DNA of 64,000 nucleotides from Sycon ciliatum (taxonomy: Eukaryota > Porifera > Calcarea > Leucosolenida > Sycettidae). The notes under the pieces were generated by a model. That model did not search any database. It had not been told where the DNA came from and worked only from the letters and a program-made list of their open reading frames with translations. Of the stretch, positions 1 to 64,000 are shown piece after piece (position 1 is the first letter of the stretch; the number at the start of each line of letters is the position of its first letter). A program made the position numbers and the translations under genes. The stretch spans positions 11,033,227-11,097,226 of the forward strand of contig NC_088647.1 of the NCBI RefSeq assembly GCF_964019385.1, in the 5' to 3' direction.

Positions 1-153
1 TGTAGAAAAAAAGCAAAGCTGTAAAAAGTAGATTGAGGTACAAACACAGTCAATTTTTAAAAATGCAGAAAAGTAGCACTAAGGGTGATGTCACCATGAC
101 AAGGGCTCATTGTGATAGCAGTAGAGCCGGGTGCTCGAAGATCAACTACAGTA

Positions 154-324
154 CAGTCAGACCTCGCATAACTGTACACATCCGTTTCCACAAAAATATT
201 CGGATGGGCAAGGGAACCGGATAATCGAACGCACATACTGTATGTTTGCAAGATATATGCTGTAAATCAGTAAGCAGCGATTTTCTTCCGGATAAAAGAG
301 GACCGGATAAGCGAGGTCCGACTG
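154..324. mobile_element. Short pogo/Tc1-mariner-like MITE
   Basis: Inverted ends CAGTCAGACCTCG and CGAGGTCCGACTG bound 171 bp and are flanked on both sides by TA, as expected for a TA-duplicating Tc1/mariner or pogo element. No coding sequence is visible. The assignment rests on the CAG start and the TA flanks only. Confidence 0.6.
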
Positions 325-363
325 TATCCTTTTTCCGAACGCCCATCATTTCAGGTTCTGTAA

Positions 364-767
364 CAGGTGGAATCCTGATAATTCGAACCCAAAATGCAAA
401 GGAAAAACGTCTAATTATCCTGACATTCTAGCTACCCACAACACAATATGCATAACAAATGCTCGCATTGTCATACAGAGTTGAACTATATAATATTATA
501 CTCGAGACACTGATTTCGCGGACACTAAACTGTGGCCAGTACAGCCTGCTCATGCACACTGAGCTGACACATGATGCAGAGTGAACTTTGCTGATTATCA
601 GCACAAACCTCACACATTCTCTTCGTAAGTGGACTCCGTGGGACTTAAGTAACCATACATGCCCAGATCAAGGTTCATTGGCAATCGAATTGATAAAAAT
701 CGGTCCTGGAAGAAACTAAGCAGCAGGTTCGAATTAAGCCATATTTAAATTATCAGGATTCCACATG
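364..767. mobile_element. TA-flanked MITE, CAGGTGGAATCC family, copy 1
   Basis: The left end CAGGTGGAATCCTGAT matches the inverted right end ATCAGGATTCCACATG. The same family recurs at 44171-44606 with both TA flanks intact, and in rearranged form near 20898. The interior is noncoding. Here the left TA is imperfect. It is probably a pogo/Tc1-mariner-type nonautonomous element. Confidence 0.65.
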
Positions 768-997
768 TATTTGATTCGAAACCTTCGCTGAGGAAACAAA
801 ACGAGTTGTTCTTTGAGGCCAATTTTCAGGGTATTCAAAGAGCTTTTTACAACAAAAAATAGGGTTAAATTTCATACGAAACCCGCGTAATCCATGGGAA
901 TGTAACAGTACATGATGTTGAAACTGTACTACAACGTACCCGCCCATGAGTTCATGCGACAAAGTTGTATACTTGCCTGAAACTGTACGCTTAATGT

Positions 998-1579
998 CTG
1001 TCCCTCCAGAAACTTGCGGAGACATTTCGGAAATATCGCGGAAAAAGTTGCGAGGTAAAATGCCACAAATCGCGGGGAATATTGCGGATTTTGTCAAATA
1101 TTGCGGGATTATTGTGGTAAAATTGCGGAAATTGCGGCCGAATTTGGTATTTGTACTGTAGTGGTGTACGATGTACGAGTCGTACAGCATAAATCATGCA
1201 TGACAAAACAGAACGTGTGCTGCGCTAACTGTGTTCAACTGCCTGACAGGAGCTTGCAAGACAGCTTTCCTCCGTCCTCGGACAACACTCGACGTGAGCC
1301 TTATTTTGTGACTTGTCAGCAGCTGATTTGCCCAGAAACTTCTCCATTCTGGTGTCGATCTCACAAGTAAACTACTGACGAGCTTGAAGAACTAAACAAC
1401 ATCGAAGAAAGACCCGAATATCGCGGTTGCTTTTCGAAATATCGCGGTGCTTTTCAAGTATCAAGGACAGTTTTCTACAATAACGCGGATGATTTTTCAA
1501 ATATCGCGGATATCACGGACTTTTGTTCAAATCGCGGAAAACAACGCGGCCGCGGAATCGCAAGTTCCTGGAGGGACAG
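998..1579. mobile_element. Inverted-repeat element with CGCGGA-rich interior
   Basis: The termini CTGTCCCTCCAGAAACTTGCG and its near-complement at 1559-1579 bound 582 bp and are flanked by a perfect 6-bp direct repeat TAATGT (992-997 and 1580-1585). The interior repeats short motifs of the form ATCGCGGA or ATTGCGGA on both sides, which could be subterminal transposase binding sites. No ORF looks real. The superfamily is not assigned. Confidence 0.6.
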
Positions 1580-3855
1580 TAATGTGTACCAATGACAGAC
1601 AACTCGTGCATAATGACCTCAATTATACCGCATATTTGCCGCATGATCCCGCATTTTTGCCACATAATAATTATGCGGATAGCTTTAGGATTTTGTCGGC
1701 GTTATTCTGAGGGGACAGTCGATACGCCACACCTCTTTTTTTCGCCCTGAAGTTTAGTGTAAAAAGGTGCAACTTATATTTGGGGAAATACGGTAAGTAA
1801 AGCGAGTTGCGTATTAACCACACACACCTCAGGCATATCTTAATCAATGTGTAACACAATAATTATAAATACTCAAAATGGGGCAAAGTAAATCATCCAT
1901 GCGTTGTGTTTTCAGATGAAACTGTGTGTTTGTTGATGTGCACCAGTCCAGAACACATGGGCCCACATTGTAGCTATTGAGACTATTGAGTACACTTCTC
2001 ACTGCAAGCGAAATCCAGGAGGACAGCTATGGTACACTCTTTTTGGAGAAGCGTGTGACTCCTCATGGCACACACTAGATAATTATGCCCGAACCCAAAT
2101 GATTTTGTTGGTGTGTGTAATGCTATGCCTAGCTGGAGTGTCATGCTGATGTTGTGTAGAAACATGCTCAGTGTCTACTGACAACACTACATGTACGTAC
2201 CTCTGTGTGATCATGGGATAAGTGTAATACGCTTTGGTGGTTTTCAGGTGAGTTAGGCCTTTGTACCACGTATCTCGCTCGTCCTTTCCAAAAGCTGTGC
2301 AATCACAAATAATACACCCGGTGAGAGAGAGAGTTCACACTGGTCTGGTTGCACTGGCAGGACAGCAATAGAATAAACCAATCCAGCGCTCGTACCAACA
2401 AGGCTTAGCGTTTTCAGCCGAAACTCCATTCCATAAAGGATAACAAAGCATGCGTTCTCATCGCAACGCTTCGCCTCATCCACGTTCCTCTCGAAATCTC
2501 GGCTGCACTTGCCCTTCCTAACTTCGCGGATCTCACGAATATCCACTGAAACAGCAGCAGAGGCCAACAAACCATAATTCCGAGTCAGTCCCAACGTACG
2601 ATTGCGCAAATGCTCGGGATTCTGGACTCTGCCATACCTGTTCCCTCAGGGGTGGCATTCTTCCCCACTTTACCAGCAGGAAACCAAGCAATATCAAATG
2701 TATCAAGCCTCAAGAAGAACGATCGCCTTTCTGGCCTGCGGCTTTTGTTGAAGAACTTGGTCATGCCAGAACCCTCGATCATTACACGAATGGCTGGAGA
2801 CAGGTCCCCAGCCGGGCCGCTGGCGGCCAAATGCCGATAAACAGCATCGGCGCTGTTTATCATGGCTTAACCGGCTGGTGGGGGCACAACTACCATTGAT
2901 TCGGTGGTTGAGGAACCACAAAGACGAAACCAATGTAAAAACTTCGCTTTTCCAACAGCGGCATGCATTTGCCTGTCAAATGCTGTTGCCTGTGTTGGCG
3001 TGCCTCCGACCTCCGGATCGGTGCACACTTAGGTGCTACGCATGCGCAATGAATTCGGTTATCACCTGACCGCGAAAAGGCAACCACGTGAGTGGTTACT
3101 CGATTTTTACTACTCACAGATCAACACTGCGACTAGCCGTGAGTAGCAAAATACCATTATTTTACTACTCCCTGTTACGGGCACATCAACTGATCAAGGC
3201 GGCCGGGCTAGGCAAACTACTTTGAAAGGCTACCCGGTAGATCACCGATCAACTGTAGTACTGTACTGTGTACATCACTACATGATTGTACGACCACAAT
3301 GCTCAATGCTGACAGGATCGCTTTTCAAGTAGTTAGCTGCCCGGGTACCCGGGACCGGGATCCCCCCGGGAGTACATTCTACTTCGTCTACAAAAATAAT
3401 TCCCTGGCCGTTGGCGTTGATTGTAATCACTGTTGAGTGTTGTCAGGGTAGTGACTACAATTATTTGTGTAGTGTTGATCGTACGCCGGTGCACCGCGTA
3501 CCCGTATTATTTTGACGACGTCATCATGGTGATACAGTCTAGTCGACTAGTCATGCATGCAGCCTCCACCATGTCCACTGCGGAGAGATCTACTGGCTAG
3601 CTAGCTAGCTGCCGGACTTACGCACTACGTGGACCGGACGTCACCAAAGAAAATCTTTTGTTGGATTTGAGAACTACATTTTGATTTTTATCAATAATTG
3701 TACTTTTGTCTTTGGGTCTCGCGAATACAAGCACTCCGCAAGTAAAGTTCCTGTTGTGCTCTGGACTGCCGCTATTGAAGTCTTTCTCTTGTTATGTAAT
3801 CACTCGCCTTTTCTATTGAAACGGCGTTTTAATTTGCCGTCGCTTAGTCTTCAAC
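1580..3855. other. Upstream region without recognised gene
   Basis: No supported coding sequence is visible. A single copy of the end GGGGAAATACGGTA near 1782-1795 matches the termini of the 58589-58894 element, so a relic may lie here. The last few hundred bases before 3856 should contain the promoter and 5' UTR of gene 1, but no TATA box or initiator could be assigned with confidence. Confidence 0.4.
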
Positions 3856-3894
3856 ATGGATGCCTATTACGGAGCTCCCATGCCACCCGAGAAT
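3856..3894 (+). CDS. Gene 1 exon 1
   Basis: This exon encodes residues 1-13 beginning MDAYYGAPMPPEN. The donor is GTTAGT at 3895, and the exon ends in phase 0. Intron 1 is only 95 bp. Confidence 0.7.
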
Positions 3895-6800
3895 GTTAGT
3901 TATTTTTTAGCCACGTCGTTACTGGTTGTTGGAAAGGTTCCTTCCCCTACGTATGTGGCTTGATTCGCTATCCTTTGTGTAAATTTCAGGAACCTCATGC
4001 TCCGCCACAACCTGCAGCACCAGCTCCTTGGGAATACGAAACTGGAGTGTGAGTTGTTGTACTATCCCGTATGTTACTATTCGAACCTACCAATACACCT
4101 TTATAGCGCTTCATACAAATGAAATTCCAGTCAGTGGCCGGCTGGCGTGTATTTTAATGTGGGGCCTTCGGGACCAAGTACAGTGTAGTATAGTGCACGG
4201 TTGGATTTTTCTAAGGAATTGCATTGCACATCACAAGGGTGTCGTCACAAGACCAGCCAACCATGAGCCAGTTCGTGCGGACTATATTTTGCGATATTGC
4301 AGAAGCCGCCCCATGCTTGCATTTAGAGGTTGGTGCGGCAGCTAGTGGGTGTATAAATATTTCTGGATCGGAGCGACGTGAAGTCAAGCAAACAATGTGG
4401 AGCCACCACCACCCCTCCTAGAGCTTCTCCTGTTTTACTTGTATCGCTTTAGCTATGACTATAATTATAGTGCTACACCCTTGTTGCATGCAACACTTGT
4501 ACAGCCCACCTGTGAACACGTAAACGGGCAATAGGCAGTCAAAGTTCCTCTTGAAAATGCGTACCGCGGGCCGAAGTGGTGACGAACAAAAGTTGCGTCA
4601 CCTACTACGATTTTTGTGTTTCCAATGGTCACCGTATCACTTTGACTGGAGCTCGTGCAAGATACAAGGACAAGTTTATGTTTTCTTCTTAAATTTTCTT
4701 TTTTTTCGCTGTTTAGACAGTGTTTTCCTGCTGAGTGTTCACCAGCACCTGAGAGTCTTGATTTTCGCTTCTCTCTGGATAATTAAACACACCCAGTGTT
4801 GATTGGTCACAGAACCAAAAGAAATCAGCAATCGCCGTGACCGAATTAACAGAGACATCAATCATGGTTTCTTGGCTCGAGACTTAATCCGAATGACAGT
4901 ACAGACAGTACAGACACACCAATGGCTAAACAAAAACCAGCTACTGTTTCTCCTCTACACTGTGAAAACTAGAAAGTCATTGACAAGTTCGTTGAAAGAA
5001 AAATGAAAATGGTCTTCTCCTCACCTGCTCTCCAGTCAAAGTGATGCTACTGCCACTAGAAACAAAATGCGTGGGCGATGCGAAACGCGCGACTTTTTTC
5101 TCACCACTTGGCGCAGGCGCTACGCGTTGTCAAGAAGCTGTGATATCTGCTTTCAACGGCCTATACCAGCTCTGATACATGCCCTCACGGCTGTGCTGTT
5201 CTGACATGTAGGAGCCAGTACTATCTGTGCACGCACTGGCAGACAGGCTGTATAGCAATTATATTTCATAGTGTAGTTGTACACGAGTGTAGCATGACAG
5301 TTTTTGGGCCGCTTTAGAAGGACATGTGAAATAGTGTACACTAAGCCTGTCCCCGTGGATTACAGAATCCTTGATTTTTTTAGCTAGCATATTATCAAGA
5401 GTATATAACCCCCCAAGAGTGTGCAACTCTGCATATGGGGTCTCCGACGGCGAAAACTCACATCACGTGTCTCAGATACCTTTGTACTACGTACAATTAG
5501 GAATTCCGCTAAGACCTGAAAGGTCTGACGTGGAATTCAGGTTACACTAGGAGGTGAAGGCGGAGAATGTGACAGTGTATTAGGCCTCAAATCTTCGCTT
5601 TTCAAATAATTAACAGCGATTTAACCCTTTATGTACCACGCATCTAATGTATGCGTAGGGTACTCCTTGTCAATGATGGACCTATAGGATAAAATCTAGA
5701 CGCATTTTGTATATGCAAGTTATGTTTTTCTGAATCTATAGTAATGAATGGGTCCATTTGTCAACATATTGTAATCCAGCATGCAGCTATAAGTGGAGGG
5801 CATACACGGAATACCCAATTATGAGCCAATTGTGCGTAATTCTGACAATTGAGATCGCTACATTTGAAATAAAGTATAGACGTATCAGGGACGGCCATTG
5901 GGACGCACAGTGACAGAAGGATACCACAGGCACTAGTTCATGCATGAACAGCAACAGAAGGGGCGGAAAACGGATGTATCGTCTAAATACCAGACGCAAA
6001 CAATTGCGTCGAGTATTCAAATTATTGCAATTATTTCAGATTTGAAATATGCAGTTTTTGCTGATCTACTCACGTCGAGCGAGGATTGGTGATTGAGAAG
6101 ACAAGAAATAGTTACTAGGGGATGACCTCCGCCTGCCCTCCCTCTCGCTGCTACTTGGAGAGCGAATGCTGTGATGGCTTCAGCGATGAAAATTGGCAGT
6201 TTCGATTCAGATCCTGAGGAGATATCGCTGCTTCAGCTCTCTCCAGGTTTCTATCACGACTAGAGGATGTCGACATTAGCTGGAGAAGGCTATATCTCTA
6301 TTAGCAGCAGCGTGACGGAACGAAAACACGATCGAAATTGGCAAAATATATCGCAGAGCGCTGCATTTGCGAAGCGCACATTTCGCCGCGATCGGTCTCC
6401 ATACTTTCAAATGGCGACCTACCCATATCATACATCAAAATTTTCAGTGGGATCTCAGCTGTTCACTGCAAAAAACGCGAGTCAATCAGAGAGAGGCCGC
6501 CGCCGAACGGTGCGTCCAAGTGCGGCGTGCCGAACCGTAAATATTTTTACGGTTCGAGATGGGCGCAGTACATAAAGGGTTAAAGAGAAAATTTACACAA
6601 ACTCCAACCTCGTCCCCTTGATATTCTCGCCCTTTCCCAGACTCCTTTGGCCTTTGATGAGCTCATTTATGGACAAGCAAAAGGCAACGTCTGACAGCGG
6701 AGAATGAGACAGGGGCGGCGCGGGTGGGAACACACTGTCACATTCTCCGCCTTCACCTCCTAGTGTAACCTGAATTCCACGTCAGACCTTTCAGGTCCTA

Positions 6801-9800
6801 GCGGAATTCCTAATTACACTTCGGAGGCCCCGGCTACGAATGTGACAGTGTGATGTTTAAAGAAAAAACCTCACATGAGTAGCAAGGTATGAAATTAATG
6901 ACTAATGTATGTTGCCATCGCCACTACACTCTGTCAAGAGAAAGAAGCCGGAAGGAAACAGCATGTTATAACCGCTGCGGACAGATACACTTTCTCAAAT
7001 CATAATGAAACAGATTCAACTGTAGTGTTCCACACAAGCAAAGCAACGGCATGGATAGTGAAATAATCAGGGAGCAGGCATGATCACTATGAGAAACCAT
7101 GCATAGAAATCAGAACCACAGTCCGCACTTGGAGAAGACTCCTCACCCAGTGCTAACCGTCAAGACGGCTTGGCCAAAAGAAGCTTGGCTGTGCGGTCGG
7201 TAATAGTGGCGGATGAATGTGTTGGGCCGTGACCAGTCAGCTGTCGCCAACACATCCGCCAATGACACCCCGGCTTGTCGTTCAGCGCTAGTGAAGGCAC
7301 TCCGCGTAGAATGGGCTGAGAAGTCACTTTCAACACCTGCTGCTTGGAGCAGTGTTGTCACCCATCTGGCCACAGTTGAGGTCGAGACTGGCTGAAACGG
7401 TCGGCGAGTGGACACAACGAGAGCACTCTGCGCTGGTGTAGTGCGGCTGGACTTAGTCACATCTAGATAGGCTTTGATGCACTCCACTGGGCACAGGATC
7501 GGGTCAGCCGGCAGACCTGGCACAAAGAACTTCCGCGGGCCGCCAGAGCGTTGTGTTTTGGTGACGTGAGTCAGCTCAAACTCCACACCATCTGCCAGGA
7601 AGCGCATTGCGCGGATATCCAAGTGACAGATCTCACATACTCTTGCTGCCTGAGCCAGTGCGAGCAGCATCCACAGCTTCCAGGACAGGTGCGACAGGGT
7701 CAAAGCAGTATTCGGGCCCAATGACCGAATGTTTTCTAGAACAGTGGCCACGTCCCACGTACGTGAATAACGAGGCAATGGCGGTCGTTGATTGTAGATA
7801 CCACGCATAACCCGGACGACGCTAGGCGATTGTCCGACGGGTACATTATCGTGGAGTGGCGGTACGGTGGATGACACCGCCGAACGGTACACGTTCAGGG
7901 TACACGTTCAGGGTATGGTATTGCTTGCCTGCCTCATACTGTGTCGCTAGAAAGTTGGCTAATTGAGTAGGGTCCGCCGATACGGGATCCACACGTCGTT
8001 CGCAACACCAGCCCACCCACTGTCGTCATGCTGACTGATACGTTGCGTTGGTGCTAGTTCGCCAGGAGGAGAGCCAGAGAGTGACAGCTCCCTGCGAAAG
8101 GCCTCGCAGCGAGGCTGCTTCCCGGAGATACTCCATACGGTCAGTCGTAGGCGTTGTGCCTGTGGATGGACTTGTCCCTGTGGTTCCAGAACGTCTGACA
8201 ACACTAGTCGTAGCGGAGCACTGCAGGACATTCGGAGCAGCTGAGGGTAATAAGCCTGTGACTGCCAGGCTGGAGCCACCACGATTACCCGTCGAATGTC
8301 GTGTTGCCGGATGTAGCGAAGACACCGGGTGAGCAGGCTGAATGGCGGAAAGGCATAAGCATTCTCCCATAGCTCTGGAGGGGTGGAGAAGGCATCCACT
8401 GCTTCTGCCTCTGGATCTGGACGCCAGCTCGGGTAGCAGGGCAGGCGAGCATTGTGGCGGGCCGCAAACAGATCTACACTCAGCGGGCCAAATGTCTATT
8501 GGATGGTAGTAAACACATCGTACGGGAGCATCCAGTCGCCTGTCTCCTCCACGTGACGGGACCGATAGTCTGCTGTGTGATTCAGGGCTCCTGGCACATG
8601 AACCGCTTCCAGCTCCAGGTGTCGGGCTGCAGCCCACTCCAGCACCTGAATCGCAAGCGTACACAGACGCCGAGAATGAGTGCCTCCCTGATGATTGAGG
8701 TATGCCACGGTGGTCGTATTGTCGATTTCCAACCGGATGGTTTGGTTGGATGCGTTGCGGAGCAGGCTTTTCAAACCTAACCATACCGCGATCAGCTCTT
8801 TCCAGTTGATGTGGTGCGCAGCTTCGGACTCGTACCATGGCCCACCGGCATGCGCCGTATCCACAGCAGCACCCCATCCTACATTGGACGCATCTGAGCT
8901 CATGGTGTCCGAGGGTGGGTCTCTGTGCATGGGTATCGGGCACCCCGCCGTCGTTATCCACCAACGCAGGTCGCTGCAGGCCCATTCGTCCAGCTATCGG
9001 GTCTCGAGACGGTGTGCCAGAGCCTCGTTCAGCAGGAACTGCAGTCCCCGGACATGAAGCATAGCGAGGTGTACTGCAGGGCGCGCTGCAACCATCTTGC
9101 CTGTCAGTGAACGCAGTTCGGCGAGGGTAGCAAATCCGTTATTGCGCAGGCGACGGCACTCGGAGCGAATCTTGTCCAGCTTGTCGCGAGGCAAGGAAAA
9201 TTCCATGCGCACCAAGTTCACTTCGACTCCGAGAAACGTCAGGATCTGCGTCGGCTCCATGATAGATTTCTGGCGGTTGACTATGAAGCCCAGTCGTTCT
9301 AGGAGGGCTGCCACAAACTGGATCTGCTGTGCCACTAGAGCAGGGGAGTGTGCTATTAACAGCCAGTCGTCCAGATAGACAACGATGAGCAGACCCATTG
9401 CACGGAGCCACGCTGCTACTGGACGAAGCACCTTGGTGAACGTGCGGAGTGACTCCGACAGACCGAACAGGAGGCAAGTGTACTGCCATACCTGGTCGTT
9501 CCACATGAACTGGAGGAGGCGTCGGCTGTGAATGTGCACCGGTACCGAGTGAAAGGCGTCCTTCAGATTGAGTTTTGCCAACCACCAGTTCTGCTGAACT
9601 AGCTCGGGTACTACTGCCAACGTTTCCATCTTGAAATGGGAGTTGTCCACAAACTCGTTCAGCGCTTTGAGGTTGAACACTAGCCTCCATCGACCACCGC
9701 TCTTGGGTACCATGAAGTGCGTGCTCTTGAATGTCGCGTCTCGCACTGTAGTGGGCTCGATGCCCCCCCCCCCCCCCCCCGCTGCTGCCATGTTGGACAG

Positions 9801-12800
9801 GGCCTCCTGCAGAGCAACCTGCTCCGCCTGAGCCAGGTGCATCTGTCTGGGAGCATGCCGCTGATGAGGGTGAGCCAGCAATGGGATACGCAGGCCATGC
9901 CGGACGGTACTGCGAACCCATGGGTCCGCCGTCAGTTGCTCCCAGTTCTGCCAGGCCACCGCAATGCGACCAGTGGGTGGAGGTGGATGATGTACCTCCC
10001 ATCGCCAAGGAACGGGAAGCTGCAGCTCCGATGATGGTGTTGGCGATTCTCGGAGCTGCCCCGCATGGCCCACTACTGGGCCTGAGGGCGAGGTGGTGAC
10101 TTGCCCCTCGACCCTGGTGTCCACTGCCCTTGCGGTCTTCCGCGGTGGGGCGAAATGAGCCTCGGTGGGGTGGCTGCTGGCGGTCCCTGCCGTACTGGCG
10201 ACTGAAAAAGGTATGCAGCTTCAGGGTACGCGGTGTCTGGAACGCGAACCCCTTTCGCTGAAAACCCGGCTTTGGCTGTGGCTTGCGCGCCAGCCTCTGC
10301 GCCTCATTCAACGTCGCCTCGGAATCCACTTTCGTGGAGATGGCTGAGATAAACTCCTCACCAAACAGCTCCTTCCCAGTGCCTGGCGGTGGGATACCTT
10401 TGGTTACTCTTGCCACGTCTTTGTCCACAGCCTCGATGATGGACTGGCGGCGGATGCCATTAATCGAAGCCATCGGGTCTCCGACCAGGACAAGTGTGCG
10501 CTGGAGCACATCCTTGACTTCCGCCGATGGTACGGAGAGTTCCTCCACTGCCGGAACACCTTCCTCTGCCTCGACCAGGGCGGAGAGCATGCATGCAACC
10601 GGACCAGAGAGCGATGCCACATCACGTTGAACAGCCGCCCACTGTGAGTCGGATGTCTTTGGGAAGCGGGAACCAGCCCAGCGCAACACTGTATCATCCA
10701 CCTTGGGCACATAGGCTGCTGCCGTGTCAGGCCGTGGATGGTCCTCGTGCATGGCCTTCCGCTGCTCGTCAGAGAGCGGAGACCGAAAATATTTCTCAAC
10801 GTAACTCGTCACCGCCTCAGGGGCGTTGAAAAGGAATTTGCGACTCGCCACCGCAGTGGCCGGTGCGAAGTCCAGAGCTCTGGCGGCTCGTTTGGCTGCA
10901 GGCTCTCCAATATTACTAGTGCCAGTGTTGGCTGCATCACTGCTGGACTCCAGGACATCAGTCCCTGGGCCAGGCAGTGCTTCGTTCTGGGCGGAAACAC
11001 AGAGCCCTACAGCCTGCTGTGCAGCCGAAAACGGATGCTCTCCAGTCGGAGCTAGCCCGTGCGGTGGTAGATGAAACGACCCATAGGCGGGTAGCCTCCA
11101 TGCGGCATGGGCATAGCCGGCACCCCACCACTTCTGCAGACAGTGGGGGATGCGGCAGAAAGCAAATCACGCTGGGTGGGCTGTGGTGGCCTCTCAGGCA
11201 CAGCATTCCCACTCTGGATCTCTGCAGCTCCACGATTTGCCACAAGCGGGTCATGCTGCGTGGGACGCGCAGAACCAGCCGTCCCCTAACTGGGGAGGTC
11301 ACTAACGGATGACATGGCTCTGCAATCAACACGTATGTAGGCTATACGGCTACGTCCAAAGAGAAATAAATCTGCAACTGCAACAATTTGAAGCGAAGAA
11401 AAAGGCCAAAGGAGTGTGGGAAAGGGCGAGAATATCAAGGGGACGAGGTTGGAGTTTGTGTAAATTTTCTCTTTAAATCGCTGTGAATTATTTGAAAAGC
11501 GAAGATTTGAGGCCTAACACACTGTCACATTCGTAGCCGGAGCCTCCGAAGTGTAATTTACAAACGTAGGATAGCGTGCGCGCAATCCGAAAATCTGCCG
11601 TGCTCATGCTGGGGATTTGCATACGCGCAGTGAGTTTCTGTTAGAGAGTGCTTTTTTTAGTACTCTGCTGCTCGCTAAAAACGGGCCGGAAACGTACAAC
11701 TGCGACACTGCACCACGTGATGTGAGTTTTCGCAGTCGGCGTACCCCATAGAAAGGGTATCAGGAGTTGTACACTCTTGGGGGGTTATAATTATACTCTT
11801 GATATTATATACACATCATGCACTATGTGCATGTACAGTACAGCGAGAAAAGTCCGCACAATCACCAGCCCCCCCCCCCCCGCATTTTCGGTCGCTGCCT
11901 ACGCGCCGAAAAATGCGCTTTACCGGCGATGAGCAAACAAATTGAGCAACTTCGATCATGTTTTCATTCAGTTACACTGCTTTTTTTGCGGGGATGTAGA
12001 GTTTATGCGAATTATTTCATGGGGGAGTCAGCGGATTTTCTAATGGCCGCTACACCGATGGGCAATATCAATGTGTACGCACTCATGGTGCAGCATGTCC
12101 CACGCAACCCCTGTGGTCGGTAGAGCACTAAGTATTTTCTATCAATGCCATTGTTTTGTTATATGCAGACCAGCAGCAGCAGCAGTAGCTCCAGCTGAAC
12201 ATCATGACAAAAACCGAGGTGCCCCACCTGCAAGTTATCGTTCATCGTATCAGCAGTGAGTGAAATTTCAACAGTACTTACACTGTGTTCCGTGCGTGAT
12301 GTGCTGTGCAATGTGTTGTGACGACTATAATCCTGCAAAGCATTGCGTTTTAAGCAGTAAATTGTTTCCGCTTCGCTCCACCAAAGTTAAAGTGTGACCA
12401 ATGTGCCAATGCCATGGCTGCACTAAAAAGAATGATGGTATTTCCTGACCTTGTAGTAGGCTCTTTTTTTCGACCAGACGAGACCACACAGTGCTTGCTA
12501 ACCTCGGCACGAACAGTTCACCAGCAGCACTCCACGGCAGCAAGTAGTTACTCCTGACAAGCGTGTTTCGTTCCATAAGATAAGAGGAACTCGTCATAAG
12601 AGAGCAGATGTTGAATGAAAAGAGTTGGATAAGAGAATGCTATTTTGTAGACGAGATTAAGATACTGGTGCAAGGCGTATACACTCAACTAACACACATA
12701 TGTGACAAACTAGCTTAAATCAAATAGTGTAGAATGGAAGTGTTTGAACCCTGCCAGACACAACTAGCGGAAGTGCTAGTTGTACACGAGTGTAGCATGA

Positions 12801-15800
12801 CAGTTTTTGGGCTGCTTTAGAAGGACATGTGACTTGAAAAAGTGTACACTATGCCTATCCCCGTGGATTACGCGGCTGTGGATTTTGCATCATCGAACAA
12901 GGATCGCATTTTCTTACAATTGACGTCCCGCGTCTTTGATTTTTTAGCTAGCATGTACACATCATGCACTATGCACATGTACAGTACAGCGAGGAAAGTC
13001 CGCACAATCCCCAGTCAACCTGCTACGACTGAGGTAAAACTAAGACTACCGCAGAATCCCGCGGATATGCCCAAGGACTTACCTGTTTCACAAGGACATT
13101 TCGGTGGGCTTATACAAGAACATGGGCTTATCCGCGGGCATGGGCTTATACGCTGACACCAAAATTGTGCTATTGGAAAGTACCAAGGAAGTGAGAAGTA
13201 CATTGCTGAAAGCCAGTATTCAAACACAAACAATCGATGATTGTGTTGAAATGTACAAACAAACGAAAACGTACATGTACATGGTACGACCAAGAGTCCA
13301 TAGTTTATGGACTCTTGGTACGACCTAGGCCCATGGGCTTGTACGACGAGGCTTCCAGATGTTTGAACTTGACCTGGACTTATGCGCTAGCATGGGCGTA
13401 TACGCGGGTGGGCTTACCCGCGGGATTCTACGGTAACTCGAGCAGGTAAGATCACAAGCTACAGTCCGTTTCAAAAAGATTTACAATCCTGGCGATCGCC
13501 CGCGGAGTTCGGCGTCTTACCGTATGAGCACTCGAGCGCTGCCTGGAAAAACTGACTGTGAACTCGAAGAAATATTCCGCGCGAAAGCAGGAAAAATGAC
13601 AACTCACTCACGTTGACACAGTCATGTACGTCTGGTTTACAACAAACGAGTTCTTCCTCGTATCGATAATGGAGTCAGAGAGGACATGTCGAAACGAAAG
13701 TGTTGTAAATGTTGACGAGCTGCATGGGTCCGTTTTGTGACCAAAATAGTTTCTTTGAGCTGCGATGCAATTTACTCACCGTGTGATGAAAACGACATCG
13801 ACACGGACTCATTCCCAAGGCCATGACTTGGCAAAGCTATCCGTATGACTTCGACGACATTTTGAGAAAAGCAGACGCTTGTAATTGTGAACGCTGATAG
13901 AAGACGGCGTTGACTGCTAAATTCAAATAAATTGGCGATCTTGAAATACTAAAATAAATCTCAAAAAGCTACAGCGCGATGACTTCCATTATAATTCACT
14001 CACACCATTGCAGTGTTGTGGGTGTGTTCACATGGCGTGAGCCAGTCAAGTGTCAGTCAGTTCGGCAGGAAGCGCGAGCTCCAACAACAAGTCGCTTGGT
14101 GCAGCCATCTTCTTTGTCTTGTACCAGCTTGATCACCAAAACAATGAAAAAAAAGTTTGACTTGAGGATAGGTTGGGATTTGAACTCACAACTTCATGGT
14201 CAGCAGACAGCATTCATAACCACAAGGCCAAAAAGGAAAGGATAAATCGTGGGTTTTGATAAAAAATTGATGCTGGCTTCCTGGGCAAATTGTAAACCAT
14301 GGGAAAAGGCCGAAAACCTGGCCGAAATTCTAACTCCTTAACGGTTGGTCCAATTGTTCCGAAACCTTCACAGAACAATTTGCCGTGTCCTAACAAGCCA
14401 TTCTATGTACTGTAGAGGCAGAAAATTTCGTCGGTCAATAATTTCGTCCAACTCCAAAGAAAAGGAGTTCGTCCGGTTGAAAATTTCGTCCATGGATCAT
14501 AAGAGTGTATAGAAATGCTGGACAAATCGATATTCGTCCTACATTTAATTTAGTCCAAAAGCTCCTTGGACGAAAAAGACGAAATTAAATTCCAGACGAA
14601 TATTTCTGCTTATACAGTACTTTGTTGTCCAAATTTCCCTTATCTTCATACTTTTTAAGACCCAAACCTGATTGTGAATCTTTTTGAAACAGACTATAGC
14701 ATGGAATGACAGCATCGTACAGCAGTACGATGTACTGTCGTGGACATGGAAATCCGGTCGCACGTCTAGCGGCCCCAGGGCGCTGGCCATGCAGCCGTCC
14801 GTATAAGCAGTACACGCGAGCATGTAATAATTATGCGCTGCTGGTTGCATCGGCCGGATCAACATGATTGATTGTGCACTGCATGCAACGTTCTGTACGT
14901 GCTGAGGGCGCCGGCCCCGGTCAATCGACTGGATTTCCATGTCCAAGACAGTAGTACGGTGTAGTATGCCGTACAGCAGTACGGTGTAGTCAAGATACGA
15001 CAATTGAGCAATGATCAGAAAGGGTCGTGCGAAAAGGTGAAACACCCACATTCCGATTTAAACCGGGCCTATACACCAATATACAAGATGTACTCCAAAT
15101 TGGTGCAATGTATGTGTGTAATGAATATTCAGTGTTCTAAAAGTGGGTGGGCAGCTTGAATACCTTTGAAATAGTGCAGTAAGCAACAAGAATAATCAAG
15201 AATGGCTGAAGATTGCGGGGGAATGATCAACACATTCGCAGCTGCATCCAGCTTGGAGTCGTTCCACAATCTCATCTTCCATTTGTTCATCCGCAGCTGA
15301 AGACATGACATCGCTGCCGTCACTAGCCTCAGACTCAGATGTTATCTCAGAGGACGACTCTTCCGCCTCTGACAAGTCATCCGCCACCTTGAGCTGCTTC
15401 GCAGCAGGAGATAACCGCTGTGATTCCGCCTCGCTGTCGACATCGATGTCGGAACCAAAGAACGTCCCATCCTCACTCTGAACTTCAGCGGCTACTTCAG
15501 CATCCACTCCCGACCAGGCGCGAACTGTACACAATAACCGCCGTGTGTGCTCTGCGAGCAGCTCTGGCGTGCGCAGCCATTGCGTCAAGATCAATGAACA
15601 CTTGATTCGCCACTCGACGCGACTTCAACTAACTTCAAAACATTTACTTCAAGCAAGGAGTTCAAGAAGTAAAGAACTCGTCGCACTGTTTGCAGTGCGA
15701 TCAAAAAATCGTTGAACGTCACAAATCGACTTTTTCTCGAAAAAATTACGAAATCTCTAAGGGTCGTTTTCGCTCATATTAGGAAATGTTTTTCAAGTAA

Positions 15801-16132
15801 CATACCTGGTTGATGCTGACAGTTGTAGTGCAAGTTGTGAAGGAACTTTTCTGCCTGTGTTTGATTTGATTGATTACAGTTATGATCCACATTACGCTTC
15901 TGGTCCAACAGTCGCCACAAGCCATGCACCAAACTCTAGCAGTCAAGGCTACTATTCTCAGTACGCTCCTCCCAGTTCTGATCCAGCTGCCCATGTTTCT
16001 GCAGGCCACGCATCAGATCCACAAGCTGCTCATCGTCCTTCCCAGTCCGCTAGTGAAAACCACTTACCTGTATGTAGTTTAAAATTATGTTATTGGGTAT
16101 GTACGTGTGTGCTCGTCTGTGTGTGTGTGCTC

Positions 16133-16180
<48 letters not shown>

Positions 16181-16729
16181 ATGCACCCTTGTGTATATGT
16201 GTGTCTGTGTGTAGTACAGTTGTGCTCGCTGAAATCCGGCCAGAAGTGCAAACTGGCGCCCTGGACCAGTTCCGATTACATCACTGTACTGGTATAGTAC
16301 ATGTGTACGTCCGGCAGCGCTCGTTCCACTTCCAGGGTGTCAAGGGCCGTGCAATTTGAGGCCGTCAAATATGCATTTTGGTCGGGTTTCACTGAGCACA
16401 ACTGTGCTAGTGTGTCTGTGTGAGTGTGCAGGGGTAGATCTAAGGGGGGGGGGGGGGGTCCCTATTTTTTCCGTCCACAGTTAAGGTGTGATCACTAATC
16501 CATGCACCCATGTCCATGATGCGACCTGCACGCCCTAGAGATAGCGTGGTCCCCTAGCATTTGCGCATCACTAGCGCTAGGTTTGAAATATCATTTGTGG
16601 TCGGAGTGGGAGAAAAGTGCCCCCCCCCCCCCCTTGGAAATATCCTGGATACGCCCCTGGTGTTGGGGGGGGGGGGGGGGGGGGGGGAGGTGCAAGTGTG
16701 TGTGGATGTCTAAGTATACATGTAAGTGC

Positions 16730-16765
<36 letters not shown>

Positions 16766-19273
16766 CAGGTCGCGTAATGAAGCAGCATAACGATAGATGT
16801 GCAAAGTCATGATGCCTGGTCCGCTTCTGTCCTGGGTTCACTACCCCGTGCGTTGCAGCCGCGAGCAAAACCAGCTCAGGCTGAGAGTTCCCTCCATGAT
16901 TGCTTGCCCAAAGCACGCATTCTGAGCCCACTCAGATCAGTCATGGTCTTCAGTGGCATGTCTCTGGCAGCTGTGCTTGCCTTGACTGCCGTGGCCAGGT
17001 TCGATTTCGGGCGTCCACGCACACCGGTGACATCTCGACGTGTAAGTGCGTGGATGTGTCAAAAAGAAGGTCGCCTTCCGACAGGTTGGCTAGTTTTGGC
17101 TTCACGATCCAGTGTACCATTAATATAGCTTTCATGGTTATGGTTGTTGGTATGTGTGTTGGCTCTGGGTTTCCAGTACTCAGTTGCTGAAGCTGGTTGG
17201 TAAAGTAACTCCAATTTCACTTCAAAATACCAGCGCATCTAGTGTCTGCTTATATCAAAGCAGCGTGCTGTCTATACTGGTTACCCAGCAAGTGTAGGGT
17301 GTGCATAGGTAACAATCTTGGTCGTTCTATACCGATGTACTCTGTGTGGTGTAGACCGGGTGTGCATTGGTGGTCGATTCACATGGCTTCGCCAGTTTTG
17401 TGGATTAGGCCGCTATTTGGTGCTAGTCTTGATCTGTCTCATTCAGATATTGTCAGCTATCGTTGCTATAAGAGTCTTTAACCCTTTGAGACCCCAACGA
17501 TCGAATTCGATTGTTTGGTATACAGTGACACTAAAATAATTATATCTCTGGTGTTCCTTCACCGATTTTCATAAACAAAGTATGTACGTTTCAAGAAGAA
17601 CCTTGGCTATCACGTCGAAGTTATCCGAAGTCTCTAAGAGTTACGATGCTGCCGTGGTGAGACTCGAAGTCGGAGACAAACTGAAAAATTCACTTAGATC
17701 GAAAAATTCAAATTTTCACGCTGCACTTGGCAGGCGATTTCCCCGGAATGGAACGTCATACTCAAGCATGCTGCACACCAAAATTTTGCGCTTGAAACGA
17801 GCTTACCGCTGTAGTTTGTTTGAAGTCAATGCGATGAAGGAGAATGGAATGGCGGCTGTTTGAACTTTGCTGAAGCTGTTCGCGCACGGCTGCTCTTTTG
17901 GGCGGCATTCTAAGCCACGCAGAGCAGAGGCTGTGCAGGTAGCTGGCTTGAGTGTGGTACTAGTCTCTTCGTCTTGGAAATACCTTTCCAACGGTGGTTA
18001 GTTTGTAAAAATCGGTGAATGTTTGATAGCGATACGGACGAAAGTGCATGTTTTTTTTAAGGTGAGTAAATTGTCGTACTTTCAGTGGGGTCTCAAAGGG
18101 TTAAGAGACCTAGTCTGAGTTAATGACGTCATCATGATGTTACCAAATTTAGTGCAAATTTCAAGCTGGTATAACTCGGGAGTGGCTGCTCCGATCAACC
18201 TGGGACCTTCACCATTGGAATCAGTGCATTTTTCGCTACCAGTTGTGAAGTTTTCATTTTAGGGTGAACTTCCCCTTTAACCCTTTAGCACCTAAATAGA
18301 TTTCAGCCGACGCATGATTTTCACAAACTCACATTTTCATCTAGCTGTACTTTCGATAGCCTTCGGAGGATTCTCACAATCTTGGGCTCTATGGAAAGCT
18401 CTCAGCAAGACAAACACAGCCATACTCAGTTCGCAATTGACAGTCGTAGGGGTAACGCCGCAGCGCGATGAGAGCGCTCCAATGCCAGGCCTACGAGCGC
18501 GGCACTAAATTCTCAGCCATTTCAACTATTTCGATCGCGGAACGGTCAGTTTTTTGCAGGAGAGAGCTGAGAAATGCAGCTGCAAAATGACGTGCGTCAT
18601 GTGTGAATGCGTGGGCAGCGAGTCAGGGAAACCCCCTTGCGCCCGTTTCAAATTCACGCCTGCGTGAGCTGATTCGTGCCAGCAAATTTTGTTCGAGTGT
18701 CATAGCTCTGCTCCAGGACCTCAGATCGTCTTCGGGTTTTTTCAGAGCCGACAGCTGAGGCCTTCCTGATACAAATAGACCTTTCGATCGTTGAATTCGG
18801 ACAAGGATTGAACGAATGGCGAAAGTTTGAAGTCGCCTCAACATGCTCTGTATATCGGTGTTTTAACAAGGGTTAACTTGCGTTCACCACTGCATGTGTA
18901 CACTTGTAACCTCGCGTTAGTGCTTGTTTTTGCTGGCTTTTGGGGTGTCATGCACATGGAAACACGCCGAAATGGAAATTACGCCATGCATTTTTAAGTA
19001 CGTATAAGGCATGTACTGGCGTACTTGTACATGACAGTCACTTTGACTGGCGGGGTCAAGAATTAGTACTCGAAGGTATCGCACGACCTAGAATACAACT
19101 CGAATTTCTGTTTTCTGTGAACGCCTGAATGCGTGCCTGGGCACCCATGAACTGCAAGCATGCAGCGTACATGCGGCAGCAATGGATACAAATTTAAGAT
19201 GCGTCGAAATAGTGCAGCCCCAATTCAAGATGTCCTCCCTTTCTCTCTCCCTCCCTCTCTCTTTCTCTTTCTG

Positions 19274-19352
<79 letters not shown>

Positions 19353-20084
19353 TTCTAATCTCTTATCTCTACTCTCTCTTCTCCCTCTCTTTCCTCTTTG
19401 TTTGTGCAGTGGAGTCAGCCTGCACATGCTCCTCCAGAATATCATGGCCCGCCAGGTCCCTCCGCTGGCAGTAGAGGTCCCCCTCCTGGAGAGTCTTCTC
19501 ATCCTCCATAGTAAGATATGAAAGAGGCATGTATGTGTTTGTATGGGGGGGGGACCTGTTTTCACTATGAACCCAAAGTTTCTGTTGGATTTATATGCTG
19601 CAGATCTTGTAGTGCTCAAGCTGAAGAAGCGCCATGGCTCTGACCTCGGCACTGGGAAAAAGGGGAGAAACGTGCACAAGTGTTCTCTGGCTCTAGATTT
19701 ATGTTGTTGCTCTACTCCTCTCCTCCATGCGCTCTGAAGAGCGCTCAGCCTACTACTGTAAAATCGGAGAGTCTAACGAGTGACAAAGTCTACTGTTTTA
19801 ACAACCAATTGTTTTCGTTATTTGAAGAAACGTTATCGCGAACTCGGCTTTAGATGTCTGTGTAGAGATGTGCCTATAAATGGGTGGCCAGGTAGCCATC
19901 GTTAAACTTTCTGCACGTTATGCCGAAATTACAAAAACGTTAAACTTTTTGGTCGTTAGACTTTCCGGTTTTACAGTAGCTGCTACCCTCGTTAGCTGTT
20001 ACACACAACAAAGATTCCAACAAGGAAGGGTTACGGGTACTGAGAAGGTGATACTGAATAGTACGATCTGATGGACATGGACAT

Positions 20085-20142
<58 letters not shown>

Positions 20143-23100
20143 CGCACCTTGCCCAGTATCTTCCACGTATTTTCTACAGTATAAATCATTAATTGACCAT
20201 GTCCATCAGATTATCCTGTTCAGCATCACCTTTCTGACGAGCCTTTTTGTATGCGAAACAGTTGTCAAGAGGAATTTCAGTGTTAATACCCAACTACAGT
20301 CAACTTCGCTTATAACGACACTCGGCGGGGCATCAGAAAAGTGTCCTTATTCGCGAAGTGTCGTTATACCCGAAGTCCCATTATATGTATTACAGTTGGA
20401 TGTGACTTTGCTCTGGGCATAGAAATTCTGTCGTTATTCGCGAATTGTCGTTATATCCGCAGTCGTTATTAGCGAAGTTGACTGTACCCGTAACCTTTGG
20501 TTGTTGGAATTTTTGTTGTGTGTGATGGCTACCGAGGGTAGCAGCTGGTTGACTGAAGAGCGCGTGCAGGAGAGGAGTAGAGGAACATTGTAATATTGAA
20601 AGGCCGCAAATGGTACCACTCTTTAATTTTGTGCTTGCCATATGGACTTGGATGGTGATCCCAGCTTGAATTGCCAGGACATTGTGTCTGGCCACTTTTA
20701 CATTCATACATGGTAGTACATGTGTGCAGCAGTTGCTGATCAAAGAATAGTTGTCCCCACCTGGCATAACTTGTTTTATTTCTAGCCTGGATTTGATTGA
20801 AAGTGAACACTTATTTTTCGTGTGTGGATGAATCTTGGAAAGCGAAAACAGAGAATATGGTATTTTGTGACCATTGTGAATGCCGCAAAAAGTGGTACAG
20901 GTGGAATCCTGATATTTTGAAATATGGCTTAATTCGAACCCGCTGCTTATTTAGAAGTTTCTTTCAAGACAAATTTCAGGCTGTACGGTTCCTACATAAC
21001 AAATTAACAATGTCTAATAATTTGAACCTTGAACTGGGCAAGTTCACCTAATTAGAAGTCCCATGAAATCCGCTTTAATACATAGAAAATGTGCGGGTTT
21101 CCTGCTGATCATTGAATGATCTTTTACTTCTCAACCTGTCTCTTTTGGAAGCGAAGCAGCTTGCCTCGGATAGGATGCATTGGCTCGACATTGTCAACAG
21201 ATACATGACTCATTTGATTTTTTTCTCAAGAGCAATATGTATGCTGTATCACTAATTGATCTGTGTTGGGAACAGGTTTTTCCTATCTTCCTTTGACTTC
21301 GCAAGCGAGCAATGCACATGAGCCATGATCTCAGTAAATGGGCCTTAGGGGTGACAATTTCGAAATTCACTTTATTTGAAAAATGACCGCAATCAACAGT
21401 ACAAGCTAGATTCACACGTGGAAACTTTTATTCATGCAATATCAAACGTTCACTTTCATCGTTGCTATTGCGCTTTGTTTCCACCGTTTGATATTGCATG
21501 AATAAAAGTCCGGTTATAAAATCGTTATCTCCTCGCCATCTGTTTATAGTGTGACATACTATAATTTTTTTTGTTAACTTCCACCTCAATGTTTTGCATC
21601 AGTATAAGCCTTACAAGACCCTTGAATTCTCCATATTGTAGAATGTACTCTGATTGTCAAATTCTGTTATGTATACAGTATCATAGTTGTTGTAGGGTGC
21701 GCGAATCCCGCGATTACCGAGGCAGTCAGCTCATCGAGTGCGTATTCCTTGAAGAGCGAGCTGCGACTTTTGGCTGGTGCGACCCTCCAGCTGTCAGAGC
21801 GATATGACAAGATTTTCCAAGAGTCTTGTCAAGCGCAGCAAGTTGATTCAGCCACATCCGATTGATGTCCAGTGGCGGCTACGTCTTATCGGTACAGTGT
21901 ACCATGGTATGCACGAAAAGGAACAGGCTCAAATTAGCTTTCAGTCTCGGTATTTTGGTTCAAAAACTTTGTGTAAGCGAGATCGCAATATGCTATGCTC
22001 TGAGGTAAATGTTCCAATCAACTTTAATGCACCCAAGTTGCAGAACTAACAAAGTAGTGTTGAAACGAGCGTCTCTATAACAAACGAGCGATCAGTTCCA
22101 CTAACGAGCAAGCTATCGAGCGAGCTAACGAGTTTCATTGATGTGGCAAATATGATTTTTTTGAACAATTTTTTTTCTAAGTTCGATTTTTTCAGCTGGT
22201 TCAAATAATTATCACCGCCGGCATTTGGGGTTGCTGCTGCTTCACTTCGGACTGCTGTTTGGTGTCGAGATGTCTTTTCAGCGTCGTCGTCGAGTAGCCT
22301 TTGTAAGAATAGACCGTTTTGCAAAGATTGCAAGTAGCCCTGGTCTTCGCTGCATCGCGGGAGAAAACTTCCAAACGACTGAGCGTAATTATTTACTTTC
22401 ACTCGAATGGAGAGGTGACCGAAGCATATCCTGCGACAGGTCAGCAGATGCGGAACAAGACATCAGTAGAGTCCACCAAAGCTGCAAGTGCAACGACTAT
22501 TGTCAACTCAAGTGTCATGATTTTCACTTTGCGCGGGACTGGACTCTCGATCGACCAGGGAGTCGTAAAATATTTTACGACTCCCCGGTCGACATGTACT
22601 GCCATGTGTACGGAGTGCAGTGTACGGTGTTCGTTAGTGCAAACGAGCTGGCCCCACAAACGAGCCGAGTTTCTGGCGAGCGAGCTAACGAGTATCCGGT
22701 GAGATCGTTTCAACACTATAACAAAGTCTGGAGAGTCATGCAATATTTCCGCAAAATCGCAAAACCCGATATTTTTCAAAGTGGCATACTGGAAGATGAT
22801 GCCCAAGTACCCCACCAATAAAATGGTCATTTCTTGCTCCATACATCTATAGAGAGGTGCTGAAGAAAAAACAGACGAACCTTTGGACCAATTCTTTGGC
22901 ATTGAGCTACCTTAAAGGGGAAGTATACCCTAAAATCAAATTTTCACCAGTTGTAGTCTTCTGGGTGCTGAGACGAATGGTCTTGGTCCGAGGAAGCTGC
23001 GACGCTCCCTTCCTACTTGAATCCCAATCGAACTCGCGCACTTCCACCGAAACTGGGTGACTGCGCCCTACTAGATGGGGATTTGTGTGCAAAATGTCAC

Positions 23101-26100
23101 TAAAAGCGCCATTTCGTTCTTATAAAAGCACGGATGACCGCGATTGGCCCATATGTTGTAGTCTTTTGGACGCTGAGTCGACTGGTTTTGGTCCGAAAAG
23201 GCTGGGATGCAGCGTTCCTCCTTTATTCCCAATCGAACATGGTTGAACAAGCGGTCACGTGCTCCTGGGTGCCCAAATCACCTGGTCACCGCGCCAGCAG
23301 GCGACAACTTTCACACCAAGGTTCAACTCGAGTTCAACTCGAGTGACAGGACTGCACCCAAAAAAGGTCAAACAGGCTAGTAAGTTGTACCCTGCAGGCA
23401 CGGTGACCAGGTGACTGGTGTACGCAGGAGCACGAGACCGCTTGTTCAACCATGTTCGATTGGGAATAAAGGAGGAACGCTGCATCGCAGCCTTTTCGGA
23501 CCAAAACCAGTCGACTCAGCGTCCAAAAGACTACAACATATGGGCCAATCGCGGTCATCCATGCTTTTATAAGAACGAGATGGCGCTTTTAGTGACATTT
23601 TGCATACAAATCCCCATCTAGTAGGGCGCAGTCACCCAGTTTCGGTGGAAGTGCGCGAGTTCGATTGGGATTCAAGTAGGAAGGGAGCGTCTCAGCTTCC
23701 TCGGACCAAGACCATTCGACTCAGCACCCCGAAGACTACAACTGGTGAAAATTTGATTTTAGGGTATACTTCCCCTTTAACCTAAAATAAGAGAAGCGAA
23801 GCATGCTCACAATGTGCTAACATGCACGCCTGATTGAATGTTAAAAATGTGAGCACAGCTGACCACAAGGGTGCAAGGTTGGTTACAAAGTACAATGTCA
23901 TCAGGGTGTGAGACTAGTGGAAAAGAAAACATGAGGGTGTGAAAATCTAAGTGTATTGTGTGAGAGATGTACACCATTCAATGTAGGTTTACTGAAAACT
24001 ATCGAAGAAAAATGTGTCTGAATCTGAGTGTACGCATCTTTATTTCATTATTTCATCATAGTAGTATGTCGGCATCGATTGTTTTATTTACGGCTATTTT
24101 GAAACTTCTTCCTGCGAGGCACCTGTAGACACGAATTTACCAATATTATTTTCACAAATGTAAAGATGGCAAGCATATTTTGAAAATTATTTCCCGGGGG
24201 ATTTTCCACGCGGCTGCTTCTCTTAGACAGTAGCTTGTCTCTTGCTGATAAACCAACTTTTCACTAATAAAGAATTAAAAACTAATGGAGGTACGAACAA
24301 GGCGTTATCACTCCTGTGTACTGGAGGTGTTGGAGCCATGGCATTTTGTAACACGATAAACATCAAGTGGTCTCCATTTTGGAGCTACTTCCGTTGCAGC
24401 ACAATTTGATGCGAAAATTGGGTAACTTGAGGGCAATGGACCGGCATAAAATGGCTCAGCTCGAAAGACTCTGGCCTCAGAACAAATGTATTGTGTTTTG
24501 GAGCTACATTTGATTTTGTTACACCGCAATTTCATACGACAGTTGAGCAACTTGAAGGCAACGGATTAGCACAAAAATGACTCAGTTCGATTGATTCAGG
24601 CCTCGGGAAAAATTCGACATGTCAACTTCCTTCCACAGAACTTATTTCGAGTTACTGATCCATGCTGATGATTCTTTGGGTCGAAATTGTTTACTGTTAA
24701 ACTGTTGTGATAAGATACAGTCTCATCTGCATGTACTTGGAGTGCAATGTTCTTTGACAAGGTGTCTCAGCATCTACATCTAAAGACTGCTTGCTTAATT
24801 TTTGTGAATGTCAACGGTAGGAGGTGAGACTGTACTTTGGCACAATCAGTGGGCTGTGTGCTGGTATATCAAGCTGGCTGTATCTTTTGTATACTGTTCA
24901 TCAGTTTGCTTTTTAATGGTGGGGTTGGGGTTTTCCGCAAATCCATGATTGCCAATGCTTCCTCCATTATGAATCGAGTGATGGGTTTTGCAGTTATCAG
25001 CACCATTTTTATCTGAAATCTGCCATGCTCATCCGTTTCACCTTGGCATGGGTATGATTTAGGTGTCCACTGGTATGCCCAAAATGCTACAAATATACCT
25101 TTCACAATCAATGTGTGAAATGAACGTGCATGGGTTTTCACATGCCCCGTTTGTATTGTGTTTATGCAAGCTGGTCCGACATTTGCCCTTTTCTTTTCGT
25201 CTTCTTTTTCCTCTTCTCCTTTTTTTGTTGTTGATGTCTTTGAGTAATGTGCCTATATTTGTTTCCTGCTTTTCACCTATTCTGTGGTGTATTTAATGTA
25301 GCGACGGCGCTCCCTCGTCTTCACAGAAATCGCACTACTATGGAACTTATCCCGACAAGCCACTCAAGCCATCACAATCGCCTGCATCAGCCAGCAGGCC
25401 ACCACCGCAGGCTGCTGCAGCAGTGCACAGTCATGAAGCTGTTGCTGGACAAGCAGCAGCAAGTGGATCTAGTGCGGCTCATCCGTATCCACCATCATCT
25501 AATGCTGGTCATTCTACATCATACCCACCGTCATATGGTTATTCTGGTAGCACCCCGTTGCATGCAGCTGCCATGTCTCACTCTTCATCTCGTGCTGCAC
25601 CACAACCATCAATGACTGCGCATTCTGGTGAGCATAGCAAAGCATACAGTAAGGTGCCACCAGCAGCAGCAAAGGCAGCAGGCAGTGTGCATGCTGGTGA
25701 CCATGGTGCAGTGCATCCTAGACATGCTGCTGGACATACTGCTGGACATATTGGTGACCACGGTGCAGCACATCCTGACCATGCTGGTGGACATACTGCT
25801 GGACATACTGCTGGACATGCTGGTGACCATGGTGCAGTGCATCCTAGACATGCTACTGGACGTGCTGGTGACCACGGTGCAGCACATCCTGGACATACCG
25901 GTGGACATACTAGTGACCATGCTGCTGAACATGCTGCTGGACATGCTGGTGGACATGCTGGTGGGGTGTATGGCAAGGCAGAAGCTGTTGCACGCTCTGC
26001 TAGCAATACTGCATCATCCTATGGCAGGCCGGCGCAATCTGCCACTGCTACATCAGCAACGCATAGCCAGCACCCAAGTGCCTATGAAACCCCGCGGCGA

Positions 26101-28131
26101 CCACCCAATCCAGGCCCATCTGGTCCAGGTGGTATCTATGACTTCGGCAATTCCCCCCTTCGCCGATCACAAGCGCCCCACCCAGACAAAGGGAGAAGTG
26201 AGCAGCAACAACAACGCCAAGCATGGAGGGCTGCTGGTCCTAGCGATGTGCCTGTGGAGCGAGAAAGGGAGTCACGTGATTCTTCTCGGCCACCAGCTTC
26301 CTATTCATCTGTACCTCCACCTGGGGCATCGGCACCTGATGGTCGACACAATGCTGAGAGGTATAGTGCAAGCAATCGAGCAGCAAGTTCTGCTGCCCAT
26401 CCTGACTCGGCTGCTCCAGGGTCGTCTCGGCGAAGTTCTGCAGCTCCGAGAGCTGCATCTCCGGTTGCAACACCGCCGCGTGGTGTCGTTGCTGGCCCTC
26501 AAACTGCTGCTGCTTCTAATGGTAATAAGTCCAGTCCAGCAGTTGGAACTGCATCGGCAGCGGCACAGATCGCCTCTGCAAATAGGAGTGCTATCAGATC
26601 TTCCTTATTGCAGAAGTTAGCATTGGGAGCAGGTGATCAAGTGGGCTTAACTGGAGCTCAGATTGACCAAGTTGTGCAGGTTGTCAAGCTTCTCAATACT
26701 TCTGGGGACTCTAGCTCGGGTGGTGCTCTCAGTGAGTTCACATCATCAGAAACCGCTAGTTCATCTCTTCCAACCGCTCGCTATGCTGACAAGACACCCA
26801 TCCACACTGATATATCATCATCAGAATATGGTGTTAGTCTGCTGTACCCGAAAGGAGCTCCTCCACCTCTGGTGCCAGTGCCGAGTCACTTGAGGAGAGT
26901 TGCAGAAAGTGGTGACTATCTTCACTTCCATCACTTGACATTTAGCGCCATGCATCCCGCTGCTGCAGTGCGCCTAGCTCAGGAAGATGCAAAGGATCGC
27001 ACTGATCAGGATGTTTTGCGATCTGATGGTGTCAGCAACATCAAGACTATAGCTGCTTGGCTGCTGTCGTGGAGCCGCTTCATGCGCTGCCACTTGACCA
27101 AACATCCTAGCCGTGCTTTGGAGATGATACGCTACCAATCCTTCGTTGTAGAGATGAGCACGCGTTATAGCACACCGGCTTGGCTGAGTTATGACGCTGC
27201 TTTCCGTCAGGTGCTAAGCCGGCAGCCTGATGCACGTTGGGATCGGCCAGATCCTGAGCTTTTCCGTATCTGGTTCACCGAGGAGCGCCAGCGTACAGCT
27301 CCATTCGACAGTGACCTTCAGCAGTCCACCCCGCAAGTTGTTGGCGCACTTCCTCAACCTGCTGCTGCTGGTGTTGCTTTCCCGCCATACCTACCTCCTG
27401 TCTTGCCACCACCACCAGGCATAATGCCATTCCCATCTATGGTGGGGTTGCCACCATTGCCTGGTCACAGTGCTCAGGCTGCAGCTGCAGCAGCTGCATT
27501 GGCTGCTGCCCAGTCAAAGAAAGCAGCGATGGCTGCAGCATCTGCACAGTCGTATAAACCCTTCACTGCTGTTCCAACTACATCATCTTCTGCCTCAAAC
27601 GACAAGACAGCGGCTGCTGTTGCCTCGAGTACATCGTCCTCTCAGAAAACTTCAACAACTACGCATTCATCTGCACCTGGATCTGTTTCTCAGAATCCAG
27701 GTCCAGCGTCGAAAAGAGTGTCATCACCTACATCTGACAAGGGCAAAAGCAAGACTGTTCAATCCGCACCGACTGATTCCGCAGATGACAGGCCGCTGCA
27801 TTCAGCAGGAAATTCATCCCGTAGTCGCTCACCGTACACGTCGCGTTCAGCGAATACTCGACATGTCGACACGCACTCGTCACATCCCAAATCAGAAGAT
27901 GTCAACCATCGTCCTTCAGATCATCCGAGTCATGGAGAACACCCTCACAGAGGAGCCTATTCCTCTTCTGCAGGTGGAGGTCGCATGTCTTCTGAGCGTC
28001 CGAGGCGGCCTGAAGATCATCGTGATGATCGTCGTGACGATCGTCGCGATGACCGTCGTGATAACCGTCGTGACGAGCGTTATTACGCTGGTGCTCCACC
28101 TGCACATCATGATTGGATTGATGGACGTTAA
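3856..28131 (+). CDS. Gene 1: six-exon His/Pro/Ala/Ser-rich protein with gag-like domain (1101 aa)
   Basis: The CDS joins 3856-3894, 3990-4048, 12169-12255, 15880-16069, 19410-19510 and 25302-28131. Every junction has GT..AG and the reading frame is kept through split codons, giving 3306 nt (1101 aa plus stop). The start is the first ATG (MDAYYGAPM), in an ACATGG context. Residues 1-160 are Pro/Tyr/His-rich. About 287-385 is a histidine-rich tandem repeat. About 595-630 may be helical (QKLALG..QIDQVVQVVKLL). About 733-828 is a Trp-rich folded segment (AAWLLSW, AWLSYDAAFRQ, RWDRPDPELF). Poly-Ala and Ser stretches follow, and the tail is SRSRSP plus repeated DDRR units before DWIDGR. I do not recognise the gene. 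The composition suggests a nuclear or RNA-associated, largely disordered protein, which is inference. Confidence 0.8.
3990..4048 (+). CDS. Gene 1 exon 2
   Basis: The acceptor is TTTCAG at 3984-3989 and the donor is GTGAGT at 4049. The exon encodes EPHAPPQPAAPAPWEYETG and two bases of a split Val codon completed by the A that opens exon 3. The 8.1-kb intron that follows contains the nested transposon stack. Confidence 0.72.
5274..5395. repeat. Left part of a dispersed repeat split by the 5396-11801 insertion
   Basis: The sequence from GTTGTACACGAGTGTAGC to GATTTTTTAGCTAGCAT matches 12777-12955 with deletions. The match resumes at 11809 (ACACATCATGCACTATG) on the other side of the insertion. 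The copy at 12777-13015 is uninterrupted and serves as a paralogous empty site. Confidence 0.7.
5495..6815. mobile_element. Nonautonomous derivative of the neighbouring DIRS-like element
   Basis: Inverted ends of about 84 bp are present (5495-5578 and 6729-6815), including TTACACTAGGAGGTGAAGG. Next to the left end, the sequence GTATTAGGCCTCAAATC onward matches, inverted, the right end of the DIRS element (11376-11513), so it looks like an internally deleted relative. It is interrupted by the TTAA element at 5625-6579. It abuts the DIRS element and shares an AATT with it. Confidence 0.6.
5625..6579. mobile_element. TTAA-flanked nonautonomous element
   Basis: The element starts CCCTTTATGTACCACGC and ends GCGCAGTACATAAAGGG. 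It is bounded by TTAA on both sides (5621-5624 and 6580-6583). The host sequence on each side is contiguous in the related DIRS copy, around a single TTAA at 11473-11476 (inverted), so the insertion and its 4-bp duplication are demonstrated. TTAA duplication fits piggyBac or Kolobok; the CCCTTT start fits the piggyBac-type ends elsewhere in the window. Confidence 0.8.
7143..7892 (-). CDS. DIRS tyrosine recombinase domain
   Basis: This encodes the catalytic part of a tyrosine (phage-integrase-type) recombinase, which integrates circular DIRS cDNA without target duplication. Visible residues are the first Arg in AARVCEI, the HSTRSAF box supplying His and Arg, and the nucleophile Tyr in FIRHYYRP. 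The N-terminal, DNA-binding part of the domain continues upstream (about 7890-8090) in another frame, displaced by a 13-bp tandem duplication at 7888-7913. The recombinase core itself is open and has all key residues. Confidence 0.82.
   Translation of the reverse strand: MYRSAVSSTVPPLHDNVPVGQSPSVVRVMRGIYNQRPPLPRYSRTWDVATVLENIRSLGPNTALTLSHLSWKLWMLLALAQAARVCEICHLDIRAMRFLADGVEFELTHVTKTQRSGGPRKFFVPGLPADPILCPVECIKAYLDVTKSSRTTPAQSALVVSTRRPFQPVSTSTVARWVTTLLQAAGVESDFSAHSTRSAFTSAERQAGVSLADVLATADWSRPNTFIRHYYRPHSQASFGQAVLTVSTG
7959..8990 (-). pseudogene. DIRS RNase H domain and linker, broken by stops
   Basis: The RNase H core reads SDASNVGWGA (first Asp), KELIAVWLGL (Glu), LEIDNTTTVAYLN (second Asp) and NHTADYRSR (last Asp). 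A TAG at about 8507 interrupts the frame just before VDLFAARHNARLP. The linker typical of DIRS follows (SWRPDPEAEAVDAFS, YAFPPFSLLTRCL, VVAPAWQSQAYYP). It is in frame with the upstream reverse transcriptase apart from one TAG at about 9006. Towards its end the recombinase linker continues in a different frame, so at least one indel lies near 8100-8300. Confidence 0.75.
8994..10124 (-). CDS. DIRS reverse transcriptase
   Basis: This 376-residue open frame contains the DIRS lead-in (GRIAVAWQNWEQLTADPWV), the fingers motif FNLKALNEFV, the first catalytic Asp in LNLKDAFHSVPV, and the active-site box VVYLDDWLL, followed by FLGVEVN. All three catalytic aspartates are present. A run of 18 C on the + strand (9763-9780) is read here as six glycines; tract slippage would shift the frame. 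The 5' part overlaps the gag-like frame, as is common in DIRS elements. Confidence 0.82.
   Translation of the reverse strand: MDTRVEGQVTTSPSGPVVGHAGQLRESPTPSSELQLPVPWRWEVHHPPPPTGRIAVAWQNWEQLTADPWVRSTVRHGLRIPLLAHPHQRHAPRQMHLAQAEQVALQEALSNMAAAGGGGGGIEPTTVRDATFKSTHFMVPKSGGRWRLVFNLKALNEFVDNSHFKMETLAVVPELVQQNWWLAKLNLKDAFHSVPVHIHSRRLLQFMWNDQVWQYTCLLFGLSESLRTFTKVLRPVAAWLRAMGLLIVVYLDDWLLIAHSPALVAQQIQFVAALLERLGFIVNRQKSIMEPTQILTFLGVEVNLVRMEFSLPRDKLDKIRSECRRLRNNGFATLAELRSLTGKMVAARPAVHLAMLHVRGLQFLLNEALAHRLETR
9763..9780. repeat. Poly-C tract of 18 inside DIRS pol
   Basis: This pure homopolymer is read as glycines on the minus strand. Its length is probably polymorphic and a likely frameshift or sequencing-error site. 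Confidence 0.9.
10000..10851 (-). CDS. DIRS gag-like ORF (partial)
   Basis: This is an open frame whose useful part runs from about 10851 to about 10000, then overlaps the pol frame. It encodes an alpha-helical capsid-like region (VTSYVEKYFRSPLSDEQRK, MLSALVEAEEG, RQSIIEAVDKDVARV) and a basic tail rich in Gln/Arg/Pro. No zinc knuckle is seen. The frame is open upstream of the first ATG (AARALDFAPATAVASRKF), so the true start lies further 5'. Confidence 0.6.
10852..11330 (-). pseudogene. Probable N-terminus of DIRS gag, broken
   Basis: Two frames look protein-like: 11052-11243 (ANRGAAEIQSGNAVPERPPQ, PMPHGGYPPMG) and the continuation into the frame of 10851 (TDVLESSSDAANTGTSN). They are separated by a stop and a frame change near 11040. 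I treat them as the disordered gag N-terminus with at least one disabling lesion. Confidence 0.4.
11802..11870. repeat. Right part of the split dispersed repeat
   Basis: After the 7-bp duplication, ACACATCATGCACTATG and the following bases, through AAAGTCCGCACAATC, match 12957-13010. It continues the repeat interrupted after 5395. Confidence 0.7.
12169..12255 (+). CDS. Gene 1 exon 3
   Basis: The acceptor is TATGCAG ending at 12168 and the donor is GTGAGT at 12256. The exon encodes a Pro/Ala run followed by HHDKNRGAPPASYRSSYQ. Its incoming and outgoing phases match exons 2 and 4. Confidence 0.7.
12777..13015. repeat. Uninterrupted copy of the dispersed repeat (empty site)
   Basis: This carries both flanks of the 5396-11801 insertion without the insertion: TTTTTTAGCTAGCATG is followed directly by TACACATCATGCACTATG. 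It also has about 55 bp, around CGCGGCTGTGGATTTTGC, that are missing from the split copy. Confidence 0.7.
13291..13317. mobile_element. 27-bp palindromic insertion with 7-bp duplication
   Basis: The 12-base arms CAAGAGTCCATA and TATGGACTCTTG flank GTT. Perfect direct repeats GTACGAC lie immediately outside (13284-13290 and 13318-13324). The terminal CAAGAGT and the duplication length match the larger elements at 5396-11801 and 41215-41560. Confidence 0.75.
14160..14240 (-). repeat. tRNA-like sequence, possible SINE head
   Basis: On the minus strand a B-box-like stretch (GTTCAAATCCC) follows a degenerate tRNA-like body containing GGTTATGAATG. No intact cloverleaf could be drawn. It is probably a decayed tRNA-derived SINE. 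Confidence 0.35.
14418..14609. mobile_element. Short inverted-repeat MITE (TTTCGTC family)
   Basis: Ends GCAGAAAATTTCGTC and GACGAATATTTCTGC are inverted with one mismatch over 192 bp. The interior repeats AATTTCGTCC several times and has an internal inverted repeat (CCAACTCC..GGAGTTCGTCC). It is noncoding. Confidence 0.5.
15196..15594 (-). CDS. Acidic Ser-rich ORF of unknown origin in intron 3
   Basis: This open frame of 132 residues reads MILTQWLRTPELLAEHTRRL at the start, has a middle rich in Asp, Glu and Ser, and ends with a short Cys cluster (LQAGCSCECVDHS). It is antisense to gene 1. A short acidic N-terminus before a GCxC motif is seen in some animal transposon-encoded proteins, so it may be the start of a truncated transposase. 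I cannot name a family, and it could be fortuitous. Confidence 0.3.
   Translation of the reverse strand: MILTQWLRTPELLAEHTRRLLCTVRAWSGVDAEVAAEVQSEDGTFFGSDIDVDSEAESQRLSPAAKQLKVADDLSEAEESSSEITSESEASDGSDVMSSAADEQMEDEIVERLQAGCSCECVDHSPAIFSHS
15880..16069 (+). CDS. Gene 1 exon 4
   Basis: The acceptor is GATTACAG ending at 15879 and the donor is GTATGT at 16070. The first base completes a His codon and 63 codons follow, beginning YDPHYASGPTVATSHAPN and ending SASENHLP. It is Ser/Ala/His/Pro-rich like its neighbours. A GT microsatellite begins 65 bp downstream. Confidence 0.75.
16135..16179. repeat. (GT)n microsatellite
   Basis: This is a nearly pure GT run just inside intron 4 of gene 1, preceded by imperfect GT/GCTC repeats. 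Confidence 0.95.
16731..16763. repeat. (AAT)n microsatellite
   Basis: This is an AAT trinucleotide run in intron 4, close to three homopolymer G or C tracts (16445-16459, 16619-16633, 16666-16687). Confidence 0.9.
17482..18100. mobile_element. TTAA-flanked element, GAGACCCC family
   Basis: Starts CCCTTTGAGACCCCA and ends TGGGGTCTCAAAGGG, a perfect 15-bp inverted repeat, bounded by TTAA at 17478-17481 and 18101-18104. It is 619 bp and noncoding. The CCCTTT start and TTAA target suggest mobilisation by a piggyBac-type transposase. Confidence 0.8.
18281..18872. mobile_element. TTAA-bounded element related to 58265-59247
   Basis: Bounded by TTAA at 18277-18280 and 18873-18876, with ends CCCTTTAGCACC and CAAGGG. 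The interior contains CACAATCTTGGGCTC followed by TGGAAAGCTC, almost as at 58360-58387. The terminal inverted repeat is short and weak beyond CCCTT. The 172 bp between this element and 18104 end in AACTTCCCCTTTAA, resembling the terminus of the 22916-23776 family. Confidence 0.55.
19268..19347. repeat. (CT)n microsatellite before exon 5
   Basis: This is a pure CT run of about 80 bp that extends the pyrimidine tract upstream of the exon 5 acceptor of gene 1. Confidence 0.95.
19410..19510 (+). CDS. Gene 1 exon 5
   Basis: The acceptor is TTTGTGCAG ending at 19409, after a long CT tract that extends the polypyrimidine region. The donor is GTAAGA at 19511. The exon encodes WSQPAHAPPEYHGPPGPS onward and two bases of a Tyr codon completed in exon 6. 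Confidence 0.75.
20086..20137. repeat. (CT)n microsatellite
   Basis: This is a pure CT run in the loop of the surrounding foldback. Confidence 0.95.
20297..20484. mobile_element. Pogo-like MITE
   Basis: Ends CAGTCAACTTCGCTTATAAC and GTTATTAGCGAAGTTGACTG are near-perfect inverted repeats flanked by TA. Internal GTCGTTAT repeats are present. The CAGTC start and TA target fit the pogo/Tigger group of Tc1/mariner. It is 188 bp and noncoding. Confidence 0.75.
20898..21095. mobile_element. Rearranged copy of the CAGGTGGAATCC family
   Basis: Begins TA then CAGGTGGAATCCTGAT, but runs directly into the complement of the family's right-end region (ATGGCTTAATTCGAAC) and later has inverted internal sequence (AATTAGAAGTCCCA). 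It is a scrambled relative of 44171-44606. Confidence 0.5.
22556..22585. mobile_element. 30-bp palindromic insertion, CAGGGAG type
   Basis: Arms CAGGGAGTCGTAAAA and TTTTACGACTCCC flank TA. Flanking 8-mers CGATCGAC (22548-22555) and CGGTCGAC (22586-22593) differ at one base, consistent with an 8-bp duplication if the last two bases (TG) of the right arm have been lost. It is related to 31697-31723. Confidence 0.55.
22916..23776. mobile_element. Foldback TTAA element, full copy
   Basis: Starts AGGGGAAGTATACCCTAAAA, ends with the exact complement, and is bounded by TTAA (22912-22915 and 23777-23780). The two halves are near-complementary over about 380-400 bp each, so the whole 861 bp can fold into one hairpin. 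No credible ORF is present. Related pieces lie at 36732-37112, 57490-57700 and about 51980-52097. Confidence 0.82.
23781..25301. other. Intron 5 stretch without recognised features
   Basis: It is AT-rich unique-looking sequence leading to the exon 6 acceptor. No repeat family shared with the rest of the window and no credible exon was seen. Confidence 0.4.
25302..28131 (+). CDS. Gene 1 exon 6 (terminal, 942 residues)
   Basis: The acceptor is TTAATGTAG ending at 25301, and the frame matches the split Tyr codon from exon 5. The exon is open for 2.8 kb to a TAA at 28129-28131. It carries the histidine-rich repeat, the Trp-containing gag-like segment and the Arg/Asp tail. Its large size next to five tiny exons could mean that intronless (retroelement-derived) coding sequence was captured, which is inference. 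Confidence 0.85.
25680..25975 (+). repeat. In-frame tandem repeat encoding His-rich units
   Basis: Degenerate tandem units of the form GHAGDHGAVHPRHA, with GHTAGHTAGH spacers, are encoded by repeats such as CATACTGCTGGACATACTGC and GGTGACCATGGTGCAGTGCA. About 95 residues contain His at nearly every third or fourth position. It lies inside exon 6 of gene 1 and is probably length-variable. Confidence 0.85.
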
Positions 28132-28348
28132 CAATCGTCTCCTTTTTTTTCTCCCATCGTTTCATTTGTACCTGCCATTTGTCCTCTGCCTGCATTTACC
28201 TAGTACGGTATGCAATGATATGTGTATGTGTGCATGGGCACGCGTGTATCTTCTGCATGTCTTTATAGCTTGGGTAGATATTCATTCAAGCCAGTGAGTG
28301 AGTGTGTTGTCGTTTTCCATACCTTCTCCTTGTGATATTCACGGATTT

Positions 28349-30347
<1,999 letters not shown>

Positions 30348-30993
30348 GGGGTCGTCCGCAATTATCGAAAGTTTTTTCCAATCCGTAGTAGCTTCAAATT
30401 TTTCCTCACCCACCCACCCACCCCCCCCCAGTCCGTAATAAAATATTATTGATGGACACACAACCCAACACATATGGAACAAACTCAATCAGTGCTGGTC
30501 CATGAGTCATAGTGACATCATGTATTGTATTACACCAGCGGTTTTGAAAAAGGGCTGCTTCTTCACCGCCTTTCCAAACAACGTCGCCTGTCTGGACATA
30601 GTCAATAACAGTCGTCAGCGCCAGCACTAGACGGAAGGACTTCAAAGGAGTGCATGGAAGACGGTACTCTGGACGAAGGAGACAGTGAAACTCAAAAATA
30701 GAAAGTGTCGACTCGCCGTCGAATGCGCCGAACTTTAGTTTATGATCCCCGGCCCAGGAGCAGCCAAGGAAGCGCGCGCGGGGGCGCAGAAACTGCCAGA
30801 ACTACAAAAATATTTGTAGTAGACAGTTCGCGCGCAGCCGCGCGTGGAAAACAGGGGCTACACGTAGACGTACACGTGGCACGCGCACGTGTCATTTCGG
30901 AAGTTTTTCAATCCGTAACTGGCCTTGACCCACCCACCCACTTTCGAAGCTACTACGGATTGGAAAAAACTTTCGATAATTGCGGACGACCCC
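30348..30993. mobile_element. Harbinger-like MITE with 3-bp TTA duplication
   Basis: The left end GGGGTCGTCCGCAATTATCG and about 30 further bases (GTAGTAGCTTC) recur inverted at the right end. TTA flanks both sides (30345-30347 and 30994-30996). Length is 646 bp. A G-rich start and TTA target fit PIF/Harbinger. An internal + frame (30705-31226) crosses the element end and is not taken as a gene. Confidence 0.75.
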
Positions 30994-31097
30994 TTACGAG
31001 TCACATCTGTATCAACTGCTGGGAATCTGGACACAGAACGTGTCAAAATAATGGATTTTTAAATGCGGCGTTGTACACTTTGTGCTCTCCAACTCTC

Positions 31098-31148
31098 TTC
31101 CTTTTCTTTTCTTCTCTTTCTTTTCTTTTCTTCTCTTTCTTTTCTCTT
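31098..31148. repeat. (TTTCT)n-like pyrimidine repeat
   Basis: An imperfect TTTCTTTTC/TTCTC pentamer-like array. Confidence 0.85.
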
Positions 31149-31696
31149 CTTCTGGCCAGCAATCTGGCTCGAGTTGTCCCGTTGTTTGTACTACCTATGT
31201 CCAGCATAAGCGACTGTGTGGACTGAGCCAGTGTCTTTGACACTTGCTTGGCTGACATGGCTGCAGGAATGCAAATATTACTAATACTGTACCGTAATTG
31301 AACTGAACGTGTGATCTTTAAGATCATATGTTTCGGTTTAATTAAAAGAGGTCAAATTATCATCATAGTGTACTGGAGGGTCGTCCCGGACCTTCCTAGC
31401 CATTTGCCGCTCTCAGATGCAAAATTTTGCGCCATCGCCAACTGTGATATTGCTGGCAAGCAAGATAAATATCTTACATGTATTCTGTATTTATTGGGCA
31501 CTGTTCCACTATTGTTCCGACTGCTCCAGTGAAAGTGATCCGAATCAGGATTGACCAATCAAACGCTGGGAAGCCGTAAAGCCGTCAGCAGCCGTATCTA
31601 AATACTGCGTATTATATGCTTGGCCTTGCACAAAGACGCAGCGAAATCGTTCACAGAGACATGTGGCCGTCCAATCGGGAAAACCACTGTGCATAG

Positions 31697-31723
31697 CAGG
31701 GAGTCGTATTTTACGACTCCCTG
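31697..31723. mobile_element. 27-bp palindromic insertion with perfect 8-bp duplication
   Basis: Arms CAGGGAGTCGTA and TACGACTCCCTG flank TTT. Perfect 8-bp direct repeats GTGCATAG lie outside (31689-31696 and 31724-31731). CAGGG..CCCTG ends with an 8-bp duplication are the signature of hAT elements. Only the two inverted ends remain. Confidence 0.72.
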
Positions 31724-32479
31724 GTGCATAGTGACATGCACTGCTGGGTATTATTAATTTATTATTTATGTTCATTACTGTATAAGCATTCCCGTGTCAA
31801 AGTGTACATGTGGCAGCAGTATGCTGCGTCCACAGCTTCGTCTTATGCTAAATTGCTGAGTATAGTATGGCTGAGTACTGCTGAGTATCCCACCAGGCAA
31901 TGGCAATGAGCATTGCACACGATTACCAGTCACATGGTGGATCAGCATGTGCAAGGTACGGACAGCACCAACTACTGTCAAGGTGGATGTCGCTGAATAT
32001 TTCTTCATTGCAGCAGTTCCTGCAAGTCCACTTTGAAACAGACCATAGTTGTCTTGAAAATCACCTCATATAATATTATAGTACAATGCCTTTTTGAAAT
32101 CAGCAGCACAAAGCCATGATTTATAGCTGGTAGCCTAACATTTAGCTGTGAGGGCTATTTTGGGCCCAATTTGGCAATTTTCTGAAACATTTTCCCAGTG
32201 GAAGCCCCCCACACACACACGCACACCTCTTCACGGGCAGACCAATGTAGAATACCTGCCTACACCCCAGCTTCAACGAGTAGCTGTCCTTCTCGTGAGA
32301 CACTACACAAGCTGTATGAGGAGACAAGGAACAGGCAGGGAGGAATGCCATGCGCCGCCTGCTCTGTTCATAAATACAGTACTGTCCGTCGCCGAAGAAC
32401 TGGAGGGTCAGCCTCCTAGCCTAGACTGTTCTTATTTTAATGTGTTACTATTACAGTCTATGCACAGCTGAGTCACCGT

Positions 32480-33265
32480 ATATACATCGGTATGCTGTGC
32501 TTGGTGAAATTCTAGCCCGGTCGTTCATCGGCGCCCAACAGTACTGTATACCAGTATTGCCTTGAGCATTATACCTATTAAAACAATTACCATTGGTGCA
32601 TGCCAGAAGTATGGCATCATGCTTCGCCGAAATGGTTCGAACACACTGCAGCCTAGTCTACTCCTCCATGGCGGAGCAGTGTGGAATCTTCTCCGATAGT
32701 GGCAAGAATCAGACAGCACACACAGCAACATACACACACGCACGCACCATGTACCGTATGCCATGTATAGTATACGCCTGTCGCAAGAGAAGCACGCAAA
32801 TCTGCACACACACATACACGCGCACACACACACACCACCCCCACCGCACGCACACACATCACCACCGCACACACACCACCGCATATACACAAACACTGTC
32901 TTGTTCTTGTACTTCAAAGTACTTTGCTCACTGCCAAACCAGTCACTTGGCTCTCCCCAGGAGAGGGGAGAGAGACTCAAAAGGAATCTTGGAAAGATGA
33001 CTCAATTGGCTATTGAACCTCCCAATGTAATAGCCTATGCCCCCTGAATCCCCAAACTCTAGGTGGACTTGGAAATGATCCCACTTATGGGCTCACCACA
33101 CCTCAGTAAGTGGGCGAGGACAAGGTGCAGAAAAGGGATTGAAGGCATCAGGGTATCCGTCCCAGGATCCAACTGCAGTTACCCCTGCCCCCAGTGAAGG
33201 TAATACACCTGCTACTAGTGTGGGTGGCTGAATCAGAGTGGATCTGATACTATAATTTCACTAGC
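32480..33265. repeat. Dispersed repeat, copy 1 (LINE-like, family unassigned)
   Basis: Segments around GGTATGCTGTGCTTGGTG, CAGTATTGCCTTGAGCAT and CCCACTTATGGGCTCACCAC recur inverted at 45135-45610 and 45715-45850. It contains a CA-rich block (32797-32890). No ORF with reverse transcriptase features was found in it. Confidence 0.45.
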
Positions 33266-33432
33266 ATCGTTGATTACACAAGAGTTAATCTAGCCAGAAG
33301 CAGTCCATGGTTAACAGGTATGCGTACTTCGAAGTACTTCAAATAGAAAGTACATGAACTCTGAAACCACAAAGGTGGCAGGTACAGCAATGGACCTTCA
33401 AGCATCCGAGCCCGTTGGCAACATATCCAACA

Positions 33433-34272
33433 CTATCTGGCATAAGTGTACCCACCAACCAAACACCTTTGACCTTTGACGCCCCATCTCCAGTGGAGAT
33501 GATAGGCTACTGAGTTGGGCAGTACTTGATGTGACGCTTCAAATCGCCACTTCTCCTTACGCTCTGCCGCATATGCGCAGTGAAAGTCCTTCGGTGCCGG
33601 GGGAGGAAGACGATGTTGATGGACCCGCCTACGCCATTCCGGGCGATCTTGTGCGAGCCGATACCACTCGGACTCCGGAATATCCAGTGAGCGCAGATCA
33701 CCAACAATCGTGTCTCGCCAACGCTTCTTTGGCCCATGCCGTGGTCTGGTTGCCTCGAGCTCCCCAAACAACACTTGTTGAGGAATCCGGGCCGCGTCCA
33801 TACGGGCAACATGACCCAGCCAACGCAGACAGTACTCACGCAGGAAAGTGCCAATGTCCTCAGGAAGACGCGCTCTCTGGGCTAGATCAGCAGTAGTAAG
33901 ATGACGGGAGTGCTGATCGCTCCTTGAGACTCCCAAGATGGAACGGACGCATGAGCGATGAAACAGATTCAGGCGATTCCTCTGCCGGGCCTTCATGGGC
34001 CAAGTCTCTGCTCCATAGAAGGGGGTAGGGAGGACAATGGCCTTGTAGACAAGACGCTTAGACTTATTGGATAGGCCGCTACACCCGAAGATTGGCTTTT
34101 GGAGAGCGCCAAAAGCACGGGAGGCCTTGGCAAGGCGGGAGGTGAGCTCCTTGTGCAGAGCACCGTCTGCACTCAGGACACTGCCAAGATAGGTAAAGCT
34201 GTCCACAACCTCCACGCTTCCTCCATCCTGAAGATCAATGGAAGGTGGCGGGTCAGAGCAGTTCACCGCCAT
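33433..34272 (-). pseudogene. LINE reverse transcriptase, C-terminal fragment
   Basis: This open frame of about 279 residues matches the post-catalytic end of non-LTR reverse transcriptases: SFTYLGSVLSADGALHKEL, KASRAFGALQK, VLPTPFYGAETW, RSILGVSRSDQHS, RWLGHVARM and PRHGPKKRWRDT. The YADD-containing core is missing, because the sequence passes into unrelated DNA and a CA tract at about 34280-34411. It is a 5'-truncated LINE on the minus strand. Confidence 0.78.
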
Positions 34273-34368
34273 GGCCTTGGTCTTCTGCCGGGACGCTCAC
34301 AGTTAGACCCCAACCCGAAACACAGGACACAAACTCGTTTGTCATCGTCTCCAGGTGGCTCAAAGAGC

Positions 34369-34370
<2 letters not shown>

Positions 34371-34411
<41 letters not shown>
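34371..34411. repeat. (CA)n microsatellite
   Basis: A pure CA run between two oppositely oriented reverse transcriptase relics. Confidence 0.95.
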
Positions 34412-34412
<1 letters not shown>

Positions 34413-34493
34413 ACTCCACACAAGCAAGAAATGGTGACAATACTATAATGGCATTTTACTGGAAGAAACCGTCCACAATACCCCATAGATATA

Positions 34494-35870
34494 ATGCCGC
34501 TCATCAAGGCCGTCTCAATAGCAGGAGCAATCCAGGCCTGGTTTGCGGACGATACTGGGTCCGGAGGCAAGCTTGCACCCTTGCGGACTTGGTGGAATAA
34601 TTTGCTTCGCCTTAGTCCAAGGTTTGGCTACTATCCCAGCGCATCGAAGTCCGTACTCGTTGTGAAGCCCCAGCACTATGCTACAGCCTGTGAGATGTTT
34701 GCAGGTACTGGGGTCAAGATCAAGTCAGACGAAGTGAGGTATCTTGGAGCTGCTATTGGTTCACCTGAATTCGTCAACACTTAGTTACGTCACAGAGAAA
34801 GTCGACTCCTGGGTAGACCAAGTTAAAATGACTGAGCGTCATCGCCGTTGCTCAGCCGCAATCGTCATACGCAGCTCTTGTTCTTGGTCTGCACGGGAAT
34901 GGACATTTCTATGTCGAGCCATGCCAGATATCGCACGGTGGTCTCGGCTTCATTGCCCCGTCCTCCATTGCCTCACAGTATGGGTCCTCCGTCAGCGTGT
35001 CTTATGCTATCATCCACCGCCTCATGAGGCATGACCCCAGGCTTGGCAATGCTGTTGCGCAGATCTATCAAGCCAAGAGTCACGTCAGATCCAGTGCCCG
35101 GGATGCCACCAGGGCTCGTGCCCCTGCTTTCTCTGTGTCTGTTGGGCCTGATCTTCAGCGGTCCGTTGAGCTATCTTCTGAGAAAGGTTCATCTAACTGA
35201 CTAACCTGCCTACCTCTCCGTCGTCATGGCTTCACTCTCACCAAGGGTGAGTTTCACGATGCCATCTGCCCACGCTATGGTTGGCTCCAACAACGGCTGC
35301 CAATGTCCTGCCAGTGCAGAAGCACTTTCACTGTGCAATATGCTCTGTCGTGCCCCCTTGGCGGATGTCCCACCATCAGGCACCAAGAGGTCTGTAACAT
35401 TACTGCTTGGCTGCTCTAGCAAGTAGCCCAACAAGTGTCTATTGAACCTCATTTGAAATCCCTGTCAGGTGAGCACCTCCGGTATCGCACAGCTGTCACA
35501 GATAATAATATCTTTATTAGGATGACCAGGCTCGGCTTGACGTGGCAGCGAGCGGCATTTGGGGAGGGCGATTCGAACACACCTTTATTGATGGACGGGT
35601 GTTTAACCCTTGTGCGTCTTCGAATCGGTCCAAACCACTTGCTATGTCTATTGAAGCATGAGGAGAAGCGGGCGTACCAGCAGCGCATCCAGCACGTTGA
35701 GCATGCTTCTTTTGCCCCTGCGGTGTTCTCCATGAGTGGAGGTATGCCTGAGCAAATGCGCCTCTGCCCTATACAAGCGCATCGCTTGCCTACTCTCTGC
35801 CAAGTCCACTGAGCGTCACAGCATCGTCATCGCGCTTATCCGCTGCCGTCTAAAGCTTAGCTTTGCTGAG
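34494..35870 (+). pseudogene. Degenerate reverse transcriptase relic with possible nuclease-like C-terminus
   Basis: The first frame (34494-34784) reads QAWFADDTGSGGKLAPLRTW, GYYPSASKSVLVVK and VRYLGAAIGSPEF, a FADD-type reverse transcriptase palm and thumb. Further pieces in shifting frames are VSIEPHLKSLSGEHLRYRTA (about 35434), GIWGGRFEHTFIDGRVFNP (about 35550) and EEKRAYQQRIQHVEHASF (about 35660). Multiple stops and shifts make it nonfunctional. The RFEHTFIDGRVFNP stretch resembles a PD-(D/E)XK-type nuclease core; that is inference from memory of related animal retroelements. Confidence 0.6.
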
Positions 35871-36689
35871 ATCCAATATACTGTAATATGTTTTCTCAAA
35901 ACAGCATTTTTTTAAATTGTTGTTTCCGTGTATCCTTGGCGCCCGGCTCTTATCTTGCTCTTGTACTTCTTGTAACCGCGGATTCCAGTTTTTCTCCCTT
36001 CATTATAATTTAAGCGCAGTTTAGCGCGTATTGGCTTATGATTTCTTTTTCTTCTGTTTGTATTTAGCGCTTGACCGGTTATTATTTTCCTTCTCTTTAT
36101 TTTGCGCTACATATCATTATTTTTCTGGTAATAATCGCATAGTTCTAAAATTTTGGGAAATACCGAAAAAAAAAAAAAGGATTTATATTCTAAAAAAAAA
36201 CTTCTTGTAACCTGGTAACAGTTACTATTACTTGGACCTTCGCAAATAAAACACTTTTACACATGTTGAGCCTCCGCGGTGTTGAGCACTGTCAGCACAC
36301 CGAGTACATCCTCCAGTAAATAAAATATCATGTATGATAACAACAACTCAATCTGTACTGTGGACAGTTTCGAGCTTTGTGGACTCATCTGTCGGAGTCA
36401 TCAGCGCAGCGCAGAGAACTGAATGAGCCCGAACCTGATAGCAATGAAAAATAAATTTCCAAAGCCAGATTTAAACCAGGCCCTAACGTACCTTGCCAGA
36501 GTGCTCAAACTGACAAGTCAGTAAGCTCTGCATAACGCAAACAGCAAAGGCACTACCCCACCTTGATGAGAGTGCTCAGCAATAACATAGACCTGATAGA
36601 CAACAACTACAACACAACAGTACAAAAGCAGGAGGGACAGAACGTTTCGTCCTTTGTGGACTCGTCACGAAAAAATCGGCTGAGCCCAT
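35871..36689. other. AT-rich spacer without recognised features
   Basis: Low-complexity T-rich and A-rich sequence with no coding signal. Nothing assigned. Confidence 0.4.
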
Positions 36690-36715
36690 CAAGAGTAGAT
36701 ATTTATCTACTCTTG
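36690..36715. mobile_element. 26-bp palindrome, CAAGAGT type
   Basis: Arms CAAGAGTAGATA and TATCTACTCTTG flank TT. The flanks AGCCCAT and GTGCCAT agree only in the last four bases, so the duplication is decayed or the insertion was followed by rearrangement. It lies 16 bp before a solo foldback arm (36732). Confidence 0.5.
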
Positions 36716-36731
36716 GTGCCATGCATGATGC

Positions 36732-37112
36732 AGGCACGGTGACCAGGTGACTGGTGTACGCAGGAGCACGAGACCGCTTGTTCAACCATGTTCGATTGGG
36801 AATAAAGGAGGAACGCTGCATCGCAGCCTTTTCGGACCAAAACCAGTCGACTCAGCGTCCAAAAGACTACAACATATGGGCCAATCGCGGTCATCCATGC
36901 TTTTATAAGAACGAGATGGCGCTTTTAGTGACATTTTGCATACAAATCCCCATCTAGTAGGGCGCAGTCACCCAGTTTCGGTGGAAGTGCGCGAGTTCGA
37001 TTGGGATTCAAGTAGGAAGGGAGCGTCTCAGCTTCCTCGGACCAAGACCATTCGACTCAGCACCCCGAAGACTACAACTGGTGAAAATTTGATTTTAGGG
37101 TATACTTCCCCT
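36732..37112. mobile_element. Solo right arm of the foldback TTAA element
   Basis: These 381 bp are colinear with 23396-23776 at a constant offset and show no difference I could find, ending in CTTCCCCT before TTAA (37113-37116). The left arm is absent. Confidence 0.85.
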
Positions 37113-37374
37113 TTAAATAAAAATCAATCAATCAAGTCTGCGGAATGTCGTGACCCAACCGACCAGGCTGCCCTCGGGTACCTGTCTCGATATAGCGCTA
37201 TGCTCTGACGACCTCAAAACTTCCGCATGTCATGCCATTGCCCTGCACGGCATTACTGACCATCAGCTGGTCTTAGTAAAGACTGTCTTGCCTATGACTA
37301 AACCTACGAGAGTTGTGCGGTAGTTACGGAAGCCGCCATTGTGGAAACTGCCTGCAGACTAATGCACCGATTCC

Positions 37375-37743
37375 ATGCTTGATGCACTCACTGATTCCGC
37401 CTTCCGCAGAGTACCCCCAGATGGCTCACCAGACGTTAACACAATGGCAACTAGCTTCTCTATTGTATGCAAAAGAGTTCTGAACGAAAAGTCGCCTGTG
37501 AAACAAATTACCATCAGTGCTAGGGCTAAGCCTAAACCACAGCCTTGGGTAAGCGATCAACTCCGAAGGTTGTTGGAAAGGCGCAAGCACCTCCACGCGA
37601 AGGTTTTGAAACATCCCGGAAATGAATCTGTGAAACAACAGTACAGGGCAACAAGGAGGGAAGGCACACTGTTAAATAGAAAGCTGAGACGAGAGTATTA
37701 CAACAGGGAGTTTCGAGATGTGAAGAATAAGCCAAGGCAATAG
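37375..37743 (+). pseudogene. LINE linker between endonuclease and RT
   Basis: This open frame contains KQITISARAKPKPQPWVSD and the basic stretch RLLERRKHLHAKVLKHPGN, then REYYNREFRDVKNKPRQ. A TAG at 37741 ends it, but the same frame continues through WALLNSLTGRNF into the reverse transcriptase, so a single amber codon separates them. Confidence 0.7.
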
Positions 37744-37863
37744 TGGGCGCTTCTAAACTCGCTCACAGGGCGCAACTTTGTCCGTGAACAACCAAAAGCT
37801 ACGTTAGGCGATCTGAGTGCCACATTTGCGTCCATTGTCACTGATCCTAATCCTTGCCCACCC

Positions 37864-39006
37864 TTGAGCAACCTAATACCTGACATCTCGACAACAGCTG
37901 ACGCAGACGCCCCTTCTTTTAAAGAATTTCGTGCCGTTTCAGCTCTGGAGATAAGCGACCTGTTGAAGCATTTGAACTGTGCCGAGGCAGCTGGATCGGA
38001 TGACATTCCTCCTCTGCTCCTACGCCTCTGTGAGCCTGCCGCTGCAGGTCCCATAGCGCAGATCATTAACGAGTCCTTGAGTACTGGAATGGTGCCAGAC
38101 GTCTACAAATTGGCTACAGTGTGTCCTGTCCACAAGTCAGGGGACAAATCTGAAGCGTCGAATTATCGCCCCGTTTCACTTTTGCCGATTGTTTCTAAGA
38201 TCCTTGAGAAGGTAGTACATCGGCAAATGATTCGGTTCCTTCAAGATCACGCTGAGCTTCGTATTCTCCCAGACGAGCAATTCGCCTACCGCAGAGGGCA
38301 CTCCTGTGAGGATGCGTTAACTCTCGCAGTAAACCGCTGGATGATGAGTGTGGACAAGGGCGAGTATTGCGGGGTTGTACTCGTGGACATGAGCAAGGCC
38401 TTCGATCGGGTACGCCATGAACTACTACTTAACGAGCTTCAAGCTATTGGCATAAGCGGAGTAGCACTACAGTGGTTCTCCAGCTATCTCCAGGGTCGAC
38501 GACAACAGGTGAAAATTGGAAATAACAGAGGAGACGAGACACATTGTACACGAGGCGTTCCGCAAGGGTCGGTGCTGGGGCCTCTGTTATTCTCTTTGTA
38601 CGTGCGACATGTCCCTGGAGTACTTCGCCACGCAGAGTCCCAACAGTATGCTGACGATATCGCCTTTTATATACACTGTCAGTCTACTGGAGAACTTCAG
38701 CGCAAGTTGACAAGTGAGTTGAACAGACTAAATACGTACCTTGGAAGCATTGGTCTCATCTTGAATGCCCAGAAAACGAAGTTCATGGTGCTTCGGAAGA
38801 AGGCTCTGCCTCTTCCGCCGGATCTTACCATTGCATGCGGTGGTGTCGATATTCGACCTTCTGCCACAGCGCGTTATCTTGGCCTCATTATTGACCAACA
38901 CCTCACCTTTGAGGATCAAGTCAACCATGTATGTACATCTGTTTATAAGAAGATAGGAGCATTCCGCCGCTGCCGCCGTACACGGTACAGTAGACCACAC
39001 AACTAA
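37864..39006 (+). CDS. LINE reverse transcriptase core
   Basis: This 380-residue frame shows the ordered motifs of a non-LTR reverse transcriptase: AAGSDDIPPLLL, VCPVHKSGDKSEASNYRPVS, FAYRRGHSCEDAL, VDMSKAFDRVRHELL (first Asp), TRGVPQGSVLGPLLF, and the catalytic QYADDIAFYI, then LNAQKTKFMVL and ARYLGLIID. All catalytic aspartates are present. The frame shifts after RRCRRTR and resumes as YLSLIQSTIEYASNSYAHC. Confidence 0.85.
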   Translation: MSNLIPDISTTADADAPSFKEFRAVSALEISDLLKHLNCAEAAGSDDIPPLLLRLCEPAAAGPIAQIINESLSTGMVPDVYKLATVCPVHKSGDKSEASNYRPVSLLPIVSKILEKVVHRQMIRFLQDHAELRILPDEQFAYRRGHSCEDALTLAVNRWMMSVDKGEYCGVVLVDMSKAFDRVRHELLLNELQAIGISGVALQWFSSYLQGRRQQVKIGNNRGDETHCTRGVPQGSVLGPLLFSLYVRHVPGVLRHAESQQYADDIAFYIHCQSTGELQRKLTSELNRLNTYLGSIGLILNAQKTKFMVLRKKALPLPPDLTIACGGVDIRPSATARYLGLIIDQHLTFEDQVNHVCTSVYKKIGAFRRCRRTRYSRPHN

Positions 39007-39198
39007 GCGAATATTTTATTTATCCCTCATCCAATCCACTATTGAATACGCCAGCAACTCGTATGCTCACTGTCTTACACCATCTTTATACTCTCGCCTT
39101 GTTACTTTAAGTCATATCAGCATGAAAAAGGTTTTTGGTCTCCCTCGCCGTACCCCGACTGTCTTTGTTTTGCGGCACGCTAAGTTATACGAGGTGAT

Positions 39199-39986
39199 TT
39201 GGCTTTTTTTAACATTTGGCATTTTTTAACAAATGTGTAAAATTTGCTTTTCTTCTGGCTGTTTCTCTGCTCCGGATGGCTGTATCGAAACATGGGTGGT
39301 GGCAAATGAGAGCCAGTTTATCGTAGATCAACATTGACCAGAAAATTTGGTGCATATAATTTAATTCTCCCTGCCACGTTCGTATAACTAGTGGTGGGTG
39401 CTTTGCCATTTTGTGTAAAATGTGTAAAATGAGCCCCTGAATGGACGAGGAGGGCAGTGAATTGCTTCCGCAGGGCCTTTGGACGACGTCAGGCCGTCTT
39501 GCCATCACTAGAGACAGTAATGAAGAACAGTAGGTCACGGAATACACTCTGTGAGAACGAAAACATCGCTGCGATGCTATGCTATCTATCCAATTCCACC
39601 GTATAACACAGCCACTAGTTACAAATGCAAAAACACGGGTTTCGCAGCATACAATGCAGTTCACTCCTCTGTTGATAGATTAATTTCATCCACTAGCAAT
39701 CCTTGAAGTGATATCTATCAACTTCAGAACATTGATGACCGAATATCCCAGTTTGTGATGCCATTTTACAAATTTGTTAAAAAATGACACACCAATTATT
39801 TGAATCCTGAGAATACAATGAAAGTAGGACATGATTCAAGACACTTTCCAAAGTGGAATCATTCCCATTTTTGGACACAACGGGCATGAAGGATAGCACT
39901 TCCACTTGCAACAATTCATTTGGACGTAGCTTGTCTAGAAGTGACTGAAAAAACGTCATTTTACAACCATGTTAAAAAAAAGCCAA
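39199..39986. mobile_element. Inverted-repeat element inserted in the LINE
   Basis: Ends TTTGGCTTTTTTTAACAT and ATGTTAAAAAAAAGCCAAA are inverted, and a second inverted pair (CATTTTTTAACAAATGTG near 39218 and its complement near 39765) lies just inside. Coding sequence typical of a LINE C-terminus resumes afterwards (RLNLRLFIFVFRCIHQ, GADRWNSLPVSCRQ). No target duplication was resolved. Confidence 0.55.
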
Positions 39987-40444
39987 ACCACCTCGTACTC
40001 CCTCGAATCTCGTCTCAACTTGAGGCTTTTTATTTTTGTTTTCCGCTGTATTCATCAGCTTACAAGTCCTCTTCTTTCCTCAATGTTCACCCTGCAGTCG
40101 GCTGCTACTTGCACCGAGAGGCGCACTAGAGGGCAATCATTCTCTTCACTTTCTTTGCCCGCTGCTACCACTAGATATGGCATGTTCTCTATTTCTTTCC
40201 TTGGCGCTGATAGGTGGAATTCTCTGCCTGTCTCGTGTCGTCAGGTTGAGCATCTATCCGTTTTTGTTTCGCTCTGTAAAGAGCACTTAGGGTTCCCTGT
40301 AACAAGACGGCAACGTCTGTAGGGCCTTCCCTATCAAAATAATAAATTCTACTACTACTACTATTCTACTACTAATCAATCAATGCCTCTGAAATGAGGA
40401 CACTGAAAAAATAAAGGACCGTGCTTATCTTCACTAGTTTGAGG

Positions 40445-40545
40445 GAAAGAGACAAACGGGAAAAGTCTGAAGAAAAAATTGACTGTCACCACCAGGACTC
40501 GAACCAGGGACCCTCACTTGTAGCTAGCGATGCTCTAACCACTTA
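40445..40545 (-). repeat. tRNA-like sequence, possible SINE head
   Basis: On the minus strand TGGTTAGAGCATCGC and GGTTCGAGTCCTGG resemble A and B boxes of a tRNA-derived SINE. It resembles the better preserved sequence at 63600-63669. Confidence 0.45.
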
Positions 40546-41214
40546 TATTAGAGATAATTATATTATTATAATTAGGGAGGTTCTGCTCTACCTTTTGGGA
40601 ACGCGACGCAAAGAATCACGCGAACTTTCTTCGCGTTCCCGTAACGTAAAGAAATGCTGTTCTGCTCTACGTTTCACCTTGAGAAGTCACGTGGAATGTG
40701 TACTGGGAATTTCCCCTTCCATATTTGGCAGTTTTCTGCATGCAGTTGATCGATACCCAGCAAATCCGTACGCATTTTCTCTGCGTGTGCCACAACGTAG
40801 AGAACCCCATCTCCGCGTAGAAATCTGGAGGCAAAACACGTGAAGCCGTAGACTCTAACCCAGACACCTGCTCTCTACGTGATTTCTCTACGTTTCACGT
40901 ATAGCAGAACCTCCCTACTAGAGAGGTTCTGCTATACGTGAAACGTAGAGAAATCACGTAGAGAGCAGGTGTCTGGGTTAGCATGGTTAGAGTCTACGGC
41001 TTCGCGTGTTTTGGCTCCAGACTCGACTACAAAAAAATTGTAGGGAGGTTCTGCTCTACGTTTTGGGAACGCGACGCAAAGAATCACGCGAACTTTCTTC
41101 GCGTTCCCGTAACGTAAAGAAATGTTTTTCTGCTCTACGTTTCACCTAGAGTAGTCACGTGGAATGTGTACTGGGAATTTCCCCTTCCATATTTGGCAGT
41201 TTTCTGCATGCAGT

Positions 41215-41560
41215 CAAGAGTACATAACCAAAGGGTTTTTCGATTTTGACAGCATGTTACAAGGCGAGGACGCGTAGTGCTCCTGACTACAACCATAAAC
41301 CGGTTGGCAGAGTCCCGGTCTTGCGACCATTTGAACCGTATTGGGAAAACCCAGGTTCGGACCCTCGTTACTCTACGGGTTGGTAGGATTTTTATAATTG
41401 CAATACGGTTCAAATGGTCGCAAGACCGGGACTCTGCCAACCGGTTTATGGTTGTAGTCAGGAGCACTACGCGTCCTCGCCTTGTAACATGCTGTCAAAA
41501 TCGAAAAACATGTTAACTACCAAGCAAGGCTTCTGTATATAACCAAAGGGTGTACTCTTG
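41215..41560. mobile_element. 346-bp foldback element with CAAGAGT ends and 7-bp duplication
   Basis: Begins CAAGAGTACATAACC and ends GGTGTACTCTTG. Perfect 7-bp repeats ATGCAGT flank it (41208-41214 and 41561-41567), and other copies of the host repeat have one ATGCAGT at this point. Inside, 108-bp arms (about 41236-41343 and 41405-41512) appear perfectly complementary around a spacer of roughly 60 bp. Confidence 0.85.
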
Positions 41561-41893
41561 ATGCAGTTGATCGATACCCTGCAAATCCGTACGCATTTTC
41601 TCTGCGTGTGCCACAACGTAGAGAACCCCATCTCCGCGTAGAAATCTGGAGCCAAAACACGCGAAGCCGTAGACTCTAACCCAGGCCAGACACCTGCTCT
41701 CTACGTGATTTCTCTACGTTTCACGTATAGCAGAACCTCCCTAGCCCTACTGAGATGGGGTTCTCTACGTTGTGGCACACGCAGAGAAAATGCGTACGGA
41801 TTTGCTGGGTATCGATCAACTGCATGCAGAAAACTGCCAAATATGGAAGGGAAATTCCCAGTACACATTCTACTTGACTTCTCTAGGTGAAAC

Positions 41894-41925
41894 CAAGAGT
41901 ACATAACCTGGGTTATGTACTCTTG
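41894..41925. mobile_element. 32-bp palindromic insertion with perfect 7-bp duplication
   Basis: Arms CAAGAGTACATAACC and GGTTATGTACTCTTG flank TG. Direct repeats GTGAAAC lie outside (41887-41893 and 41926-41932). The other copies of the host repeat read GGTGAAACGTAGAG with a single GTGAAAC at this position. The arms equal the outermost bases of the 346-bp element at 41215-41560. Confidence 0.85.
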
Positions 41926-42397
41926 GTGAAACGTAGAGCAGAACAGCATTTCTTATACGTTACGGGAACGCGAAGAAAGTTCGCGTGATTCTTTGCGTCG
42001 CGTTCCCAATCCCAACACGTAGAGCAGAACCTCCCTAGTACTAGGGAGGTTCTGCTCTACGTTTTGGGAACGCGACGCAAAGAATCACGCGAACTTTCTT
42101 CGCGTTCCCGTAACGTAAAGAAATGCTGTTCTGCTCTACGTTTCACCTAGAGAAGTCACGTGGAATGTGTACTGGGAATTTCCCCTTCCATATTTGGCAG
42201 TTTTCTGCATGCAGTTGATCGATACCCGGTACCCAGCAAATCCGTACGCATTTTCTCTGCGTGTGCCACAACGTAGAGAACCCCATCTCCGCGTAGAAAT
42301 CTGGAGCCAAAACACGCGAAGCCGTAGACTCTAACCCAGACACCTGCTCTCTACGTGATTTCTCTACGTTTCACGTATAGCAGAACCTCCCTATAAC

Positions 42398-42413
42398 CAA
42401 GAGTACATAACCC
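42398..42413. repeat. Isolated CAAGAGTACATAACCC terminus
   Basis: This is one end of the CAAGAGT family directly beside the last copy of the 345-bp repeat. No partner end was found downstream, so the element is truncated or was misjoined. Confidence 0.45.
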
Positions 42414-42639
42414 ATCAAAATAAAAGGGAAGGCCAGCGGCGCACTGGAATCTAGTTGTACACAGCTGTACATGTAGTACGCATGCAAATAAGGATATATC
42501 GATAATACGGTGCGGAAGTGAATTCATATGAACGGCGCCGGCGCATGCTGCACGCTGATACGGTAAAGTGTGAGTCCTGAGACTCGAGTCACTCGACGCG
42601 ACCCCGAAGTGTGATGACGTAGATCTACGATTGCGTTGA

Positions 42640-42669
42640 CCAATGATTGGCCAGGCGACGAAATTTGAA
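42640..42669 (+). promoter_or_regulatory. CCAAT boxes and CHR-like motif upstream of cyclin B
   Basis: CCAAT (42640-42644) and ATTGG (42646-42650) form back-to-back NF-Y-type sites, followed by TTTGAA (42664-42669), which matches the cell-cycle homology region consensus. They lie about 120-150 bp before the ATG. NF-Y plus CHR is the known arrangement in animal mitotic cyclin promoters; function here is inferred. Confidence 0.5.
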
Positions 42670-42791
42670 AAGTTGTTTTGGTCGTTGCATGCGGCACTGT
42701 GCTCTCTCCCTTCAAACTGGCCTGTTGTACTTTGTGTTGTGACTTGTGAAAGAACAAAGCTAATTTTGGTGTCAGAAGAACTGAAGAACTC

Positions 42792-59892
<17,101 letters not shown>

Positions 59893-60880
59893 CATCTGAC
59901 GACTGGGGCTGAAGAGATCAGCTAGGTTCTGCTCCGTACTTCCTGGAGTAAATTATATTTTCCCAGTGACCTGAGACGGTGGCTATGGCCAAGGGAAGTT
60001 ATTTTTGACTGCTGTCACTACTCATACACTGTACATACATACTACACCTGCTAGTAGCACTATATCCTGCTCCTACTCTTGCTGGTAGTGCTGCTAACCC
60101 TATAGCATACTTCTCACTCTCTTCCAACGGTCTACATTGAATATTGATGGTTAAAAGCATATTACGATGGTAAAGATAATGACTGGGATAACTGGAATTA
60201 ACGCCTCGTTGGCATTCATATCATACATTGACGTTCATGAAAGCTCAAGCTGATTTCATTCGCTTTTCTTGCTTGTTGAGTTGTTCTAATTCTTCCTACT
60301 GTAAACTACTGTTGTCTAGGCTAGAAAACAGCATGTGTTCCTGCATGCATGCCCATTTCTCGTAGGCTGGTTCTGTACCATACTAACTTATACTTTTATC
60401 GTGCTAGCGCTAGGGGCTAGGAGCTATTATGAGATGTGGTCCATGGTGATGTGCACCCCATGTCTATGTCTACAAACATGCACTTAGTAGTTTATTTCCA
60501 TTCAGCGTTTTAACTGGAGTACTGCAACTCTCAGCGCCTTTGTCAAAATGCACACCGTATTTAGCTTGATTTTTGTTCTTCATCTTTGGACCGGGTGTCC
60601 TTCTTGCCTCTTTCTGTGTAAAATTACAAATTTCTCTTGCGGTCAATGCAAGTGTTGGCTGTCAACTTTTCAAGTGCGGGTCCAGGAGGCTCAATTGATG
60701 TTGAATATTCATCTTGATTTGCTGTGCGGGAAATTTTCGCTTCTTAGATGGCATGCCGGCAACGTCTGAATTCAACTCATTTTTTCCAGTGAGCAGTGTT
60801 CACCCCTAAATTAAATGGACACTCCAGTCTCCTTTTCCAGGTCCAGGTCGAGTGCTTGTTCAGCACCTCCATGAGCGACA
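59893..60880. other. Region downstream of cyclin B
   Basis: It should contain the 3' UTR and polyadenylation site; no canonical AATAAA was found close to the stop codon. No other gene is supported. Confidence 0.35.
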
Positions 60881-60885
60881 CTGAC

Positions 60886-61170
60886 CCGCGCTGCTACCTG
60901 GTGTTCACGAGGTGTTTGTCGCGCTGGAAACGGAGGGTCTCTGTATTTTTGTATCCCTGGTGATGTTTGTGCCTGGAGAGCACTATATACATGTAAGTGG
61001 TGCTATTCAGGCATAATCTTCCTCAGCCTACTCAAGCTCAACTGACGAGGGGTGAATTCCCCGAAACACTGTGTATTGAGCAGGGAGTGGTGGTTTCTTG
61101 CAGGTTTGCCGAGTGGATGGTTCGATGGACTTCTCGTGTGCTCTTGATGGCAGTCGTGAGTCAGTCAAGT
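60886..61170. repeat. Duplicate of 63180-63460
   Basis: CTGGTGTTCACGAGGTGTTT through GAATTCCCCGAAACACTGTG and ATGGCAGTCGTGAGTCAGTC recur in the same orientation at 63180-63460 with few differences. Confidence 0.75.
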
Positions 61171-61493
61171 GAGGGTAATCATCTAGTTTTGGGTCCCAAA
61201 TTATTTCGCACTTTCCCAGTGTTCTGGGTACGTGAGAGCGTGTCAACCCCAGAAATTATTATTTGCAAATCAAGATCAAAAACACAGTAGCTGTTGATAT
61301 GGATTTTTTTCATCAGAACCGATCAGGCAGGGTAGACCTACTGCTGAAGTGATCAATGCTGCGGAGCAGGGAGCCGATCAGACTAGGGACCCGGCAAATA
61401 TGCCGGCACTAAATCAAGCATTTTAGGGTGCAAAAATCACACGAGCATAATCGGTGATTTCGCGGGCATAATCGGCTGGTTACTGACGTTTGT

Positions 61494-61623
61494 CGAGTGG
61501 ATAGTGCGGATGGGGAGGAGGCTGAAAGTGAAAGGGATGAGGAAAGCAAGAAGGTGGCTTCTCTGCTGAACAAGCTGAAACCAGCAAAGCTATCGAAACT
61601 TGCCAGAGCCGGAAAACAGAAAA
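61494..61623 (+). other. Possible coding segment, unassigned
   Basis: One frame reads acidic then basic (DSADGEEAESERDEESKKV, LLNKLKPAKLSKLARAGK), with a composition like a genuine nuclear protein exon. No convincing acceptor or donor was found and it ends soon in a stop. It may be an exon of a gene outside the window, a relic, or chance. Confidence 0.2.
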
Positions 61624-61938
61624 AGAATAATTTTTTGTTTCCTTTATGTTTGAGAATGCAACCTTTTGTGTTGGATGCGAAGAAAAACCTGGATTTCAAG
61701 CAAAAATTTGTGAGAATTTCTGGGAATTATCGATATATATCGGCATGTTTGAAAGAATTGCGAGAAAGCATGATGGGTGATTTTTCGAGCATATTTGCCC
61801 GGTGCCTAGATCAGACAGGCTAGGGTACTGATTCAAGTCGGCAGGAAAACCGCGAGCTCCCATGTACATGTAGGGAGCAACACTCTCTTCCCCTACTATC
61901 GCCGAAGTCACACCAACCTCTTCTTCACAGCATCATTA

Positions 61939-62861
61939 GGCCAAAACAAAAAAAATAGGCTTGTTTCCGGTCGGCAACCCCTCAAAAAGGAGACTCGGTC
62001 GGCCGGAATGAAACTTTTTTTGGATACTTTTTTTGGTTCCTCAATCGTTGTGGTATTGATGGACAAGAGCACCTACAGTCCATTCATAAAAAGATGGGTC
62101 CTGGCTCTGGCGAGCTCCCGTATTTGGCGATTTTTCGTGATTTCATCGTACACAGTGCAGTGCTGCGAACTTTGAAATTTGAAAAAGGGTCCAAAAAGGG
62201 TGCCTGAACTGGGGTTCGAACCGCAGAATGCACTGTTGCAGGCGGGGTCAAACGGCCTGGATTTTGATGGTTTTTCCCAATTCAGTGCTTTTGGGGCAAA
62301 ACCTGGCCGAAATCCTATTCTTCCTATGGCTTGCTTTTTGGACAAAAAAACTTCAGAAACATAATTGGAAGAGGATTCCATATGGGATTGCAGAAAAAAA
62401 TTCTAAAAAAACTCAACGTTTGACCCATTTATGGCCAAAAGCTAGAAGTTCATTTTTTTCTGAATGGACTGTACACATACATGTATGCATTGTACATTAT
62501 AATGGCAAGGATCAATGTCAAAGTTGACTGACTCACTGCCTTCTTGTACAGCATGTGGTGTATTCCTGTTTTCGTACATCCTGAAAAATCAAGCAAACAG
62601 TTCGAGTCCTTCCAGCTCCGTTATTCTAGCTCGTATCGACCCCGGAGGTTTTCGAACCGACAGCTGAAAATCTCTGCTACCTTGTAGGTGTTTCGATTGT
62701 GGAATTCGGTTGAGATTTGACTGAGTTATGACTCGTTGAGTGCACTTGCACACATGGCATTGCCACTGTTTGTATACATTTGGGACCAAAAAAAGTTTCA
62801 GAATTTGGGAAAAAGTGGCCCGGTCGGGCGACCGGAAACAAGGTCATTATTTGTTTTGGCC
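61939..62861. mobile_element. Harbinger-like element with TTA duplication
   Basis: Ends GGCCAAAACAAA and TTTGTTTTGGCC, with longer imperfect arms sharing CTTGTTTCCGGTCG and GAAACTTTTTTTGG, are flanked by TTA (61936-61938 and 62862-62864). Length 923 bp. The interior contains a tRNA-like B box (GGGGTTCGAACCGC near 62212). No transposase was found. Confidence 0.7.
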
Positions 62862-62862
62862 T

Positions 62863-62889
62863 TATTATTATTATTATTATTATTATTAC
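62863..62889. repeat. (TTA)n microsatellite
   Basis: A TTA run abutting the Harbinger-like element; a second run lies at 63516-63550. Confidence 0.9.
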
Positions 62890-63073
62890 GAAATAGAGGT
62901 TGCGACTTCGGCGATGATTTTGTTTAGGAATGGGTTTGCTCCCACACTGGAGCTCGCGCTATTCCGCCGACGACTTGACACTTGACTGACTCACGACTGC
63001 CATCCAGAGAACACGAGAAGAACCCATTCCTAAACAAAATCATCGCCGAAGTCGCAACCTCTATTTCGTACTG
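62890..63073. repeat. Inverted repeat with 48-bp arms
   Basis: The left arm (GAGGTTGCGACTTCGGCGAT to TTAGGAATGGG, 62893-62942) is exactly complementary to 63023-63070. The loop is itself complementary to 63417-63520. A diverged relative lies at about 61835-61910. Confidence 0.75.
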
Positions 63074-63179
63074 TTGTGCCCAGCGCGGGCGTGCGACTAG
63101 GTGGTTTGGAGGTGACAGCGTTGTGAATGACCGAGGGTCCTCTTCGTCTGTTCTCACCGTCCAGGAGCGATAACTGACT

Positions 63180-63460
63180 CACGCTGCTATCTGGTGTTCA
63201 CGAGGTGTTTGTCGCGCTGGAAACGGAGTGTCTCTGTAAGTTTGTATCCCTGGTGATGTTTGTGCCTGGACAGCACTATATAAGTGGTGCTCTTCAGGCA
63301 CAATCTTCCTCAGCCTACTCAAGCTCAACTGATGAGGGGTGAATTCCCCGAAACACTGTGTATTGAGCAGGGAGTGGTGCTTTCTTGCAGGTTTGCCGAG
63401 TCGAAGGTTCGATGGACTTCTCGTGTTCTCTGGATGGCAGTCGTGAGTCAGTCAAGTGTC
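63180..63460. repeat. Duplicate of 60886-61170
   Basis: Same orientation and nearly the same sequence, followed by GTCGTCGGCGGAATAGCGCG, which is inverted at 62959-62978. Confidence 0.75.
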
Positions 63461-63513
63461 AAGTCGTCGGCGGAATAGCGCGAGCTCCAGTGTGGGAGCA
63501 AACCCATTCCTAA

Positions 63514-63549
<36 letters not shown>

Positions 63550-63551
<2 letters not shown>

Positions 63552-63599
63552 AAGGATCAATTGGGGAAGTGAACTGCCTGAAAAGAGAAAAAATCGCCA
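63550..63599. repeat. Direct copy of 63857-63906
   Basis: CAAAGGATCAATTGGGGAAG through AAAGAGAAAAAATCGCC occurs twice in the same orientation, about 307 bp apart, bracketing the tRNA-like sequence. Confidence 0.85.
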
Positions 63600-63669
63600 G
63601 ACCCACCAGGACTCGAACCCGGGACCTTGCTTGTCATGAGCAATGCTCTAACCACTGAGCTATGGGACC
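63600..63669 (-). repeat. tRNA-like SINE head
   Basis: On the minus strand GGTCCCATAGCTCAGTGGTT (A box region), a TTGCT/AGCAA anticodon stem and GGGTTCGAGTCCTGG (B box and T arm) give a near-complete cloverleaf. The 7-base loop CATGACA lacks the usual U33 and the acceptor stem has a mismatch, so it is more likely a tRNA-derived SINE than a functional tRNA. Similar degenerate sequences occur at 40445, 48280 and 14160. Confidence 0.55.
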
Positions 63670-63788
63670 GGGCTGAACCCAGAAGGCGCTGACAGGATTT
63701 TCACTTCAAAGGCAGCTCACAACACGTGCCACACATACTGATGGCACTTGGGTCTTTCTCCCTCCCCCAGGGGACCAACCACGGTCAG

Positions 63789-64000
63789 TTTCTGGACCCT
63801 ACCAGAAGTGAAAAGAGAGTGATAAATTTTGAAAGGATTGGGAGAACTTCAAATTCAAAGGATCAATTGGGGAAGTGAACTGCCTGAAAAGAGAAAAAAT
63901 CGCCACATTCACTTCCCCAATTGATCCTTTGAATTTGAAGTTCTCCCAATCCTTTCAAAATTTATCACTCTCTTTTCACTTCTGGTAGGGTCCAGAAACT
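63789..64000. repeat. Long hairpin at the window end
   Basis: The arm GTTTCTGGACCCTACCAGAA to GGGGAAGTGAA (about 63789-63881) is complementary to about 63909-64000, with a loop of roughly 27 bp. The second arm runs to the last base, so the full extent is unknown. Confidence 0.85.

Follow-up and report, generated by a model that had tools for sequence, protein, structure and literature searches.

We found that a 32-bp palindrome in the genome of the calcareous sponge Sycon ciliatum is very probably the excision footprint of a larger transposon and not a tiny mobile element. The palindrome lies in a window of 64,000 nucleotides (C5:11033227-11097226), the whole stretch of DNA that was analyzed, to which the positions below refer unless a contig is named. 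We favor an excision footprint because one and the same target occurs empty, filled by long inserts, or scarred, with nothing in between. Footprints of this kind are already known; the case stands out by the abundance of scars and by the series at a single target. The 32 bp themselves probably have no function of their own.

The palindrome (41,894-41,925) reads CAAGAGTACATAACC-TG-GGTTATGTACTCTTG and stands between two copies of GTGAAAC, at 41,887-41,893 and 41,926-41,932 (both plus strand). Its left arm, CAAGAGTACATAACC (41,894-41,908, plus strand; 15 nt), equals the tip of intact ends that begin CAAGAGTACATAAC, and its right arm, GGTTATGTACTCTTG (41,911-41,925, minus strand; 15 nt), is inverted. 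The joint, TG (41,909-41,910), can be parsed as an additional T and then G, the 16th base of the right remnant, so that the palindrome would consist of 15 nt, the additional T, and 16 nt, or it can be divided in an equivalent way. Comparison within the window confirms that this part of the host repeat is present in three other copies, all on the minus strand, which carry one GTGAAAC each (40,671-40,677, 41,139-41,145, and 42,140-42,146) and no palindrome, as the sequence-only reading had described. What these sister copies record is an insertion with target duplication: a transposon with CAAGAGTACATAACC ends entered GTGAAAC in the host repeat and duplicated the 7-mer. An assembly artefact is an unlikely source of the palindrome, because like inserts recur at the same target in host-repeat copies on other contigs.

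Related elements and scars are present elsewhere in the window. An element of 346 bp (41,215-41,560) is still in place between copies of its target duplication, ATGCAGT (41,208-41,214 and 41,561-41,567). The palindrome arms had been called identical to its tips; this is so for the left tip (15 of 15 bases), whereas the right tip shares the first 10 bases only. The same element contains a foldback (41,235-41,509) with perfectly complementary arms of 109 nt, unlike its short tips. Another element with related ends (CAAGAGTATATAACCCCCCAAGAGTGTGCAACTC; 5,396-11,801, target duplication ATATTAT) has grown to 6.4 kb by a further insertion. It encloses long open frames, which we take to be a retrotransposon insertion; the minus-strand frames at 7,143-10,851 presumably encode a reverse transcriptase/RNase H and a tyrosine recombinase-like (DIRS-like) protein. 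A second scar of 27 bp with CAAGAGTCCATA arms (13,291-13,317) has a perfect 7-bp duplication, GTACGAC, and a 26-bp palindrome with CAAGAGTAGATA arms (36,690-36,715) is a probable older scar, its flanks AGCCCAT and GTGCCAT agreeing at only 4 of 7 positions. A Pfam scan of a short stretch of the window gave no match.

Genome-wide, the pattern CAAGAGTAC-N(0-30)-GTACTCTTG occurs at 2,174 places and its reversed control at 0. The count is of places and not of independent events, since some sit in dispersed repeats. Flanks were compared in 64 distinct palindromes, made up of the listed C1 places and others picked for closeness to the 32-mer, with identical flanks merged. The 7-bp flanking repeats were perfect in 29, matched at 6 of 7 positions in 15, and matched at 5 or fewer in 20; in a control whose right 7-mer came from a position 20-100 bases distant, 0 were perfect and 1 matched at 6/7 (n = 630). 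The consecutive C1 list alone (n = 45, hand count) gave 16 perfect and 12 at 6/7, seven of its entries (L011, L012, L015, and L040-L043) being copies of one repeat. In a small control, 13 other palindromes from the same sequence sample, all without these tips, had no perfect 7-bp flanks. The excess of 7-bp flanking repeats on which the sequence-only reading had staked its case is therefore large, and it is expected whether bare ends move or a larger element leaves. A target duplication on both sides, set against the empty site in relatives, is found in the window, and flanks matching at 6/7 or better are found in 44 of the 64 palindromes. Against a footprint stand the remaining 20, which include two of the nine exact copies of the 32-mer in the 538-Mb genome.

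The 29 perfect duplications give a consensus of GTANTAC (T2 in 27, A6 in 26, G1 and C7 in 19 each, T5 in 18, and A3 in 11). GTANTAC borders the palindrome on both sides at 80 places in all, 50 of them listed; among the listed places the free middle base agrees between the two sides in 41 of 50, or in 35 of 43 distinct strings, where chance would give a quarter.

One proposal of the sequence-only reading was that a transposase moves a bare pair of ends, lifting palindromes of about 32 bp and inserting them elsewhere. The nine exact 32-mers are where this proposal fares best: six have perfect, mutually different 7-bp duplications, as direct insertion gives, and a seventh (L008) matches at 6/7. 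The other two lack a flanking repeat at the immediate border (L002, 0/7; L057, 3/7); the L057 palindrome is one of a pair that GTAGTAC brackets jointly. We nevertheless regard the movement of bare ends as highly improbable. The 32-mer accounts for only nine of the 2,174 places, the joints are very diverse (the listed places whose GTANTAC flanks agree hold 35 distinct strings), and some palindromes retain just 6-10 nt of one end. Further evidence against it comes from the structure of intact ends and from the single-target series, both described below.

Intact ends have the form CAAGAGTACATAA-N(0-12)-AGAGTGTGCAAC, the tip followed directly by a second motif, and number 4,492 genome-wide. Among 100 listed ends, 72 make 36 head-to-head pairs and 28 are unpaired; the pairs span 266-1,388 bp with a peak at 280-283 bp (17 pairs). 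Provided that most ends are paired, the class would have about two thousand intact copies, roughly as many as there are scar places. These unexcised elements look like ordinary MITEs, whereas the 32-bp object would be the remainder after one has left: the 32-mer is without the second motif, AGAGTGTGCAAC, a putative binding site, and hence would lack the intact sites of a transposition-competent unit. We measured how much of each end is kept in the 44 palindromes with flanks of at least 6/7, using only end forms seen beside the second motif. Each side keeps 9-19 nt, the search itself having required 9 nt per side with no more than 30 nt between them; lengths of 15-17 nt are commonest (43 of 88 sides), 78 sides keep at most 17 nt, ten keep 18-19 nt, and none keeps more than 19. 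The ten longer sides hold more than a fixed 17-nt cut would permit, which counts against our reading. The second motif was found in 0 of 79 palindromes, a set that joins the flank sample and the GTANTAC-flanked places and counts at least three sites twice; two of the end models used for this count came from the palindromes themselves. The scars thus hold only the outermost bases of intact ends, around variable joints. Both the 19-nt limit and the missing motif, which is present on intact ends, are further points against the transposition of bare ends.

The loss of the interior could also have been an ordinary deletion, by replication slippage or hairpin processing between the inverted ends and without any transposase. 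Inverted repeats are prone to deletion in general, which lends this idea some support. We looked for larger remnants and found paired tips with a spacer of 31-61 nt at 312 places genome-wide, against the 2,174 with a spacer of 0-30. By eye, among about 50 of those listed, roughly half hold a further tip, as two scars in tandem would, four retain the second motif, and the rest hold other filler; the four still contain some of the interior and have the look of simple internal deletions. Because kept ends reach at most 19 nt, the second motif is in none of the 79 palindromes, and only 312 places have the longer spacer, we conclude that remnants mostly stop before the second motif. Deletion would leave many remnant sizes, and the kept ends stop at 19 nt, short of that motif; we consider ordinary deletion very unlikely as the source of the scars.

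The sizes of inserts at one target point the same way. The host repeat is dispersed, and its GTGAAAC site, searched with a gap of 0-60, has 329 matches genome-wide. Among 100 listed sites, 91 are empty, seven are scarred, no two of these scars being alike and one being double, and an 8-bp change is present in the last two. Exact junctions at this target number 24 on the left and 27 on the right; pairing them by contig, strand, and order yields 21 inserts, of which eleven measure 18-39 bp (including that of the window), ten measure 135-2,970 bp, and none falls within 40-134 bp. Three left and six right junctions are unpaired, two of the six being scars already seen among the sites with a gap of 0-60. 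The long inserts include ones of 266, 303, 303, 322, and 336 bp, close to intact-element sizes; judged by size and ends, we infer that the long inserts are intact elements, apart from the 135-bp insert, which could be several scars in tandem. One target would thus carry elements and scars of a single class, ten long and eleven short, and it occurs in three states. The two size groups are not the spread that deletion would leave. The long inserts at the very same target, shared with scars of three arm types (TAC, TTC, and TAG), and the scar at C1:31827308 with one arm trimmed to about 6 nt, likewise speak against moving bare ends. The sequence-only reading was right that a transposon had inserted with a 7-bp duplication, while the present 32 bp are best read not as a transposition product but as a remnant. 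Its other proposal, that a larger insertion lost its interior, comes close, the loss being best read as excision and healing.

Several further observations were made at this and other targets. Two host-repeat copies (C1:7634017-7634049 and C1:64716420-64716452) have the 8-bp GTATACGC at or beside GTGAAAC. Tandem double scars with three copies of one target 7-mer occur at L006 1494-1577, C2:3133417-3133500, C4:28016263-28016368, and C4:34074133-34074222, as if a healed target had been struck and vacated again. Copies of another repeat (L011-L015 and L040-L044) have inserts of 26, 30, 36, and 37 bp, bounded by CAAGAGTAC tips, at a shared site; we dropped these as a second one-site series, since the variation may be duplication within the insert.

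How the scars would have formed is suggested by the P superfamily. The series at the GTGAAAC target indicates that the element was later cut out. If the cuts were like those of the P superfamily, they would fall at the tip on one strand and about 16-19 nt further in on the other, leaving on each flank a single-stranded tail made of the outermost 16-19 nt of the element. The cell would then join both tails with small trims or additions, and because the tails are inverted copies of each other, a near-perfect palindrome would result between the target duplications. Passages of PMC7776569 describe a P transposase cut of one strand 17 nt inside the end as unusual, atypically long, and distinctive of P. 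In fly P-element excision, according to PMC2895639, the flanks are left with 17-nt non-complementary tails, and the repairs in its Table 1 run from one duplication through a portion of one end, the joint, and a portion of the other end to the second duplication; in many of them more of the ends was lost, with long microhomology. Those junctions resemble the sponge scars in having a duplication, at most 17 nt per end, microhomology, and a flush or short-insert joint. They differ in being assay-derived and having an 8-bp duplication (parts of PMC2895639), whereas the scars here are natural, number thousands, have 7-bp duplications, retain up to 19 nt, and come from another end sequence. By eye, a few joints hinted at inserts templated by the arms, which would mark polymerase-theta joining; the count was 1 of 11 against a shuffled expectation of 1.3, not above chance, and we rejected this candidate.

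Other features also recall the P superfamily. Galileo, a member, makes 7-bp duplications with the consensus GTANTAC and has many non-autonomous copies, as here, while unlike the elements here it has long repetitive ends (portions of PMC4168063 and PMC2775673). A word search of these two papers turned up no footprints, and no Galileo-like gene was tied to the ends in the regions examined here. The 29 perfect duplications fit the 7-8-bp length and GTANTAC-like palindromic preference of the superfamily, as given in part of PMC4168063. The tips here begin CAAGAG, and the fly P end likewise begins with CA (CATGATG.., in a section of PMC2895639). Domain searches of the genome gave 44 matches to PF21787 (P-type RNase H), several of which lie in long, multicopy open frames, two to PF21788, and 0 to PF12017, for which the control was likewise silent. 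One frame, at L064, matches the solved P transposase 6p5a (E = 2.9e-6). This frame (L064 1230-4178; 983 aa) has GLI-like zinc fingers (421-485) and a P-transposase-like region (667-937), and four places in the genome have an identical score and an open frame of identical length. We found no such ends paired around the P-type gene in L064 (7.3 kb) or in the stretches of about 2.7 kb lying 3' of three other P-type genes (L065-L070); L066 and L067 contain what look like scars.

Because the P-type genes that we examined do not lie between these ends, we hold with more confidence that the scars work like P-type footprints than that the element belongs to the P superfamily. The transposon might instead lie outside that superfamily and also cut far inside its ends, a special case of an excision footprint, so that our confidence in the two overlaps; we consider it possible, if rather unlikely. 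In its favor are the lack of a P-type gene between these ends in the four gene families looked at, the absence of a PF12017 match, where the control was equally silent, and the longest insert at GTGAAAC (2,970 bp, C8:26756842-26759811), which overlaps no PF21787 or PF21788 match. That insert has CAAGAG/CTCTTG tips and is about the size of an autonomous P element. The Galileo-like target, tips that begin with CA, kept ends near 17 nt, and the 44 P-type RNase H matches are evidence on the other side.

Read as an excision footprint, what looks paradoxical, a transposon consisting of nothing but its ends, becomes legible evidence of excision, and a caution follows: a short palindrome between target duplications is not necessarily a mobile unit. 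In the openly licensed literature, judged by titles and the beginnings of abstracts, we found no genome-wide natural set of P-type footprints. It seems to us an evenly balanced proposition that this genome preserves a natural record of break repair in the germline, with thousands of scars of several arm types, from breaks of known tail sequence, and one dispersed-repeat target that is empty, filled, or healed; that the position of the inner cut may be set by where the second motif begins (16-19 nt) and not by a fixed distance of 17 nt; and that healed sites, their target retained, may be hit again to give stacked scars. With 2,174 places of one arm type and the one-target series, one genome assembly could reveal the frequency with which such a transposon departs, and the same scars could reveal how germline cells repair a break that has long non-complementary tails and how deep within the ends the cut lies.
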